A DNA stretch of 64,000 nt from NCBI RefSeq assembly GCF_007747995.1, contig NZ_CP036276.1:1107001-1171000 (forward strand). The letters run 5' to 3'. The notes under the pieces were generated by a model. The model had not been told where the DNA came from. It did no database searches and saw only the letters and a list, made by a program, of their open reading frames with translations. This DNA comes from Symmachiella dynata. Lineage in GTDB: Bacteria > Planctomycetota > Planctomycetia > Planctomycetales > Planctomycetaceae. Within the stretch, counting starts at the first letter, position 1; each line of letters opens with the position of its first letter. Position numbers and translations under genes: made by a program. Shown here piece after piece: positions 1 to 64,000 of the stretch.

Positions 1-101
1 TTGACCTTTTGAAAGTCCGCCTGCATGTGCATCACCAGGATTTCTAATTCGGTGACGCGGTTGGCAAGAGTTGGGTCTGCAGCAGGTGTGGGGTCCGACA
101 T
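1..101 (-). CDS. SlyX-like coiled-coil protein, N-terminal part
   Basis: The gene begins with ATG at 101 and runs off the left edge, leaving 33 codons. The visible part has a short polar start followed by a heptad-like helix (LANRVTELEILVMHMQADF) that resembles the opening of the small SlyX family, whose members are about 70 residues and coiled-coil throughout. SlyX has no firmly established biochemical role. The call rests on one short helix and on the typical start position, so another small coiled-coil protein is possible. Confidence 0.5.
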   Translation of the reverse strand, partial: MSDPTPAADPTLANRVTELEILVMHMQADFQKV

Positions 102-180
102 GGTCGCTTAGGCTCAGGTAGGTGCAATACGAAACAATCCGTACCCTATTCATAACGGTTTTGTCGGCGAAATTCATCCG

Positions 181-1173
181 TCATTCCGCAAATCGCAAGG
201 TGGCGGACACCGCGCGATGATCGGACAGGTCCCCCGCGAGCACTTCATAGGCGACGAAAGTCGCATTGGAGGGGATCAATATCCAGTCGATGACTTGTGT
301 GGGATTGGTCGAGGAATAGGTCATATCGCTCGGGGTGGGGGCCGCGCGAGGTCGCCATTGAAACAGCCCAGACTCTTGGAGAATCGCCATCGCGTTTTCG
401 CCGTCGGCGGTAGTTCTAGCGTCCGGAAAACCGGGTGGTGTGGAATTCAAATCACCGGCGACGATTAACGGGACTTCCGATGACTTTGCGACGTCGACAA
501 TCGCTTTCGCTCCCCGGACACGATTGACTTCGCGGCGATGCTCCAGGTGAACTGCCAGGACCCGCACGCGCTGTTGATCGGGGAGTTGCAGCGTGGCGAC
601 GACACCCCGTTTGCGACCGACGAGCCAGTCTTCCCAGTCGGCATGCGGCGGCAGGTCGACGACCTGGGCGTCGATGATCGGATACTTGCTTAAGATCGCG
701 TTGCCGAATTTCCAACTGCCGTACAGAAAACGGAAATCGAGATTACGCTGTTCGACGCGATAAGCAAACCCGGCCTCGGCGGCGATGGCGGCGGCTTGGT
801 TTTGGTGTCCACTCCAAGTGGAGTCGAAGTCGACTTCGTTGAGCACCACGACATCGGCGTCGGTCCCAGCTAGGAATTGGGCGATCTGCTCAATGCGATT
901 CCTTTTGGCCGTGTTGGTCCCTTGCCAGTTGTCATCAATCGCGCCGCGACCGTGGGCGATGTTGTATGTGACGATGCGAAGCAACCCAGGCAGGGTATCA
1001 GTCGCTGCGGCGCGTTCGCTCTCCCCATAAACACGGACACGGCGACCGGGGCTGCGGATGCGGCTGACGATGTACGGTCCGACTACCAACAATGCGATGC
1101 AGCCGACAACGACGAAGAGTCGTCGTCGTGTTCGCAACGGCCGCTGATTCTCAGCAGGTGGCGTATCGGACAT
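181..1173 (-). CDS. Membrane-anchored endonuclease/exonuclease/phosphatase family protein
   Basis: A 330-residue protein with a short basic cytoplasmic tail, one membrane segment at about residues 19-37, and an EEP-fold domain (DNase I-like superfamily) from about 66 to the end. The family's metal and catalytic positions are visible: N71 in TYNIAHG, E113 in VLNEVD, the histidine of AVHLEH, the D and N of AGDLNS, and the terminal SDH at about 318-320. The family hydrolyses phosphodiesters or phosphomonoesters (nucleic acid, sphingomyelin, phosphoinositides); the substrate here is unknown. The domain probably faces the periplasm. It lies 30 bp downstream of the zinc-ribbon membrane protein gene and probably shares its transcript. 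Confidence 0.85.
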   Translation of the reverse strand: MSDTPPAENQRPLRTRRRLFVVVGCIALLVVGPYIVSRIRSPGRRVRVYGESERAAATDTLPGLLRIVTYNIAHGRGAIDDNWQGTNTAKRNRIEQIAQFLAGTDADVVVLNEVDFDSTWSGHQNQAAAIAAEAGFAYRVEQRNLDFRFLYGSWKFGNAILSKYPIIDAQVVDLPPHADWEDWLVGRKRGVVATLQLPDQQRVRVLAVHLEHRREVNRVRGAKAIVDVAKSSEVPLIVAGDLNSTPPGFPDARTTADGENAMAILQESGLFQWRPRAAPTPSDMTYSSTNPTQVIDWILIPSNATFVAYEVLAGDLSDHRAVSATLRFAE

Positions 1174-1203
1174 GCGACTGGTGGCATCGGAGAAGCGGGG
1201 CGA

Positions 1204-1530
1204 TTATCCCGCGCAGTTGGAGTCGTTCTGCCCGTTGCGAATCTCCTTGAGCTGTGTCGGGAACAGACGATACAGGTACCAGAACGAGATGACGACTGCA
1301 ATCAGCATTGCCAGCAAGGGCTTGGACATATGGAATAAGAAATTCCCGGTCCACAGTCCGAGCATCAACGTTCCCAGGAAGAGGGTGACGCGGACCCAGT
1401 CGTCGACCCATTCGTAGCGATCGGCGAGGGTGATCTCATATCCGCAATAGGGGCAAGATTTTGTCGAAAACTGGACCATCCCACCACACCCGGGACAGCC
1501 ATGCGAACGCGAGACGGACGATTTTGCCAT
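1204..1530 (-). CDS. Zinc-ribbon, two-TM membrane protein
   Basis: A 108-residue protein. The start at 1530 is chosen because GGAGG lies about 8 bases upstream, although the frame stays open to about 1662. Residues 10-26 form a zinc ribbon with two CxxC pairs (CPGC and CPYC), followed by two hydrophobic segments (about 45-65 and 72-92). No catalytic motif is seen. Small zinc-ribbon membrane proteins of this kind are common and mostly uncharacterised. Its position immediately upstream of the EEP-fold gene suggests co-transcription. The function is not recognised. Confidence 0.8.
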   Translation of the reverse strand: MAKSSVSRSHGCPGCGGMVQFSTKSCPYCGYEITLADRYEWVDDWVRVTLFLGTLMLGLWTGNFLFHMSKPLLAMLIAVVISFWYLYRLFPTQLKEIRNGQNDSNCAG

Positions 1531-1609
1531 GAATTGGTACCTCCAAAAAAAGCATAGCTTGGGGTTGGAGGGGGGGCAAATTATTTGGGGCACGTGAGGG
1601 TGAGGGAAC

Positions 1610-1909
1610 TCAAAAGAACTCGTGAATATCGCGTGCTCCATGCAATACACGCACGATTTCAACGGCGTAGCGACCCGCCGATAGCGGTCGATAATAAATC
1701 ACGAAATTCCCGACAGGAAAACTGCGCAGTCCTGACAACAATTCCTCACGCGACTCACCAATGAGTGGCTGCCGCACCAACATTTGAAATCGCGTGTCAA
1801 ATTTGTGGATGACATTTGATGCGGCTGTAGGATTGTCGGCGGCAATAAAATCCCAGATTTGGTCCAGGTCGGACTGTGCCAGTGGCGAAAGGCGATATCA
1901 CCGGCTCAT
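1610..1909 (-). pseudogene. parE: ParE/RelE-type toxin with in-frame TGA at codon 4
   Basis: The frame that starts at ATG 1909 and overlaps the antitoxin stop (ATGA) reads M-S-R-stop, then continues open for 95 codons as a recognisable ParE-family toxin: YRLSPLAQSDLDQIWDFIA near the N-terminus, a central GLRSFPVGNFVIYYRP strand pair, and VLHGARDIHEFF at the C-terminus. This is the full length usual for ParE. The stop codon occupies 1898-1900, where relatives have a basic residue; one C-to-T change (CGA to TGA) would explain it. No ATG, GTG or TTG start follows the stop within the conserved N-terminal part, so the toxin is probably not made unless CTG initiation or readthrough occurs. A sequencing error is the main alternative. 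Confidence 0.8.
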
Positions 1910-2202
1910 GGCACGTTTTTCTTGGCGGCAAGACGTTCCAAACCTCGGCGTTGGATGTCATCGAAGAACTTGCGATGCTCGGCTGCGTCGTTGATTGAAA
2001 TGGCTTGACCATGATCTAGTTGGTCAAGTCCAGCTTGGATGTCATTCCGGAGGAGGTCAAGTTTCTCTTCGCGTTCCTTCAGTAGTCGCAGTCCTTCTGA
2101 AATTGCCTCATCTCGCGAGCGGAACTTGCCGCTGGCGACTTCGCGTTCGACAAACGCTTCCAATTCGGGGGGGATTATTGTTGCCATCGTCATCACGCTC
2201 AT
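1906..2202 (-). CDS. parD: ParD-like ribbon-helix-helix antitoxin
   Basis: About 98 residues from ATG 2202; in-frame ATGs at 2193 and 2187 also fit, and the last gives the usual ParD N-terminus MATIIPPELEAFVEREV. The sequence shows an RHH-type DNA-binding N-terminus with the FRSRDEAISEGLRLL helix pair, then an acidic C-terminal helix that in this family wraps the toxin. Established ParD antitoxins neutralise ParE and repress their own promoter. The stop codon overlaps the ATG of the toxin frame by ATGA, the standard antitoxin-first arrangement. The antitoxin looks intact although the toxin frame carries an early stop. Confidence 0.85.
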   Translation of the reverse strand: MSVMTMATIIPPELEAFVEREVASGKFRSRDEAISEGLRLLKEREEKLDLLRNDIQAGLDQLDHGQAISINDAAEHRKFFDDIQRRGLERLAAKKNVP

Positions 2203-2351
2203 TTTGGGCTTCGTAAACAGGTGTCTTGACCGCACACCGGTATCTACTCCATCGTAAGGCTCACTCGCCGTCGGAGCAACAGAAATTAAAGTCAGCTTGT
2301 GGCTGTTCCAGGAGTCTGTAAGAATCTCTCCAAACGCGACAAGTCGGTTCA

Positions 2352-3200
2352 TTAACGCTGCACTAAACGTATCCCCCGCCTACGATATAACACTTTGAGA
2401 TCCTCACGTGACCATTGTTCGCGACCGTCGTCGATGCCGGGGTCGCCCATGTCGACGTTTCCATTGTCGGCGAATCGATAAAACAGTGCCGCATGCATTT
2501 CGCCCGGCGTCCAGCCATACTCTTCGGTGTAAACCGGATCGACGGTTGCGCCACGCGGGATGCCAACTGTGAGAATTACGGGACCGGGCTCGCGATCGCG
2601 CAAAGCACTTTCGCCGCCAGCGAAGACTTCGACATCCCAATCGGTGCCGGCGGTTTTGAGTTTGAGGCCGCGATACAATCCCTGCCACAGTGTGCCGTTG
2701 CGCGTCAGGCACAGTTCGGCCATCTCTTGTTCGTTGGCTTCGATGCCGACTGCTTTGAGGATTGTCGCTGCGCAGGCCGCGCTGCAAGAAATCTTCGAGG
2801 TCTGCATGCAGACGCCGTTGCGCCACATGTCATGGCAGGTGGGGGGCGAGCCCCAAATGGGTTGAACAACGGCGAAGAGGCCCACTCCTAATAGAAGGGT
2901 TGTATAAACGCTGCGACGCATGACGCCGCCGGGTAGTTTTCGCCAGACCGTACCGGCCAGAAACGCACAGGCGGGCAAGAACCAATTTCCCAGCACGATC
3001 AAGTTGGAGAAGGGCAGCAGTCGGGCCAACAACACGCTGTCATCCAACCAGACAATATAGATGCCGATCCCGCACACCGTAGCCAGTGCAATAAACGTCA
3101 CGCGCTTAGTCGTTGCTGAGCGGCTGAGCCGCAGTCCTAAGAAAAACAGGGCAGCGGAGATCGTGGCGAGGATCGCCAGTCCCGAGTAGATGTCGGTCAC
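2352..3200 (-). CDS. Membrane protein with C39-like cysteine peptidase domain
   Basis: Start placed at GTG 3200 because AGGAAAGG stands about 9 bases upstream; the frame extends to 3308. The 282-residue product has about four hydrophobic segments in residues 5-115, then a soluble domain from about 130. In that domain the motif Q-x5-C followed by SAACAAT matches the Q...C spacing of papain-like C39 peptidases; a later MHAALF histidine and the MGDPG aspartate would complete the Cys-His-Asp triad (about C139, H236, D253). C39 domains usually sit on ABC exporters and cut leader peptides after GG; this one has no ABC domains and is joined to its own membrane part. Substrate unknown. Confidence 0.7.
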   Translation of the reverse strand: MTDIYSGLAILATISAALFFLGLRLSRSATTKRVTFIALATVCGIGIYIVWLDDSVLLARLLPFSNLIVLGNWFLPACAFLAGTVWRKLPGGVMRRSVYTTLLLGVGLFAVVQPIWGSPPTCHDMWRNGVCMQTSKISCSAACAATILKAVGIEANEQEMAELCLTRNGTLWQGLYRGLKLKTAGTDWDVEVFAGGESALRDREPGPVILTVGIPRGATVDPVYTEEYGWTPGEMHAALFYRFADNGNVDMGDPGIDDGREQWSREDLKVLYRRRGIRLVQR

Positions 3201-3616
3201 GATGCAATGACCTTTCCTAGGTTGGAGACGGGGAAATGAGCGCCAACTACTATCGTACGCGTCCCGTAGGACCGAAACAACAGGAAATTTGCGCGCATAG
3301 TCTCGCATATTGCCGAGCCTGAAAACTAGGAGCCATAGGCTTTGTTAGTGCAACTTGCCCGTCTCATTCATAGTGGACTACAATGCGATCGGGTCAATCG
3401 GAAACCACGTCGTACTCCAGAGTCGCGGTTTCATTCAACACGCAATAGTCCCGACATGCCCGGGACCTTGAGCAGACGACGCTGAATGACGTCGTATCGG
3501 CAAATAGCCTCCACTAGGAAGCATTCTATTTCGCCGGCGCACCAAAAAACGGAATTACCGGTACACCAAGCAGAACATTTGAAATCCTCGTTGCCTTGCA
3601 TGAGTGAGTATCTCAG
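3201..3616. other. Divergent intergenic region
   Basis: This 416-bp stretch separates the leftward C39-like gene from the rightward YjdF-like gene and should hold both promoters. A small perfect 6-bp stem (GTCCCG/CGGGAC) occurs near 3448-3466. No convincing gene or consensus promoter was found. Confidence 0.5.
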
Positions 3617-4258
3617 TTGTCAAAAATTCTGCCCGCTGATCAATACCAAAAAGTGCTGTTCCTATTCTACCTGGTGTTCTTTGCCGGCAGTTGTATCTCG
3701 CCTCCGTATCTACAATTCTTGTTGATGCAGCACGTGCCAACTGTGCTCGCCGCGTTGTTGCTGGGTTACGTCTCAAACCGATTCGTAATCAGCCGGTTCA
3801 GCTTTTCGTTAATCATCCTATTTCTATGCTTGCACACGTTTGGTGCACGTTATCTGTACTCGTACGTGCCGTACGACGCTTGGTCCGAAAACCTGTTGGG
3901 CATCAATCTCAGTGAAGTTTTCGGATTCCACCGGAATCACTACGACCGCGTGGTGCACTTGTCCTACGGACTACTGCTGGCGATTCCCGTTCAGGAATTC
4001 GAACATCGATATTTGGGGCTGTCCAAAGTCTTGTCCTCCTTGTTGGCCCTCGAGTTCATTATCGCGACGAGCGCCAGTTACGAAATGATTGAATGGTTGG
4101 TTGCCGTGGTCTTTACTCCAGACTGGGCGGACCAATTCCTCGGCCAGCAAGGTGACATATTTGATGCGCAGAAAGACATGGCATTGGCCACGACGGGAGC
4201 CATCATTTCCATCAGCGTTGTGGCGTTAATTGATCGCTTGTGTATGAAGGCAAGGTGA
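3617..4258 (+). CDS. DUF2238 (YjdF) family membrane protein
   Basis: A 213-residue integral membrane protein with about six hydrophobic segments. It starts at TTG, the only plausible initiator after an in-frame TGA at 3605. It carries the family signature: LHTFGARYLYSYVPYD, then RNHYDRVVHLSYGLL in the middle and a SASYEMIEWL segment, followed by GDIFDAQKDM. These match DUF2238/YjdF proteins, which are about 200 residues and have no assigned biochemical role. The gene stands alone between a divergent neighbour and rtcB. Confidence 0.85.
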   Translation: MSKILPADQYQKVLFLFYLVFFAGSCISPPYLQFLLMQHVPTVLAALLLGYVSNRFVISRFSFSLIILFLCLHTFGARYLYSYVPYDAWSENLLGINLSEVFGFHRNHYDRVVHLSYGLLLAIPVQEFEHRYLGLSKVLSSLLALEFIIATSASYEMIEWLVAVVFTPDWADQFLGQQGDIFDAQKDMALATTGAIISISVVALIDRLCMKAR

Positions 4259-4386
4259 AGTACGCCAAGTATCTCTCCCCAACCAGACGCGGTCGCCGCG
4301 AACTTTTCGCTGTTTCCCCGTGTCGTGTCGAACCGGGCTGTTATACTCGTATGTTGTGGACGTTGGCACGTTAGAGGGATGAGATC

Positions 4387-5775
4387 ATGAATAACTCGCA
4401 GTTGCGGCGGATTGGGGTGCCGGATTTTTGTATTAAGTCGGCGCTGGCGGCGGTGCAGGTGTTGGCCAAACAGCGCGGCGTCCGTGGGGGAGCAATGAAG
4501 GAGCGGATGCGTGCGGTGTTGGCGGCGCCTGAGGATTTTGTGGAGGACGTTGACCTTGGGGAATTCGCACGCGATATCATCGAGGATCGTGAGTTCACGC
4601 GACCGGAGCCGATTGAATATCGTACCTGGGGTAACGACATCGATGCCGGGGCACATCATCAGATGCAGCAGTCCTGTTCGTTGCCGATGGCGGTCGGCGG
4701 GGCGCTGATGCCCGATGCGCATATCGGTTACGGTCTGCCGATTGGCGGGGTGTTGGCGCTGGACAATGCCGTTGTGCCGTATGCGGTCGGTGTGGACATC
4801 GCTTGCCGTATGAAACTCTCGGTGCTCGACTTGCCGGTGGCGGCGCTCGATGAGGAATTTCATCGCTGCAAGCACGCCCTCGAGGGGGGGACGCGGTTCG
4901 GCGTCGGGTCTACGCATCAGCGGCCGCAACAGCACGATGTGATGGATGAAGATTGGACCGTTACCCGCGTCACGCGCGAAAACAAGGACAAGGCCTGGCG
5001 ACAACTGGGGACGTCCGGTTCGGGGAATCACTTTGTCGAGTTCGGCGTGTTTACACTCGACGTGCGCGATGAGGAACTGGGCCTGGATGCCGGGGAATAT
5101 GTCGCGCTACTCAGCCATAGCGGGAGTCGTGGGGCGGGGGCGTCGGTCTGCAATGTTTATAGCAGCATCGCCCGCAAGCGATTGCCAAAGCGTTACGAAG
5201 ATGTGCAACGCTTGGCGTGGCTGGACATGGATTCCGAGGCGGGGCAGGAGTACTGGGCGGCGATGAACCTGATGGGGGACTACGCCGCTGCCAACCATGC
5301 GGTCATCCACCGACTGGTCTCGGACCTGTTGGGAGCAGCGGTGATTGGAGGAGTGGAGAACCACCACAACTTTGCTTGGAAGGAGATGCACGGCGGAAAA
5401 GAAGTGATCGTACACCGCAAGGGAGCAACCCCGGCAGGAGCGGGGGTCTTGGGCGTGATTCCCGGTTCCATGGCGGACCCGGCGTACGTTGTTCGCGGCA
5501 AAGGAAACCCAGCCAGCCTCGACTCCGCCAGCCACGGCGCCGGCCGCCGTATGTCGCGCACGCAAGCCAAGGATACGTACAACTTCAAAGCGGTCAAGAA
5601 GGATCTGGCGGTCAAGGGAATCACCATCCTCTCGGCCGGCGCCGACGAAGTCCCGGGCGTGTACAAGAACATCGACGCCGTGATGGGCGAGCAGCAGGAT
5701 CTGGTGGATATTGTGGCGCGGTTTGATCCGAAGATTGTGAAGATGTGCGGGGATGGGAGCCGTGCGGAGGATTAG
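4387..5775 (+). CDS. rtcB: RtcB-family RNA ligase
   Basis: A 462-residue protein with a strong ribosome-binding site (GAGGGATGAG) before ATG. RtcB joins 2',3'-cyclic-phosphate or 3'-phosphate RNA ends to 5'-OH ends using GTP and Mn2+, in tRNA or stress-induced RNA repair. Family motifs are in order: MPDAHIGYGLPIGG (about 108-121), GVDIACRM with the metal-binding Cys140, GSGNHFVEFG, LSHSGSRG, ENHHNFAW, HRKGATPA, and SHGAGRRMSR with the histidine that is guanylylated. Length matches the long bacterial RtcB form. No archease or rtcA lies beside it, so its regulation and RNA target are not evident. Confidence 0.93.
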   Translation: MNNSQLRRIGVPDFCIKSALAAVQVLAKQRGVRGGAMKERMRAVLAAPEDFVEDVDLGEFARDIIEDREFTRPEPIEYRTWGNDIDAGAHHQMQQSCSLPMAVGGALMPDAHIGYGLPIGGVLALDNAVVPYAVGVDIACRMKLSVLDLPVAALDEEFHRCKHALEGGTRFGVGSTHQRPQQHDVMDEDWTVTRVTRENKDKAWRQLGTSGSGNHFVEFGVFTLDVRDEELGLDAGEYVALLSHSGSRGAGASVCNVYSSIARKRLPKRYEDVQRLAWLDMDSEAGQEYWAAMNLMGDYAAANHAVIHRLVSDLLGAAVIGGVENHHNFAWKEMHGGKEVIVHRKGATPAGAGVLGVIPGSMADPAYVVRGKGNPASLDSASHGAGRRMSRTQAKDTYNFKAVKKDLAVKGITILSAGADEVPGVYKNIDAVMGEQQDLVDIVARFDPKIVKMCGDGSRAED

Positions 5776-5923
5776 TTGGCGGAGGAGTCGCGAGGAATCG
5801 TCTAGCCTTCGCAGAGTTAAAATCAGAGAATGATTGCAAAGCCGGGTCGCGAATGTACAGCATGAAGCTTGCTCCGCGACAAGTTGTGAACCCAACCCCT
5901 CTTTATGTGCGAACGCGAGCCTC

Positions 5924-6649
5924 ATGTTAAAAATCATCCTTTTCTGTGTGGCAATTGCATTTGTGTTGCCGGCGTTTTGCCAAGAGAAACCTGCCGAGGA
6001 CGATAAGTCAGCCTACGCACAAGCGCACGAGCTGATGAATCCAGAATTGTACATGGAACAGAGAGCTCGCAAGGCAGTCGTCCTGCTTACAGAGGGGCGG
6101 GAGATCAAATCGCTTGAGTCTCGGGAGCTTGCTCTACTCTGTCATGCTTACAACGAGCTATTTGAACACAACGAGCAATTAAAAACGGCGAGACTTCTCT
6201 GGACTCGCGAACCGGAAATTCGTGAAGCGACAAGTTGGATGATCAATTCGCTGCACAATTCATACATGTTCGCAGATGACAATAAGCCATTGATGGACTT
6301 TGTTGATCAAGCTTTACACGATGGCAAGGGGAATCGACGTGAACTGTTGACATTTAAGGCGATGGCAACGATCAACCAAAAAAAAGGGCTCTCCGACGCC
6401 GAGAAAAGGGTTCTTGCGTCCGACCTGCTGATTGAGGCATATCGGTATGACCCCCAATTCAGACATGGAAGCCCATTAGGAGAGTCCGAACTAAAGGATG
6501 CTATCAGGGACGACTCACCAGATTTTATCGACCGCGATCTGCCATTCTGTTCGTTTTTCAGTACGGCTGAACGTAATTCGCTTAAAATACGTATGCGCGA
6601 GGCGAAGGCAGAGCGAAAAGCAAAGCAATCACAGAAAAAAGACGGATGA
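5924..6649 (+). CDS. Exported hypothetical protein
   Basis: Start set at ATG 5924 because it opens a clean signal peptide (MLKIILFCVAIAFVLPAFC, then QEKP). The mature part, about 220 residues, is largely alpha-helical and charged, with TPR-like helix pairs around residues 55-140 and a lysine-rich tail. No family is recognised and no catalytic motif is seen. It could be a TPR-type scaffold in the periplasm. It lies between rtcB and a putative metallopeptidase gene, both on the same strand with gaps of about 140 bp. Confidence 0.65.
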   Translation: MLKIILFCVAIAFVLPAFCQEKPAEDDKSAYAQAHELMNPELYMEQRARKAVVLLTEGREIKSLESRELALLCHAYNELFEHNEQLKTARLLWTREPEIREATSWMINSLHNSYMFADDNKPLMDFVDQALHDGKGNRRELLTFKAMATINQKKGLSDAEKRVLASDLLIEAYRYDPQFRHGSPLGESELKDAIRDDSPDFIDRDLPFCSFFSTAERNSLKIRMREAKAERKAKQSQKKDG

Positions 6650-6787
6650 ACCGGTGCCGCTGGACGACTGCGTTTTTCCAGAATTGAATCTGAGTGCCGG
6701 GTGCCGATAGGGGAAACTCCTTGGCTTCGGTGAATGACTCTCAAAGAATCACTGCAGTATCTTTTCAGTCGAAACCTTATTTTATAG

Positions 6788-7732
6788 ATGAATGCCGCGG
6801 TCGTGCAGATTTCCCTATCTACAATCCCCAACTCGCTTGAGACTCGCACCGGGCTTCCGCGTCCCAACTGGCCTGCGATTTATGATTGGGTCGATGCAAA
6901 CGTAACTCGCGACGCGGACGTCGACGAGATATGGACTCAGTTGGCGCGTGATTGGATTGACGCGCTGATTGAATCGTTGCCGACCGGTTATGCGCGGAGC
7001 GAATCTCGCGAATTCATGGTGCTCTCTAGCGGCGACTCGCCCACGGCGGAACATCTGCTTGAGTGTTGCGAATCCTCTCGGCGGATCATTCTTGACAGTC
7101 TGGGTAGCGTTGCTCGCGAGGAAGGTTATGGCAAGTATGTACTGTTCGCTTTTGCGAAGGCGGACACCTATTACGACTACATCGCTGATTACTATCCGGA
7201 CGAGGGGGAATTCGGTTTATCCGGCGGAATGTTTCTCGATGATGGATATGGCCACATTGCAATTCCCGCGGTGTATGCGGGGGGATACGAGCGTACGCTT
7301 GCCCATGAAATGACCCACGCACTTCTGCGCCACCTGCCGTTACCAGCTTGGCTAAACGAGGGGGTGACTCAGGTGATCGAAGACATCGCTATGGGAGGTT
7401 CGTATTTTATGGTGGACCGCGAAACTGTGCGTAAGCATCGCGACTATTGGAACGTCGACACAATCGACGCATTTTGGTCGGGTGAGTCGTTCTATGCGTC
7501 CGACGAAGGTCAGGAGCTAAGCTATCATCTTGCGCAGATCCTCTATCGCAACCTAGTGTCTGATTACCCGAAACAGATCGCGCGTTTTTTGAATTCGGCC
7601 AACTATTCCGATGCCGGTGAGGCGGCCTTGGTCGACGTCTGCGGTGTTTCACTGTGTGATCGCGTCACGCAATTCTTGGGGCAGGGGGCGTGGAGTCCCC
7701 GTTCAGACTATTTTGAGATTGACGCCGAATAG
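6788..7732 (+). CDS. Putative zinc metallopeptidase (HExxH, gluzincin-like)
   Basis: A 314-residue protein without a visible signal peptide. Residues 173-177 are HEMTH, and E191 follows in the LNEGVTQ turn, giving HExxH with a nearby downstream glutamate as in MA-clan peptidases of the DUF1570/peptidase-MA-like kind. The N-terminal 150 residues show no known domain. The C-terminal part has helices compatible with the subdomain below the active site in gluzincins. The substrate is unknown. The two neighbours on the same strand are exported, which hints that this protein may act at the envelope, but it lacks an obvious export signal. Confidence 0.7.
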   Translation: MNAAVVQISLSTIPNSLETRTGLPRPNWPAIYDWVDANVTRDADVDEIWTQLARDWIDALIESLPTGYARSESREFMVLSSGDSPTAEHLLECCESSRRIILDSLGSVAREEGYGKYVLFAFAKADTYYDYIADYYPDEGEFGLSGGMFLDDGYGHIAIPAVYAGGYERTLAHEMTHALLRHLPLPAWLNEGVTQVIEDIAMGGSYFMVDRETVRKHRDYWNVDTIDAFWSGESFYASDEGQELSYHLAQILYRNLVSDYPKQIARFLNSANYSDAGEAALVDVCGVSLCDRVTQFLGQGAWSPRSDYFEIDAE

Positions 7733-7862
7733 ACCAGCCGTTGCACCCGGCGATAGGATTTGAGATTGAGAACGTGAATTTCCCAAGAGAACTTCATATT
7801 CCCCTGTTTGGCTTCACGCTGTAAACTCCGCTTCTCTCCTTCTCATCTCTCGCGAAACCACT

Positions 7863-8273
7863 ATGCGCATCCTACTAGCGGTCATCCTGACGTTGAGTGT
7901 TGCGGGGTGTGGCACAATGGCCAACCTTGAGGGGCAGCAGTCCCCATTCCTTTCCCCACCTGGATTTAAGCCAGTTCGTGTTTATGGTGGCGTGCGGAAT
8001 GACTTTGATTGGGTCTCTGCAGGCTTCAACGATTCCGAAACGGACGGTGATGCCCAAGACAATTCTGACCGCCTGTCTACCCAAATTTTGGAGGATCCAA
8101 TCGGCGTTGCCGGTGGTATGACTGCGCTCGGTTACTTTGCTGTGGTCGACCCGGTGCTGTCGTTCGCCGCCGATACCATAACCCTGCCGTACGTCATCGG
8201 AGTGCTGCAAGAGTCGGCGGATGAATCAAGCGTCGATGTCGCACAGCATCCTCAAATTGAATCCGATCCGTGA
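7863..8273 (+). CDS. YceK/YidQ-like lipoprotein
   Basis: A 136-residue product with a lipoprotein signal peptide ending in LSVAGC, so Cys16 should be lipidated. The short mature region contains VYGGVRNDFDWV, then a stretch around FAVVDPVLSFAADTITLPYVI that resembles the YceK/YidQ (DUF1375) family of small lipoproteins, whose members share the VDxPxSxxxDTxxLP pattern. Their function is unknown. The acidic insertion around residues 58-75 is unusual. It is monocistronic as far as can be seen. Confidence 0.75.
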   Translation: MRILLAVILTLSVAGCGTMANLEGQQSPFLSPPGFKPVRVYGGVRNDFDWVSAGFNDSETDGDAQDNSDRLSTQILEDPIGVAGGMTALGYFAVVDPVLSFAADTITLPYVIGVLQESADESSVDVAQHPQIESDP

Positions 8274-8965
8274 CTGCCGCCGGTCCACAACTGCACGATC
8301 CCGGGTGGATGGCAGCTGGAATGGGGGTGACCGGAGAGCTTGCATTCAAACGGATTGAATCGTTGAGGGGGGCTGTTTTTCTGAGATGGGCCTGCTGCAG
8401 CTCCTTGTCATTGCTGATATCCTGGTGAGCTGTGGAGTGAAACGCAGTCAATGCAGGTTTCTGGGTCATCTTAGATTCAGGGAGATACAGCCTCTTATTG
8501 CGGTCCTGCCGTTATTTGTTATCTCATAAGGGTTTACGGGTGATGCGCATCGCTTGGGTATATCGATTTATTCGATGTGTTGTGCTCAAACTATCTATTT
8601 GACGGATTCCTTGTTCCTGCCTATAAGTTAATAGTACTAAAATCTTGTCCAAGCCGCTCCAGCTGTCTTGGGCGAGGACGGTATCGGAACAAAATAGACA
8701 GGTGACATTTTTTTCTCAAAGCGGCGATGAGTGAAAACATTGTGGTTAGACGTGCCGGTCGATCAGGAACGATCGGAGGCAGCATTTGCAGATGGAAGCG
8801 AGATTGCACTGTTGGGCCAACCGCTGAGCCGACCGCGAATTATCTGATGTGCGCAGACGCACGTCCCATGACGCGTATGTGACTTTTAATGTTTCCAGGA
8901 GATTGATTCTCCAGCTTTCCCTGAGTGATTTGGCACAATTTAATCAGCACGAGGCACGAGGCGCG
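8274..8965. other. Gene-free leader region upstream of the secretion genes
   Basis: About 690 bp with no convincing gene. It holds the promoter-like pair at 8599-8627 and a leader of roughly 330 nt before ATG 8966. Short open frames on both strands here have no recognisable protein character. Confidence 0.5.
8599..8627 (+). promoter_or_regulatory. Sigma70-like promoter
   Basis: TTGACG at 8599-8604 and TATAAG at 8622-8627 are separated by exactly 17 bp, one base off consensus in each box. Transcription would start near 8634 and run into the type I secretion genes. It is the best promoter match noticed in the window. Confidence 0.65.
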
Positions 8966-11089
8966 ATGATGAGTGGTGATTTGCGGGCAGAGAAGATTGC
9001 AGGGGGCGCCTGGATCCTTGAGCAGTTTACACATAGCAATCCAGTGCACGAACGGAATGCTGCGCGACGTGTGTTGAGCGAAGTCATGCGTGCTTGGCCG
9101 GGTGACGTACATCGTTTGTGGTGGAAGTGGTTCAACGAAGCTGCCAAAAGCTTGGGCCTTCGCGCTCGAACCATGGATTGTACGGTTGAGGAAGCGCTGG
9201 CGCTGGTTGAGGATGGTGCGCGGCTGGTCACGTATCGTGATGAGCCGAAGTCGGAATGGTTGGCGGTGCTGGGGAAGAGCCGGCGGCGGATTCAAATGGC
9301 CTCCGCTGCGCAGACCGTGCAAGAGAAACGGATCTCTGTGCGCTCACTGAAACGCTCTCTGACATCGCTTGCCAAGGATGGGAAAATACGATGTATCGTT
9401 TTGGAACCGCAAACCGGCGAACATCCGGTCGGCGGGGCACATATTGCACCACTGGATCGGCTGCGACATTTGATGTTGCCGGAGTGGTCCGACCTTTGGA
9501 TTGTGTTGGTGTTCGCCTTTGTCGTCGGCCTGCTCATGCTGGCGACCCCCATTGCGATCGAAGCTTTGGTGAACACGGTTGCCTTCGGCCGGTTTCTGCA
9601 ACCGGTGGTCGTTTTGGCGTTGATTCTGTTCACCTTTCTTGGATTCCTGGCGGCGGTGCGCGCGCTGCAGACATACGTGGTCGAGATCATTCAAAGGCGT
9701 TTGTTCGCACGGGTGGCGGCGGATTTGGCATATCGTCTGCCGCGTGTCGAAGCGGAAGCGACGGATGGACATTACGTTCCGGAACTGGTCAATCGTTTTT
9801 TTGACATCGTGACGGTTCAAAAGGTGGCGGCACAGCTGCTGCTAGACGGGCTGGGACTGATCTTGACCGCGGTCATCGGTATGGCCGTCTTGGCTTTTTA
9901 TCATCCCTGGTTGCTCGGTTTTGACATTGTGCTTCTGGCTTCCATCGCTTTCATTATTCTCGTGCTTGGTCGCGGTGCGATTGCGAGTTCTGTGAAGGAG
10001 TCGAAACACAAATACTATATGGCCGCTTGGTTGGAAGACATCGCGCGCTGTCCGAGCACCTTCCGCAACGACGGGGGGACTGAGTTTGCATTGGAGCGGG
10101 CCGACCGATTCATTCACGAATATCTGTCAGCCAGGAAATCTCACTTTCGTATTTTGATGCGGCAGATTTTGTTTGCCTTGGGCCTGCAGGCCGTCGCCAG
10201 CACGGTGTTGCTGGGCATTGGTGGTTGGTTAGTGATTAACGGTGAGCTGACGCTGGGGCAACTTGTGGCGGCGGAACTGATTGTCACGATGATTGTGGGA
10301 GCGTTTGCAAAACTCGGCAAACATATGGAGAGTTTTTATGACCTGTTGGCCTCGGTCGACAAGTTGGGAGTGCTGTTTGATCTACCGATCGAACGGCAAA
10401 GTGGTATGTTGGGTGTTGGACAACAGGGGCCGATCGACGTCCATGTGAATGCCGTTTCGTATGCGTGGCCGGGTCGACCTGCAGTCGTCGATTCTGTCTC
10501 TGTCAAAATTCCCCCAGCAACAAGTTTTGGCATCTTTGGTCCTTCAAATAGCGGAAAGAGTACGCTGGTCGACCTGATTGGTGGACTAAGGTCTCCCACG
10601 GCGGGTCACTTAACGCTGGATGGTTTCGATCCCAGTGACCTACGTCCCGATGTCTTTAGAGAACGGGTGGCGATCGTTCGTAATAACGAGGTGTTTCACG
10701 CCACAATCGATGAAAACGTGCATCTCCATCGTGAAGATGTTTCATCGAACGATGTCCGTGAGACACTCCAACACCTCGGTCTGCTTGAGCCAATTCTGGA
10801 GCTTGACGAAAGCCGAGAAACCGCAATGAGCAGCAGTGGTGCTCCGCTGACTGAAAATCAATGCCGCTTGTTGACAATTGCACGGGCGGTTGTGGGTCGC
10901 CCGGGGCTTTTATTGATTGACGGCGTATTGGATGCGCTTCCTGATGAAGAGCTTGAGTTGGTTTTGGATTTCCTGTTAGCCCCAGAGCAGCCCTGGACCA
11001 TTATTATTGCCACAGGGCGTGAGTCGCTCGCGCGGCGCTGCATGAATCGCATCGATCTGAAGTCACAGTCATCGCCGATTAAATCTTGA
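8966..11089 (+). CDS. Type I secretion ABC exporter with degenerate ATPase
   Basis: ATG 8966 is preferred (GAGG just upstream); GTG 8849 is an alternative. The 707-residue product has an N-terminal region of about 180 residues compatible with a degenerate C39-like domain, about six TM segments (roughly 190-430), and an ABC ATPase domain from about 485. Walker A is intact (GPSNSGKST, about 525-533), but other catalytic elements are altered: the Q-loop glutamine is replaced (VRNNEVF), the signature reads LTENQ instead of LSGGQ, Walker B ends IDG instead of DE, and the H-switch histidine is glycine (IATGRES). It sits 13 bp before the HlyD gene, so it belongs to an export complex, perhaps as a weakly hydrolysing subunit. 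Confidence 0.8.
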   Translation: MMSGDLRAEKIAGGAWILEQFTHSNPVHERNAARRVLSEVMRAWPGDVHRLWWKWFNEAAKSLGLRARTMDCTVEEALALVEDGARLVTYRDEPKSEWLAVLGKSRRRIQMASAAQTVQEKRISVRSLKRSLTSLAKDGKIRCIVLEPQTGEHPVGGAHIAPLDRLRHLMLPEWSDLWIVLVFAFVVGLLMLATPIAIEALVNTVAFGRFLQPVVVLALILFTFLGFLAAVRALQTYVVEIIQRRLFARVAADLAYRLPRVEAEATDGHYVPELVNRFFDIVTVQKVAAQLLLDGLGLILTAVIGMAVLAFYHPWLLGFDIVLLASIAFIILVLGRGAIASSVKESKHKYYMAAWLEDIARCPSTFRNDGGTEFALERADRFIHEYLSARKSHFRILMRQILFALGLQAVASTVLLGIGGWLVINGELTLGQLVAAELIVTMIVGAFAKLGKHMESFYDLLASVDKLGVLFDLPIERQSGMLGVGQQGPIDVHVNAVSYAWPGRPAVVDSVSVKIPPATSFGIFGPSNSGKSTLVDLIGGLRSPTAGHLTLDGFDPSDLRPDVFRERVAIVRNNEVFHATIDENVHLHREDVSSNDVRETLQHLGLLEPILELDESRETAMSSSGAPLTENQCRLLTIARAVVGRPGLLLIDGVLDALPDEELELVLDFLLAPEQPWTIIIATGRESLARRCMNRIDLKSQSSPIKS

Positions 11090-11102
11090 ATTGGACCTTG
11101 GA

Positions 11103-12572
11103 ATGCCCGTCACGACAGTTACGCCTGATACAAAACCGAAGCAATCACGCCGAATGCTTGCGCCAGCAGCCTACAGCGAAACGGCTATGCCGTCATTGCG
11201 GCTTGCGCGCTCTTCGCGATTGGCCCGTCGGTTGGGGAAATTCCTGTTGGTTTTCATGGTGATGGGATTCATCCTCATTGCGTTCGCGCCATGGCAACAG
11301 TCCGTGAAGGGGACCGGTGGGGTGATTGCTTATGCGACGGACGAACGACAACAAACACTCGAAGCTCCCATTAAGGGGCGAATTGCTCGTCTGGGCGAAG
11401 GGGTATTTGAGAATGCCTTCGTCAAAAAAGGACAACTCATCGCCGAAATTACTGACATTGATCCCTCCTACTTGGGGCGGCTAGAGGATCAATTGGCGGC
11501 CTCCCAAAATCAGGTCCAAGCGGAGGCACAAATGTTGGAGGCCAGTCGCAACAATCTGATCGCCGCACACACGATCGTCAATTCCTACGAATCGCAGGTG
11601 AGAACCTATGAACAGGTCAAGGCGCAAGTCGTGGCGGCTGCGGACGCAGCGGTGAAGTCGGCGCAAAATAAGATCGACGCTGAGATTCAACAACTTGAGG
11701 AGCATAAGGCGGCGGAGTCGCAACTTGAGTTAAACTTCAAACGACAAAAGACGTTGTATGAAGAAAACATCGTGTCAGAACTCAAGTATCAAGAGGCTGA
11801 TCGTAAGCTAAAAGAGATTCAAGCCAAAGTTGCCAAGACGGAACAATACATCAATTCCGCTAGGAACGAACTTGCCCAGAAACAAAGTGAGCGGAAGGCG
11901 AAAGAACAGAAGGCACAGGCCGACATTGATTACGCGAATGCGACCCTGCGCAAGGCGACGGGCGACGTGGCTAAAGCGGAAAGCGATGTGGCCAAAGCTC
12001 AGTCCAGTCTGAACAAGGCTCAAAAAGATCTGCTTGAGACAGAAACGAAAGTCGCACGTCAGAGAAGCCAATCTGTGATGGCGCCGTTTGACGGGTTTGT
12101 CACACAAATTACTCCCAATCAAGGAAGTCAGGTCCTTAAGGCGGGGGATCCGATTTGTCGCATCGTCCCTGAGACAGCGGATCGCGCTGTGCAGATTTGG
12201 CTGGACGGTAACGACGCGCCCTTAGTGGAGCCTGGCCGGCACGTTCGATTGCAATTTGAAGGTTGGCCGGCTGTGCAGTTTGCGGGCTGGCCGTCGGTTG
12301 CTGTTGGAACATTTGGCGGCGAAGTCGTTTCCGTCGACGCCACGGACGACGGCAAGGGGCGGTTTCGCATCTTGGTTCGTCCCGATCAAGCCGATCGGCC
12401 TTGGCCTGGTGATCGTTATCTGCGTCAAGGTGTGCGAGCCAACGGTTGGGTGCTGTTGAATCAAGTGCCGCTGTGGTACGAAATTTGGCGGAACATGAAC
12501 GGCTTCCCACCGGTTGTTTCGATTGAGGAGCCGAAGAAAAAAAATAAGAAGCCGCCTTTGCCCAAATCTTAA
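11103..12572 (+). CDS. HlyD-family periplasmic adaptor
   Basis: A 489-residue membrane-fusion protein; ATG 11103 is chosen over TTG 11091. One TM segment lies at about residues 45-62, then a beta-barrel/lipoyl half-motif (LEAPIKGRIARLGEGVFENAF), a long alpha-hairpin coiled coil (about 130-325, rich in A, K, E, Q), the second lipoyl half (VMAPFDGFVTQITPNQGSQV), and a C-terminal beta-barrel with a hydrophobic end segment. In type I secretion such proteins link the inner-membrane ABC protein to TolC. The first lipoyl half followed by a long hairpin is canonical. It follows the ABC gene closely and precedes the TolC-like gene, with a small unrelated gene between. Confidence 0.9.
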   Translation: MPVTTVTPDTKPKQSRRMLAPAAYSETAMPSLRLARSSRLARRLGKFLLVFMVMGFILIAFAPWQQSVKGTGGVIAYATDERQQTLEAPIKGRIARLGEGVFENAFVKKGQLIAEITDIDPSYLGRLEDQLAASQNQVQAEAQMLEASRNNLIAAHTIVNSYESQVRTYEQVKAQVVAAADAAVKSAQNKIDAEIQQLEEHKAAESQLELNFKRQKTLYEENIVSELKYQEADRKLKEIQAKVAKTEQYINSARNELAQKQSERKAKEQKAQADIDYANATLRKATGDVAKAESDVAKAQSSLNKAQKDLLETETKVARQRSQSVMAPFDGFVTQITPNQGSQVLKAGDPICRIVPETADRAVQIWLDGNDAPLVEPGRHVRLQFEGWPAVQFAGWPSVAVGTFGGEVVSVDATDDGKGRFRILVRPDQADRPWPGDRYLRQGVRANGWVLLNQVPLWYEIWRNMNGFPPVVSIEEPKKKNKKPPLPKS

Positions 12573-12720
12573 GCCACGTAAAGTTCATCGGTCTGTTTTG
12601 GGAATTGTTCTCAGTCTCGTTTGGAGAGATTTGCCAATAGTTGCTGCCGTTTTAGAATCCCAATTGACTAACAATCTGTTGCTATGATTTTTCACCGATC
12701 CTCAACCCCGGGAGTCAGCG

Positions 12721-13098
12721 ATGAGCATGAACTTTTCCACTGATGGATTGCCGTTGAAAGTTAAAGTCCAAGATTATGTCCAGCGGAAAATCGACTCAGC
12801 AATCGGCCCGTTTGAAGACTTCGTCAAAGCGGTCGACATCCGACTTGTCGACGTGAACGGCCCGAAAGGGGGCGTTGACCAACGTTGCCGGGTGGCGGTG
12901 GCTATGAACGGGAAGCCTGACATCATTGCTTCTGCCAATCATGAAAACGCCTATGGGGCAATTTCGTTGGCAGTCGACCGCGTGCGACGGAGTCTGGAAC
13001 GGGTTGTGGGTCGCAACAAAGCAAAACGAAACCGGAATAGTCCACTGAGTCATCAGATTGAGGACTCAAATCCCCCCGAAAGTACGGAATTCGAATAA
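12721..13098 (+). CDS. S30AE/HPF-like ribosome hibernation factor
   Basis: A 125-residue protein with GGGAG before ATG. It matches the short RaiA/HPF fold: an N-terminal strand-helix (LKVKVQDYVQRKIDSAIGPF), central strands (VDIRLVDVN, RCRVAVAMN), and a second helix with AYGAISLAVDRVRRSLERVV. The C-terminal 25 residues are a hydrophilic tail, and there is no dimerisation domain of long HPF. Such proteins bind the 30S decoding region in resting cells. Its place between the HlyD and TolC-like genes is unexpected, and it has its own leader of about 150 bp, so it may be transcribed separately. Confidence 0.8.
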   Translation: MSMNFSTDGLPLKVKVQDYVQRKIDSAIGPFEDFVKAVDIRLVDVNGPKGGVDQRCRVAVAMNGKPDIIASANHENAYGAISLAVDRVRRSLERVVGRNKAKRNRNSPLSHQIEDSNPPESTEFE

Positions 13099-13266
13099 AG
13101 GTCTCGGCGTTTGAGGAAGGACTGGGGCTGAAAGAACAGGACCCGGTCCTTAAGCATGATTTAGGATAGAAATCAAACTCAATCGCCCCGATGGGCTGTG
13201 CCGATAATAACGATTACGAAGACTGTGGGGGGACCGTGAATCTACGCGCATAGAAACTCGTATCAA

Positions 13267-14994
13267 ATGCACTGTTGTATGAACATGCCAATAGCGAGAC
13301 TTCGCGCATCTCTCATTGCCTGTAGCGTCATCGCTGCTCTGGGTTGTTCGGTGACTACGAATCAACCCCCGGTTGATTTAAATCGATCGGCAAATACTGC
13401 GGCCCCAGCCTCCACGACAACCGTCGATCCAACAGAATCCGAGTACGACGACCAAAACGAGACGACGCTTGGCGATCCACTTCAGCTCGTTTCTGATGAA
13501 GTCGAGGCCGCGCCGGTTCCAGAGGAACTGCCTGAGGAAGTGGAGTACTTAACAGACAAAGATCCGGCAGCTGAACCTGAAGAACGGGCGGTTGAAGATT
13601 ACATTCAGCCCATTCCCCTTGATCTCGGAGCCGGCAATGCGTCCGCCGTCGTCATCGACCAAGTCGTCAATTCGGTTCATGAGTCTTACCCACTGCTGGC
13701 TGCTGCACTGCTGGAAAACTCGATTGCTGACGGAAAGCAACTGGCGACTTGGGGCAAATTCGATACGAAGTTCAAAAGCGCGAGCCAAAATGGCGCTCTT
13801 GGTTTCTATGAGACCTACCGTCAGGATATCGGATTCGTCCAACCCATTTACAGTGGGGGTGAATTCTTTAGCGGCTATCGAATCGGACGCGGCAATTTTC
13901 AACCGTGGTATCAGGAACGTCAGACCAATGAAGGGGGCGAATTTAAGGCTGGGTTTCGCGTCCCGCTGCTGAAGAATCGCGAGATCGATGAGCGACGCGC
14001 CGCCCTGTGGCGTGCGACGTATGAACAACAACGCGTCCGTCCGGAAGTTCGCGCTCAATTGATTCTGTTCGTCCGAGAGGCCAGCATTGCCTACTGGACT
14101 TGGATTGCGACAGGACAGCAATACAGAATCTGGCAGCAAGCTTTGGAACTTTCGGAAGAACGCAATTCGCGTCTCCAGCGGCGCGTTGAAGAAGGAGATC
14201 TTGACCCGCCGGCATTGCAGGACAATCTACGGTCTATCGCGTTGCGCGAATCGAAGTTGATTGACCGTGGACGGAAACTGCAACAGTCTGCGGTCAAATT
14301 GTCTCTGTTCTACCGATCTGCTGATGGTTCGCCCATCATTCCCGAACCGTCGCAGCTGCGTGATTTTCCGGAGCCGACCGAATTCCTCGCGTCCCAACTC
14401 GAATCTGACATTCAAGTGGCCTTGTCACAACGCCCTGAATTGGCTGCTTTGGATGCCCTTTACCGGCAAGTGAATGTCGACCTGGCAGAAGCCAACAACG
14501 AGTTTTTGCCGAGTGTCGATGCGCAGGTCTGGAACTCGCAGGATATGGGAGAACCGACCAGCAGCAAGCGCGACAAATCTCGATACGAACTGGAAGCGAG
14601 TCTATTCATCGACGTGCCGTTGCAACGCCGCAAAGCACGCGGGAAATCCCATGCCGCTGAGGCAAAACTTTCACAAGTGGCCGTGAAGCGTCGCTTTACG
14701 CAAGACAAAATTGTTGCCGAAGTTCAAGCTGCTTTTGCCGGATTGACCGCCGCGTTTGATCGTCTGGGCAAGGCGCGCGAGGCGAAACGTCTTGCTGAGT
14801 ATATGGCTGATGTGGAACGTCGTCGCTTTGAACTGGGGCAGTCCGGTTTATTGGATGTTTTCATTCGCGAGCAATCCGCAATCGAGGCGGCGGACGGCGA
14901 GGTTGAAGCCTTGCTGGAGTATTTCGCAGCTTTGGCGAACTACACCGCCGCCCTCGCATTTGACTGGCCGATGCCTGCCGAAAGCAAGCCTTAG
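13267..14994 (+). CDS. TolC-family outer membrane efflux lipoprotein
   Basis: A 575-residue product with a lipoprotein signal (lipobox ALGC, Cys27 from the first ATG; ATGs at 13279 and 13285 are alternative starts). After a proline- and acid-rich linker of about 90 residues come two OEP repeats (about 130-350 and 350-565) with the long amphipathic helices of TolC proteins; examples are the SIAYWTWIATGQQYRIW and AAFAGLTAAFDRLGKAREA segments. TolC trimers form the outer-membrane duct of type I systems and efflux pumps. Together with the ABC and HlyD genes upstream it completes a three-part exporter. No RTX-type substrate gene is visible nearby. Confidence 0.9.
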   Translation: MHCCMNMPIARLRASLIACSVIAALGCSVTTNQPPVDLNRSANTAAPASTTTVDPTESEYDDQNETTLGDPLQLVSDEVEAAPVPEELPEEVEYLTDKDPAAEPEERAVEDYIQPIPLDLGAGNASAVVIDQVVNSVHESYPLLAAALLENSIADGKQLATWGKFDTKFKSASQNGALGFYETYRQDIGFVQPIYSGGEFFSGYRIGRGNFQPWYQERQTNEGGEFKAGFRVPLLKNREIDERRAALWRATYEQQRVRPEVRAQLILFVREASIAYWTWIATGQQYRIWQQALELSEERNSRLQRRVEEGDLDPPALQDNLRSIALRESKLIDRGRKLQQSAVKLSLFYRSADGSPIIPEPSQLRDFPEPTEFLASQLESDIQVALSQRPELAALDALYRQVNVDLAEANNEFLPSVDAQVWNSQDMGEPTSSKRDKSRYELEASLFIDVPLQRRKARGKSHAAEAKLSQVAVKRRFTQDKIVAEVQAAFAGLTAAFDRLGKAREAKRLAEYMADVERRRFELGQSGLLDVFIREQSAIEAADGEVEALLEYFAALANYTAALAFDWPMPAESKP

Positions 14995-15062
14995 GGCGCT
15001 TTCAAGCAGCGAGCCGAACACGCCGAACAGGCTCTGGGATCGACTTGCATTCTGAATTGACT

Positions 15063-15085
15063 ATCCAGCTATGATGTATCTGGAT
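15063..15085. promoter_or_regulatory. LysR-type operator candidate
   Basis: ATCCAG at 15063-15068 and CTGGAT at 15080-15085 form a perfect 6-bp dyad with an 11-bp spacer, the T-N11-A geometry of LysR-type regulator boxes. It lies about 70-90 bp upstream of the LysR-family gene at 15154 and overlaps a TATGAT hexamer (15070-15075), so binding could govern that gene's own transcription. Confidence 0.55.
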
Positions 15086-15153
15086 ATTATCAGGTGTCGA
15101 TTCGGTCGTCCTCGACAGGCTTCGTTCAGTCTCTGCGATGAAATCATGCCAAC

Positions 15154-16062
15154 ATGAATGCGGACTGGTTAAACTACCACCATCTACTCTACTTCTGGAT
15201 GGTTGCGAAAGAGGGTAGTGTCACACGTGCCTGTGAAAAACTGCATTTAGCCCAGCCAACGATTAGCGGCCAGTTGAAGAAACTCGAGAGTGCGCTCGGC
15301 GAGAAACTCTACGAACGCGTTGGCCGCGATTTGGTACTCACTGACGTGGGCCAAATGGTTTATCGTTATGCCGATGAAATGTTTGCCATTGGTCAGGAAC
15401 TTGGAGACGCGATTAAAGGCCGTCCGACCGGGCGACCGGTTAAGCTGTTGGTCGGCATTCCAGAAGTGATACCGAAATACATCGCATTTCGGCTGATTGA
15501 GCCGGTACTGCACCTTGAAGAGAAAGTGCAGATTGTTTGCCGGGAAGGGTCGATGGAGCAACTGTTGTCCCAATTGGCCACGCACGAACTGGATGTCGTT
15601 TTCTCAGACTCGCCAGCCGGTTCAATGGTTCGCATTCGCGCGTTCAATCATGCGCTGGGGGAATGTGGCGTGGGGTTGTTCGGTACCGCTCAGTTGTGCC
15701 GACAATTTGAGCAGGGGCTCCCAGGATCGCTGAGTTCTGCTCCGTTTCTCCTTCCAGCGGAGAACACAGCGATGCGGCGATCCGTTGACGAATGGTTTCT
15801 CGCTGCCAATATTTCTCCAGAGGTCGTTGGCGAATTTGACGACACAGCCTTGTTGAAAGTGTTTGCGGAGGCAGGCATCGGTTTCGTGCCTGGTCCACTC
15901 GCGATTCGCGCGGAGATCGAACGGCAGTTCGGCCTGAGTTTTCTTCTTGAAATCCCCAATGCCATCGAACGATTCTATGCCATTACGGTCGAACGTCGCA
16001 TTCGCCATCCCGCTGTGATGGCAATATCGGAAGCGGCCAAAGAGTCGCTGTTTGCACAATGA
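15154..16062 (+). CDS. nhaR: NhaR-type LysR transcriptional regulator
   Basis: A 302-residue LysR-family protein. The N-terminal winged helix-turn-helix (about 7-64) contains NYHHLLYFWMVAKEGSVTRA and LAQPTISGQLKKLE, the latter being the recognition helix. The effector domain carries GECGVGLF and VVGEFDDTALLKVFAE, both characteristic of NhaR, the Na+-responsive activator of the nhaA antiporter and other genes in enterobacteria. No nhaA is present in the window; the upstream neighbours are the secretion genes, whose last member ends 159 bp away. What it regulates here is open; the dyad at 15063-15085 suggests autoregulation. Confidence 0.88.
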   Translation: MNADWLNYHHLLYFWMVAKEGSVTRACEKLHLAQPTISGQLKKLESALGEKLYERVGRDLVLTDVGQMVYRYADEMFAIGQELGDAIKGRPTGRPVKLLVGIPEVIPKYIAFRLIEPVLHLEEKVQIVCREGSMEQLLSQLATHELDVVFSDSPAGSMVRIRAFNHALGECGVGLFGTAQLCRQFEQGLPGSLSSAPFLLPAENTAMRRSVDEWFLAANISPEVVGEFDDTALLKVFAEAGIGFVPGPLAIRAEIERQFGLSFLLEIPNAIERFYAITVERRIRHPAVMAISEAAKESLFAQ

Positions 16063-16227
16063 GACAGCAATGGACCGGCTTTCCCAAGGGGCGGCCATTC
16101 AAAAATTAATGATGCACCCGTTGATGGAGATCTGCAGGTTTGTGGAACAAGATCAATCGAGGTACAAAACAGGTTCTCCTGATTTTAAACATTCAACACC
16201 TGTGCACTGAATTCGAGGAAATCATCA

Positions 16228-17454
16228 ATGCTGACGCTCCCACTGCGATTCCTGACCGTTGCATTGTGCATCCAGCTGCTATTGGGGAATTCTTTTGCTG
16301 AAGCTGCCGAGCAACAGACGAAGCCAAACCCTTTTAAAAAAAATCAGCTCACACCGCGGTATTTCTGCGATGGCATTGCAACTGGCGATCTGAATTGTGA
16401 TGGGCACGCGGATATCGTCGCGGGGCCGTATTGGTATGCAGGGCCGAAGTTCACTGCGGCTCACGAATTCTACATTGCCGAGCCACTCGAGCCTGAAAAG
16501 AGTCCCTCGAACAGCATGTTCTCTTTCGTGCACGATTTTAATGGCGATGGGTGGCCCGACATTCTCGTCTTAGGACGAGTCCATCTGCATCCCGCCTATT
16601 GGTACGAGAATCCCGGTGATCAAGAGGGAGTATGGCCAAAACATTATGCATTTGAGCGTGTGTATGGTGAGTCGCCCACGCTGGTTGATCTTGATGGAGA
16701 CGGCCGTCCGCAATTGGTTTGCCATTGGGAAGGACGCTGGGGGTGGATTGAACCAAATTGGGAGGCTCCGACGGAGCCTTGGCAATTCAAACCGCTGTCG
16801 GAACTTGGGGACTGGAAAGAGTTCTACCACGGGACCGGTGTCGGGGATGTCGATGGCGACGGACGCCTGGATCTTGTCCTCAACGACGGTTGGTTCATTC
16901 AACCTTCGGAGCCCAATACTACATGGACTTGGCACCCCCATCGTTTTTCTGATGAGCGGGGTGGGGCGCAGATGTTTGTCTACGACATCGATGGGGATGG
17001 CGACAACGATGTGGTGACTAGCCTGAACGCGCACGGCTGGGGATTGGCCTGGTTTGAGCAATACCGCGAGGGAGACGAGATCGCCTTCCGCAGGCATCAA
17101 TTCATGGGGACACGCGAAGAAATTGACAAATACGGGGTGGCCTTCACGCAACCACATGCACTCGATCTGGGCGACATCAATGGCGACGGGCTCAAAGACT
17201 TAGTCGTCGGCAAACGGATGTGGGCGCACGGTCCGAAAGGCGACATTGAGCCGGGTGCGGCGCCGGTGTTGTATTGGTTTGAGTTGACACGCCAGGACGG
17301 CGAGACACGTTTCGTACCTCATCGGATCGACGACCGCTCGGGAGTCGGCGTTCAAGTTACAATTGCCGATGTCAACGGCGACGGCGTGAACGATATTCTA
17401 ACCGCATCGAAGCTCGGGAGTTTTGTGTTTATCAATCAACACAGTAAAGAGTGA
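16228..17454 (+). CDS. Secreted FG-GAP/VCBS-repeat beta-propeller protein
   Basis: A 408-residue protein with GAGGAAA before ATG and a signal peptide cut near residue 27. It contains seven calcium-binding loops of the form D-x-[DN]-x-D-G spaced through the protein (examples: DLNCDGHAD, DFNGDGWPD, DVDGDGRLD, DINGDGLKD, DVNGDGVND), which indicates a seven-bladed FG-GAP/VCBS propeller. Such proteins bind ligands at the cell surface or are secreted; no catalytic residues can be named. It stands between the LysR gene and another secreted propeller-like gene on the same strand. Confidence 0.85.
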   Translation: MLTLPLRFLTVALCIQLLLGNSFAEAAEQQTKPNPFKKNQLTPRYFCDGIATGDLNCDGHADIVAGPYWYAGPKFTAAHEFYIAEPLEPEKSPSNSMFSFVHDFNGDGWPDILVLGRVHLHPAYWYENPGDQEGVWPKHYAFERVYGESPTLVDLDGDGRPQLVCHWEGRWGWIEPNWEAPTEPWQFKPLSELGDWKEFYHGTGVGDVDGDGRLDLVLNDGWFIQPSEPNTTWTWHPHRFSDERGGAQMFVYDIDGDGDNDVVTSLNAHGWGLAWFEQYREGDEIAFRRHQFMGTREEIDKYGVAFTQPHALDLGDINGDGLKDLVVGKRMWAHGPKGDIEPGAAPVLYWFELTRQDGETRFVPHRIDDRSGVGVQVTIADVNGDGVNDILTASKLGSFVFINQHSKE

Positions 17455-17603
17455 AGCTGAATATAGGTTCCAGGCTCCCAGGATTGTTTTCAGCGTGTCA
17501 TGAGAAGTCTAATCCGATTATCCTGGACTTGATGTGACTCTCCCCCCGATGCGTTTTTGTGATTCCTCAGCAATTGATCTCTAAGATTGGGCGACCCGTG
17601 ACC

Positions 17604-19139
17604 ATGAATATCAAGACTTATATTTTGGCGCTGTTGTGCCTTTTCGTCAGCTTGACAAGCCGCTGCGTATTGGCGCAAACGAACCAAGTTCTTGACATCG
17701 GCAACCGCCGCGAACTGTTCATTGACGACCATCTTGTGGGCGAGATGAAGAACGTTCAACTATTGGTCCACCAGCCGATCCGCGAGGAGATCGCGGTGAA
17801 ATGCGATCAGCCTTGGGAGGGCAATGGCTGCGGCTACTACACGGTCTTGCACGATCGCCAAGAGGCGGTCTACCGCATGTACTACCACGCTTGGCAGATT
17901 CCCACAGGCATCGAACCGGGCGGACCACTAACCATTGGCTACTTCGAGAGTCAGGATGGCATACATTGGGAGCGGCCCAATCTTGGTCTGTGCGAGTTCC
18001 AAGGTTCGAAAGACAACAATATTATTTTGGACAAGTTGGGTGACGGCGGTCGCTGCCACGATTTCTCACCTTTTATCGACTCGAATCCCGCCGCGAAACC
18101 GGAGGGGCGATACAAGGCCATCGGAGCCGGGTTTGAAAACCAGAAGGGCATCTGGGTCTATCAGTCGCCCGATGGAATTCACTGGACCCCCATGGCCCCC
18201 GGGCCGGTGTTCGACAAAGGGGCATTCGACACGCAGAACATTTCGTTCTGGTCGGAGACAGAGAAGAAGTATGTGATGTATTACCGTGTTTTTTCTAAAG
18301 GTGGTTTCTCGGGGACACGGCTGATCAACCGAGCGGTCTCGGACGATTTTCTCCATTGGACCGATGAGGGAACCATTGCTTTCCCCGAGGGTGAAGGGCC
18401 GCAACCGCTCGCGCAGTTTTATGTCAATCAAGTCAAGCCGTATGAGCGAGCGCCGCATCTATACATTGGGTTTCCTGCGCGGTATGTCGATCACGGATTG
18501 ACCGCTTCGACTCCTTTGTTGCCCGAGTGGAAGCTGCGCGAAAAACGGATGACAGTCACTCCGCGATATGGCACGGCAATTACGGACTCGATTTATATCA
18601 CGAGCCGCGATGGCCGAAACTTTCGTCAAAGCAACGACGTTTTTTTACCACCCGGATTGCGAACCAAACACAACTGGTCGTACGGAGACAATTACATCGC
18701 TTGGCATGTCGTCGAAACTGAGTCGGTCAAGGACGACGCTCCGCGCGAGCTTTCGCTTTATGCCACGGAATCGTATTTCACGGGTCGCCAATCCCGCTTG
18801 CGGCGCTATTCATTACGCGTCGATGGTTTCGCTTCGATGCACGCCAAGCTGAAACAAGGTGAGTTCACGACCAAGCCTATTCGCTTTTCGGGGAAGGAAC
18901 TTTCGCTGAATGTGGCGACCAGCGCCGCTGGTCTGGTTCAGGTGGAAATTCTCTCGCCCGACGGCACACCCATCTCCGGCTTTTCGCTCGCGGATTGTGA
19001 CATCATCTATGGTGACTCACTCGATCGCCGCGTCAGTTGGAAAGGGAACAGGAGCGTTGAGGCCCTCGCCGGTCGTCCCGTGGTCCTGCGGATGGTCGTG
19101 CGTGAAGCAGACGTGTACTCGCTGAAATTCGAAAACTAG
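17604..19139 (+). CDS. Secreted glycosidase-like (five-bladed propeller) protein
   Basis: Start at ATG 17604 gives a good signal peptide (MNIKTYILALLCLFVSL, ending VLAQ). The 511-residue product begins IGNRRELFIDDHLV, a frequent N-terminal signature of planctomycete secreted proteins related to the GH32/GH43/GH68 five-bladed propeller fold. It has repeated blades such as GYFESQDGIHWERP and YQSPDGIHWTPMA, and a C-terminal beta-sandwich from about residue 415. The repeated 'SxDGxHW' motif is seen in such propellers. A sugar-cleaving role is an inference; the acidic catalytic pair was not assigned. Confidence 0.7.
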   Translation: MNIKTYILALLCLFVSLTSRCVLAQTNQVLDIGNRRELFIDDHLVGEMKNVQLLVHQPIREEIAVKCDQPWEGNGCGYYTVLHDRQEAVYRMYYHAWQIPTGIEPGGPLTIGYFESQDGIHWERPNLGLCEFQGSKDNNIILDKLGDGGRCHDFSPFIDSNPAAKPEGRYKAIGAGFENQKGIWVYQSPDGIHWTPMAPGPVFDKGAFDTQNISFWSETEKKYVMYYRVFSKGGFSGTRLINRAVSDDFLHWTDEGTIAFPEGEGPQPLAQFYVNQVKPYERAPHLYIGFPARYVDHGLTASTPLLPEWKLREKRMTVTPRYGTAITDSIYITSRDGRNFRQSNDVFLPPGLRTKHNWSYGDNYIAWHVVETESVKDDAPRELSLYATESYFTGRQSRLRRYSLRVDGFASMHAKLKQGEFTTKPIRFSGKELSLNVATSAAGLVQVEILSPDGTPISGFSLADCDIIYGDSLDRRVSWKGNRSVEALAGRPVVLRMVVREADVYSLKFEN

Positions 19140-19140
19140 C

Positions 19141-19268
19141 AGCCCGCCTGAAAAACCAAAAACATCCGCGAGTCGGGTGCCACTTCTGGCTTGTCCAGCA
19201 GTGTTTTACGTGTCACGCTGTTTGCACTGGCGGACAAGCCGCCAGTGGCACCCTTTTTGGGGCGGGCT
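19141..19268. repeat. Palindromic repeat element
   Basis: A 128-bp imperfect palindrome directly after the stop of the preceding gene. Outer arms are AGCCCGCC (19141-19148) and GGCGGGCT (19261-19268). Inner 29-nt arms at 19175-19203 and 19225-19253 pair at 24 of 29 positions. The right arm holds a nested 8-bp hairpin (ACTGGCGG/CCGCCAGT, 19226-19246). The element has no coding capacity and may be a REP/MITE-like unit or act as a terminator. Confidence 0.7.
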
Positions 19269-19693
19269 TCTAGGCGGAGGTCATCGCTTGTTATGCGCCG
19301 AAGCTCGTCAATCGATATCGGCGAATTGCGCTCCCTCTCTCTCTCGTCATTCCTGATGGTTACCCGCGAATTGACGCTTCAAATCGCCTGCTCGCAATTT
19401 GATTGGCGCTAGGCTCTCTCTGATTCCGGCGAGAAAATCGCCTCTATATCACGCGCTACGATGCGTGAATTCCGACGACAGTCCTGGCCAAAATCATCGG
19501 GGCAGGGAAAAGCCGCGTTACATTCCGCTGCTGCCGTCGCCTGTCATGGCAGAGGCAGGAAGAATTGATCAATTCTGAGAGTTGTCTATGTCGGGCGCCG
19601 GACCTCGGGGCAGAGTGCCGATGCGGTGCGGCAGTCCATGTGTAACCCAGGTGCGTTGCGCTTCAGACAACGCACGCTCAGGAGACAGGAATC
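19269..19693. other. Intergenic region before the VIT/VWA gene
   Basis: About 425 bp without a supported gene. It must carry the promoter of the gene at 19694, but no consensus pair stands out. A short open frame from 19191 runs through the palindromic element and looks spurious. Confidence 0.45.
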
Positions 19694-21829
19694 ATGAAAC
19701 GAATATTGAGACGCTCCTCTCTGTATGTGGCTGCGGTGGTTCTCGCGACGGTAGCCATGATGCCCGCGCCGGCCCGCGCCGCCGGTATGTTGATTGCCGA
19801 TGGCGGCTTTGGTGGCGTGTTGGAGATTGAAGAGCACACGGCCGATGTGACCATTAACAACGGGGTGGTGGTCACGCATGTCACGCAGGTCTTTCGCAAC
19901 ACCGAGGATCGGCAAGTGGAGGCGCTGTATCTGTTCCCCGTGCCCAAAGCGGCATCGGTGGCGAATTTTAGTATGTGGATCGGCGGCAAAGAGATGGTGG
20001 GCGAAGTCTTGGAAAAGAAACGGGCCCGCGAGATCTACAATAGTTACAAGCAACAGCGCCGCGACCCGGGCCTTTTGGAACAGGTCGACTACAAAAACTT
20101 TGAAATGCGAATCTTTCCGATTGGTCCCAAAGCTGAACAAAAGGTGCAAATTACCTATTACCAAGAACTTGATTTCGATCATGACTGGGCGACCTATGTC
20201 TACCCGTTATCAACCGCGCCACGTTCCGGGTTGGATGCACAGACACAGGGGAAATTTGGTCTGACGCTACACGTTAAATCACAGATCCCCATTAAAAAGC
20301 TGGAAAGCCCCAGTCACGGCGACGATTTTGTTGTCGTCCGCCATACCGACTCGTACTACGAAGCCAGTTTGGAAACCGACGGCGGGGACTTAAATCGTGA
20401 CATCGTTTTGGCCTATCACGCCACGCGTCCGCATACGGGAATCGACGTGATTACATCGAACCAATCCGGCGATGACGGGTATTTCCAACTCACATTGACG
20501 GCTGGAGAGGAGTTGGCCGAAGCGTATACCGGAATGGATTATGTCTTTCTGCTCGATATTTCCGGCAGCATGGCGCGGGATGGCAAATTGCGGATTTCTC
20601 GCAATTCGATCGATGCCTTCATTGGCGAACTGGGGACTGAGGATCGGTTTGAACTGATTACGTTCAATGTCGTCCCTAGTACTTTGTTCAACCAATTGCA
20701 GCCGGTAACGGATCAGTCACAAGCGGAAGCAGTCGAGTTTCTCCGTTCGCAACAAGGCCGCGGCGGTACGGTGCTGCGACCGGCCATGGCGACCGCCTAC
20801 AAATATGGTGATCCCGATCGTCCGTTGAATGTGGTCATCCTCAGCGACGGGATGACCGAGCAGTCAGAGCGACGGGAGCTACTCGAATCCATTCAATCGC
20901 GTCCCTCGGGAGCTCGTGTCTTTTGCATCGGAGTGGGCAATGAAGTGAATCGACCGTTACTATCGCAACTGGCCGAAGAGGCGGGCGGGTTGGCTGCGTT
21001 TCTCTCCGGGGGTGACGACTTCTCCCGACAAGCGGAGTCTTTTCGCCGTAAACTCCTGCGTCCGGCGGCTGCCGATGTGAAGATCACCTTCGACGGCGGG
21101 GGTGTGTATGACGTTGAACCGAAGCAATTGCCCAACCTGTATCACGGCATGCCGGTGCGTTTGTACGGTCGTTACCGGAAAAGCGGACCAGCGACGGCGC
21201 GGCTGACAGCTGAGGTCAACGGAGCACCCATCGAACAATCGGTATCGCTGGAATTTGCCGAGGTCGATCCTGCCAATCCCGAAATTGAACGTATGTGGGC
21301 TTGGTTGAAAGTGAATCGACTGCTGAAACAAGCGGACCGCGCTGGATCACGAACCACCGTAATCGATGAAATCGTACGGCTCGGTGAGCAGTATTCGATC
21401 GTGACCGAATATACCTCCTTTTTGGTGTTGGAAAACGACGCCGAATACAAACGTTGGCAAATCGAGCGCCGCAACCTGCTGAGAGTCGGACGTGATCGTC
21501 GGGCACAAAAGCAGCAACGTGCGGAGTTGCAACGGCTGCGCGAACAGGCATTCACGGAATTGGGTCCGAACGTCGAACCCACGACGCCACAACCGCAGCA
21601 GGTGGTTCAAAACGAGACGGCTGTTCGCAACGTTCCATTGCAGGCAAATCCGACTCCGGTCACACAACCGCCGGGACAAAGCCGCGATGTGAGCTTTAGT
21701 CCCGGTGTATCAGGCGGCGGTGCGTTTGATCCGATCAGTGGAGGAATTGCACTGGCGTTAGCGGGCTTGGGTTTCGCCGCCCGCCGTCGTCGCCGCTCCA
21801 ATATGGATGATGAAAACGGGGAGGTTTAA
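19694..21829 (+). CDS. VIT and VWA domain protein with GlyGly-CTERM-like tail
   Basis: A 711-residue protein with AGGAGA before ATG and a signal peptide cut after ARA (about residue 29). A VIT domain occupies about 37-165 (VTHVTQVFRNTEDRQVEALY, LEKKRAREIYNSYKQQ). A VWA domain follows from about 280, with the MIDAS motif DISGSMA at about 288-294. Residues 600-675 are a Q/P-rich linker. The end reads SGGG at 673-676, a hydrophobic stretch 681-696, then five arginines 697-701 and a short acidic tail. This small-residue/TM/Arg organisation resembles GlyGly-CTERM sorting signals. The stop codon abuts the start of a rhombosortase gene, so the protein is probably its substrate. Confidence 0.88.
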   Translation: MKRILRRSSLYVAAVVLATVAMMPAPARAAGMLIADGGFGGVLEIEEHTADVTINNGVVVTHVTQVFRNTEDRQVEALYLFPVPKAASVANFSMWIGGKEMVGEVLEKKRAREIYNSYKQQRRDPGLLEQVDYKNFEMRIFPIGPKAEQKVQITYYQELDFDHDWATYVYPLSTAPRSGLDAQTQGKFGLTLHVKSQIPIKKLESPSHGDDFVVVRHTDSYYEASLETDGGDLNRDIVLAYHATRPHTGIDVITSNQSGDDGYFQLTLTAGEELAEAYTGMDYVFLLDISGSMARDGKLRISRNSIDAFIGELGTEDRFELITFNVVPSTLFNQLQPVTDQSQAEAVEFLRSQQGRGGTVLRPAMATAYKYGDPDRPLNVVILSDGMTEQSERRELLESIQSRPSGARVFCIGVGNEVNRPLLSQLAEEAGGLAAFLSGGDDFSRQAESFRRKLLRPAAADVKITFDGGGVYDVEPKQLPNLYHGMPVRLYGRYRKSGPATARLTAEVNGAPIEQSVSLEFAEVDPANPEIERMWAWLKVNRLLKQADRAGSRTTVIDEIVRLGEQYSIVTEYTSFLVLENDAEYKRWQIERRNLLRVGRDRRAQKQQRAELQRLREQAFTELGPNVEPTTPQPQQVVQNETAVRNVPLQANPTPVTQPPGQSRDVSFSPGVSGGGAFDPISGGIALALAGLGFAARRRRRSNMDDENGEV

Positions 21830-22501
21830 GTGTTCTCTGAAACGAAGAATAACGCGGCAGTGAGATGTCTTCCCGGCATCTCACTGTTGCTGGGAGGAGT
21901 GGCAGTTTGTTTGTCGTTTCTTCCAGCGATTGCGGGCTCCCTGCAATATGATCCTTCTGCAATTGCCGAGGGCCAACTGTGGCGGGTCGTGACTTGTCAT
22001 TTCACACATTGGTCGCTGGATCATTTGATCTGGGACGCCCTCGCATTTGTAATTCTAGCTGCATTGTGCGAGACAACGGATCGTCGGTCATTCCTGTTGT
22101 GTCTGATCGCTTCGGCGGTGTTGATCCCGCTCTTCCTCGGTCTGTTGATGCCCGAAGTCGACGCTTACCGTGGACTCTCTGGGATTGATTCGGCTCTCTT
22201 TGTGCTGGCGGCAACAACCATCTTGCGAGAGAATGTGACCACTCGACGATGGGGGTGGGTTGTGGCGGCGGGTATGGTTCTTTGTGGATTCGCGGCCAAG
22301 ATTGGCTTTGAATATGTGACCGGTCAAACTTTGTTTGTCGATAGCGCAGCTGCCGACATGGTGCCCATTCCGCTGGCCCATGTGGTGGGAGGATTGGTTG
22401 GAGTCGGAATCGGCGGGTGGGGTTGGATGAGCAGCGGACGATCCGTAGGCAGCCGCATCGCGTCACGCTTATCGCCGGCAACGTATCGGACTTCGAATTG
22501 A
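21830..22501 (+). CDS. Rhombosortase-like intramembrane serine protease
   Basis: Translation starts at GTG immediately after the TAA of the VIT/VWA gene, with GGGGAGG inside that gene's last codons as ribosome-binding site. The 223-residue product has about six TM segments. Rhomboid features are visible: HFTHWSLDHLIWDALAF near residues 57-73, the active-site YRGLSGIDSALF with Ser117, and the partner histidine His184 in PLAHVVGGLVG. The shape matches rhombosortases, which cleave GlyGly-CTERM tails and release or re-anchor exported proteins. Its only neighbour with such a tail is the gene directly before it. Confidence 0.85.
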   Translation: MFSETKNNAAVRCLPGISLLLGGVAVCLSFLPAIAGSLQYDPSAIAEGQLWRVVTCHFTHWSLDHLIWDALAFVILAALCETTDRRSFLLCLIASAVLIPLFLGLLMPEVDAYRGLSGIDSALFVLAATTILRENVTTRRWGWVVAAGMVLCGFAAKIGFEYVTGQTLFVDSAAADMVPIPLAHVVGGLVGVGIGGWGWMSSGRSVGSRIASRLSPATYRTSN

Positions 22502-22580
22502 GGGTTGACTGTTTGACCAGTATACTGCCATCTTGTGGAGCGCTGCGCCATCCTCACTTCAACACTGACGGAGACCAGTC

Positions 22581-25500
22581 ATGTCAAACCAACCGGTGGT
22601 CGAAAAGCGGGGTTGGATGCGGACGCTCGTTCGCTGGCTGGCAACCAAATACTACCCCACCATCGAGACGACCGGTTCTGAGCGGATCCCCCAAACGGGA
22701 TCCGTTCTGCTGTGCGCCAATCATGCGAATTCGTTGATCGATCCGGTGCTGATCGGCATCGTTGCCCGCCGGCCGGTTCGGTTCATGGCCAAGGCACCGT
22801 TGTTCGATAACCCGTTGCTCGGCCCTCCGATGAGGGCATTGGGAATGATTCCCGCCTATCGCGGCAGTGACGATGCCCGTGATGTTCGTCGTAATATTGA
22901 AAGCCTGGACGTCGGTGCCAAGGCGCTGGTCGACGGCCTGGCCATGGGAATCTTTCCCGAAGGAAAATCGACCGACCAGGCGCATTTAGAAATGGTCCGT
23001 TCCGGCGCTGCGCGGATGGCTCTGCAAGCTGTCGCGGAAGGGGCCGACGACTTGTTGGTCATTCCGATTGGGATCACCTACGAATGCAAAGATGCGTTTC
23101 GCTCCTCCGTTTGGATTCAGGTGGGTGAGCCGATTGATGTAGCGGAGTGTCTGGCGGAGCATGACGGAAAGGAGCGGGTCGCGCGGCGCAGCTTGACTCA
23201 ACTGCTCGAAGCGCGGTTGAAAGATGTTGTCGTGCATCTCGACGAACCAGACTGGGAACCATGGCTCGACGATCTGCAGTCGCTGGCCGAAGCACCTCGC
23301 GATGCCAACAAGGAAACGTCGCCGCCATTAAAACGACGGAAACGGATCGCCGATGCGATTAACTACTTCTTTGCCAAGGACCGCCCACGGGCAGAATCGG
23401 TGGCTGACGACATCAAGGCTTATCGCGACCATGTTCAGCAGGCCGGACTAACCATCGAATCGCCCGTGTTGCGGCTCCGCGGTTTTCGGGTCTTCGCCGA
23501 GATCGCCTGGGAGCTGTTTTGCCTGATCCTGTTGTTCTTCCCGGCACTGGCGGGAACGTTGCAGCATCTCGTTCCGTTTGTCATCGTTCGCGGGCTAGCG
23601 CCGTATTTTGACCAGCCCGGCCGCAAGACGATTGCCACCAGTCGGGTCTTTGTTGGTTTGCCTGCCTATTTGCTCTGGTATGCTGTCGTTGCTTGGTGGG
23701 CGTTTGGCTACTTTGCTCCCTGGTTTGCCTGGACCTGGATGATTGCTGCGCCGTTTTGCGGGGTGATCGCCATCCACTATTGGCGAAGGGCGGGCCGCGT
23801 CGCGCAGTTGATCTGGCATCAGATTCAAGTCACCATTGATCGCAAGACCTTATTGAACCTACGTCAGCAGGAAGCGGACTTGCGTACGGAGCTGCGTGGT
23901 TTGGCTGAGGATTATGAAGAAGTCTCGCCGCGGCCGATCAAGGAATTCCGTCCGTCTCGTAAAAGCCAAATCGGACGCATCGCCGGGCGAGCCCTCGTCG
24001 TATTGTTGGTCTTTGCGACTCTTTGGATTGCGCGTTATCGCCTTTTCGACGATCCACTCAGCGGGAGCGGGCTGGACGTCCAGCAGATTTCCCAGCGACG
24101 AATGACGGCCTTGGTTGATGCTGATGAACAAGAACTCAATCGGCTCATCGACGAACTGGATACCTTAGAAGCTCGGGCGACACGCCTTCAGCGCGATTTT
24201 AATGATGGCAACCGTTCATTCACAAATCAGGCGGATGACGATGACCTTCGGGAAGTCTTGCGACGCTACATGACCCACCGCGAAGCTCTGCTCCGGATCG
24301 TCTGGAAGTATCAACGCTATGCGGAAATTGAGAATGAGGAACTGCGTCTCCGCACCTTTCTGTTGGAATTTACAGCGGCCTCGATGCTGTATGAGGCGTC
24401 GCTCAAATTCGTCCATCAATTTGGTGACCGTTCTGAGGCAGTCGCCAAATTGAACGAGCCTGAACCGAACTGGGGAATTCCTGCCGGGTTGTACGACACG
24501 ATTCGGCATAATCTCGCCAGTCCCCAGAATATCCGCATGTTCGAATTGGCGCGGCAGTACTATCACCAGGAGCATGTGCAACAGCAGTTGAAAACGCATG
24601 CACTCTTAACCTCGCCGCCTTACGATCGGTTTCACAATGCCATTGAGGATGCGGAAGCGACGATCCGTGAAATCAACGATTCGGTCTCCGCACGGGTCAT
24701 CCAAGTCGCTGTTTCTGATTTGGGGAACCTGATTTATCATGCGCAATACGCGACACAATCGCTGGTTTCGACCTGGATTGGCGATTTTAAAATCCGGCAA
24801 CCCCACGGGGGCGAACCGCTTATCGATAAGCAACAGTTGGCCCAATTGAGCGAGGTGCTTGAGCCGGGCGATATACTCTTGGAGCGGCGGAATTGGTATC
24901 TGTCCAACGCTTTCCTACCTGGCTATTGGCCGCACGGTGCGGTCTACGTTGGCACGACGGAAGACCTGAAGCGTTTGGGACTGGATACGAATGAATACGT
25001 CAGCAAACATTGGCACAAGTTCTCAGCCAATGATGAGGAAGGGCACCCCCATGTGATCGTGGAGGCGGTCAGCGAAGGCGTGATCTTCTCGTCGTTGGAA
25101 CACTCGATCGGCGGCGCGGATTCGGTGGCCGTGCTGCGGCCCAGCGTCAGTGAACAAGAAAAAAAGGACGCGATCGTGAGCGCCTTTAGTTTCGCCGGAC
25201 GGCCCTACGATTTTGAGTTCAACTTCGAAACGCCGTCGATGCTGGTTTGTACCGAAGTCGTGTTTCGTGCCTATGGCGGGAATGCCGGCACGATTCAGTT
25301 TCCGCTGGAAGAAATCATGGGGCGGCAAACCATGCCGGCCATCAACCTGGCGCGCAAGTTCGACGAGGAATACGGCAACGACGCTGCTCAGTTTGAATTC
25401 GTTGCTTTTATTGATGGTGATGAAGTGGCGGAAACCTCACGATTCGTTACCGATGCAGAGGCATTTCGCAATACCGTCGATCGCCCCGCTAGTTCGTTTG

Positions 25501-25679
25501 TCCAATCCTCCGACCCCATCGCGCTGAAAAGCATCGGCCCGCTCGGAAGGACGTTGGCATTTCTTACACTACTTGCCGCCGTGTGGGCTGTGGCAGCGCC
25601 GCTCGCGCGGCGACTCAGGTCTCCGAAACTGGCGGTGTCGAATGAACCGGAATCGACGGAGCCACCCCCTGGCCAATAA
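22581..25679 (+). CDS. PlsC-type acyltransferase fused to papain-like amidase domain
   Basis: A 1032-residue membrane protein with GGAGACC before ATG. Residues about 25-215 are a glycerolipid acyltransferase domain: NHANSLIDP (H48, D54) and FPEGKS are the catalytic and phosphate-binding motifs. TM helices lie near 300-330, 350-400 and 470-487, then a helical region (500-755). Residues about 758-900 resemble a YiiX/NlpC-like permuted papain fold: EPGDILLERR, YWPHGAVYVG (histidine about 783), and LVCTEVVFRAYGG (cysteine about 889). A final TM helix is near 980-1000. One half would acylate lysophospholipid; the other would hydrolyse an amide or ester. The combination suggests lipid or lipopeptide remodelling. 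Confidence 0.8.
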   Translation: MSNQPVVEKRGWMRTLVRWLATKYYPTIETTGSERIPQTGSVLLCANHANSLIDPVLIGIVARRPVRFMAKAPLFDNPLLGPPMRALGMIPAYRGSDDARDVRRNIESLDVGAKALVDGLAMGIFPEGKSTDQAHLEMVRSGAARMALQAVAEGADDLLVIPIGITYECKDAFRSSVWIQVGEPIDVAECLAEHDGKERVARRSLTQLLEARLKDVVVHLDEPDWEPWLDDLQSLAEAPRDANKETSPPLKRRKRIADAINYFFAKDRPRAESVADDIKAYRDHVQQAGLTIESPVLRLRGFRVFAEIAWELFCLILLFFPALAGTLQHLVPFVIVRGLAPYFDQPGRKTIATSRVFVGLPAYLLWYAVVAWWAFGYFAPWFAWTWMIAAPFCGVIAIHYWRRAGRVAQLIWHQIQVTIDRKTLLNLRQQEADLRTELRGLAEDYEEVSPRPIKEFRPSRKSQIGRIAGRALVVLLVFATLWIARYRLFDDPLSGSGLDVQQISQRRMTALVDADEQELNRLIDELDTLEARATRLQRDFNDGNRSFTNQADDDDLREVLRRYMTHREALLRIVWKYQRYAEIENEELRLRTFLLEFTAASMLYEASLKFVHQFGDRSEAVAKLNEPEPNWGIPAGLYDTIRHNLASPQNIRMFELARQYYHQEHVQQQLKTHALLTSPPYDRFHNAIEDAEATIREINDSVSARVIQVAVSDLGNLIYHAQYATQSLVSTWIGDFKIRQPHGGEPLIDKQQLAQLSEVLEPGDILLERRNWYLSNAFLPGYWPHGAVYVGTTEDLKRLGLDTNEYVSKHWHKFSANDEEGHPHVIVEAVSEGVIFSSLEHSIGGADSVAVLRPSVSEQEKKDAIVSAFSFAGRPYDFEFNFETPSMLVCTEVVFRAYGGNAGTIQFPLEEIMGRQTMPAINLARKFDEEYGNDAAQFEFVAFIDGDEVAETSRFVTDAEAFRNTVDRPASSFVQSSDPIALKSIGPLGRTLAFLTLLAAVWAVAAPLARRLRSPKLAVSNEPESTEPPPGQ

Positions 25680-25859
25680 TCCCCGATTGGTCTCTCAACT
25701 TGCTCAGGACAGGTTTAAAATTCAAGAATCATAGCCGGGCTGTGCCGGAGAATAATGCTCGCCAAATCTTCCATGTCGCTGTGTGGCCATGATAAGAAAC
25801 ATCTCTGCTGGAGCTTTACTCTCCCATGACTTTGTCTTTTTGGACCGGGTATTCATCCT

Positions 25860-27440
25860 ATGAAAACGAACCTACTGTGTTGGGCTCTCTTCGCCACGAT
25901 CACTTCCCTCCTCACGGCGGAGGAACCGGCGAGATTTGACCGCTCTGTCAAAGTAACCCAAAACTTCGAAGCGGCGATTCCCCACCCTGCACAGCAGAAG
26001 GCAGTCGCGGAGAAGCTTGCGGCTCTGGAAAAAAAGACGGGACGGAAGCCTAACATTCTCTGGCTGGTGGTGGACGACATGGGGTACGGCGACCCCGGAT
26101 GCTATGGCGGAGGAGAGGTCATCGGTGCAGCCACGCCTAACATAGATCGATTGGCAGTAGGCGGCTTGAAGCTGACTTCGTGTTACTCGCAACAAACCTG
26201 CACGCCCACGCGAGCGGCAATTTTGACAGGGCGACTTCCGGTTAGAACGGGATTAACACGCCCGATCTTGGCGGGGGACAAGGTCACGAAAAATCCCTGG
26301 GAAGGGGAGGTTTCGCTCGCAACGTTATTAAGTGAAGCAGGCTATTACACGCTACTGACCGGTAAGTGGCATATTGGTGAAGGAAAAGGGATGCGACCGC
26401 ACGACGTGGGATTCGACGAATTCCTCGGTTACTACCCCGCCCAGAAAGAAATCTCGCAGCGTGTTGATGAACGACGCTATCCTGGACTTGTACTCGATCC
26501 GGATCGCATGAAAATGTTTGAAGGCGTTGGTCCCGACGATCACCTGACGCATGGCTTTAAAGGGGGCAAAACCGAGCAGTTGGCACAGATCAAATCGACT
26601 GAGGACATGGGCAAAGCGGACCAGGTTCTCGCCGATTTCACGATCGCGCAAATCAAGAAACTTGCTCAAGGGGACAAGCCGTTCTTTATCGAGCATTGCT
26701 TCATGAAGGTCCATTGCGACAACTTCCGCAACCCGGACTTGGGAGTGCTGAGCGAGAGCAAATATGCCTATAAGGAAGCGGTCGCGGAAGTTGATCTGCA
26801 TGTGGACGAAATCGTAAAAGCGCTCGATGAGGCGGGAGTTTTGGAGAACACGTTTGTTTTCTTCACCTCAGATAACGGTCCCCAAATGGATGCCTGGCCC
26901 GATTCTGGTTACACCCCTTTCCGTGGCGCGAAGGGAACCACCTTTGAGGGAGGCGTCCGTGTGCCGGGAATCGCCTATTGGAAGGGAATGATCAAGCCGG
27001 GACGGACCAGCAATGATGTGTTCGACCTGATGGATCTGTTCGGCACAGCGATGACACTTGCAGGCGTCGCAATCGATAAACTTCCGGACGACCGGTATTA
27101 CGACTTCATCGACCAGACTTCGTTTCTATTGGAGGATGAAGGGAAGTCTAATCGTGAAGCGGTGTATTTTTGGTGGGGGACGGAGTTGATGGCGATTCGG
27201 ATGAAAGAGTACAAGGGGCACGTGAAAGTGGTCCTCCCGCAGTCCACGCACATGCACATCGATCTTGCGCTGGTCCACGATGTCGGTCTGGCCCCGTGGA
27301 TCTTCAATCTGCATCTCGATCCCAAGGAAGAGATGACTGTCGGCCACCGCCGCGATCCTTGGCTGGCATCCGTACTGGGGAAATTGAAAGCCCATGCAGC
27401 GACCATGAAAAAGTATCCCCCGAAGAATATTGGGCTATAG
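25860..27440 (+). CDS. Secreted arylsulfatase, sulfatase family S1
   Basis: A 526-residue protein with a signal peptide (cut near residue 20). The core starts at KPNILWLVVDDMGYGDPGCYGG, including the metal-binding DD. The formylglycine motif is CTPTRAAILTGR with Cys114; GKWHIGEG and FFTSDNGPQMD supply further active-site residues. S1 sulfatases hydrolyse sulfate esters of polysaccharides or small molecules and need a formylglycine-generating enzyme, not seen in this window. The N-terminal 60 residues before the core are longer than usual. The gene is monocistronic as far as visible. Confidence 0.93.
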   Translation: MKTNLLCWALFATITSLLTAEEPARFDRSVKVTQNFEAAIPHPAQQKAVAEKLAALEKKTGRKPNILWLVVDDMGYGDPGCYGGGEVIGAATPNIDRLAVGGLKLTSCYSQQTCTPTRAAILTGRLPVRTGLTRPILAGDKVTKNPWEGEVSLATLLSEAGYYTLLTGKWHIGEGKGMRPHDVGFDEFLGYYPAQKEISQRVDERRYPGLVLDPDRMKMFEGVGPDDHLTHGFKGGKTEQLAQIKSTEDMGKADQVLADFTIAQIKKLAQGDKPFFIEHCFMKVHCDNFRNPDLGVLSESKYAYKEAVAEVDLHVDEIVKALDEAGVLENTFVFFTSDNGPQMDAWPDSGYTPFRGAKGTTFEGGVRVPGIAYWKGMIKPGRTSNDVFDLMDLFGTAMTLAGVAIDKLPDDRYYDFIDQTSFLLEDEGKSNREAVYFWWGTELMAIRMKEYKGHVKVVLPQSTHMHIDLALVHDVGLAPWIFNLHLDPKEEMTVGHRRDPWLASVLGKLKAHAATMKKYPPKNIGL

Positions 27441-27621
27441 AATTCTCTACTTAATTATTCACCCAGCTTGCCCCCCGCATACAGAGAATGACTTAGCGCG
27501 TGTTTGTTTCACCGGAATCTGAGTTCTTTTCTCTCTTCAACAATCCTTCATCCTTCTTTGATAAAACGTTCATGCGAAGTGATGAGTCGGCGAATTATGG
27601 GATTGATGAAGGTTTTTGGGG

Positions 27622-29115
27622 ATGAATGAGACGCAGGTGGAGCAGGTTGCGAAGGGGGATGATGCCTCTTCGCAATTTGGCGGTGGGCAGCGTTGGGGAT
27701 TTTTGTTCGCACCGGTGGATATCGCGTCGATTGTTGTCTTCCGGATCTTATTTGGCGGCATCATGCTGTGGCATGTCTCCAAATACTATCGCGACGACAT
27801 GATCGCGTTTTACTACATCAAGCCTCCCTTCCATTTGACCTTTTACGGACTGGAATGGATTCGTCCCTGGCCGGGCGATCTGATGTACTTGCATTTTGCC
27901 GTCATGGGCGTCGCCGCCTGTCTGGTGCTCATCGGGTGGTTTTACCGCGCGGCGACCATTGTGCTGTTTTTGACGTTCACCCACCAGTTTTTGATCGAAA
28001 AGTCGCTGTATCAGAACCACTATTATTTAATGGCTTTGATCAGCTTTTTGATGATATTCATCCCCGCTCACCGGGCATTTTCGGTGGATGCGCTTTTTCG
28101 CCCCAAAGCCGCCAGTCAAACGATTCCTGCTTGGTCGTTGTGGTTACTGCGGATTCAGTTGGGGATTGTCTATTTCTACGGCGGACTGGCCAAAATTAAT
28201 GTCGATTGGCTGCACGGTTGGCCGATGCGGATCTGGCTGCGGCGGCATACCGATTTTCCGGTTCTGGGAGACTATGTCCACCAGGAATGGTGCGTCGCGT
28301 TTTTTACCTACGGCGGGTTGTTGTTCGACCTACTTGTGGTCCCGATGCTGCTTTGGAAGCGGACGCGGATGCTGGCGTTCATGATCGCGATCTCTTTTCA
28401 TCTGTTGAATTCGCAATTGTTTAGCATTGGCGTCTTTCCCTGGTTCATGATTGGGGCGACGTTGATTTATTTCTCCCCCAGTTGGCCGCGGACGCTTGTC
28501 TATAAGCTGTTGTGGATTCCGGGCCGGAGGCCGCTCCCAGCGGCAGCGCCTGTGAAAGCAAAGCTCACCAGCCGGCAAAAGCTGACGGTCGCCTTACTGG
28601 GGGTTTATCTGACAGTGCAGATCCTGGTCCCCTTTCGTCACTTCCTCTATCCGCAAAGTGAGAGTTGGACCGAAGAGGGACACTTTTTTGCTTGGCATAT
28701 GATGCTACGCGAGAAGCTGGTCGGCCTACGGTTCTATGCGACCAATCCCCAGACGGGCAATTCGGGTAGTCTGGATATCCGCCCCTACGTCACCGAACGG
28801 CAGATCCGGCGACTGGGGAAAGACCCCGACATGATCCTCGACTTCGTGCATTTTCTGCACGGTGAACTCTTGAAGCAGGGCAACGATGAGATCGAGATTC
28901 GTGTGCTAGCGCTCGCGGCACTCAACGGCCGCAAACCGCAGCCGTTGGTCGACCCCACGATTGATCTCGCCCAGGTCCCCCGCACGCTGTTCCACCAAAA
29001 GGAGATCATCGTGCCGCTCACCGAACCGCTCCGTGAAGAGGCGTGGGAGGTGCCGTTACTTGATTGGGAGCAGCACCCCGACTTGGCGAAGTACTTCACC
29101 AGCGAAAAACGTTGA
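27622..29115 (+). CDS. HTTM (vitamin K-dependent gamma-carboxylase-like) membrane protein
   Basis: Start at ATG 27622 (GATGAAGG upstream). The 497-residue product has an N-terminal block of about eight TM helices with HTTM-family features: FRILFGGIMLWHVSKYY, FYGLEWIRPWPG, EKSLYQNHYYLMALISF, and LRIQLGIVYFYGGLAKIN. HTTM is the domain of vertebrate gamma-glutamyl carboxylase, but bacterial members have mostly unknown activity; a role in modifying glutamates or another lipid-quinone-coupled reaction is only a possibility. The C-terminal 150 residues form a soluble domain. No quinone-reductase gene is adjacent. Confidence 0.88.
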   Translation: MNETQVEQVAKGDDASSQFGGGQRWGFLFAPVDIASIVVFRILFGGIMLWHVSKYYRDDMIAFYYIKPPFHLTFYGLEWIRPWPGDLMYLHFAVMGVAACLVLIGWFYRAATIVLFLTFTHQFLIEKSLYQNHYYLMALISFLMIFIPAHRAFSVDALFRPKAASQTIPAWSLWLLRIQLGIVYFYGGLAKINVDWLHGWPMRIWLRRHTDFPVLGDYVHQEWCVAFFTYGGLLFDLLVVPMLLWKRTRMLAFMIAISFHLLNSQLFSIGVFPWFMIGATLIYFSPSWPRTLVYKLLWIPGRRPLPAAAPVKAKLTSRQKLTVALLGVYLTVQILVPFRHFLYPQSESWTEEGHFFAWHMMLREKLVGLRFYATNPQTGNSGSLDIRPYVTERQIRRLGKDPDMILDFVHFLHGELLKQGNDEIEIRVLALAALNGRKPQPLVDPTIDLAQVPRTLFHQKEIIVPLTEPLREEAWEVPLLDWEQHPDLAKYFTSEKR

Positions 29116-29315
29116 GGCGATGTGTTGCCATCCTGGTTAGAGCGTGTTTTCAATCTGGGAGGTCGAGGCTTCTGTCGAATCGCGATAAACCTTATCGCTT
29201 GCCTTGGCCATGGAAATCTCCAGGCTTCCCCTACCCAACGCCCCCAATGCGGCTCAGCAGGAGCTTCGCCCTCCCGAGACGCATTCTTGGCACAGAGCAG
29301 GGTGGCCGCCGGGAT

Positions 29316-29768
29316 TTATCTTCTCTTCCGCTTCGGCGGGTGCGTCAGTTCAATGTCAAACACGTTGTCGCTGATGTCTTTGACTTCCAGGGGCTGTTCC
29401 TGCACGCCGCAGGCATAGCCTTGGTCTTTGACCGGTGCTTCATCGTCTTCGGGGTCGAGTTGCATGACCCGCACGTTGTGCATGCCGACTTTGGCACCAT
29501 CTTCGTCGTAGTAAGTGGAGATCACGAATTCGCCTTTTTCGTTGAGGACTCCACGCCCCGGTTTGCCGATATCCGTATCAACTTCCCCTGAAGTGGGATC
29601 CTGCATCGGCAGGAAATAGACGATGCCTTCGGTCAAAAGCTCGCCATCGCATTTGACGGTCCCGCGTACCGGAGCCACCGGTTTTTCATGATCATTTCCG
29701 CAACCGACAGCAACGGGCAGGAGTGACAGAAGCAGCAAGGCGGCACTGAGTGTTTTGGTTCGATCCAT
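29316..29768 (-). CDS. Small lipoprotein with transthyretin-like fold
   Basis: A 150-residue product with a lipoprotein signal (VAVGC; Cys23). The mature part is a single beta-sandwich with PVRGTVKCDGELLTEGIVYFLP and GVLNEKGEFVISTY, the pattern of the planctomycete carboxypeptidase-regulatory/transthyretin-like lipoproteins. Genes of this kind commonly follow a DUF1559 gene, as here (182 bp downstream). The tail is highly basic (KRKRR). The biochemical role is unknown; a part in assembling the pilin-like structure is plausible from gene pairing only. Confidence 0.8.
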   Translation of the reverse strand: MDRTKTLSAALLLLSLLPVAVGCGNDHEKPVAPVRGTVKCDGELLTEGIVYFLPMQDPTSGEVDTDIGKPGRGVLNEKGEFVISTYYDEDGAKVGMHNVRVMQLDPEDDEAPVKDQGYACGVQEQPLEVKDISDNVFDIELTHPPKRKRR

Positions 29769-29881
29769 GGTAAATTACGAGAGGTTTCATTCAATAAAGA
29801 GGCAGGAAACGTTTTTAACAAAGGCCCCGTGGAGAACAGGGCGGAGGGATTTGTGGAATGCACGTGAGTGGAAAACACGGA

Positions 29882-29901
29882 AAGGTCGCATGTGCGACCT
29901 T
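29882..29901. repeat. Perfect 20-bp hairpin between DUF1559 and lipoprotein genes
   Basis: AAGGTCGCA (29882-29890) and TGCGACCTT (29893-29901) form a 9-bp stem with a 2-nt centre. It lies in the gap between the DUF1559 gene and the downstream lipoprotein gene. No U-run follows on either strand, so it may be an RNA-processing or attenuation element rather than an intrinsic terminator. Confidence 0.55.
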
Positions 29902-29950
29902 CCCGCGATTTAACATTCGCATTCTACTCGGCGTGCTGAGCAGGCCGACC

Positions 29951-30847
<897 letters not shown>

Positions 30848-30934
30848 CAAAATAGTTCCTGTATTCCTAAGTGTGGAAAAGAAAAACGATGAAAATTGTC
30901 AGGCCGAACGAGTAGGAGTGTTCGTGACGATTTT

Positions 30935-30957
30935 CAAAAAAGAGACCTAATGGTCTC
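30935..30957 (-). terminator. Intrinsic terminator of the LRR lipoprotein gene
   Basis: On the minus strand GAGACC-ATTA-GGTCTC is followed directly by six T: a 6-bp GC-containing stem at 30942-30957 and a T-run opposite 30936-30941. It lies 137 bp past the stop of the LRR gene and before the DUF1559 start, separating the two transcription units. Confidence 0.8.
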
Positions 30958-31093
30958 GGGTGGGTTCATTCACAAGCACGAATCGCTAGATAGTCGATTT
31001 GTGTGAAGATTTGACAAACGCTCGCTCAAGTTTTGAATGCGTGGACACGAAAAAGCGAATTTTTAAAAAACTGGTGAGTGGCGGAGTCGTGAC

Positions 31094-32032
31094 TCAGCCG
31101 GCGCCAGGGCCGTCGATGAGACAATTGGGCAGCTTTTTCCAAAGATCTTCTAGGCCCGCGCGGGTAATCCGAGAATCGCCTAGCTGGATCTGTTCGAGTT
31201 GCGTCAACTCTTCAAAATGAACCAAACCGGCATCGGTGATCTGTGTTCCGCCCACCATCAATGCCGTCAATTTGGGCAGTTTTTCCAGAATGACCGGCTT
31301 CAAGACCGCCATACCGTCATCCGAGATGTTCGTCTCGTTGAGGAACAAGACTTCAAGCGCAGGAATATTGCCTAAAGCTTCCAGTCCGGAGTCGTCCACC
31401 TTGGTTTTACAGAGGTTCAGCCAGGTTAAACTCTCCTGATGGGCCAAATGTGTTAGCCCTGCGTTGTCCACGAGCGTGCCTTGCAGGTACAGCCGTTCCA
31501 ACTGGGGAAGACTCTGCACGTGGGCTAGACCCGGTCCGCTCACCTGGGTGTCCGTGAGGTTGAGCAACTTGAGTTTGGAGAGATTCGCAAGGTGCTCCAA
31601 TCCGGAGTCGTTGATTTTTGATCCTTGTAACGAGAGTTGTTCTAGGTTGGAGAACGAACTCAATGGCGTCCAGTCGGTGATTTCTGAATTGTGGATGAAA
31701 AGTTTTTTCAGTTGCTTTAGTCCAGAAAGTTTTTTCAAACCAGCATCGGTTATTGGTGCGCCTTTGATTTCCAAGCTCTTCAGCGTCTCGATTTTTCCGA
31801 TCGTTTCCATCTGTTCATCGGTGAAATCCTCACCTTTGATGATGGCCAAGGATTGCACTTCGCCTGCAGTGTTCGTGGTCACTTTTGCGCCGAGAGCTTC
31901 TAGGTTCGCCGTGGCGGGATGCTGTGCGTTCGACCCGCTGCAACCTGAAATCAGTAGTAGTCCAGTGAATGTACTGATCAAAAAACCGGGCCATTGAGCG
32001 AGCTTTGCATGGGGGAGAATCTGAAAGGACAC
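31094..32032 (-). CDS. LRR lipoprotein
   Basis: A 312-residue product starting at GTG. A signal segment ends in LLLISGC, so the cysteine (about residue 31) should be lipidated. About eight leucine-rich repeats of the bacterial 'TDAGLKKLSGLKQLKKLFIHN' type fill residues 80-305. Such repeats form a solenoid used in protein binding; planctomycetes have many such surface LRR proteins of unknown partners. It ends GAG at the terminus, and a terminator at 30935-30957 follows. The divergent neighbour is the phosphoesterase gene. Confidence 0.85.
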   Translation of the reverse strand: MSFQILPHAKLAQWPGFLISTFTGLLLISGCSGSNAQHPATANLEALGAKVTTNTAGEVQSLAIIKGEDFTDEQMETIGKIETLKSLEIKGAPITDAGLKKLSGLKQLKKLFIHNSEITDWTPLSSFSNLEQLSLQGSKINDSGLEHLANLSKLKLLNLTDTQVSGPGLAHVQSLPQLERLYLQGTLVDNAGLTHLAHQESLTWLNLCKTKVDDSGLEALGNIPALEVLFLNETNISDDGMAVLKPVILEKLPKLTALMVGGTQITDAGLVHFEELTQLEQIQLGDSRITRAGLEDLWKKLPNCLIDGPGAG

Positions 32033-32236
32033 AGCCGTCTTTCCTCGTTAATTATCGATGAATGTGAAAAACCAGGGGGTGGAGGATTTGCATTCTCCAA
32101 GTTGGTTGGGCTAGGGTAGCGACTCTTTGTGAGTTTTTAACGAACAAAGACTCAGCCAGTTCACACAGATCATCAGACCTTGCCGCTGTCACGCCAAATG
32201 GATTGGATCGGCCGAGGTTTCAAAGGAATTTTCCCC

Positions 32237-33622
32237 ATGCAAGCACGCGTTAAGTTCATCTGCAGTTTGGCAACGGTTTTAGGATTAGCGCTGGCGGTCT
32301 ACGTGGCCCGTCCCGATCGTTCCCCAGCCAATGATCAAGAAAAGCCCCCGGAAGCGGTTGCGGAAGAAATTCTCCACCGCCCGACAGCAATGCCGGATCG
32401 CATCCTCTTGACCTGGAACGACGACGTCGCCACGACGCAAGCGGTGACATGGCGAACCGATACGTCGGTCAAAAAAGGCTATGCGCAAATCGCCTTGGCC
32501 GAGGATGGACCGATGTTTACGACGAAATCGAAAGATGTTTCCTCAACAAAACAATTGCTGGATTCCGACCTGGGCCAGGCGCATTACCACACGGCGCATT
32601 TCACGGATCTGACACCGAAAACGCTGTATGTGTACCGTGTGGGGGATGGCGTGAATTGGAGTTCTTGGACTCATTTTCGCACGCCCAGCACAGAGGCTGA
32701 GCCGTTTACGTTTATTTACTTTGGCGATGCTCAGAACAATCTCAAAGCGCATTGGTGGCGGGTTTTTCGCGAAGCTTATGCCGATGCGCCCCGGGCGCAG
32801 TTTATGTTGCACGCGGGCGATTTGATCAATCGCGGCAGCCGGGACGCGGAATGGGGCGATTGGGTGCGGGCCGGCGGATGGGTGAATGCGATGATCCCCA
32901 GCGTGGCGATTCCCGGCAACCACGAGTACTCCAAGTATGATCCCAACGGCAATGAATACCCCGACGGTCAGCGGCAGCTATCCACGCATTGGCCGGTCCT
33001 GTTTGAATTCCCCACCAACGGACCCGACAGCCTCTCGGAATCGGCCTATTGGTTCGACTTTCAGGGAACACGTTTCATTTGCCTTAACAGCAACGAGCAG
33101 ATTGATGTGCAAACGCCCTGGCTGGAAGGAGTTCTCAAGGACAATCCCAACAAATGGACAGTCGTGACGCACCACCATCCGATTTACCCGTCCAGCCGCG
33201 CACAAAACCCAGAAATCCGCGATGGCTGGCAGCCGCTGTATGACAAATACGGGGTCGATATCGTCCTGCAAGGCCACGACCATAGCTACGGCCGCACCGG
33301 TTTGATGGGCTATGAACAGAATCTACCGACCGGTGTGACCGTCCAAAGTGAAAAAGCGGGAACGCTCTACGTCGTGTCGGTCAGTGGCCCCAAACAATAC
33401 GGCCGCAACGATTTCCCGTTCGTGCGACGGGCGGAAGATACGCAGTTGTATCAGATCATTACCGTCGATGGTGACGAGTTGCGCTACGATGCACGCACGG
33501 CCACTGGAGCCTTGTACGATGCATTCACATTGCGCAAACGGGACGGTGAGGTCAACGAGTTGATCGAACGCGTTCCCGATACGCCTGAATACCGCCGCCC
33601 TGAAATCAAGAAAAAGCCATAA
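32237..33622 (+). CDS. Purple acid phosphatase-like metallophosphoesterase
   Basis: ATG 32237 has AAAGGAA 9 bases upstream; the frame is open from 32180. The 461-residue protein has a signal/anchor (about 1-25), a fibronectin III-like N-terminal domain (about 50-150), and a calcineurin-like phosphoesterase domain. Metal-binding motifs are in order: YFGDAQN, HAGDLINRG, PGNHEYS, VTHHHP, GHDHSYGRT. This layout is that of bacterial purple acid phosphatases, which cleave phosphomonoesters at the envelope and help phosphate scavenging. It converges with the sulfatase operon, with only 16 bp between stops. Confidence 0.9.
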   Translation: MQARVKFICSLATVLGLALAVYVARPDRSPANDQEKPPEAVAEEILHRPTAMPDRILLTWNDDVATTQAVTWRTDTSVKKGYAQIALAEDGPMFTTKSKDVSSTKQLLDSDLGQAHYHTAHFTDLTPKTLYVYRVGDGVNWSSWTHFRTPSTEAEPFTFIYFGDAQNNLKAHWWRVFREAYADAPRAQFMLHAGDLINRGSRDAEWGDWVRAGGWVNAMIPSVAIPGNHEYSKYDPNGNEYPDGQRQLSTHWPVLFEFPTNGPDSLSESAYWFDFQGTRFICLNSNEQIDVQTPWLEGVLKDNPNKWTVVTHHHPIYPSSRAQNPEIRDGWQPLYDKYGVDIVLQGHDHSYGRTGLMGYEQNLPTGVTVQSEKAGTLYVVSVSGPKQYGRNDFPFVRRAEDTQLYQIITVDGDELRYDARTATGALYDAFTLRKRDGEVNELIERVPDTPEYRRPEIKKKP

Positions 33623-33638
33623 TCTTCAGCGGCCCTGG

Positions 33639-35108
33639 TTATCGTCGTGCAGCAACTGTTTTTTCGGCTCGGTCCAGCCGGGCTCTCATCACGGACAAAA
33701 CGTCGGTGTGTTTCGCAGAGGTCGCGAGGTTGACGTGCTCCGCGGGGTCTTGCTGCAGATCATAGAGTTCCTCACCATCCGGCCAACGTGCGTAGCGCCA
33801 GTGGTCTGCTCGGATCGCTTTGCCAAATTTTCGGCCACGTCTTACGACTGTGTAGACAAATTCCTTGCCAGGCAACGCAGGATCAGAAAGCATGGGAACC
33901 AAGCTGGTACCTTGCAGATCCTCGGGAGGAGTCACCGCACAGAGTTCGGCGAGCGTGGGGTAGAGATCGATCAGTTCCACCAGGCCGTCGCTGGACGAGC
34001 CGGGTTGTGTGAGGCGAGGAACGCGAATCAAAAGCGGCACACGGTTGCAGACCTCGAATAGTGTCACCTTGCCCCACATAAAATGCTCACCAAGCTGATA
34101 ACCGTGATCGGAAGTCAGCACGACGATCGTGTTCTCCCACAGGCCGTTTCGCTTCAAGCCTTCTAGCAACAGGCCAATTTGTGCATCGATGAAGGAAATG
34201 CAGGCGTGGTAGGCTTGAGTGTATTCGCGTCGGAGAGCGTCGTTTTCAATGCCCAACTCGAAACCGAAACCCTGAAATCGTTTGACCATTGCCGTGCGCG
34301 GGGCTTGGTTCCAGAATCCAGCTGGAGTCAATGAAAACTGCAAGCTTTCCTGGGGATACAGCTTGAAGTAGGCATCGGGGGCGAGAAACGGAACGTGGGG
34401 TTTTTGGATTCCACAGACGATGAAGAATGGCCGTTCGCCGTTGCGTTTTTCATCAAGCCACGACACAACCTGCCGGACATTTTTGCCATCCTTGTGTTGT
34501 TCGTCACGAAGTCCGGAGGGGCCGTATCCTGGGCGCGGCCGACCATGCGTCTGCGTCGAAAGTGTACCCAAATGCTTCTTCCAAAGACGACGATTCTTGC
34601 CTTTGTCGACGGGGCCGTGCTTGGCTTCAAAAACCTTTTTAGCTGCAAGTACGTGCGGCATTTCATCGTTTTCGAAACGCTGGAATTTGTTCCAAGCGAG
34701 CGGGCCTTGCTCATGTTGTGGCGAATGAAAAACCTTTCCTACAGACGCCGTCCAATACCCTTGTTCTTTGAAACATTGCGGCAAGGATCGCGTGTTGGGG
34801 CGCGTCGTTCGGATGTCGCTTTTATTGTCGAGAACCCCGGTCGATTCGGGATACAGCCCGCTGAGAAATGAAGCCCGCGACGGTCCGCAAACGGGATATT
34901 GGCAATACGCCCGACCGAACGTCATCCCGGCCTTCGCGAGGCCCTCCAAATTGGGTGTCTTGATGTGCGGATACCCAGAGGTCGAAACGTGAGTGTTGAG
35001 ATCATCGCAAACAATAAACAGCACATTCGGCCGCGGCGTGGGGTCCGCAGCACGACTACTGCTCACAGACAATACACCAGTGAGCAACAGGAAAAGAGCG
35101 ACTCTCAT
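33639..35108 (-). CDS. Iduronate-2-sulfatase-like sulfatase
   Basis: A 489-residue secreted sulfatase (signal cut after SRA, about residue 20). Motifs: PNVLFIVCDDLNTHV with the metal-binding DD, VCGPSRASFLSG with formylglycine site Cys74, and VLTSDHGYQLGEHFMWGK. The CGPSRAS motif and the DLNTHV opening are typical of the iduronate/choline-sulfatase-like branch. Its start overlaps the stop of the upstream sulfatase gene by 4 bp (ATGA), so the two are translated together and may act stepwise on one sulfated glycan. Confidence 0.93.
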   Translation of the reverse strand: MRVALFLLLTGVLSVSSSRAADPTPRPNVLFIVCDDLNTHVSTSGYPHIKTPNLEGLAKAGMTFGRAYCQYPVCGPSRASFLSGLYPESTGVLDNKSDIRTTRPNTRSLPQCFKEQGYWTASVGKVFHSPQHEQGPLAWNKFQRFENDEMPHVLAAKKVFEAKHGPVDKGKNRRLWKKHLGTLSTQTHGRPRPGYGPSGLRDEQHKDGKNVRQVVSWLDEKRNGERPFFIVCGIQKPHVPFLAPDAYFKLYPQESLQFSLTPAGFWNQAPRTAMVKRFQGFGFELGIENDALRREYTQAYHACISFIDAQIGLLLEGLKRNGLWENTIVVLTSDHGYQLGEHFMWGKVTLFEVCNRVPLLIRVPRLTQPGSSSDGLVELIDLYPTLAELCAVTPPEDLQGTSLVPMLSDPALPGKEFVYTVVRRGRKFGKAIRADHWRYARWPDGEELYDLQQDPAEHVNLATSAKHTDVLSVMRARLDRAEKTVAARR

Positions 35109-36577
35109 TTGATTGAATCCTGGGGGTTTGCGTTTGATTTCTTCAACTTTTTCTCAGCAGCTCGTTGTCGCTTGCGTTCTGCGCGCTGCCTGCGGCGTTC
35201 TTTCTTGCGGTCCGTTAACTGATCCGCTGGACGATCCTCCCAGCGTTTGCTGCCGCCGGAAATCGGTGCGGCCATTTCCCCGATCCATTGGTCGAAGGCG
35301 CTGTTCATTTTTTTAACCCTCTCGGGATGTTCGGCAGCTAAGTCGGTTTTTTCTCCCGGATCGTGAGCCAGATTGAACAATTGCTGCTTGTCCTTCATCG
35401 CGTGCAGCTTCCAGTCCCCGCTGCGGACCGCCCACTCGCCACTATCGCCCCCTTCGCTCCAATACAGTGTATCGTGGTGAGCTGTGCTTTGGTCGGTGAG
35501 CAGTGGCAGCAGGCTCTTGCCGTCGAACTCGTTTTTCGTTTCAGGGTTCGTAGCGACCGCATCAAGAACCGTGGGCAGGATGTCGAGTGAGATTACCGGC
35601 GTATTGACGGTGCGTCCGCCGGAAAACTTTGCCGGCCAACTGACGATGAACGGTGTACGGATTCCCCCTTCATAGAGGCTGCCTTTGAAGCCACGCAGCG
35701 GAGTGTTATTCGCACTCATGGCCTTGGAGCCACCGTTGTCGGTCAGAAAAAACAGAATGGTGTTGTCGAACAATTCTTCCTGCTTGAGTTTTTCGACAAC
35801 CCTGCCGATCCCATCGTCCAGGTGCTTTAACATCGCCATCAGAATCACACGTTTGTCGTCCAGGTCGGGAAACTTTTTGCGGTATTGTGCAATGGTCTCC
35901 TGCGGCGCCTGAGGCGGGGCATGAACCGCGTTGTAAGCCAGATAGAGAAAAAACGGTCGTGTTTTGTTCCGTTCGATAAACGCAATGGCCTCTTCGGAGA
36001 GACGGTCCGTCAAATAGCCTTCATCGTCGATCCGCTCTTTATTGCGATAGAGAGGATGCGCGGATTTGCTTTCGGTGTCGGAATGCAAGTCGAAATAATC
36101 GTGCCCACCGCGCCCCATGAACTTGTAGCATTCATCGAAGCCACGGTTCATCGCGTGCCATTTGAGTGCGGGGTAATCCTCATCTAGACCGAGGTGCCAT
36201 TTGCCAATTGCGGTCGACACGTATTCGCCGGGAAGAAATGCGGGGAAGATTGGTAGTTGCGGGTCAAAGCCACGTCCGCCATCGCCGGCGGAATAGACTC
36301 CGACGCGTTGCTGATAACGCCCCAACATCAGCCCGGCTCGGGTGGGAGAGCAGACATGCCCACTCGTGTAAGCCTGTGAAAAGGTGACTCCCTCTTTCGC
36401 CAGCGCGTCCATGTGAGGTGTCGATACCTCTTGGGGGTGATGCGGATTGAGGCTGATGTCAGCGAATCCCTGATCGTCTGTCAGGATCACCACGATATTG
36501 GGAGGAGTGGTTGCGGCGTTGAGCGACGCACCAGCAATTAATACCAAAGGGACACAAATCGCCGTGGTCATCTTCAT
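35105..36577 (-). CDS. Arylsulfatase, sulfatase family S1
   Basis: A 490-residue secreted protein (signal cut near residue 21). Sulfatase motifs are PPNIVVILTDDQGFADIS, VCSPTRAGLMLGRYQQR with Cys76 as formylglycine precursor, GKWHLGLDED, and FFLTDNGGSKA. The C-terminal 60 residues are rich in K, R and E (for example KKERRRQRAERKRQR), an unusual basic tail that could bind polyanions or the surface. It is the first gene of a two-sulfatase operon; an insertion sequence lies 128 bp upstream of its start and may affect its promoter. Confidence 0.93.
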   Translation of the reverse strand: MKMTTAICVPLVLIAGASLNAATTPPNIVVILTDDQGFADISLNPHHPQEVSTPHMDALAKEGVTFSQAYTSGHVCSPTRAGLMLGRYQQRVGVYSAGDGGRGFDPQLPIFPAFLPGEYVSTAIGKWHLGLDEDYPALKWHAMNRGFDECYKFMGRGGHDYFDLHSDTESKSAHPLYRNKERIDDEGYLTDRLSEEAIAFIERNKTRPFFLYLAYNAVHAPPQAPQETIAQYRKKFPDLDDKRVILMAMLKHLDDGIGRVVEKLKQEELFDNTILFFLTDNGGSKAMSANNTPLRGFKGSLYEGGIRTPFIVSWPAKFSGGRTVNTPVISLDILPTVLDAVATNPETKNEFDGKSLLPLLTDQSTAHHDTLYWSEGGDSGEWAVRSGDWKLHAMKDKQQLFNLAHDPGEKTDLAAEHPERVKKMNSAFDQWIGEMAAPISGGSKRWEDRPADQLTDRKKERRRQRAERKRQRAAEKKLKKSNANPQDSIK

Positions 36578-36624
36578 GGGGGCACTCCGGACGGATGATC
36601 GTCATCATGATGACTACTACAAGT

Positions 36625-36702
36625 AGTTTCAAAACCCTCTGACGCGTCACGCATATACGTGTATTTTAGATTCCTGAACAGGCGCAACCGAGTTTTGAAA
36701 CT
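36625..36702. promoter_or_regulatory. 11-bp dyad upstream of the sulfatase operon
   Basis: AGTTTCAAAAC at 36625-36635 and GTTTTGAAACT at 36692-36702 are perfect inverted copies separated by 56 bp, lying 50-125 bp upstream of the sulfatase operon start. The right copy runs into the target duplication of the insertion sequence. A role as a paired operator is possible. Confidence 0.4.
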
Positions 36703-36704
36703 GG

Positions 36705-37665
36705 TTTGCCTTGTTGAAAACACCACTTGAATTGTTAGCCGCAGCGCGCTAAATGTAACTGCTATGAGCAACCCCCATCAACCGAACGTGCTGTTGGAAG
36801 TCGCTTCACTGTCGATGCGGCTGTCTACGAAATTCGTCCAGCCTTATTCGCACCCCAAAAGCCCGCAGAAATTCACGCAGTCGCAATTGCTGACAATCCT
36901 GATTCTCAAAGCGTACTTGAAAACCACCTATCGCGGCATCATCGACATCCTCGGCGCGTCCGACCAACTGCGAGAACGGATGGAGCTCACGCGTTTGCCG
37001 CACTACTCGACGTTGAAATACTTCGCCGATCGCTCGCACGTCCTGGAAATCACTGACGCCATGCTGGCGGAGATCATCAAGGAATTTGCCGCTGATGCGG
37101 ACGAGGCATCGATGGATTCGACCGGTTTGGAAACGTCGTCGGCCAGTGCACACTTTCGCGTACGGAGCGGAAAAACACGAAAGAAATACGTGAAACTCTC
37201 GGTCTGTGTTGTGGCTGGATCGATGTTGCCAGCCGGCTTGGTGGTCGGTTGGGGGCCGGGAAACGACAAATGCGAAGCGCCTGAATTATTGGAGAAAGTG
37301 CGGCATGTTACGCAGCCCAAACGGCTGTTTGCCGACGCGGGTTATGATGCCGAGTGGATTCACATGTACTGTCGCGAGGGCTGGGGCGTGCAAAGTTGGA
37401 TTCCGCCGGCGGTGCATCGTGCGGACGGCAGCGTGGGCGGCGAGTATCGACAACAGATGACGAAGCAGCGGCTGAAGAAAAATGGTTACGGCCGGCGTTG
37501 GCTAGTGGAATCGTTCATGAGCGGTTTGAAACGGACGATGGGTTCTGCGCTCGCTGCCCGCTCCGAAAGCAGCCTCATTATTGAAGCCGGCCTCAAAGTC
37601 CTCGCTTATGCCTTGCGGCGTTAGCGACCAGCGTGGGGTAATCGGTCAGTTTTCAACAAGGCAAA
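36705..37665 (+). mobile_element. Complete insertion sequence with DDE transposase
   Basis: A 961-bp element. Perfect 17-bp terminal inverted repeats lie at 36705-36721 and 37649-37665 (TTTGCCTTGTTGAAAAC and its complement). They are flanked by the 5-bp direct repeat ACTGG at 36700-36704 and 37666-37670, the target duplication. One transposase gene fills the interior. Intact ends and duplication point to recent insertion. The transposase resembles the IS4/IS5 group; exact family not assigned. Confidence 0.9.
36764..37624 (+). CDS. IS4/IS5-type DDE transposase
   Basis: A 286-residue protein that fills the insertion sequence. The RNase H-like catalytic triad can be placed at D118 (SMDSTGLE), D191 (LFADAGYDAEW) and E249 (RRWLVESFMSGLKR); the last region matches the Y-x2-R-x3-E-x6-K signature of this group. 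The N-terminal 100 residues are a helical DNA-binding part. No frameshift or stop interrupts it, so it may be active. Start at ATG 36764 is 42 bp inside the left inverted repeat. Confidence 0.9.
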   Translation: MSNPHQPNVLLEVASLSMRLSTKFVQPYSHPKSPQKFTQSQLLTILILKAYLKTTYRGIIDILGASDQLRERMELTRLPHYSTLKYFADRSHVLEITDAMLAEIIKEFAADADEASMDSTGLETSSASAHFRVRSGKTRKKYVKLSVCVVAGSMLPAGLVVGWGPGNDKCEAPELLEKVRHVTQPKRLFADAGYDAEWIHMYCREGWGVQSWIPPAVHRADGSVGGEYRQQMTKQRLKKNGYGRRWLVESFMSGLKRTMGSALAARSESSLIIEAGLKVLAYALRR

Positions 37666-37721
37666 ACTGGTTCTAGTCGCATCGAGAAATCTCTTGAGGC
37701 GACGGAATGGAACCGTTCGCC

Positions 37722-38633
37722 TTAGGAAAACTCCAAGTCGTCATCGCGGGCTTGAACGGCTTGTTTCACAAGTATGATCTTTTTTTCCGCGGGTGCGTAG
37801 GAGACCTCGTCCATGATCGCCGGAATCATTACAAAGCCGCTCAACCAAGATCTGTCGGCTGCTTGCGATTCCAGATCGGGGGGCAATCGAGAAACATCGA
37901 TTCCCGCTCCCTCGTGACTGATCGTGAAGGTTGCTTGTTCACGATTGATGACCGTATGCAGTTCGATACTGCGTTCGGTTGCCGGGGATTCCATTCGCTG
38001 TTGGATCGCCACCTCCTGAAACTCAGAGTCTGTCCAATGGCCGTTTAGAGCCAGTTCAAGGTTTCCGTGATGGTGGGCGATCCACAAACCGTGTCCCACG
38101 GCGACTGCGACGCGAACGCGTTCTGCTTCATCACCCAAGGGAAGACATCGCAAGACCTCTTGGATGCGATCGACGAGTGGCGAAATCAACTCGGGATCGT
38201 TCTGAAGCCGGAATCGACAATCCAGGTCCTGTAGTGAGTGAAACAACCGCGAATGCAGACGGTCTGCGCTTGATGCGTCGAACAGTCGTCGGACGGCTTG
38301 CGGCAAATGTGAGCTCAACGATGCTTTGGGGACATAGCCGGACGCACCGATTTTCAGGGCCTCGGCGGCAATTTTTTCACTGCCCAGGGCAGTCATAATA
38401 ATCACCGGCACCGAGGGGTGTTCCTCACGCAGGGCTGCAACCAACTCAAGCCCGTTCATCTCGGGCATCTGCAAGTCGGAAACAACCAGGTCGGGCCGCG
38501 TCGAGGAAATCTGATCCAATGCTTCGCGACCATTTGTTGCAAAGGAGAGGATGATATCTTCTTCGCGTTCCAGTAATCCGCCCGCCAGTGCACGATCAAT
38601 TCCAGAGTCGTCGACGATCAAAACGTTCGGCAT
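37722..38633 (-). CDS. Response regulator with HATPase-like output domain
   Basis: A 303-residue protein. Residues 1-120 form a receiver domain with the acidic pair D8/D9, phospho-acceptor D53 (VVSDLQMPEMNG), T81 and K103. Residues about 155-290 look like a GHKL/HATPase domain of the anti-sigma (RsbW-like) kind: RVRVAVAVGHGLWIAHHHGNLEL takes the N-box position and SHEGAGID the G1 box, though both are poorly conserved. A phosphorylation-controlled anti-sigma or kinase role is plausible. The FHA gene lies 36 bp upstream in the same direction. Confidence 0.8.
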   Translation of the reverse strand: MPNVLIVDDSGIDRALAGGLLEREEDIILSFATNGREALDQISSTRPDLVVSDLQMPEMNGLELVAALREEHPSVPVIIMTALGSEKIAAEALKIGASGYVPKASLSSHLPQAVRRLFDASSADRLHSRLFHSLQDLDCRFRLQNDPELISPLVDRIQEVLRCLPLGDEAERVRVAVAVGHGLWIAHHHGNLELALNGHWTDSEFQEVAIQQRMESPATERSIELHTVINREQATFTISHEGAGIDVSRLPPDLESQAADRSWLSGFVMIPAIMDEVSYAPAEKKIILVKQAVQARDDDLEFS

Positions 38634-38669
38634 GGATCTGTTTTCTATTTTGCAGGATCACCAAGGCGA

Positions 38670-39482
38670 TCATGCATCGGTGGTTAAGTCCCAGCGTTTA
38701 CGTGGTGTTGGTTCTTCGTCTTCCGATTCATCAACGATCTTGTCAATGTCTCGATTTGATAATCCCAGCTGTGCCATCAGCGGTTTTCTGAATTGGAAGT
38801 CAGGCTCGTCTGGAAGGGGACGCGGGCCTTGTCCCTCGTATTCCAATTGAAAACGTTGATCGGCGATCGAAAACTGTTGTTGGGGCAACACCCAACCTTC
38901 TTTACAACTCTGTCCTTCGATGCGGACACCATTGTGACTTCCCAGGTCCTTGATACGCCAGTAACCATCGGTCAATGATAACTCGCAATGTTTGCCCGAA
39001 ATTGTTTTTTTAGGGATCACAATATCGCAGGGCGGTTTGCGCCCGATGATCACGGGGGTTTTTGTGAGTTGATGGACCACACCTCCGCCGACCGGCACCA
39101 ATCGTCCCAGCGGCCCGGCCATGACTGGCTTGCGTGATCCCTGCCCCTGGGGCCCACGCTGCTTCGCAGCCACCGAGCGTCCCGTTCCAAGATTGTGCTT
39201 GGGGGCCTCAAAGCTGATCCGATAGCGATGCTTGCCGATGGCAATCTCGTCGCCAGGCATCAGACGCTGCCGTTTGCAGATGCTGCCATTGATCTTCAAT
39301 CCGCCGGGACTGCGCAGATCGTCGATGTACCACCAACCATCGATCAGCTCCAACAGACAATACGCATTTTCCTGAGAGAGACGCCCTGTTGAAGCGCTCT
39401 TTTTCTCTCGGCCCATAAACAGTCGCGGTTTGTTGAGCGCAACCGATCGGCCCCCTGAAGCTGGCATGAGGTATCCGTACAT
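38670..39482 (-). CDS. Tandem FHA domain protein
   Basis: A 270-residue cytosolic protein with two FHA domains. The second (about 140-215) has the phosphothreonine-binding set: GRKPPCDIVI, S162-x2-H165 and SHNGVRI. The first (about 18-92) keeps the fold (GDEIAIGKHRYRISF) but lacks the key histidine (LSQENAYC) and the asparagine (SPGGLKI), so it probably does not bind phosphopeptides. The tail is charged. FHA proteins recruit Thr-phosphorylated partners of Ser/Thr kinases. It precedes the response regulator gene by 36 bp, suggesting a joint signalling unit. Confidence 0.88.
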   Translation of the reverse strand: MYGYLMPASGGRSVALNKPRLFMGREKKSASTGRLSQENAYCLLELIDGWWYIDDLRSPGGLKINGSICKRQRLMPGDEIAIGKHRYRISFEAPKHNLGTGRSVAAKQRGPQGQGSRKPVMAGPLGRLVPVGGGVVHQLTKTPVIIGRKPPCDIVIPKKTISGKHCELSLTDGYWRIKDLGSHNGVRIEGQSCKEGWVLPQQQFSIADQRFQLEYEGQGPRPLPDEPDFQFRKPLMAQLGLSNRDIDKIVDESEDEEPTPRKRWDLTTDA

Positions 39483-39866
39483 GCGGTCGATTATATGCCG
39501 TCAGCAATGGGCTGTAAACTACGGTCAAACCGGATAAATGATCGTTCTCTAAGCTATAAGAGTGGTTCTGGAAAGCGTTTTCCCTTGCTGAAAATAAGTG
39601 ACGGCAACCCCCATTGTGATTTTTTTTACAATCGGTGAGAAAGTTGGAGAGATCAAAGAAACCTAGACAGCGGTGTATTGTGAATAATTCACTCGGCTAT
39701 CTAGGGGAAGGGGACACGGCATGAATTGTTGACAGGAATTGGATCACTGCGAACTGCCGCCCCAAGCGGAGTCTTGCCCAATATTTATATCGCAGTCTGC
39801 GGACTCAGCGTGCTATCCTGTTGCAATCGCCAAGTATTGATCTGAACTCGATCGGGAGGGTTAGCC
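39483..39866. other. Divergent intergenic region
   Basis: About 380 bp between the leftward FHA gene and the rightward LRR gene. It is AT-richer than the coding regions, with ATTGT...ACAAT flanking a T8 tract near 39613-39632 and a lone TTGACA at about 39727 without a matching -10 box. No gene seen. Confidence 0.45.
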
Positions 39867-41978
39867 ATGAAGCCGCGTTGGACGTTGACCGTTGCCATGA
39901 CGTTGTTTCTTGGAACGATGATGGCTTTGTGTCTCACTTCGGCGAATCAAGCAGCGGAACAACAATTCACCGCTGCAAAGTCGAACGCGGAGATGGGGCC
40001 CTCAGGAAAAATTGAATACGATTCCGGATATTTTGCGACGGCGATCAGCATTCCCGATGATCCTTTCTTTTCGGGAATCACAAATATCACCTTGGAGGGT
40101 CCGGAACTTACGGATCGTGGCGGAGCAGCTACGATTTCAATTCGAAACAGCAAAGCTACATTCAACGACTTCGGCGACGCTGAAGTTTTGGAAAAACGAG
40201 AAACACGACAGTTTGACGTAACGCTCGAGCCGATTCCTGCGCCGGACTTCTCCAACGAAGGACGTCATATTTTCAATCTTGTTTTCCCAGAAGGTCAATG
40301 GGAAAACCGAATCTATTTTGTTTGGTCACCAGGAACCATTACCGCTAGTCGGCTGTTGATACGGCGCGGCGATGGCAAGCTTCCGGATCTCGTGATCAAA
40401 ACCGATCGCCGCCGTTTTGAGAATGAAATCTCCCTCGCGTATATATTGCCATCAGAAAATCAAATTCCACAGAAAGGGAGACCAGCGAGCGAGGACTTGT
40501 CTGATGGACTCGGGCTACAGAGCTACCATTTCCAGTCAAAAGACGTCAGTCAAACAGAAGGCGAACATCAAGGCTTCATAAGGTTCGGCTGGGATTTCGA
40601 AGGCCCGCTTAAATTAACTCACGATTTCAATCGCACGCATTTCACCCCTTTTGGCAACCCTGGAATGTCGACCGCAGCTCTCTTCTTACCACTTGTGTTC
40701 AAAGTAACGGAAACGTCGACCGAAGATTCAGTGGGGCTTGGACGCCGTCTGTTCCAGCTTGAGTATCACTCACGCAGCGGGATAGGATTCCAAGAGGGTG
40801 ATGACTGGAAACCGCCGTTCGACTATTCGCTTGTGCTCGCTCCCCAAATCGATGGTCCCCATCGGTTGATTATCAGACAGCAGGGTCAGATTCGCCACGT
40901 GCTGCCGCTACACAATGCGGGTTGGAGGCGTTATCAGCAAATGCGCATAATTCTTGCTCAAACATCCAAGCAGGAGCAAGAAGCAATCCCCGAGATGCGT
41001 AGGCTTGTTGGTAATCGGCTGAGCTTCGTAGTTCAAGAAGACCAAGTCATTTCAATATCATTTCGACAACTCGTTAAAGGGGGCGCCGCGCTGGCTCACC
41101 TTGAACAATTTCCACGCTTGAAAGGCCTTAGCTTCGGTGTCTGCCGCGACCTAACACCAGACGAACTTCGACCTCTCAAAACACTTACGCAACTGGAGAG
41201 TTTGTCCTTTAGTGCGACGCCCATTTCGGACGCCGTTTTGGCCCATTTAGCGCCACTGGAGCATCTAAAGTTTCTTCAGATAAAAGAAAGTCGGCACTTT
41301 TCTAATGAGGGACTAGAAGACATTCCCCATATCTCAGATGCAGGCCTGGAGTCGATCGCTCACCTCGTCAACCTGAACAACTTGAGCCTCTGCGGCCCCG
41401 GCGTCACGGATGCCGGACTAAAATATCTTCACAAGTTGAAGGTACTCAAGCGGCTTTATTTCCAGGCGACCGGAGTCACGCTGATGGGACTCTATGACCT
41501 TTCGAAACAACTACCCGATACCGAGATCCAAGCAGCACGATTAACTACCCAAAACGGACGCGACACCTGTTCATTCAAAATCCACGGGAAACGACAGATG
41601 GTTTGGATAAGCGGGCGAGCCGACGACTCGGTCTTGCAGCAATGCGCCAAGTGTGAAGGAATCACAACATTGAGCTTCTCGGGTGTACACGCCGTCACGG
41701 ACGAAGGCCTCGGCGACATTGCGAAAATGAACGACCTGGAAGGACTGGTGATCCAGCATGCCAAGCTGATTACCGATGAAGGGCTTAGCCAGCTTAAACA
41801 TCAAAAGAAATTGAAATCCCTGGATTTATGGAGTTGCAGGAGCATCACTGACAACGGCTTAGAGCATCTTCATGGGCTGACTGAGCTGAAATCGCTACAA
41901 CTCGGGGGAACACAGGTCACTCAGGCTGGGATCAATCGACTCCAGAAGGCGCTCCCTGCGTGCGAGATCGAGAAATGA
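39867..41978 (+). CDS. Large secreted LRR protein
   Basis: A 703-residue product with GGGAGGG before ATG and a signal peptide cut after SANQAA. Residues 40-380 form a beta-rich region with no recognisable family. From about 400 a set of LRR units begins (for example TQLESLSFSATPISDAVLAHL, VTDAGLKYLHKLKVLKRLYF), interrupted by a non-LRR insert near 545-590 and resuming to the end (DNGLEHLHGLTELKSLQLGG). It is probably surface-exposed and binds other proteins; no enzymatic site is seen. Confidence 0.8.
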   Translation: MKPRWTLTVAMTLFLGTMMALCLTSANQAAEQQFTAAKSNAEMGPSGKIEYDSGYFATAISIPDDPFFSGITNITLEGPELTDRGGAATISIRNSKATFNDFGDAEVLEKRETRQFDVTLEPIPAPDFSNEGRHIFNLVFPEGQWENRIYFVWSPGTITASRLLIRRGDGKLPDLVIKTDRRRFENEISLAYILPSENQIPQKGRPASEDLSDGLGLQSYHFQSKDVSQTEGEHQGFIRFGWDFEGPLKLTHDFNRTHFTPFGNPGMSTAALFLPLVFKVTETSTEDSVGLGRRLFQLEYHSRSGIGFQEGDDWKPPFDYSLVLAPQIDGPHRLIIRQQGQIRHVLPLHNAGWRRYQQMRIILAQTSKQEQEAIPEMRRLVGNRLSFVVQEDQVISISFRQLVKGGAALAHLEQFPRLKGLSFGVCRDLTPDELRPLKTLTQLESLSFSATPISDAVLAHLAPLEHLKFLQIKESRHFSNEGLEDIPHISDAGLESIAHLVNLNNLSLCGPGVTDAGLKYLHKLKVLKRLYFQATGVTLMGLYDLSKQLPDTEIQAARLTTQNGRDTCSFKIHGKRQMVWISGRADDSVLQQCAKCEGITTLSFSGVHAVTDEGLGDIAKMNDLEGLVIQHAKLITDEGLSQLKHQKKLKSLDLWSCRSITDNGLEHLHGLTELKSLQLGGTQVTQAGINRLQKALPACEIEK

Positions 41979-42035
41979 AATATAGACCAAAATAGAGTAG
42001 CCCCTGACGCGACCACGGTACGTCGCCATTCTGCA

Positions 42036-43268
42036 TTAAAGCAACCGGTTTGGCTTGGCCCAACGAATTCGTGAGAGCAGTACATCGCCACGGGCTTTGT
42101 CGCGCGGCATCCATTCGCCGACTGTGACCCACGATTCCTCCGGGCTGGCATTGGTGACGTTGAAGTTGCCCATCAAGGCCACGTGGTCGGCATCATTCAC
42201 GCCGTCTCCCGCCAACGGCAGTACAACTCGTTCCGTCGCTCGGATCAGTCGCAACGTCTTGGGATCAACCTGAGCCATAAACAACGGGGAACGCCAGCGG
42301 ATCACATTTCGGTTGGACGCATCTTTTCGCGTGTAGACGAGGAACAACCCATCGGAATGCGTGAGCCAATGTTGTTGCGTGGTTGACATGGTCAGCGGTG
42401 TTCCATCATCCCAGGTCCAAGGGGTTTTGTCGTTCCAGTTCAGACCGTCGTCGCTGACGCTCACATAGCCGCGATCATCTTCGGCGCGCATCGTCAGGTA
42501 AAAGCGTTTGCCAAAACGTGTGAGCGACGGTTCCAGCAGACCACGTTTGTGGGGATGCGTCAGGGCCGGCCCGATTTGCTTAATGCGCAGCGTCTCGCCG
42601 TCGAATCCGCAGCGGACTCCGGCGACCGAGCGGTGTGTCGGTTTGTCGCCGAATGTCAACGCGAGCAAAATGTCGCCATCGGGCAGGATCACACGTTGGC
42701 CACAATTGTTCGTATAAATAAACGAGCCGCGCGGATCATCCCATTCTAATCGTTTCCGCTCGGACCACGATCCGTCCTGTTTTCTCACGGAATAGACGGG
42801 ATACCTTGCCAACTGGTCGCCGCGGGCAAAACGTGGACCCCGGTAGAAAACAACGTGCCCCATTGCCAGGACCGATTTGGTCAGTTCGTGATACTGAGGA
42901 ACCACGTCACAAACGCCCGCCTGGAGTCCCTCGTGATCGGGGACCGGAACGCGACCCAGTGAGGGAATCGGTTGCGGCTCAGTCCAGACTTTGCCGAGAT
43001 CCTCTGACGTCGACCAATGGACCGGCCCAAAATAATCGGAACCACCGATCACTTGTAACGTCATCAACGCCATGGGAACGCCATCCTGATCCGGCAGCCG
43101 ACATGCGCGGGGATGAAACCACGTGACCGACTTCCCATCACGATTGCGCCACAACGTCTCTGTCGTAATCGAACGCACCAGCTCGTTGTTGGATTGGGCC
43201 AAAGCCGGACTAGCCAGCATGACGGCTCCGGCGGCGAGAAACTGACGGCGATCGAGGTGATGGATCAT
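42036..43268 (-). CDS. Tat-exported sialidase-like (BNR) beta-propeller protein
   Basis: ATG 43268 gives a twin-arginine signal ([19 protein letters not shown]), so the 410-residue product is exported folded. The body has BNR/Asp-box-like elements, such as [11 protein letters not shown] and [13 protein letters not shown], and recurrent strands consistent with a six-bladed sialidase-like propeller. Some planctomycete members are annotated as exo-alpha-sialidases, but the catalytic Arg triad, Tyr and Glu were not assigned, so activity is uncertain. Its stop lies 57 bp from the convergent LRR gene. Confidence 0.75.
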
Positions 43269-43443
43269 GGGAGAGGGTCCTGTTGTTATTGTACTGAACG
43301 CTTGGGGCTGAAGGTGTAAACAAAAATAAGAAAACAAATGGCCGTCCAATATGGCATCTGTGGAGTAAAGATCATACTTTACAGGCAAGGCCCTGACGAT
43401 CTGATTTTAAGAGAATCCGTAATCTTCTGGTGGTGAAGGCATA

Positions 43444-43743
43444 ATGTCCCACAGCGGCAACCAATCCATTGTTCCCGGCATTTCCCTGGATGCGGCGGGG
43501 CAGGCGACCGTAGATCCGGTGTTGGCTGATTTGCTGTTTGATTTAGCAATCCAACTCGAAGAACCGACGAATCAGCCGGTTGATGTCGAGCATGTTTTGG
43601 CGGCGATTATTTTAGCGGCTCGCCAGGGTGAGCTTGACGCCAACAGGCCGCTCACCGCTGATGCAGAGTTGGTCGCGGTTTTGGTGAAGCATGTGAAAAC
43701 CATATTTTCCGTTTACGATGGCAAAGTCGGCAGAGACGACTAA
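43444..43743 (+). CDS. Hypothetical small acidic protein
   Basis: A 99-residue protein with GAAGG before ATG. It is acidic and mainly helical (PVLADLLFDLAIQLEE, VDVEHVLAAIILAAR, AELVAVLVKHVKTIF), without cysteines or a signal peptide. Not recognised. It is followed after 32 bp by the DUF2293 gene on the same strand, so the three genes 43444-44680 probably form an operon. Confidence 0.6.
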   Translation: MSHSGNQSIVPGISLDAAGQATVDPVLADLLFDLAIQLEEPTNQPVDVEHVLAAIILAARQGELDANRPLTADAELVAVLVKHVKTIFSVYDGKVGRDD

Positions 43744-43775
43744 CGACACAAGTAGGCAAGGAAGCTTAAATAGAA

Positions 43776-44468
43776 ATGACCGACAACACGTTCTTACCCG
43801 GTCCCAGGGAAAACACGGTGAAGTCTGCGAATGGGGATGTCCTCACGGTTCCCGCAGGCTGGGCATTACTTTTGCCCGGTGATGCTGCTTTGACTCGTCG
43901 TGTAAAGACCGCTGGAGAGCATTGGATCATACAAGAGAAGAAAGGCCGAAAAGTTTTCTCGCGCGGCGTCTGGGCTCCGGCGGACACGATCGAGCGAATT
44001 CGTGCCGATCTCGAAACAGAACGCTCCACTGAGGCGTATGCCAAACGAAAATTGGCAAGCGCTCGCCGCCGCGAGAAAACGCAAACGGAATATGTCGATG
44101 AATTCTTCGAGGCCGTTGTCGTCTTCCTCGACTTCCATTCCGATCACGCCGAGCTTGCGCAGCAGATGGCACGGGCCATCACTCAACACACCACACCGGT
44201 GGGAAGCGGCACGGTGGCTCGTACAAAGCGTATTCCAATAGAACAACGGGCCGAAGCAGCCGTCATTGCTTGGATGCGGCACCAAACCACCGCCTACGAC
44301 TCCATGCCAATCCCACGCGTCAAAGGCAAACGACGTGAAGTGCGACGCATGCTCGCACAGCATTCCAAAGGCATCTTGAGTCAGTATCGGCGCGGCGAGT
44401 TCATCTCAGAGGATTGTCCGCTACAGCGAGCTTTGGCAGAAATCACAACCGGAGAAAAAACACCATGA
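43776..44468 (+). CDS. DUF2293 protein
   Basis: A 230-residue protein with AAGGAAG upstream of ATG. The C-terminal part (about 130-215) matches DUF2293: AQQMARAITQHTTPVGSGTVARTKRI, AVIAWMRHQTTAYD, KGKRREVRRMLAQHSKGIL. The N-terminal half contains a short beta region (VPAGWALLLPGDAALTRRV) and a charged coiled coil. DUF2293 proteins are widespread and of unknown function; the basic C-terminal region suggests RNA or DNA binding. Its stop overlaps the next ATG by 4 bp. Confidence 0.85.
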   Translation: MTDNTFLPGPRENTVKSANGDVLTVPAGWALLLPGDAALTRRVKTAGEHWIIQEKKGRKVFSRGVWAPADTIERIRADLETERSTEAYAKRKLASARRREKTQTEYVDEFFEAVVVFLDFHSDHAELAQQMARAITQHTTPVGSGTVARTKRIPIEQRAEAAVIAWMRHQTTAYDSMPIPRVKGKRREVRRMLAQHSKGILSQYRRGEFISEDCPLQRALAEITTGEKTP

Positions 44469-44680
44469 ATACAGGCCGCTACCGCCACTACAAAGGCAAT
44501 GACTACATCGTTATCGGAGTCGCCAAACATAGCGAAACCGAAGAAGAGTTGGTCATATACCGGCAGGATTACGGCGAACACGGACTTTGGGTGCGTCCCA
44601 AGAAGATGTTTCTGGAGACCGTTGAAGTCGCTGGGAAGCAAGTCGCTCGTTTTGCGTTCGTGGGCAACGACGAACCTTAA
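44465..44680 (+). CDS. DUF1653 protein
   Basis: A 71-residue protein whose ATG overlaps the stop of the DUF2293 gene (ATGA). It shows the DUF1653 pattern GRYRHYKGNDYIVIGVAKHSET, YRQDYGEHGLWVRPKKMF, typical of small SH3-like beta-barrel proteins with an unknown role. The tight overlap with DUF2293 suggests the two work together. Confidence 0.88.
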   Translation: MNTGRYRHYKGNDYIVIGVAKHSETEEELVIYRQDYGEHGLWVRPKKMFLETVEVAGKQVARFAFVGNDEP

Positions 44681-44741
44681 CCGGCCTTCAGCTGTGCTGT
44701 CTGATTTTTAAGCCCTGAGTATTTTTAATGGGAATGTCCCG

Positions 44742-45218
44742 ATGTCTGATCAAGCACTCCGAGACCACGCGATCTATCTGCTCAACGGCGGTGGTGCGCA
44801 TTTGCACTTTGAAAAGGCGATTGCCGATTTGCCTGCGGACCTCCGTGGTGCCAAAATTCAAGGTGTCTCCCACACTCCCTGGCGACTGCTGGAGCATCTG
44901 CGGATTGCTCAATGGGACATTCTGGAGTTTTCACGCAATCCCGATCACGTCTCGCCCGATTTTCCCACAGGATATTGGCCCACAGGCGATGCCCCGCCAG
45001 GCTCCGGGGCTTGGGATGAGACCGTGGCGAAAATCAAATCCGATTTGCAAGAGATGATCGACCTCGTCGCTAATCCGACGACCGATCTGTTTGCGGTGAT
45101 TCCTCATGGCAGTGGGCAAACGATTTTGCGTGAAGCCCTGTTGGTGGCTGATCACAACGCTTACCACTTGGGCCAGTTGGTCGTGATTCGCCAGGCGTTG
45201 GGCGCTTGGCCGGATTGA
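44742..45218 (+). CDS. DinB family protein
   Basis: A 158-residue four-helix-bundle protein. The metal-binding histidine triad of the DinB/YfiT-like superfamily is visible: H52 in [11 protein letters not shown], and H138 and H142 in [12 protein letters not shown]. Some relatives are thiol transferases (bacillithiol or mycothiol), others DNA-damage-induced with unknown function. The specific reaction cannot be named. It converges with the CNNM gene, with 38 bp between stops. Confidence 0.88.
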
Positions 45219-45256
45219 AATCACTTTAAAAACAGCACGGTACGCTTGCGCTCATT

Positions 45257-46597
45257 TCAAGCTTCAACCTTGTTTGCCGTGCTGACTTCTATTTGAGCTT
45301 CCAGGACTTTTTGCCGACGGACCTTGCGAACGACGACGCGAACTTGTTCCCGTTCGAGTGTCTCGCCTCCCTGAACCGCGCGGCCAAGATGGCCAATGAT
45401 CCATTCATTCAGACTGCGTGCTCCCTGCTGCGGCAAATCGTTGGTCAGGTCGATGTTGGACAACTCCGCAAGATGGTTGAGCGTGATGCCGCCCCCGACC
45501 ACCCATCCACTGCCTGTGGGGACAACATGAGCCGGAAGCCGGTCGTATTCATCTTCGATCTCACCCACGAGTTCCTCGATCATATCTTCCAGTGTGACCA
45601 TGCCCACGACATGCATTGCCTCGTCACGAACCAGCGCAATGTGGCGGTGATCTTTGATGATCGTTTCTAAACAGGAGGAGGCGGGAGTGGTTTCCTCGAA
45701 GCTCGTGATGGTCCTCACGATGGCCCGCAATGATCGGTCATTGGGCGACAATCGCATATGTGCAACAATATCCTTGAAATTGACGTAACCGATGATTGCC
45801 TGCGGGTCGTCGGTTCGTTCCGTCACGGGAAACCGCGTGTGCATGTCGAGATGAGCAGCGACCAAACAGTCACTGATTGACGCATTGACGTCGAGCATAC
45901 TAATACTGCCGGCCGGGAGCATGATGTCTCTCACAAGACGTTGGGACAATGCAGTCGCTCCATGAATAATTTTTTCCTCCTGGGCACCGATTTGTCGAGA
46001 CCAGCGGGCTAGCGTGGCGCTCGCATGCAATTCTTGGAGTTCGGGAGACTCCGTACTGACTTGGTCGTCGATCTTGGATTGCCAATGCCGTTGCCCCAGC
46101 TTCATCAGCCAATTGACCGCCATCTCTAAAAACCGAACCACCGGCCAGACGCTCCAGGAAAACCATTTGATCGCATTCGACATCCGCAAGCAGACCCACT
46201 CTTTGTTGCGAATGGCAAAGACCTTGGGAATCAACTCGCCGAAGATGATTGTGGCAACGGTCAAGGGGACAACCACTGCCGTGATCGCCAAGAATTCCGC
46301 AGCTCCGACCGATATCTGAAACGTTTCTCGCAGCTGCGGGGCAAATGTCTCGGCGGCACCCGCGCCGCCCGTAGCTGCTGCAATGGCGCCGACCAGCGTG
46401 ATGCCCAACTGGACTGTCGCCAAACTCGATTCCATGTTCTCCTTCATGTAGAACGCAGCTTTCGCCCCCGCTCGTTTGTCCTGCAGTAAAACCTGCAAGC
46501 GAGACAAAGAGACGGAGGCCAGCGCAATCTCATAGCCTGCAAAGATCCCGTTGACTGCAATCATGCACAGCACGATGATCAATTCCACCCCCCACAT
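45257..46597 (-). CDS. CNNM/CorC-type transporter with CBS pair
   Basis: Start at ATG 46597, with AAGGAGAA 6 bases upstream (the frame is open to 46780). The 446-residue protein has a DUF21/CNNM membrane domain (about 1-190, including IFGELIPKVFAIRN), two CBS domains (about 215-330, LFVRDIMLP region first) and a CorC/HlyC C-terminal domain (about 345-430, GGGITLNHLAELSNIDL). Bacterial members are linked to Mg2+ export or Co2+ resistance; some are called hemolysins by old annotation. The CBS pair probably senses a nucleotide. Confidence 0.9.
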   Translation of the reverse strand: MWGVELIIVLCMIAVNGIFAGYEIALASVSLSRLQVLLQDKRAGAKAAFYMKENMESSLATVQLGITLVGAIAAATGGAGAAETFAPQLRETFQISVGAAEFLAITAVVVPLTVATIIFGELIPKVFAIRNKEWVCLRMSNAIKWFSWSVWPVVRFLEMAVNWLMKLGQRHWQSKIDDQVSTESPELQELHASATLARWSRQIGAQEEKIIHGATALSQRLVRDIMLPAGSISMLDVNASISDCLVAAHLDMHTRFPVTERTDDPQAIIGYVNFKDIVAHMRLSPNDRSLRAIVRTITSFEETTPASSCLETIIKDHRHIALVRDEAMHVVGMVTLEDMIEELVGEIEDEYDRLPAHVVPTGSGWVVGGGITLNHLAELSNIDLTNDLPQQGARSLNEWIIGHLGRAVQGGETLEREQVRVVVRKVRRQKVLEAQIEVSTANKVEA

Positions 46598-47336
46598 CCC
46601 GTTCTCCTTCGTCAGCGATATTGCGTCTGAGCGTTTCTGGTCGTTGCTTCGATCTAATTTGAGCTTGCCACCATTGTGGAGGGGAATTGTAGACAGCACC
46701 CCGCTGCAGAGAGAAGGGATGCCAGAGTCGCAACAGTAACAAGCGGAGCGTCTGACCAGCTCAGGGTGACTGTGGCACAAACCGAAGGCTTGTGCAGATG
46801 TCTAAATCGAAGTCCTCATGCCAGTCAATGTGCATGATTTCCGCCGATTAACCACGCCTCGTGAACGCGCTTTCACGAGGCGTGGTTCGCATTTTGCATA
46901 GAACCCGTTCCAAAGCCCGGTTGCACTTGTTCTCGAAACTTCCAGTTCAACGTTCGAGAGACGCCTCCGCGGGTTTTAAGCGACTTTTAAAAAATGCCCG
47001 GTTTTTTCATCACTCGCCCCTGACAGGCGAGTAGAATTTCTTTCAACGTGTATTGGATACATTCTCACTGTATAATATCCGCCTGTCTGATTGAGCATTC
47101 GAAATTCATCGAAGTTCCCAGCTAGGCGTTGCATCACAACATTTCTCGGTGCTATGGCGATCGCGTATCTGCCCATCAAACGCAACTTGGGTGGCTACCT
47201 TGGCTGATCTCGGCCAGCGGTCCACACGAACCAAAATCAATCTCGACTCAAGTCACCGCGTCCAATTCGATCGGCTGAATCTCTTCGGCCGCTCAGCGGA
47301 GCCATACCTCTCTATGTTCATCTGGAGATCACACTG
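46598..47336. other. Long divergent intergenic region
   Basis: About 740 bp between the CNNM gene and the SnoaL-like gene. It contains the 14-bp hairpin at 46851-46886 and otherwise no supported gene; the short frames at 46976-47185 and 47149-47337 lack protein character. Confidence 0.5.
46851..46886. repeat. Perfect 14-bp inverted repeat
   Basis: ACCACGCCTCGTGA (46851-46864) and TCACGAGGCGTGGT (46873-46886) pair without mismatch around an 8-nt loop. It lies about 255 bp upstream of the CNNM start and is not at the end of any gene. No T-run follows on either strand. Confidence 0.65.
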
Positions 47337-48353
47337 ATGAAACAAACTGCATTACTTCTGGGAATATTGATTGTCTGCAGTCGGCTAAACTGGGCTGACG
47401 ATAGCACCAACAACAAATCGCCCGCTGAGGGGAAAACCGCTCCGGCAACCGAGGGGACTTTGGACACCACCCCAGACGAAATGGACCCTACCGAGGCGGC
47501 TATCCGTGAACAACTTCGCGCTTATGTGACGGTCTTCAACAAGCATGATGCAGCCGATGTGGCAAAGTATTGGTCGGCGGACGGAGTTTCGATCGACCTG
47601 GAAACGGATGAACGAACGGAGGGGCGGGAAAGTCTGCAGCAGGAATTTGCTGAGTTTTTTAAACAATATCCGCAAGCGCGGTTGTCGGGACACGCTGATA
47701 CAGTGCGGATGGTCCGGCCGGATGTCGCACTGGTCGAAGGGCAAGTGACCCTGGTCACCGGCGAAGGTGACCCCATCGAGTCGTCTTACACGGCCCTGTT
47801 GGTCAAGGAACAAGACCGTTGGCTGATTAACAGCTCACAGGAACGCGATTTACCCCAGCCAGCGACGTCGTATGATGCTCTGAAAGAGTTGGAGTGGCTC
47901 GTCGGAACTTGGCAGGACGATGTCGAGAACGCGAGCGTGATCACAACAGTGCGCTGGTCGGAGAGTCGCGCCTTTCTGATCCGTTCCTTCAACGTTCAAC
48001 ATGATGATGGCGATTCGCTCAGCGGAACACAGGTCATTGGCTGGGATCCGCTGAACAAACAAATCCGTTCCTGGACATTTCACTCAGATGGTTCTTTCGG
48101 TGAGGGGTTCGCTTCGAAGAACGACAAAGACTGGATGATCAAGATGTCGCACGTTCATGGCGACGGGCGGGTGTCATCTGGAACACAGGTGATTACGCGC
48201 GTGGATGATGACACGCTCAGCGTGCAAACGATCGGGGAGACGATCGACGGCGAGTTGGTGCCGGCTTCGGATCCGGTGACGGTCGTCCGAATCGAGGATG
48301 CGGATGCCGCGGCGGACGAAGTTGAAGCCACAGATAAAGGAGAATCGCCATGA
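47337..48353 (+). CDS. Secreted SnoaL/DUF4440-like protein
   Basis: A 338-residue protein with GGAGATC before ATG and a signal peptide cut near residue 20. Residues about 50-170 form a SnoaL-like cone domain (AIREQLRAYVTVFNKHDAADVAKYW, TALLVKEQDRWLIN), like DUF4440/SgcJ proteins, which bind small hydrophobic molecules or act as ketosteroid-isomerase-like enzymes. Residues 175-320 form a second beta-barrel-like domain (LEWLVGTWQDD, VIGWDPLNKQIRSWTF). The stop overlaps the ATG of the next gene (ATGA), so the two are coupled. Confidence 0.8.
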   Translation: MKQTALLLGILIVCSRLNWADDSTNNKSPAEGKTAPATEGTLDTTPDEMDPTEAAIREQLRAYVTVFNKHDAADVAKYWSADGVSIDLETDERTEGRESLQQEFAEFFKQYPQARLSGHADTVRMVRPDVALVEGQVTLVTGEGDPIESSYTALLVKEQDRWLINSSQERDLPQPATSYDALKELEWLVGTWQDDVENASVITTVRWSESRAFLIRSFNVQHDDGDSLSGTQVIGWDPLNKQIRSWTFHSDGSFGEGFASKNDKDWMIKMSHVHGDGRVSSGTQVITRVDDDTLSVQTIGETIDGELVPASDPVTVVRIEDADAAADEVEATDKGESP

Positions 48354-50212
48354 ACCGCTTTTCGACTTTCACAGCCATTGTGGTCATTCTGTTGTTGGTG
48401 CCGGGCGAGAGTTTTGCCATCGGCAATCGCGGTGGTGGCCGCAAAGGCGGAGCCCAGAAGGGAGGAGGGCAGAGGTCCGGAGGGCGTGCGCGTCCTCAGA
48501 GAGGATCGCGACAGAAGCCCCGTACCAGTGCGCCGAAACGGTCCTCCTCGCGTCCAACTAGAAAACCCTCTTCAGCAAGTCGGTCAAAAAATCGTCCGCA
48601 AGTCAAGCGGCCGTCATCACGGCCCAATCGCACCCGGCCGAGCGGGGGTTTGAAACCGTCATCGCGCCCCAGAGGTGGCTCCCGACCGAATCGGCCACAG
48701 CGGCCCACAACTCGTCCCGGTTCAAGTCGACCGAACATCGCTTCGCGGCCCAGCAACAAACGCCCCGGAACGAATCGCCCCAACATCAATCGACCTTCAA
48801 AGCGGCCTTCAACGCGGCCTTCAACGCGACCCAGTGTGCCTGGGCTCGCTGGCGGACGTCGGCCGGGAAGCGGCAATCGCCCATCGACCAGTCGACCGAA
48901 TCGGCCCAATCGACCTGGGGGCGACGCTGGTTCAGGGCTTGCCAATCGTCCCAACATCAACCGTCCCGGCGGCAGTAATCGGCCCGGTGGTAATCGCCCC
49001 GGTGGAAATCGCCCCGGCAGCGGGCGGCCGTCTCCTGGGGATCTTGGTGGATTTCTAGGGATGCAGCGTCCGGTGACACTTCCCGGTTATTCTGGAAATC
49101 GGCCGGGAGGCAATCGTCCTGGCAATAGGCCGGGCAATAAGCCGAACCGACCGGGCGACCGTCCGAACCGTCCCGGCAATGGAGATCGCCCGGGTTCTGG
49201 CCGTCCCAACCGACCCGGGGATCGCCCCAACCGTCCGGGAGAAGGGAATCGTCCAGGCAACCGACCCAACCGACCGGGCCATCGCCCGAACCGCCCCGGC
49301 AATCGCCCTGATTTTGCGGACCGCCATCGGCCGGGATACCGTGACCGCAATCGTTGGAACAACAACAAGATCATCAATAACCGTCCACGCTGGGCGAACA
49401 TTGATAACAGCACGAATATCAATATTCATAACCGATGGAACAACGCATTTGTCAATTCCAACCGTGGGAACTGGTGGAACGCATCGGGCAACCGTCGCGG
49501 CTACTGGAATGGTTGGGGCAATGGTGTTCGCAATAACTGGCGGGGTTATGGCTATCAAGGGAATTGGTTTGGCAACGGTTGGTGGGATAACCATTATCAC
49601 GACCTGGGCGGTTGGCATTACCACAACTGGAACCACAACTACGGTTGGAATCATTGGTGGACGGTCCCCGCTTGGGGAGCGTTGACGAATTGGTTTACAT
49701 GGTCGGCACCAGTTACGGCATGGTCGCAACCGGTGTATTACGACTATGGCGCCGGCGGCAACGTCACCTATCAAGACAATTCGGTTTATATCGGTGGAAC
49801 CGAAGTGGCGACAGCCGATGAATTCGCGGCCAGTGCGATGGATTTAGCAACGGTCGCACCTCCAGAATCGGAAGAAGAGGCAGAGGCGACAGAGTGGATG
49901 CCGTTGGGCACCTTTGCCGTATCGATGAATGAAAAGGATGTGCAACCGAGCTTGACCATGCAGTTGGCGGTCAACCGCGACGGCATTATCAGCGGAACGC
50001 TCTACAACATCGACACCGACCAAGCACAGACGGTCCAAGGAAAAGTCGATAAGGAAACGCAGCGGGCCGCATTTCGTATCGGCGACAATGAAGACATCGT
50101 CGCCGAAACGGGGCTTTACAATCTCACGCAAGAAGAAGCTCCCTTGCTCATACACTTTGGCACTGAGCGCGTGGAGAATTATTTGTTAGTACGATTGGAG
50201 CAGCCAGAATAG
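48350..50212 (+). CDS. Surface protein with Arg-Pro-Asn-Gly repeats
   Basis: A 620-residue exported protein (signal about 1-23). Residues 25-340 are low-complexity and repetitive, built from R, P, N and G in units like RPNRPGDRPNRPGN and therefore very basic. Residues 345-460 are rich in N, W, G, H and Y. Residues 480-520 are acidic, and 520-620 form a compact beta domain (MPLGTFAVSMNEKD ... LLVRLEQPE). Similar planctomycete proteins were named 'mu-protocadherin-like'. The basic repeat may bind acidic glycan or nucleic acid. The repeat DNA reflects codons, not a CRISPR array. It is coupled with the SnoaL-like gene by a 4-bp overlap. Confidence 0.85.
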   Translation: MNRFSTFTAIVVILLLVPGESFAIGNRGGGRKGGAQKGGGQRSGGRARPQRGSRQKPRTSAPKRSSSRPTRKPSSASRSKNRPQVKRPSSRPNRTRPSGGLKPSSRPRGGSRPNRPQRPTTRPGSSRPNIASRPSNKRPGTNRPNINRPSKRPSTRPSTRPSVPGLAGGRRPGSGNRPSTSRPNRPNRPGGDAGSGLANRPNINRPGGSNRPGGNRPGGNRPGSGRPSPGDLGGFLGMQRPVTLPGYSGNRPGGNRPGNRPGNKPNRPGDRPNRPGNGDRPGSGRPNRPGDRPNRPGEGNRPGNRPNRPGHRPNRPGNRPDFADRHRPGYRDRNRWNNNKIINNRPRWANIDNSTNINIHNRWNNAFVNSNRGNWWNASGNRRGYWNGWGNGVRNNWRGYGYQGNWFGNGWWDNHYHDLGGWHYHNWNHNYGWNHWWTVPAWGALTNWFTWSAPVTAWSQPVYYDYGAGGNVTYQDNSVYIGGTEVATADEFAASAMDLATVAPPESEEEAEATEWMPLGTFAVSMNEKDVQPSLTMQLAVNRDGIISGTLYNIDTDQAQTVQGKVDKETQRAAFRIGDNEDIVAETGLYNLTQEEAPLLIHFGTERVENYLLVRLEQPE

Positions 50213-50269
50213 AAGAACGTTTGACAGTCAAAATCACAGCCGCATCACACAAATTCCGCACAATCTGTT

Positions 50270-50303
50270 CCAGTATTCTAGCCTCATGTGGCTAGAATAC
50301 TGG
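50270..50303. terminator. 14-bp perfect hairpin between convergent genes
   Basis: CCAGTATTCTAGCC (50270-50283) and GGCTAGAATACTGG (50290-50303) flank a 6-nt loop in the 255-bp region between the surface protein and the convergent small LRR gene. It is the obvious candidate for a bidirectional terminator, although neither side carries a clear T-run. Confidence 0.5.
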
Positions 50304-50467
50304 CGGTTGGTATCGCCGACCATTCCTCAGAAAATGAGCTTGGCCGACGATTCCACGCAGACAAGAAAACGCCCGGAAAAAGCTTTGCGGACGAACACGA
50401 TTCGGCGCATAATGACAGCATCAATCTCAACCAGATTTGGAGTTGGTCAGGAGGAAGGTTATTTGTG

Positions 50468-51034
50468 TCAGTGGTTCGGCGTTATTCTGCTGGCGGTATC
50501 CCAGACATCACAATGGGGCAAGGCTTTTTTGAATTTATCGACACCAACTCGCGTGGCTTGGGGGTCGCATAGATCTAGTAATTCAAGTTTGTCCAGCCCT
50601 CGGAGATGCTTAAGCCCAGCGTCGCTGACCTGGGTGCCAGTGAGGTCTAAATCTTCAAGGTAGATCAACTCTCCGAGATGTTCAAGAAGAGTATCGCTGA
50701 CCTGTGCTTTGGTTAAATCAACTTCGTACACCCTTGTAAATATCCACAAATACTCATCATCCACTGCATCGGGAATCCAAAAAGGACGAACGATATTTGA
50801 TCCTGTATCTCCACCAAGTTTTTCAACCTCAGTAATCACCACTTGATTGCGATGATACGGCACCCACACCATCAATGCTCCACCACAAACCAACAACACC
50901 ACAGCAATGAGCACCAGCGTGCCCGTGCGTGGCAGTCGACTTTTGTTGGCGGTTTTGGTCATCATGTTCACTAATCTGACGCGTTGGGGTTTGCGTTCGG
51001 TCTTCCTTTGCGTGTTCACATTTACGTCCGTCAT
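50468..51034 (-). CDS. Small membrane-anchored LRR protein
   Basis: 188 residues from ATG 51034 (alternatives: TTG 51058, ATG 50962). A TM segment (TGTLVLIAVVLLVCGGALMVW) follows a basic N-terminus. Then come about three LRR units (LLEHLGELIYLEDLDLTGTQVSDAGLKHL). It resembles the LRR proteins elsewhere in the window but is short. It may be membrane-tethered with repeats outside. Its stop is convergent with the surface protein gene. No catalytic role. Confidence 0.75.
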   Translation of the reverse strand: MTDVNVNTQRKTERKPQRVRLVNMMTKTANKSRLPRTGTLVLIAVVLLVCGGALMVWVPYHRNQVVITEVEKLGGDTGSNIVRPFWIPDAVDDEYLWIFTRVYEVDLTKAQVSDTLLEHLGELIYLEDLDLTGTQVSDAGLKHLRGLDKLELLDLCDPQATRVGVDKFKKALPHCDVWDTASRITPNH

Positions 51035-51070
51035 TGTTTTGAGACCGCGCGGGTGCAATGAGTTGAAGAG

Positions 51071-52666
51071 TTATCGATCTGAGGACGTATTTGGCTGGTC
51101 TTTTTTAGAACCGATCTTCATTCGTCGCAACAACTTGGTCGTCTCACCGGGTGCAATATCGGCGGCTATCGGAAGATGCGTTTCGGTAAGAATGTAATCA
51201 TCATGCCAGATACCGATACGCAGATCGCCTTCAGGTAGATTGGGGAGTATGGCAATCCCTTGCTTGTCTGTCTTGGCGGCGAAACCAAAGCGCTCCGCCC
51301 ACTTCCATCCCTGTTTTCGGCGAATGGTCGAGTTCTCTTTGTAATCGATGTTTATTTCATTTTTCGAATCAACGTTCGCGAACGCCGGAATGATCTGTAG
51401 ATTTTCAGCAGTCCAATTGAAAATTAGATTGGACGTAACCTTCGCCGCCACAATCGGATTGTTCTGCTCATCGGTAACTTGGACGACGCATCGGCCAGTC
51501 TGCTCCATATCGATCTCAACCGGCGTCTCCTGATCGAGCACATGCGATCTTGGTCGGCGCACCCAACCTTCAGCTGTGCCCTGGGAGATCGGTCGTCCAT
51601 TTATCGCAGGGTTTGCGGAAATATATCCGTCACAGATGGCCAATAAACGAACCTCCGGGCTCGGTGGCAAATTCTCGAAAGTGAACGTGCCGTCGGCGGC
51701 AATCTCAGTGGAATCGTGCCAATTCAACATTTCGGAGTCGGAGGGTGGTCGCGTCTCTCCCGGCAAGATCGGTGGTACGTCCGCAAATACGACGCCATTA
51801 CGAATTGGTCGTGGTACGGATTCATCAAGCGCGCCTTTCAATCGTGTCGCTGGTCTTAAGAGTAAGTTTTCCGAGAAGTCGGTATTCAATTCGACATCAA
51901 TTTCAATGACATCACTAAAATAGATCGAACCTTTCTCAGCGAAATGAACGGCACGCAGAAAGGTCGTTTCGGGAGGAAACCTCTTCGAGGTAAGTGTTCC
52001 CCCATCCGCCTTTTCCCACTGTAAGTCGAAAGGGCGAATTGTTGGTAATGTTATAAAGCTTCTTGGATTTTGGATAATCCGACTACTTGTCATCACTTGG
52101 AAGTTATTGACCGGTTGTTGGTTTGGCACTAGATGAGCGGTGAACTTGCCTGTCGCTCCTCGCAGAAGCACTTTTTTGGAATGACTTCTGCCCAAAATCA
52201 ACAGCGTCTCCCCCAGCATCCTGGGATTCTGAGTGCTCGTAATAAATTCCGGGTGGTCAAAGCTGCATTTGACAAAATCAGCTTCCACGTCTTCTTCAAG
52301 ATATTTCGGAACAATCAATTCCGCCACACCGTTATCGTTGGTCGTTGCGGGGACGATCTTCCCATGCAATTCTGGTTTCCAACGCGAGTGAATACGCGAC
52401 TCTTCGTTAAACATTCCATGCGGTGTGACAACGACGCCGGCAATCGGCTGATTATCTTCGTCGACAAGTGTGAATTTGAATGTCGCCTGATCGATCTTCT
52501 CCAGCGGGGCTACGACTGCATCTCTTTTCGGCGTGGCCTTTTTCTCGTCAGTTCCGATCGAGGGCGGAGAAGCAACGGGCGCTTCGACTTGTCCTAGAGC
52601 ATCAACCGCTACAGGATTCACAACAACGGTAAATACCAAAAAACTGTTCGATAACATCTTTAGCAC
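51071..52666 (-). CDS. Secreted carboxypeptidase-regulatory-like protein
   Basis: A 531-residue product starting at GTG 52666 with GGGAG about 9 bases upstream; a signal peptide is cut after DALG/Q (about residue 26). It contains several beta-sandwich units with the carboxypeptidase regulatory-like/Ig pattern: FTLVDEDNQPIAGVVVTP, GTFTFENLPPSPEVRLLAI, CVVQVTDEQNNPIVAAKV, QGIAILPNLPEGDLRIGI. These act as adhesive or scaffold modules. The C-terminus is basic (LLRRMKIGSKK). It follows the helicase gene in the same direction but with a 134-bp gap. Confidence 0.75.
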   Translation of the reverse strand: MLKMLSNSFLVFTVVVNPVAVDALGQVEAPVASPPSIGTDEKKATPKRDAVVAPLEKIDQATFKFTLVDEDNQPIAGVVVTPHGMFNEESRIHSRWKPELHGKIVPATTNDNGVAELIVPKYLEEDVEADFVKCSFDHPEFITSTQNPRMLGETLLILGRSHSKKVLLRGATGKFTAHLVPNQQPVNNFQVMTSSRIIQNPRSFITLPTIRPFDLQWEKADGGTLTSKRFPPETTFLRAVHFAEKGSIYFSDVIEIDVELNTDFSENLLLRPATRLKGALDESVPRPIRNGVVFADVPPILPGETRPPSDSEMLNWHDSTEIAADGTFTFENLPPSPEVRLLAICDGYISANPAINGRPISQGTAEGWVRRPRSHVLDQETPVEIDMEQTGRCVVQVTDEQNNPIVAAKVTSNLIFNWTAENLQIIPAFANVDSKNEINIDYKENSTIRRKQGWKWAERFGFAAKTDKQGIAILPNLPEGDLRIGIWHDDYILTETHLPIAADIAPGETTKLLRRMKIGSKKDQPNTSSDR

Positions 52667-52800
52667 GACATCATGCTCCCTTATGCACCCGTGACCTGCG
52701 GTGTTTTATTATTCAGCAGTTTGCCCCAACGCTCGTTTCCTTAAAGGTGAATAGGTATTTGAATGGCGCGTGTTGAATTTATCATCCCAGCCCTGGTGCG

Positions 52801-55800
52801 TTATCGATCAATGGCATTTTCTTCAACGTCGTCACCAGCATCCAAATCCGTCGACAGTCCGCCAGCGGTCTCTGCCGATGCATCCTCTGGATTCGTTTCG
52901 TGCGTCTGTTGCTGCGCTAGGTCGTCTTCAGTTGCTTCGGCAATGCGTTGTAGTCGTGCGAGCACGTTGGCGGAATTCTCCCACCAGTCTTTGGACAACA
53001 CGATGGCGATGCGCCAACCGAAAGCCCGGAGGAGGTTGGGTTTCATCAGATCCCGTTCGAGCAGATCGGTCTGCTGGTAATAGTCGGCGGTATCGACCAG
53101 GATTCCCAATCGATAGCAAACGTCTCCCTCGCGGCGAATTGCCAGGTCGCAACGGAATTGTGATTGCCCTACCGCGAAGTCGATTTCATAGCCTTGTGCA
53201 CGCAAGGCGGCTTCCAGTTGGTTGATGACGGCATTCCGCGCTAACTGGCGATCGTCGTTGCCGGCGCGTGCCAGCGACATCGCCTGCAGGACGCGCTGCG
53301 CTCCCACTGCATCGCCGGAGGAACTCCGTTCGGCGTATTGCAGATAGTTTTTGAGGCAATTCGCCCCGTCGTTGTAGTCGTTGGTGATCGCTGAGGAACG
53401 AATGGAGCTGACCAGCGCCATGTGATGTTTCGCACGCGAGAACGCCACATTCAGCCGTTTTTCCCCACCAGACTGGTTAATGGGGCCGAAGTTCATCCGC
53501 ATCTTGCCAGATTCGTTTGGGGCGTAGCAGACACTCATAATGATGACGTCTCGCTCATCGCCCTGAATGTTTTCCAGGTTTTTCACCAGTAAGCCGGCGA
53601 ATTGGTCGTCCTCTTCACGCTCCAGTTCGGATTCATAGTGTTCCCGAAATGTACGGTCCTCCTCAGCCAGGCGATCGAGCGCCGCTTCGATTTCACCCTG
53701 CTGTGCTTCGGAAAACGCAACGACTCCGATCGTGGGATGTGCAGCGGATTGCAGCAGTGTGCGAACCAGCTCGGCAATATACTCCGCTTCTGCTCGATTA
53801 CGGCGTCCCTGATAAACACCGTGCTGCATGAAATGAAAACTCACAGGCCGCTTCAAAAGTTCAGCGGCGTTGGCGTCGCCGTCTTCCGATGAGGCGGCGA
53901 TCAATTCCTGGCGACCGAGTGGCGCGAGTTCTTCTTCCGGCACCGTCAACAGTCGGCCGCTGTAAAATGCCCAGTTGGAAAAGCTAATGAGCGATTCTGA
54001 CCGGCTGCGGTAGTGCCAGCGCAACATGCGGGAAGGCAGGTTGCGCGCCGCATGGTTGAGGAAGCTGTTACTCTCTAAATCATACTCGACCATTTCGCCG
54101 TCTTCCTCAAACGTCAATTGTTCATCATCGTCTGAGTTGCGGGCGGAGAAGAAATTCGTCGGGGGCAGTTGCATTTCATCACCGACGACAATTGCCTGTG
54201 TCGCTCGGAACAGCGATGGCACGGCTTCTTCGAGCAAAATTTGACTGGCCTCGTCGAAAATGACGACGTTGAAGTGATCTGTATCCAATGGCAGCGTATC
54301 GGAAACACTCAAGGGGCTCATCAACCAGATTGGTTTCAGATCCTTGACTACCATCCCCGACTCACCAGCCACTAATTCGCGAATCGGCTTATAGCGCATC
54401 GATTTACCGAACTCATGCTCCAACTCGCGGCGACCACGGGCATACTCCTTTTTGAAAGGCTTCTGCTCAGGCGTCAACTGTGCAGCCGGCAATGTCGAGA
54501 TTTTGGTGTGCTCCAAAAACCGTGCCCGCACTCGGTCACAGAGCACTCGCGCGTTGATCTGTTGCCAGTCCGTCATGAGTCGGTCAAGTTGTTGGACGTG
54601 CCGTGCCTGGAGGCTGCCGCCGAATTTGGCAAAACTTCGCTCTTTCCGCAGCACGTCTTCAAAACTGCACAGGGCAGAAGCCGCCTCCAATTCCTCGACG
54701 GTCCAATTATTCGCACGTAATGCAGTGGCAATTTCTCGCGGTAATCTCACAAGTTCGCGGGCGCACTCCAGATAGTCCGGTAAGTCGTCCAGGGCATTCT
54801 CAAATTCGTTCAATACTGTGAGCAGGTCAGTCGGCGAGATCGTCTTGTAGTCAGTCAGGAAGCGGTCCAGTTGATCGGGAAGCCGTTCCGCTGCCGGCGC
54901 GAGGTCCGCGAGCATCGCAATGCGGGTATCCGCATCATTCGCATCGATCAAGAATTGATGTGCCGTCTGCACGTGCTCCGGTTGTGATTCGACGAATTGC
55001 GAGAACTGCGAAATCCTTTTTACGAATTCGGTGAACGAACCCTCAACTCGGAATTCCTTCGCTAGTTGTGCGTCGGCCTCATGCACTGCTTGCTCTGCCG
55101 CATATTCGCCTTCCAACCATTCCAGAACCTGCACATACGTCGGCGATAGGACATGCGACTTGAAGTCGTAACAACGGTTTAACACCGACCGCAGTTTCCA
55201 CCATCCCGGTTTGAAAAACCGCAAATGATCGCCGTCGTAGAGTTGGGCGCGTTGTAGGACTGTCGAGACTTCATTAGCAGGCAGCTTCTGCTTCCAGTGC
55301 GCTGCTGATTCGCGCTGCTTCTCTAATTTACGGCGGAGTTTGTTGAACCGACGTTTTCCTTTAGCGAAATCGCTCGCAACTTGACTTCCCTCCTGCAAGA
55401 GAGCCGAGGCGTTTTGCCGGGCCAAAAAACTAACTTGCGATGCGCAGCGTATAATGTCGAGCGACTTAGTACAGGTATCGCAACTGGTTGCCGGAAGGCC
55501 AGTTTCGGCAATTGCTCGAACGATTTTCTGTAGCGAATCAATCACCGGCGGCAAACATTGGGAAACGTACTCAATGGGCCGATCGGCATTCAGGACGGCA
55601 TCGTTGATCAACCGCAACGGATACCGCGCCAGTACCCCGTCAGGCTGAACAATTCGCAGCAGTTGGTCAACTTGTTGCAATTCCTCGCGGGCATTATACA
55701 CATGAGAAAAATCTGGAATGCCTTCACGCGACCGTGAAGAGAATTCCGGCAATTGTTGTTTCAGCTCGATCAGACGTTCCAACAATTCCCGGATTTCGGT

Positions 55801-58077
55801 CCCCACCGCTGGAGGGCGAGCGGTCATTGTGGATTGAACTTCTTCAAGCGGCGCAAGTTCCCGTTTGATTTGTTTTAAAATCTGCTGACGTTTGCGTTCC
55901 ACATTCGCAGTTTTACCTGTGGAATCGGCCAGAAACTCCTCATAGGTCCGTTTGAGATCCATCACAAATTCTTTTTTGTCCGCCTGCGAGTCGTGGATCA
56001 GGCAGGAGAGGCGGTCCAGCCCCTTTTGGCGCAGCCGATGATAGACGACGTCGATGGCGGCCCGTTTTTCACAAACGAACAGAACGCGCTCCCCGCGCGC
56101 GACATAATCCGCAATGAGATTGGTAATGGTTTGCGATTTCCCGGTCCCGGGCGGTCCCTGAATGATGTAACTGCTGCCGGTGCGCGACTCGGCAATTGCC
56201 GCCGCTTGTGTGGGATCGCACGGAACGACGTGATACCGTTCGGGCAATTCCAGCGGCGCAGTTTCGTCATCCTCAACGGGGCGCGGCGAGAGCGAAAAGG
56301 TGGCATCGAATGACGGATTGAGTGGGTTTTCTTCTAGGAGTGCTCGGTAGTCGCGGACCAGCGACATCTTCCGGTACTTGAAATTGCCCAGCGTCACGCT
56401 GCACAAATCGAACTCCCAGGCGTACGGGTTTCCCTCGCCCCCCTCGCGCAGGGAAAACAGCGTCTTGCGTTTTTCTGTCGCAGGCGGGGCCTGTGGCGGG
56501 GCCGCGTAATTCCGACGGACGGACGATTCATCGATGATGACTTCCAGTCGTGTGGGCGCGGGACGGATGCGGTCGTTATAGAGTTGTAGACCCAAGGGGT
56601 GATAGTTGGCCGGATCGTAACTGTAATCGAGGTCAAGAAACCGTCGCACACTCCGTCCGGCAAGTCGCACGCGCCGTCGATATTGGTCCAGCCGACGTTG
56701 CGCTTTGTCATGAATGAGGTCGATTCGCGGCCGGTCGATTTTTTGCAGGCTGACCGCCGGCTCGCTCGCTTCGATTTCGCGAGCCAAAAACGTATGCAAA
56801 TCATCCAGCGACGAGTTTTCGAGATCGATCCTCTCCGGCAGTTCGATGTTGTACAACTGCTGAAACAGATGCCGTACAACCGGGTTGATTTCCGCAGCGG
56901 AATCGAGCGACTTGAGGTGAAACGTGTCCCGGACACCCTTCTTCTTGGTTAGTTCCACCGGTACCAGCACCAATGGCGATTCATACTCGACCGGGGGAGT
57001 TTCTTTGAGGTTTGACCACCGCAGAAAACAGGCGACGAGCCGCAATTGCGCAAACCCGTATTCGTTCTTGTCACGTTGCGCATCGAGCCGAATATGATCC
57101 AGCAGGCTGGGCAAGTAGAGCGCCTCATGGAAATTCAGATGTTTGTTGAGCGAAAGGCCTTTTCCTGAAGCGATACGTTTCTGAATGTCTTTGTTCCAGA
57201 CCAGGATCTGATCGGAGCGAATCCGCTCTACGTCGAACGACAAGGGAACCGAAGCGTGCGTCAAATTGACCGTGTGCATTGTCGCCCGGAAGTGCAGCAG
57301 TCGGTTGCGCCGAGAAATATCAAGCAGCCGCTCCTGTAGCTTGGATAACACGATCTGCTGCTTGCCATGGAGGTCTTGCTTCCCAAAGTCCGCCACACGT
57401 GCCAGTTCGACGTCGAAATCGATATCCTGGTCACGATAGTTTTCCAAGGCATTCAAAAGAGCAGGGAGGTTCTGCGGTCGGCGATGGCGGTCCAGTTCGG
57501 TCATCCGCAGGATGGCGCGTGCGAGCACCGGATGCAGCCCCGACTGAATGGCAAACAGGTTGCCACGCTGTTCCACGAATGCGGCGAACTCATCATCTTC
57601 ATTCAGGTTCAACCCACACGCAATGCTCGCCAGTATTAATCCCAGACTGAAGACATCGGTCAGCGGATCGTGATGGTCAATCAGGTGCTCCCAGCTCACA
57701 TATCCCTGCAGATAAACTGGACGCTGAATCTCCTCGTCCCTTTTACCAATCTGCAAATTCACAATGCGGTCGTGATTCTCGTCGTCAGCGGACTCGACCC
57801 GCGCTTCGTGGACAATCTCAACGGCAGAAGTGTCACGGCGACTCAGCTTGCGCAGCGCAGCCTGATTGTACGTTGGCGACTGCAACCGCGACTCTTCAAA
57901 CCAGATTCTCCCACTATCGACTTGCAGATCGGCGAGCCCTTCCAGGGGGGCAACCTGTCCCGCTTCGTGCGCGGCGACCACCTGTCGCAGCAGTGGCAAA
58001 AAGCTCGCTAAGGTGTCTTCAGTCGTGAAGCCCCCCTCGGCCAACCGCGACTGCAGGAACTCGTCGAACGACGTCAT
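52801..58077 (-). CDS. Pseudokinase-DUF4011-SF1 helicase-Vsr-like nuclease protein
   Basis: A 1758-residue protein whose ATG overlaps the stop of the upstream metallopeptidase gene. Residues 30-215 look like the C-lobe of a Ser/Thr kinase: AHEAGQVAPLEG stands where HRD should be, then DVFSLGLIL (141-149) and the closing HRRPQ (198-202), but no N-lobe, HRD or DFG. DUF4011 starts near 245 (LLDISRRNRLLHF). The helicase has Walker A GPPGTGKS (about 640), Walker B FDEAS (about 1272), GDEMQLPP and the motif near 1530 (LNVAFSRAKH). The C-terminus (about 1600-1710) resembles Vsr/DUF559 nucleases (CDLAIRREG ... LGILVD). It probably unwinds and cleaves foreign nucleic acid under control of the first domain. 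Confidence 0.85.
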   Translation of the reverse strand: MTSFDEFLQSRLAEGGFTTEDTLASFLPLLRQVVAAHEAGQVAPLEGLADLQVDSGRIWFEESRLQSPTYNQAALRKLSRRDTSAVEIVHEARVESADDENHDRIVNLQIGKRDEEIQRPVYLQGYVSWEHLIDHHDPLTDVFSLGLILASIACGLNLNEDDEFAAFVEQRGNLFAIQSGLHPVLARAILRMTELDRHRRPQNLPALLNALENYRDQDIDFDVELARVADFGKQDLHGKQQIVLSKLQERLLDISRRNRLLHFRATMHTVNLTHASVPLSFDVERIRSDQILVWNKDIQKRIASGKGLSLNKHLNFHEALYLPSLLDHIRLDAQRDKNEYGFAQLRLVACFLRWSNLKETPPVEYESPLVLVPVELTKKKGVRDTFHLKSLDSAAEINPVVRHLFQQLYNIELPERIDLENSSLDDLHTFLAREIEASEPAVSLQKIDRPRIDLIHDKAQRRLDQYRRRVRLAGRSVRRFLDLDYSYDPANYHPLGLQLYNDRIRPAPTRLEVIIDESSVRRNYAAPPQAPPATEKRKTLFSLREGGEGNPYAWEFDLCSVTLGNFKYRKMSLVRDYRALLEENPLNPSFDATFSLSPRPVEDDETAPLELPERYHVVPCDPTQAAAIAESRTGSSYIIQGPPGTGKSQTITNLIADYVARGERVLFVCEKRAAIDVVYHRLRQKGLDRLSCLIHDSQADKKEFVMDLKRTYEEFLADSTGKTANVERKRQQILKQIKRELAPLEEVQSTMTARPPAVGTEIRELLERLIELKQQLPEFSSRSREGIPDFSHVYNAREELQQVDQLLRIVQPDGVLARYPLRLINDAVLNADRPIEYVSQCLPPVIDSLQKIVRAIAETGLPATSCDTCTKSLDIIRCASQVSFLARQNASALLQEGSQVASDFAKGKRRFNKLRRKLEKQRESAAHWKQKLPANEVSTVLQRAQLYDGDHLRFFKPGWWKLRSVLNRCYDFKSHVLSPTYVQVLEWLEGEYAAEQAVHEADAQLAKEFRVEGSFTEFVKRISQFSQFVESQPEHVQTAHQFLIDANDADTRIAMLADLAPAAERLPDQLDRFLTDYKTISPTDLLTVLNEFENALDDLPDYLECARELVRLPREIATALRANNWTVEELEAASALCSFEDVLRKERSFAKFGGSLQARHVQQLDRLMTDWQQINARVLCDRVRARFLEHTKISTLPAAQLTPEQKPFKKEYARGRRELEHEFGKSMRYKPIRELVAGESGMVVKDLKPIWLMSPLSVSDTLPLDTDHFNVVIFDEASQILLEEAVPSLFRATQAIVVGDEMQLPPTNFFSARNSDDDEQLTFEEDGEMVEYDLESNSFLNHAARNLPSRMLRWHYRSRSESLISFSNWAFYSGRLLTVPEEELAPLGRQELIAASSEDGDANAAELLKRPVSFHFMQHGVYQGRRNRAEAEYIAELVRTLLQSAAHPTIGVVAFSEAQQGEIEAALDRLAEEDRTFREHYESELEREEDDQFAGLLVKNLENIQGDERDVIIMSVCYAPNESGKMRMNFGPINQSGGEKRLNVAFSRAKHHMALVSSIRSSAITNDYNDGANCLKNYLQYAERSSSGDAVGAQRVLQAMSLARAGNDDRQLARNAVINQLEAALRAQGYEIDFAVGQSQFRCDLAIRREGDVCYRLGILVDTADYYQQTDLLERDLMKPNLLRAFGWRIAIVLSKDWWENSANVLARLQRIAEATEDDLAQQQTHETNPEDASAETAGGLSTDLDAGDDVEENAIDR

Positions 58078-59294
58078 GATGCCTCGCTCTCTTGTGCTGC
58101 CTGGTCCACAATGGTTTTGGCATCGCGGCGGAGCTTGGCCAGTTGTTTCTTGCCGATTCCTAATTCTTTGTGCACGATTTCCCCAAAGCGGCTGTCCATC
58201 TGTAATCGTTCAGTCAAGCGAAGGGCCGCTGCCAATGGGGCTTCATCAAGTTCGCGGTCCGTGGTGACGAAATCGAGCAACACGTAGCAATAGTAATCAC
58301 GCAGTGGTGCATCGTGGGTCTGGAGGTCAGCGGAAAGTTGCTCATCGATCTGCGACTCCACTGGTGGTTCATATCCGTCGAAAAATAGCCGTGCATGGCC
58401 CAGCAGCTTATCGGTCTGTAACCACGCGCTGGATAGAAATGCATCGACCAGTCGTCGCGTGAATCGGTCGATGCGACTTTGCGCGAGCAGGTCGAGCTCG
58501 TTGAGTGCGAGTGGTCCTTCGATCATGCGACGGATCTCCTTCTCAACACCCGTCGATTGTTCGTCCCACAATTGGAGCGCTCTTGTGCGAATGTAACATT
58601 CCGGATGCGTCCTCTCCGCGGTTTTTGAAGACTCACTGCCGGCAATTTCTTCGGCCTGTTTCAGGTAGCTTTCCGCATTGACTTCTCGCACACTGGTTTC
58701 GGTTTTTACCAACGTACTGATCGTCGGCAGCAGTTCGCCACAAGCGATCCGCGCTCCGCGATCACAAAAGATTTCGGCGTAGAGTCGAAACAGTCGATGA
58801 CTTTCCGACTGTGGCGAACCTTGTGGACCATCGTTGGTCAAAGCGGCGAGAATCTCGTCGGCAACGAAGAACTTCCCGTCCCAGCCTGTCCAGAAAATGT
58901 AATGCGAAAGTTCATGGCCAAATAGGGCTCGCAACTCGACATCGTCGAGCACTTCCGCTATCGATCCGTGCAGCACGATATGAACTTCGCCGGGGAGAAA
59001 AGTCAGATGGGCGTTCAATCCATTCACGGACCGCTGAGCGTGATACAGTGTGATGGGAACATCAAGTCCGAGCTGCTGCGCAGCCTCATGCGCCAAATCC
59101 TGCAATCTTGGCGTCGTCTGATCATCCACGCGATAGGCCGACTTCAGCAATTCCAGTCTCACCGCGTCGATGTGGTCTTTTCCCAAACAGTTCGCAGCAA
59201 ACCACTGCCAAAGTTCGGCCTGCTCGTTCTGAAGATACGCAGCAACTTCAGTATGATAGGCAGGAACGTTTAAGGTGTCGGGAATCTCAAGCAT
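58074..59294 (-). CDS. M48-type metallopeptidase with TerB-like C-terminus
   Basis: ATG 59294 is preferred to TTG 59330; 405 residues, no signal peptide or TM segment. Residues about 55-240 hold the peptidase: H127-E-L-S-H131 and a later glutamate in LYAEIFCDRGARIA, which matches the HExxH...ExxxD arrangement of M48/MA-clan enzymes, though the usual membrane helices are missing. Residues 330-400 (YVLLDFVTTDRELDEAPLAAALRLTERL) resemble a TerB-like helical domain. Its stop overlaps the helicase-nuclease start by ATGA, so the two proteins are made together. A role as protease effector or activator is an inference. Confidence 0.78.
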   Translation of the reverse strand: MLEIPDTLNVPAYHTEVAAYLQNEQAELWQWFAANCLGKDHIDAVRLELLKSAYRVDDQTTPRLQDLAHEAAQQLGLDVPITLYHAQRSVNGLNAHLTFLPGEVHIVLHGSIAEVLDDVELRALFGHELSHYIFWTGWDGKFFVADEILAALTNDGPQGSPQSESHRLFRLYAEIFCDRGARIACGELLPTISTLVKTETSVREVNAESYLKQAEEIAGSESSKTAERTHPECYIRTRALQLWDEQSTGVEKEIRRMIEGPLALNELDLLAQSRIDRFTRRLVDAFLSSAWLQTDKLLGHARLFFDGYEPPVESQIDEQLSADLQTHDAPLRDYYCYVLLDFVTTDRELDEAPLAAALRLTERLQMDSRFGEIVHKELGIGKKQLAKLRRDAKTIVDQAAQESEAS

Positions 59295-59654
59295 GTGGCG
59301 CGGCTGACAGGAATGATCTGGTCCGTTCAATCAGATACCAGCACGGTGCATCGTTCAATTCAGAACAGGCTCTGTGTGCGTCAATCGACACTCGTGAGAA
59401 AGAGGGTGAAATCGACGGGAAGTATACAGGAGATGATTCGGGCACTGTAGCGGTTCACCCAGAGTATCAAGGGACTTCAGGATCGACAATTGAAAATGAC
59501 TTGAAAATGAACTGACGTTGAGACTCTTCGATTGAGGTTCGCTTGGTGAAATTTGCAAGACTTGGAAAGGCTTTGGTCGATAACAGATGTTCTCATGACG
59601 GTGAACAAGTTATGCCTTTCCGATCGACGCAGTGGCTGTCGAACGAACTGGTCG
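59295..59654. other. Intergenic region upstream of the metallopeptidase gene
   Basis: About 360 bp between the end of the frameshifted sulfatase and the metallopeptidase start. It should contain the promoter of the two-gene operon; no consensus boxes or genes stand out. Confidence 0.45.
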
Positions 59655-61074
59655 TCATTTCTTGCTGTTCTTCTTGTTACGCTTTTTGCCGCGACCTTCC
59701 GGGATGCCCTCCACATTCACTGTTGGGAACGACTTCGCCAATTCGGCTTTAACGTCGGCGTACTGCTCGTCGGCGGCGAGGTTTTTCCATTCCAGCGGGT
59801 CAGCATCGTGGTCATACAGTTCTTCGCCACCATCCTCATACCGAATATACCGCCAACGTTCGCTGCGGGCGGCGTGGTTGTTGCGGCCGTGTGTGGTGAC
59901 GGCGGGACGCGTCCAATCGGCTGCTGGGATTTTTGAGTAACGGTTGCAGACTTTCCCCTTCGAGGACCTCGGGCTGATCCAAGCCGCACAGATCGCACAA
60001 CGTGGGATAGATGTCGAGCAAACTCACGGTCCGTTGGCAGCGGCCGCCAGGCTGCGTGATGCCCGGTGCGGTGATCATCATCGTCACGCGAGTCGCTTCT
60101 TCCCACAGGGCGAATTTGCGCCAGTGATGCTTTTCCCCCAAATGCCAACCATGATCACTCCACAGGACAATGATCGTATTCTCAGCGTGTCCACTCGCAT
60201 CGAGTGCATCCAGCAACCGCCCGACCTGCGCATCGGTAAAAGTAATGCTGGCCAAGTAGCCTTGTACGGCCTTTTTCCAATTGTTCGTGCGGGTCACATT
60301 GCGATGATCGCGCAGCCTGGCAAATTTCTTGCCAACTGCCGGTACGTCATCCAGATCATCGTCGAGCACCTTGGGCAAACGGATCGAATCGAGCGGGTAT
60401 TGATCGAAATATTTCTGCGGGGCGTACCAGGGCAAGTGCGGCCGAAACAAACCGACCGCCAGGAAAAAGGGTTGGGGCTGTTTCTGTTTGAGGAAATCGA
60501 TGCCCCAAGAGGTAACGACTGCATCGGACATCTCTTTATCGTCGACCTGCACCGGTCCCCAATCGAAATGGCTCGTTTTAGCGATCCCGTTTGCGGGGCG
60601 TTTTTCCGGATGCGGATCCTGCGGCCGCTTAAAATATTCGTGCCACGACGGCCGGTCGGGAAAACGGCCGTGATAGATCTTGCCGCCACCCCAGACACGA
60701 TAGCCGGCCGCTTGAAACTGTTGCGGCAACGTCACCGCATCGGGCAGCGCGCGGCGCCATGGTTGCGAATTCTGGTACACGCCCGAGGTCGAGGGGCGGA
60801 TGCCGGTCAGCAAACTGGCCCGCGAGGGATTGCAGGCCGGAGCTGAGCAATAGGCCCGCGTGAATAACACACCGCGACCCGCCAGCCGATCGAGGTTCGG
60901 CGTTTCGATTCCCGGATAACCGCCGAGCGCTCCGGTCCAGTCATTGAGATCATCGACAGCAATAAACAACACGTTCGGTTTTTCAGCGGCGGGCAAAGTG
61001 TTGCTGCCCAGCAAGACTAGTAGGGCGCCAGCCGAAATTCCCAGCGCGCACCGCAGCATCAATCGATTTGTCAT
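59655..61074 (-). pseudogene. Frameshifted iduronate-2-sulfatase-like gene
   Basis: The first frame starts at ATG 61074 with a signal peptide (MTNRLMLRCALGIS...), contains PNVLFIAVDDLNDW, the formylglycine site ACNPSRASLLTG (Cys81), WSDHGWHLGEKHHW and LDIYPTLCDLCGL, then runs into non-sulfatase residues after LQPLLKNP and stops at about 59836. The missing C-terminal domain continues without a stop in the next frame: PAADWTRPAVTTHGRNN, ERWRYIRYEDGGEELYDHD, ending in a basic KKRNKKNSKK tail and TGA at 59655. One extra base in the GGG or T5 run at 59926-59934 (plus strand) explains the switch. Either the gene is inactivated, or the base call is wrong. Confidence 0.88.
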
Positions 61075-61488
61075 AACCGGTATCCTGTTCAGGAAAGACA
61101 ACCATGTTCCCGTTTGGCCCGCGGGCAAGACCGCCTCCAGGATACCCCGTACTCTCGCTCGTTGCCAGAATCAATTGCTAAGACGCTGCGGTTCATTCAT
61201 CGACGAGCGATATCGATTCTAAAACCGCCGGATCAGCGGCGAGTTCGAGACGTCCCGTTCACTCTCAACCTGCGTCACGTCCGCCCGACTTTGGTCGCAT
61301 TTGGTTTGGCGTCCACTCGGTCGATGCGTCATAACTCTCCTGACAACGACTCAGTAGTATGATTCAACAGCACAAGCCGGCTCTAGAACACGCCCGTAGC
61401 TACAGTTGCAACTGCAGCTCGCTCGCAACTCACCTGCGTTATTTCGATGAGCAGATGCTTGCGCTGTATCAGGGAGTTATAAAACCTG
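61075..61488. other. Intergenic region with a 22-bp palindrome
   Basis: About 410 bp between the DUF1501 gene and the sulfatase start, both leftward. Apart from the palindrome at 61398-61419 no gene is supported. It should contain the sulfatase promoter. Confidence 0.45.
61398..61419. promoter_or_regulatory. 22-bp near-perfect palindrome
   Basis: AGCT-A-CAGTTGCAACTG-C-AGCT reads the same on both strands apart from one mismatched pair. It lies about 70-90 bp past the DUF1501 stop and about 320 bp before the sulfatase start. It may be a repressor operator or a hairpin ending the DUF1501 transcript; there is no T-run. Confidence 0.4.
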
Positions 61489-63000
61489 TCAGCTGTTGAG
61501 CAATTCGTGGAGCACGCGGCCGTTGGCGACGAGTGGCATGGGGCGACCCGCACGGCCGGGGATCGTGGTGTGTTCATCGATACCGACAAGGTGGTACATC
61601 GTCGCCAAGACATCCATCGGGCTGACTGGATTGTTTTGAACATAGCCTGCTTGGGAGTCACTGCTTCCCAGAACTTGCCCCGGGTTCAATCCGGCGCCAG
61701 AAAGCAAATTACAATAAGCATTCGACCAATGATCACGCCCCGGTGTTTTGGCACGTTCGATAATTTTCGGAGTGCGGCCATGTTCAGTCAGGACTAAAAC
61801 TAACGTTTCGTCAAGCAGTCCCCGTTCCTCTAGGTCGATAATCAGTGCACTCAGCGCGCTATCCAGACCGGGCAGCAACTCGTTATTCAGACGTTTGTAT
61901 AGGTTGAAGTGTGTGTCCCATGCCGTGTTGACGACCTTATATTCGTCCCAGAAAATAGAAACAACACGTCCACCGGCTTCTAGTAGCCGGCGTCCCGCGA
62001 GAACAGCTTGGCCGAACAGGTTCATGCCGTAGCGTTCGCGACGAGACATCGGTTCGCGCGATATATCGAGTGCCTCGCGAATCTCCTGTGACCGCAGCAG
62101 TGACCAAGCCATTTGTTGGTGTCGGCTAAGACTAGCGATAGCTTGCGATTCCTCAACAGTGCGGCGTTGCGACTCCAGTTGGCCTAGCAACGACTTCCGC
62201 TTGTTGAGCCGATCAAGGGTCAATCCAGGTTGTTGTTGTGCCGCACCTGAAACGGAAAACTTCAGCTCTGGTTTTACGCTGACAAACGGATCCTTCTCTT
62301 TTGTGCTACCGACACCAAAAACCCCGACCCGTTCAACCTCGCGTTTGGCCTCTCCATCAAATTCGGTATACACGGGGTCATATCCGCGACCCAGAAAACC
62401 GCCGTATGGCCCCGAACGTTGAAACAGTGGATTGAATTTGCTGAACCGAAATGGCAAGGCAAGATTGCGCGGGATCCCAGGCGAGAGTGCGTCCGGCGAC
62501 CGGCGTTCTGCCAAATAATCCAGAACACTTCCAAAGAACGGATGATGCCGTGTATCCAAAGGGTGCGTCTCACTCTGGAAATCAACAGCAGGGTGCCCTG
62601 TTAATGTAAAGACATTTGAGTGATTGTTGTTGTCATGCGTCATGGACCGAATCAACGTCAAGCGGTCCATGATGCGTGCAGTTTGGGGGAGATGCTCGCT
62701 GATGCGAACGGTGGGGATCGCTGTCTGAATCGCTTTGTGTTCCCCACGGACTTCAGCAGCGGCGTCTGGTTTGGGATCAAATGTTTCCAGCTGTGAGGCC
62801 GCTCCGGCCAGATACAACAGGATGACGCGCTTTGCTTGCCCAAAGGTTGCTGCGCGTTGCACAGCTTTGGCTTGAGCGGTGGGTTCTCCCAGAAGTTGCG
62901 AGAGCGTCAACGCCCCTAGGCCGCAGGAACCGATGTTCAACACATCACGTCGGTTGACGCCGCGACAGAGTCGCTTTTGGGATCCCAGGATTCTCAGCAT
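61489..63000 (-). CDS. DUF1501 protein
   Basis: About 503 residues from ATG 63000 (GTG 63033 also possible). The N-terminus has a twin-arginine-like signal (NRRDVLNIGSCGLGALTLSQLL). The core matches DUF1501, an alkaline-phosphatase/sulfatase-like fold: RVILLYLAGAASQLETFDPKP, RSMTHDNNNHSNVFTLTGHP, VLTEHGRTPKI and GRDHW. In planctomycetes these genes usually stand beside a DUF1549/DUF1553 cytochrome-like gene, which is absent here. Substrate unknown; the fold suggests hydrolysis at phosphate or sulfate esters. Confidence 0.9.
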   Translation of the reverse strand: MLRILGSQKRLCRGVNRRDVLNIGSCGLGALTLSQLLGEPTAQAKAVQRAATFGQAKRVILLYLAGAASQLETFDPKPDAAAEVRGEHKAIQTAIPTVRISEHLPQTARIMDRLTLIRSMTHDNNNHSNVFTLTGHPAVDFQSETHPLDTRHHPFFGSVLDYLAERRSPDALSPGIPRNLALPFRFSKFNPLFQRSGPYGGFLGRGYDPVYTEFDGEAKREVERVGVFGVGSTKEKDPFVSVKPELKFSVSGAAQQQPGLTLDRLNKRKSLLGQLESQRRTVEESQAIASLSRHQQMAWSLLRSQEIREALDISREPMSRRERYGMNLFGQAVLAGRRLLEAGGRVVSIFWDEYKVVNTAWDTHFNLYKRLNNELLPGLDSALSALIIDLEERGLLDETLVLVLTEHGRTPKIIERAKTPGRDHWSNAYCNLLSGAGLNPGQVLGSSDSQAGYVQNNPVSPMDVLATMYHLVGIDEHTTIPGRAGRPMPLVANGRVLHELLNS

Positions 63001-63146
63001 GAGGAGACGTCCGCTTGATCGGAATGGAGACACATTTCCGTCTTCGATGTTGTTTCAATATACTTAAAACTACCTCACGATGCCAACAGATTTTATAATG
63101 AAACCATCCTCGTATTTCGGCTCAAACCTCGCTGGGAGTATCTGTC

Positions 63147-64000
63147 ATGTCAAAATCCTTTACGCTTCTAAGCGCTTTGCTCGTGCTCTGGTTCACAAAC
63201 GCTTTGAATGCGGAGGATTTTGCCATTCGAGATGGCGAGACTGTCGGCTTTTTGGGGGATAGTATCACTGCAGCAAGGACATACGGAAAGCACATCGAAA
63301 AATTCACACTCTTGCGCTATCCGGAGCGGGAAGTGCATTTCATCAATTTGGGGAGAGGTGGTGACACAGCAGCGGGTGGCCTCAAGCGGCTTGAGCGGGA
63401 TGTGTTTGATAATGGCGTGACTCTGCTAACCGTTGCGTATGGCGTCAACGATATCGGTTGGGGGGCCAAGGCGGATGACGAACACCGGCAATTGTATCTC
63501 GATTCGATTCGCAAAATCGTTGCGGCTTGCAAGAAACGAGGCGTCCGGGTTTATATTTGTTCGGCAGCAATCACCGCGGGACATCCTGACAAGACCAAGA
63601 ATGATTTTCTCCAACAGATGTGCGATGCGGGATTGGCCATTGCCCGAGATGAGGGGGCAGGGACCATTGATATTCAGCGGACCATGCGAGACATCCAGCG
63701 GTCGGTTCTTACCGCGAATGAGTCTCTTCCAGTTGAGAAGCATGAATCGTTGCACGTTGCCGACGGCATTCACCTGAATGACTTGGGGCAAATGGCGATG
63801 GCCTATGCGATTTTGAAGGGATTGGGAGCGCCGGCTGATGTCTCATCCTGTGTCATCGATGCCGCGGCTGGTCAGGTTCTAGAAACAAACGGTTGTCAAA
63901 TCTCTGAGGTCACTGCTGCTGACGATACCATAACCTTCACGCGCCTGGATCGAGGCCTGCCGTACAACAGCGGCGCGTTCGCGACCTTGAAGTATCGCTA
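63147..64000 (+). CDS. SGNH/GDSL hydrolase, truncated by the window edge
   Basis: 284 codons are visible from ATG 63147 (GGGAG upstream); the gene continues past the right edge. A signal peptide ends at LNA/ED (about residue 22). Motifs of the SGNH family are in order: GFLGDSITAA (block I, nucleophile serine), LGRGGDTAAGG (block II glycine), YGVNDIGW (block III asparagine) and DGIHLNDLG (block V Asp-x2-His). It is a serine esterase acting on acyl or acetyl groups, possibly on sugars. A beta-rich C-terminal region begins near 235. Confidence 0.92.
   Translation, partial: MSKSFTLLSALLVLWFTNALNAEDFAIRDGETVGFLGDSITAARTYGKHIEKFTLLRYPEREVHFINLGRGGDTAAGGLKRLERDVFDNGVTLLTVAYGVNDIGWGAKADDEHRQLYLDSIRKIVAACKKRGVRVYICSAAITAGHPDKTKNDFLQQMCDAGLAIARDEGAGTIDIQRTMRDIQRSVLTANESLPVEKHESLHVADGIHLNDLGQMAMAYAILKGLGAPADVSSCVIDAAAGQVLETNGCQISEVTAADDTITFTRLDRGLPYNSGAFATLKYR

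Follow-up and report, generated by a model that had tools for sequence, protein, structure and literature searches.

Gene pair at the locus

In the window, by which we mean the whole stretch of 64,000 nucleotides of Symmachiella dynata DNA analyzed here (contig NZ_CP036276.1), a gene for a VIT/VWA protein is followed by one for a rhomboid-like protease, and we asked whether the two constitute a dedicated pair in which the protease serves as a rhombosortase for a GlyGly-CTERM tail of its neighbor. The back-to-back arrangement, as described in an earlier note on this DNA, was confirmed, with the TAA of the VIT/VWA gene abutting the GTG of the rhombosortase gene and 0 bases in between (Table 1). 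Considering gene order, enzyme family, dyad conservation, tail architecture, the count of one enzyme to one target in the genome, co-occurrence and adjacency, all of which were observed, we find it very likely that the pair is a dedicated GlyGly-CTERM/rhombosortase cassette.

Table 1. Features of the gene pair, in positions of the window
Feature	Position	Strand	Basis or remark
VIT/VWA gene	19694..21829	+	ORF, ATG to TAA, 711 aa; presumed rhombosortase target
N-terminal basic/hydrophobic segment, putative signal peptide, ~residues 1-30	19694..19783	+	Sequence MKRILRRSSLYVAAVVLATVAMMPAPARAA
VIT domain, residues 45-155	19826..20158	+	PF08487
VWA domain, residues 284-436	20543..21001	+	PF13768; DISGS metal-site motif at Asp288
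Tail signature GGGAFDP, residues 674-680	21713..21733	+	Predicted cut after the glycines, before Ala677
Hydrophobic stretch (680-696) and five arginines (697-701)	21731..21796	+	Sequence
Rhombosortase gene	21830..22501	+	GTG start, 223 aa
Codon of presumed catalytic Ser117	22178..22180	+	YRGLSG motif; invariant 17/17
Codon of presumed catalytic His184	22379..22381	+	Invariant 17/17

The protease as a rhombosortase

The curated model TIGR03902 matched the protease with 117.6 bits, against a cut-off of 84, and two GlpG models gave 33 of 250 and 21 of 335 bits. By the curated model the protease is thus a rhombosortase, as had been claimed, and the suggested check for an ordinary rhomboid family came out negative. 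The predicted structure (mean pLDDT 84.8) had GlpG as its best PDB match (E 9.7e-5, TM ~0.6), and the Ser117 and His184 pointed out in the earlier note were, together with other residues, unchanged in all of the 17 aligned relatives. The model and the alignment together therefore give a rhomboid fold with a conserved Ser/His pair. By analogy with characterized members of the family, the enzyme would cleave proteins with a Gly-type tail and modify the new C-terminus.

Because ordinary rhomboids hydrolyze, and the predicted fold is GlpG-like, the protease might instead be a sheddase that trims the tail and frees the VIT/VWA protein to the periplasm or the medium, using water rather than a lipid as acceptor; GlpG of Vibrio cholerae indeed cleaves VesB with release of the product, according to the available text of PMC11980579 (the cleavage also in that of PMC13393428). 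We nonetheless regard this as unlikely, because the curated assignment is that of a rhombosortase, with scores far below the GlpG cut-offs, and because the tail of the neighboring protein shares the tripartite shape of anchored proteins.

The VIT/VWA protein and its tail

The VIT/VWA protein matched PF08487 (VIT) with 109.5 bits and PF13768 (VWA_3) with 73 bits. Its DISGS metal-site motif is intact, and D288, S290, G291 and S292 of that site were invariant in 37/37 aligned proteins. In the predicted structure (mean pLDDT 82.6), a helix spans residues 2-21 at the N-terminus and another residues 680-704 at the C-terminus, and the closest fold was that of the inter-alpha-inhibitor heavy chain 1 (6fpy; E 1.3e-38, 592 columns).

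The C-terminus reads SPGVSGGGAFDPISGGIALALAGLGFAA-RRRRR-SNMDDENGEV. It is composed of three parts, which are SGGGAFDP, the hydrophobic stretch 680-696 and the five arginines, much as the earlier note had it, with an acidic end thereafter. Sequence, alignment and model helix thus agree on the tripartite glycine-rich, hydrophobic and basic tail that characterizes GlyGly-CTERM proteins. Among 37 aligned proteins, G674 and G676 were invariant and G675, A677 and P680 at least 90% conserved, with GGGA unchanged in 15/15 order-level tails. All of the 72 tails of named relatives (see below) carried Gly-(Ala/Pro)-hydrophobic, followed by Asp/Glu-Pro in 59 of them. The best 15-residue mean of the tail was 1.87 for the window protein and at least 1.33 for the 72 relatives, compared to at most 1.21 for 12 paralogues. 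That the acidic end is atypical, as had been remarked, held up weakly, with at least three Asp/Glu after the first basic cluster in 14/72 relatives by a crude rule.

The NCBI GlyGly-CTERM model TIGR03501 gave no match to the window protein at E 1, and at E 0.1 it matched 0/37 related VIT/VWA proteins, the window's included; the MprA_tail model matched 7/37 at the latter threshold. With the tail missed by TIGR03501, it could also be a mere transmembrane anchor, or be processed by one of the two exosortases found over cut-off in this genome, where at least one protein has a PEP-type tail (in the frame of L038), with the rhomboid having another job. The tail has no PEP motif, however, and tails with its Gly-Gly-(Ala) signature are encoded next to rhombosortases, making this reading very improbable. 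A MYXO-CTERM-like signal, served by an enzyme of myxosortase type, is suggested by a marginal pass of TIGR03382 (16.0, domain cut-off 15.85) and by a score of 15.6 with TIGR03901 (cut-off 20). Those models matched only 1/37 and 2/37 of the relatives, respectively, and the cysteine that is invariant in MYXO-CTERM, according to the available text of PMC11980579, is missing from the tail. The MYXO-CTERM label would therefore be wrong, and we give this last alternative next to no credence. The GlyGly-CTERM reading is the one that we prefer.

Vertebrate heavy chains have a self-cleaving Asp-Pro site, and one may speculate that the Asp-Pro of the tail is another. This stays speculation, since 13/74 tails have no [DE]P and variation at the glycines does not follow that pattern.

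One enzyme and one target in the genome

In the 7.77-Mb single-contig genome, one protein exceeded the TIGR03902 cut-off, with the runner-up at 41.9 of 84. For the tails we used a profile built from 15 of them (A2), with 150 of 173 candidates scored in the genome. This profile found the VIT/VWA tail of the window at 1.8e-20 and 12 weaker matches at 0.006 to 7.8, the three best of which were an internal match, a PEP-type tail and one without a convincing tail. With those best 3 of the 12 weaker matches inspected, one convincing GlyGly-type tail was hence found, and the search for further GlyGly-CTERM tails that had been called for revealed none beyond it. TIGR03501 hit two places in the genome, neither being the window tail, and the sole place over cut-off (L034) was a membrane protein-like frame without a Gly-Gly tail. 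Two further VIT/VWA proteins of the genome (L286 and L287) both lacked such a tail. By these counts the pair is a one-enzyme, one-target system. As a two-gene unit with one enzyme and one target, it would offer the least complicated setting for studying rhombosortase function, and a deletion in this genome should have one direct consequence.

Recurrence of the pair in relatives

Among 150 genomes of the order, the window's included, TIGR03902 matched 39 at E 1e-14 and 12 over cut-off. We compared 30 order loci (L001 and L005-L033), 17 of which matched the window protease strongly. A VIT/VWA gene was found just upstream in 15 of these, and the remaining two were cut by contig ends. The 13 weaker loci (L021-L033) had no VIT/VWA neighbor and scored at most 39 bits with the rhombosortase profile, one without any match, and were for these reasons treated as other rhomboids.

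The scores of the VIT/VWA proteins in the order genomes were clearly split, with 14 full-length proteins at no less than 777 bits, plus a fragment, and the next best protein at 241 bits, with an identity of ~30%. All of these 14 full-length orthologues and the fragment were encoded in genomes with a rhombosortase, thus showing the co-occurrence expected of a GlyGly-CTERM target, and a genome of the window's own genus (G051) lacked both the enzyme and the orthologue. In G092, G114 and a second cassette of G096, a rhombosortase was paired with a more distant VIT/VWA protein having the tail GGGGAVEW. Twelve VIT/VWA paralogues were complete at the C-terminus, and none of them had a comparable hydrophobic tail. 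VIT/VWA proteins without the tail, held in the earlier note to speak against the idea if many, do exist, but as ~30%-identical paralogues outside the clade.

In a phylum sample of 294 genomes searched at E 1e-20 with the enzyme profile A1, matches were found in 26, with a VIT/VWA gene just upstream in 24, one of which, lying at the edge of a contig, retained just the tail. At the other two loci (L243 and L247), the neighboring frames had glycine-rich, hydrophobic and basic ends and no VIT/VWA match, and are candidate non-VIT targets; the rhombosortase family is therefore not absolutely tied to VIT/VWA proteins. A scan of named genomes gave 147 confirmed relatives, of which we also took the best 80, with five loci beginning at a contig edge, leaving 75. 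A VIT/VWA protein preceded the enzyme in 72/75 and its tail alone, directly before the enzyme, in 2/75, giving a total of 74/75, which leaves out L090, having the tail frame ~1 kb upstream of the rhombosortase, and L103. In 66 of the 72 loci the rhombosortase frame opened at most 300 bases from the target end, and in the other six the two were 363-843 bases apart, with room in four of them for small frames of at least 100 aa. The titles of the named relatives were mostly of Planctomycetota, with Verrucomicrobia, Lentisphaeria, Kiritimatiellota and a few others, several being metagenome bins that may be misnamed.

The VIT/VWA-rhombosortase order is more than chance, recurring across order, phylum and named loci, and the proposed search for such neighbors in planctomycetes thus came out in favor of the pairing. 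The samples are not independent, as members from the order had supplied both the pattern and the profile; the counts hence apply to this clade rather than to rhombosortases at large.

Exchange of targets

By best match, the 72 targets fell into three VIT/VWA subfamilies, with 51, 20 and 1 members. In a quick tree of 81 enzymes, many branches of which are long, the type of target changed at least 13 times, with two of these changes forced by well-supported branches. One firm exchange was that of Roseimaritima L100, with the target type of the window, joined with Rhodopirellula L123, the target of which scored 526.5 of 551.65 bits with TIGR03788. Distances among rhombosortases and among VIT/VWA proteins correlated with r 0.29 (at most 0.15 in 1000 shuffles), and this weak correlation is explained by three VIT/VWA subfamilies using these rhombosortases.

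A probable sigma-54 module in relatives

At 43 of the 60 named loci where this was decidable, a sigma-54 activator was encoded divergently, upstream of the VIT/VWA gene. One relative with the activator is Lacipirellula limnantheis (L101). In three activators scanned, the ATPase domain was PF00158 (157-160 bits) and the N-terminal domain of ~185 residues had no Pfam match; the best NCBIfam match of the activator gave 198 of 650 bits. Using a sigma-54 consensus, with a site counted if no more than 5 of 100 shuffles attained its score, we found a sigma-54-like site upstream of the VIT/VWA gene in 35/63 stretches, all at -96 to -16 of a common anchor. The controls gave 1/63 on the other strand, 3/63 inside the gene and 4/63 in the final 330 bases of each locus. 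Such sites were present in 26/43 loci with an adjacent activator and in 8/17 without; as they occur with and without it, co-occurrence does not prove the link between activator and site. Activator distances followed rhombosortase distances (r 0.79, 44 loci) better than target distances (r 0.43), with shuffles reaching at most 0.17.

The activator could not be regarded as an exclusive partner of the cassette, with its N-terminal domain found in 33/294 phylum genomes, 14 of which had a rhombosortase match. Its neighbors elsewhere (ten checked) included five radical-SAM proteins, three of them with a B12-binding domain, and the other five were a DUF2339 protein, a sulfatase, a P450, a BNR-repeat protein and one without a family. 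In three genomes with a rhombosortase (G049, G072 and G104), the activator-domain match was on a different contig from the pair.

For the window copy, sigma-54 control was not supported, with no adjacent activator and, in the 300 bases before the ATG, no promoter-like site, as nothing there scored above 4.3. Over the full 554 upstream bases the highest score was 12.8, for a site at -483, far from the gene and inside an inverted repeat, and in the nearest relatives (G102 and G013) the best sites scored 5.0 and 4.6. The N-terminal domain of the activator was not matched in the window genome at E 1e-5 (22 of 48 candidates scored), and the full-length activator matched 18 places there, only from query residue 208 on, that is, with the ATPase part and beyond.

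Taken together, the anchoring of one surface protein resembling inter-alpha-inhibitor is, in planctomycetes and their relatives, probably a sigma-54-gated module, in which the activator, with its unassigned, sensor-like N-terminal domain, would switch on an operon of target and rhombosortase, the VIT/VWA protein could give way to one of another subfamily as the module persists, and the branch of the window would have lost the gate or never had it. The pairs prove widespread in this bacterial group, often with what would be a transcriptional switch of their own, and in the relatives this module offers a handle on when anchoring is used. That question was raised no further than as a possibility in the available text of the 2011 paper (PMC3237569), which mentions neither sigma-54 nor an operon and has the word 'regulator' once, in another sense. 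The module is also undescribed in the available text of PMC6219818, PMC11980579 and PMC13393428, and no paper combining sigma-54 and rhombosortase was found in the literature searched, with subscription papers mostly outside it.

Proposed mechanism of anchoring

In the mechanism that we propose, the VIT/VWA protein would cross the inner membrane by means of its signal peptide, whereupon the C-terminal helix would halt in the membrane with the arginines inside. The rhombosortase would then use the Ser117/His184 dyad for cutting the Gly-Gly-Gly/Ala-Phe junction, after Gly676 (or 675), with the new C-terminal glycine handed to an amine, most likely that of an ethanolamine phospholipid, following the example of Vibrio VesB. 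Anchored by its lipid, the protein may thereafter move to the outer membrane or the surface, where the metal site of the VWA domain would engage a ligand.

We infer the cleavage position, the lipid attachment and the export of this pair, as well as a ligand of the VWA site, largely by analogy. In V. cholerae, the rhombosortase cuts VesB so that the second glycine is exposed, carrying a group that contains glycerophosphoethanolamine, and VesB gets to the surface by type II secretion (available text of PMC6219818), with the GlyGly-CTERM tail and RssP being sufficient for membrane association (available text of PMC13393428). On VesB, ethanolamine corresponds to +43 Da and glycerophosphoethanolamine to +197 Da. 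Export is the least certain part of the mechanism: none of 22 secretin matches in the window genome was over the GspD cut-off (best 266.4 of 351.35), and the VesB export route is for that reason unproven in this genome.

Comparison with known systems

Inter-alpha-inhibitor heavy chain 1 of vertebrates is not known to have a rhomboid or a membrane tail, and it resembles the window target in predicted fold at an identity of 18%. The C-termini of heavy chains are also covalently attached, in that case by ester bonds to a glycosaminoglycan (available text of PMC7170535).

With RssP and VesB of V. cholerae, the window pair shares the enzyme family and the tripartite tail, making that system the model for cleavage and lipid attachment, but RssP serves several unrelated proteins whereas one target was found in the window genome.

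The class GN sortase of marine proteobacteria (TIGR03784), with its TIGR03788 target, is likewise a case of a VIT/VWA protein having its own adjacent sorting enzyme, yet that enzyme is unrelated to rhombosortase and its target has an LPXTG tail. The window target scored 249.5 with TIGR03788, below the cut-off of 551.65, and TIGR03784 had no match in the window genome at E 1e-10. Among 392 planctomycete genomes a class GN sortase was found in one, where it shares a single open frame with a VIT/VWA domain. The proposed parallel between the two kinds of pair was right but already in print in 2011: VIT/VWA homologues with GlyGly, PEP-CTERM or LPXTG tails are shown in Figure 3C of PMC3237569, and the same kind of target is indeed coupled to different sorting enzymes, as Haft and Varghese showed.

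Close precedents are the adjacent rhombosortase/GlyGly-CTERM pairs tabulated by the same authors, as in Rhodopirellula baltica SH 1 and Opitutus terrae; in 16 of 21 single-target genomes, enzyme and target genes are no more than one apart (available text of PMC3237569). A single rhombosortase, a single Gly-tailed target and adjacent genes are shared with the window, and the pairing and its one-to-one logic are thereby already published, a planctomycete included (PMC3237569, Table 3). The window differs from those pairs in its tail signature, GGGA-hydrophobic-DP, which TIGR03501 misses; as the tail of a large bacterial group escapes the GlyGly-CTERM model, targets of this type are probably under-annotated at present. 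Added here to the published pairs are thus the prevalence of VIT/VWA-rhombosortase pairs in the phylum, a tail missed by TIGR03501 and the sigma-54 module of the relatives.

Genes and repeat flanking the pair

Immediately 3′ of the rhombosortase gene in the window, an acyltransferase/amidase fusion gene is encoded, and its counterpart in the same-genus genome G102, with 94% identity, is likewise located 3′ of the pair. The inverted repeat at 19175-19253, 5′ of the VIT/VWA gene, was the sole pair of its kind within 19100-19700, and searching by arm sequence revealed no further copies in the rest of the window.

Features flanking the VIT/VWA-rhombosortase pair in the window
Feature	Position	Location	Details
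Inverted repeat	19175-19253	5′ of VIT/VWA gene	arms 29 nt, 83% complementary, spacing 21 nt
PlsC-type acyltransferase/C92 papain-like amidase fusion	22581-25679	next gene 3′ of pair	PF01553 + PF05708

Rhombosortases and activators in other arrangements

One genome (G096) carried two rhombosortase cassettes, at L010 and L280, with VIT/VWA target tails differing in type (GGGGAVEW versus GGGGAIDP). At L243 and L247, the neighbours of the rhombosortases were non-VIT/VWA proteins having Gly-rich, hydrophobic and basic C-terminal tails, and these may represent further dedicated targets. The VIT/VWA protein at L264 7166-9991 (G166), with the tail FGGSGPVNPF, adjoined a weak rhombosortase match (55 bits) together with a distant activator, an arrangement that is possibly an outlying form of the cassette.

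The unassigned N-terminal domain of the sigma-54 activator was also found at loci lacking VIT/VWA (L250-L279), in planctomycetes without the cassette, where the activators had as neighbours genes for radical-SAM/B12, P450, sulfatase and other proteins. At L084, whose record carries the name Desulfobulbaceae, an activator-like frame at 5646-7193, scoring 438 bits against the activator profile, shared the strand of the pair and lay 3′ of it, without the divergent orientation.

Class GN sortase in planctomycetes

Among 392 planctomycete genomes, the class GN sortase (TIGR03784), which sorts VIT/VWA targets in marine proteobacteria, occurred a single time, at L298. There, sortase and VIT/VWA domain were contained within one open frame (1-2031), being either a fusion or a frame artefact.
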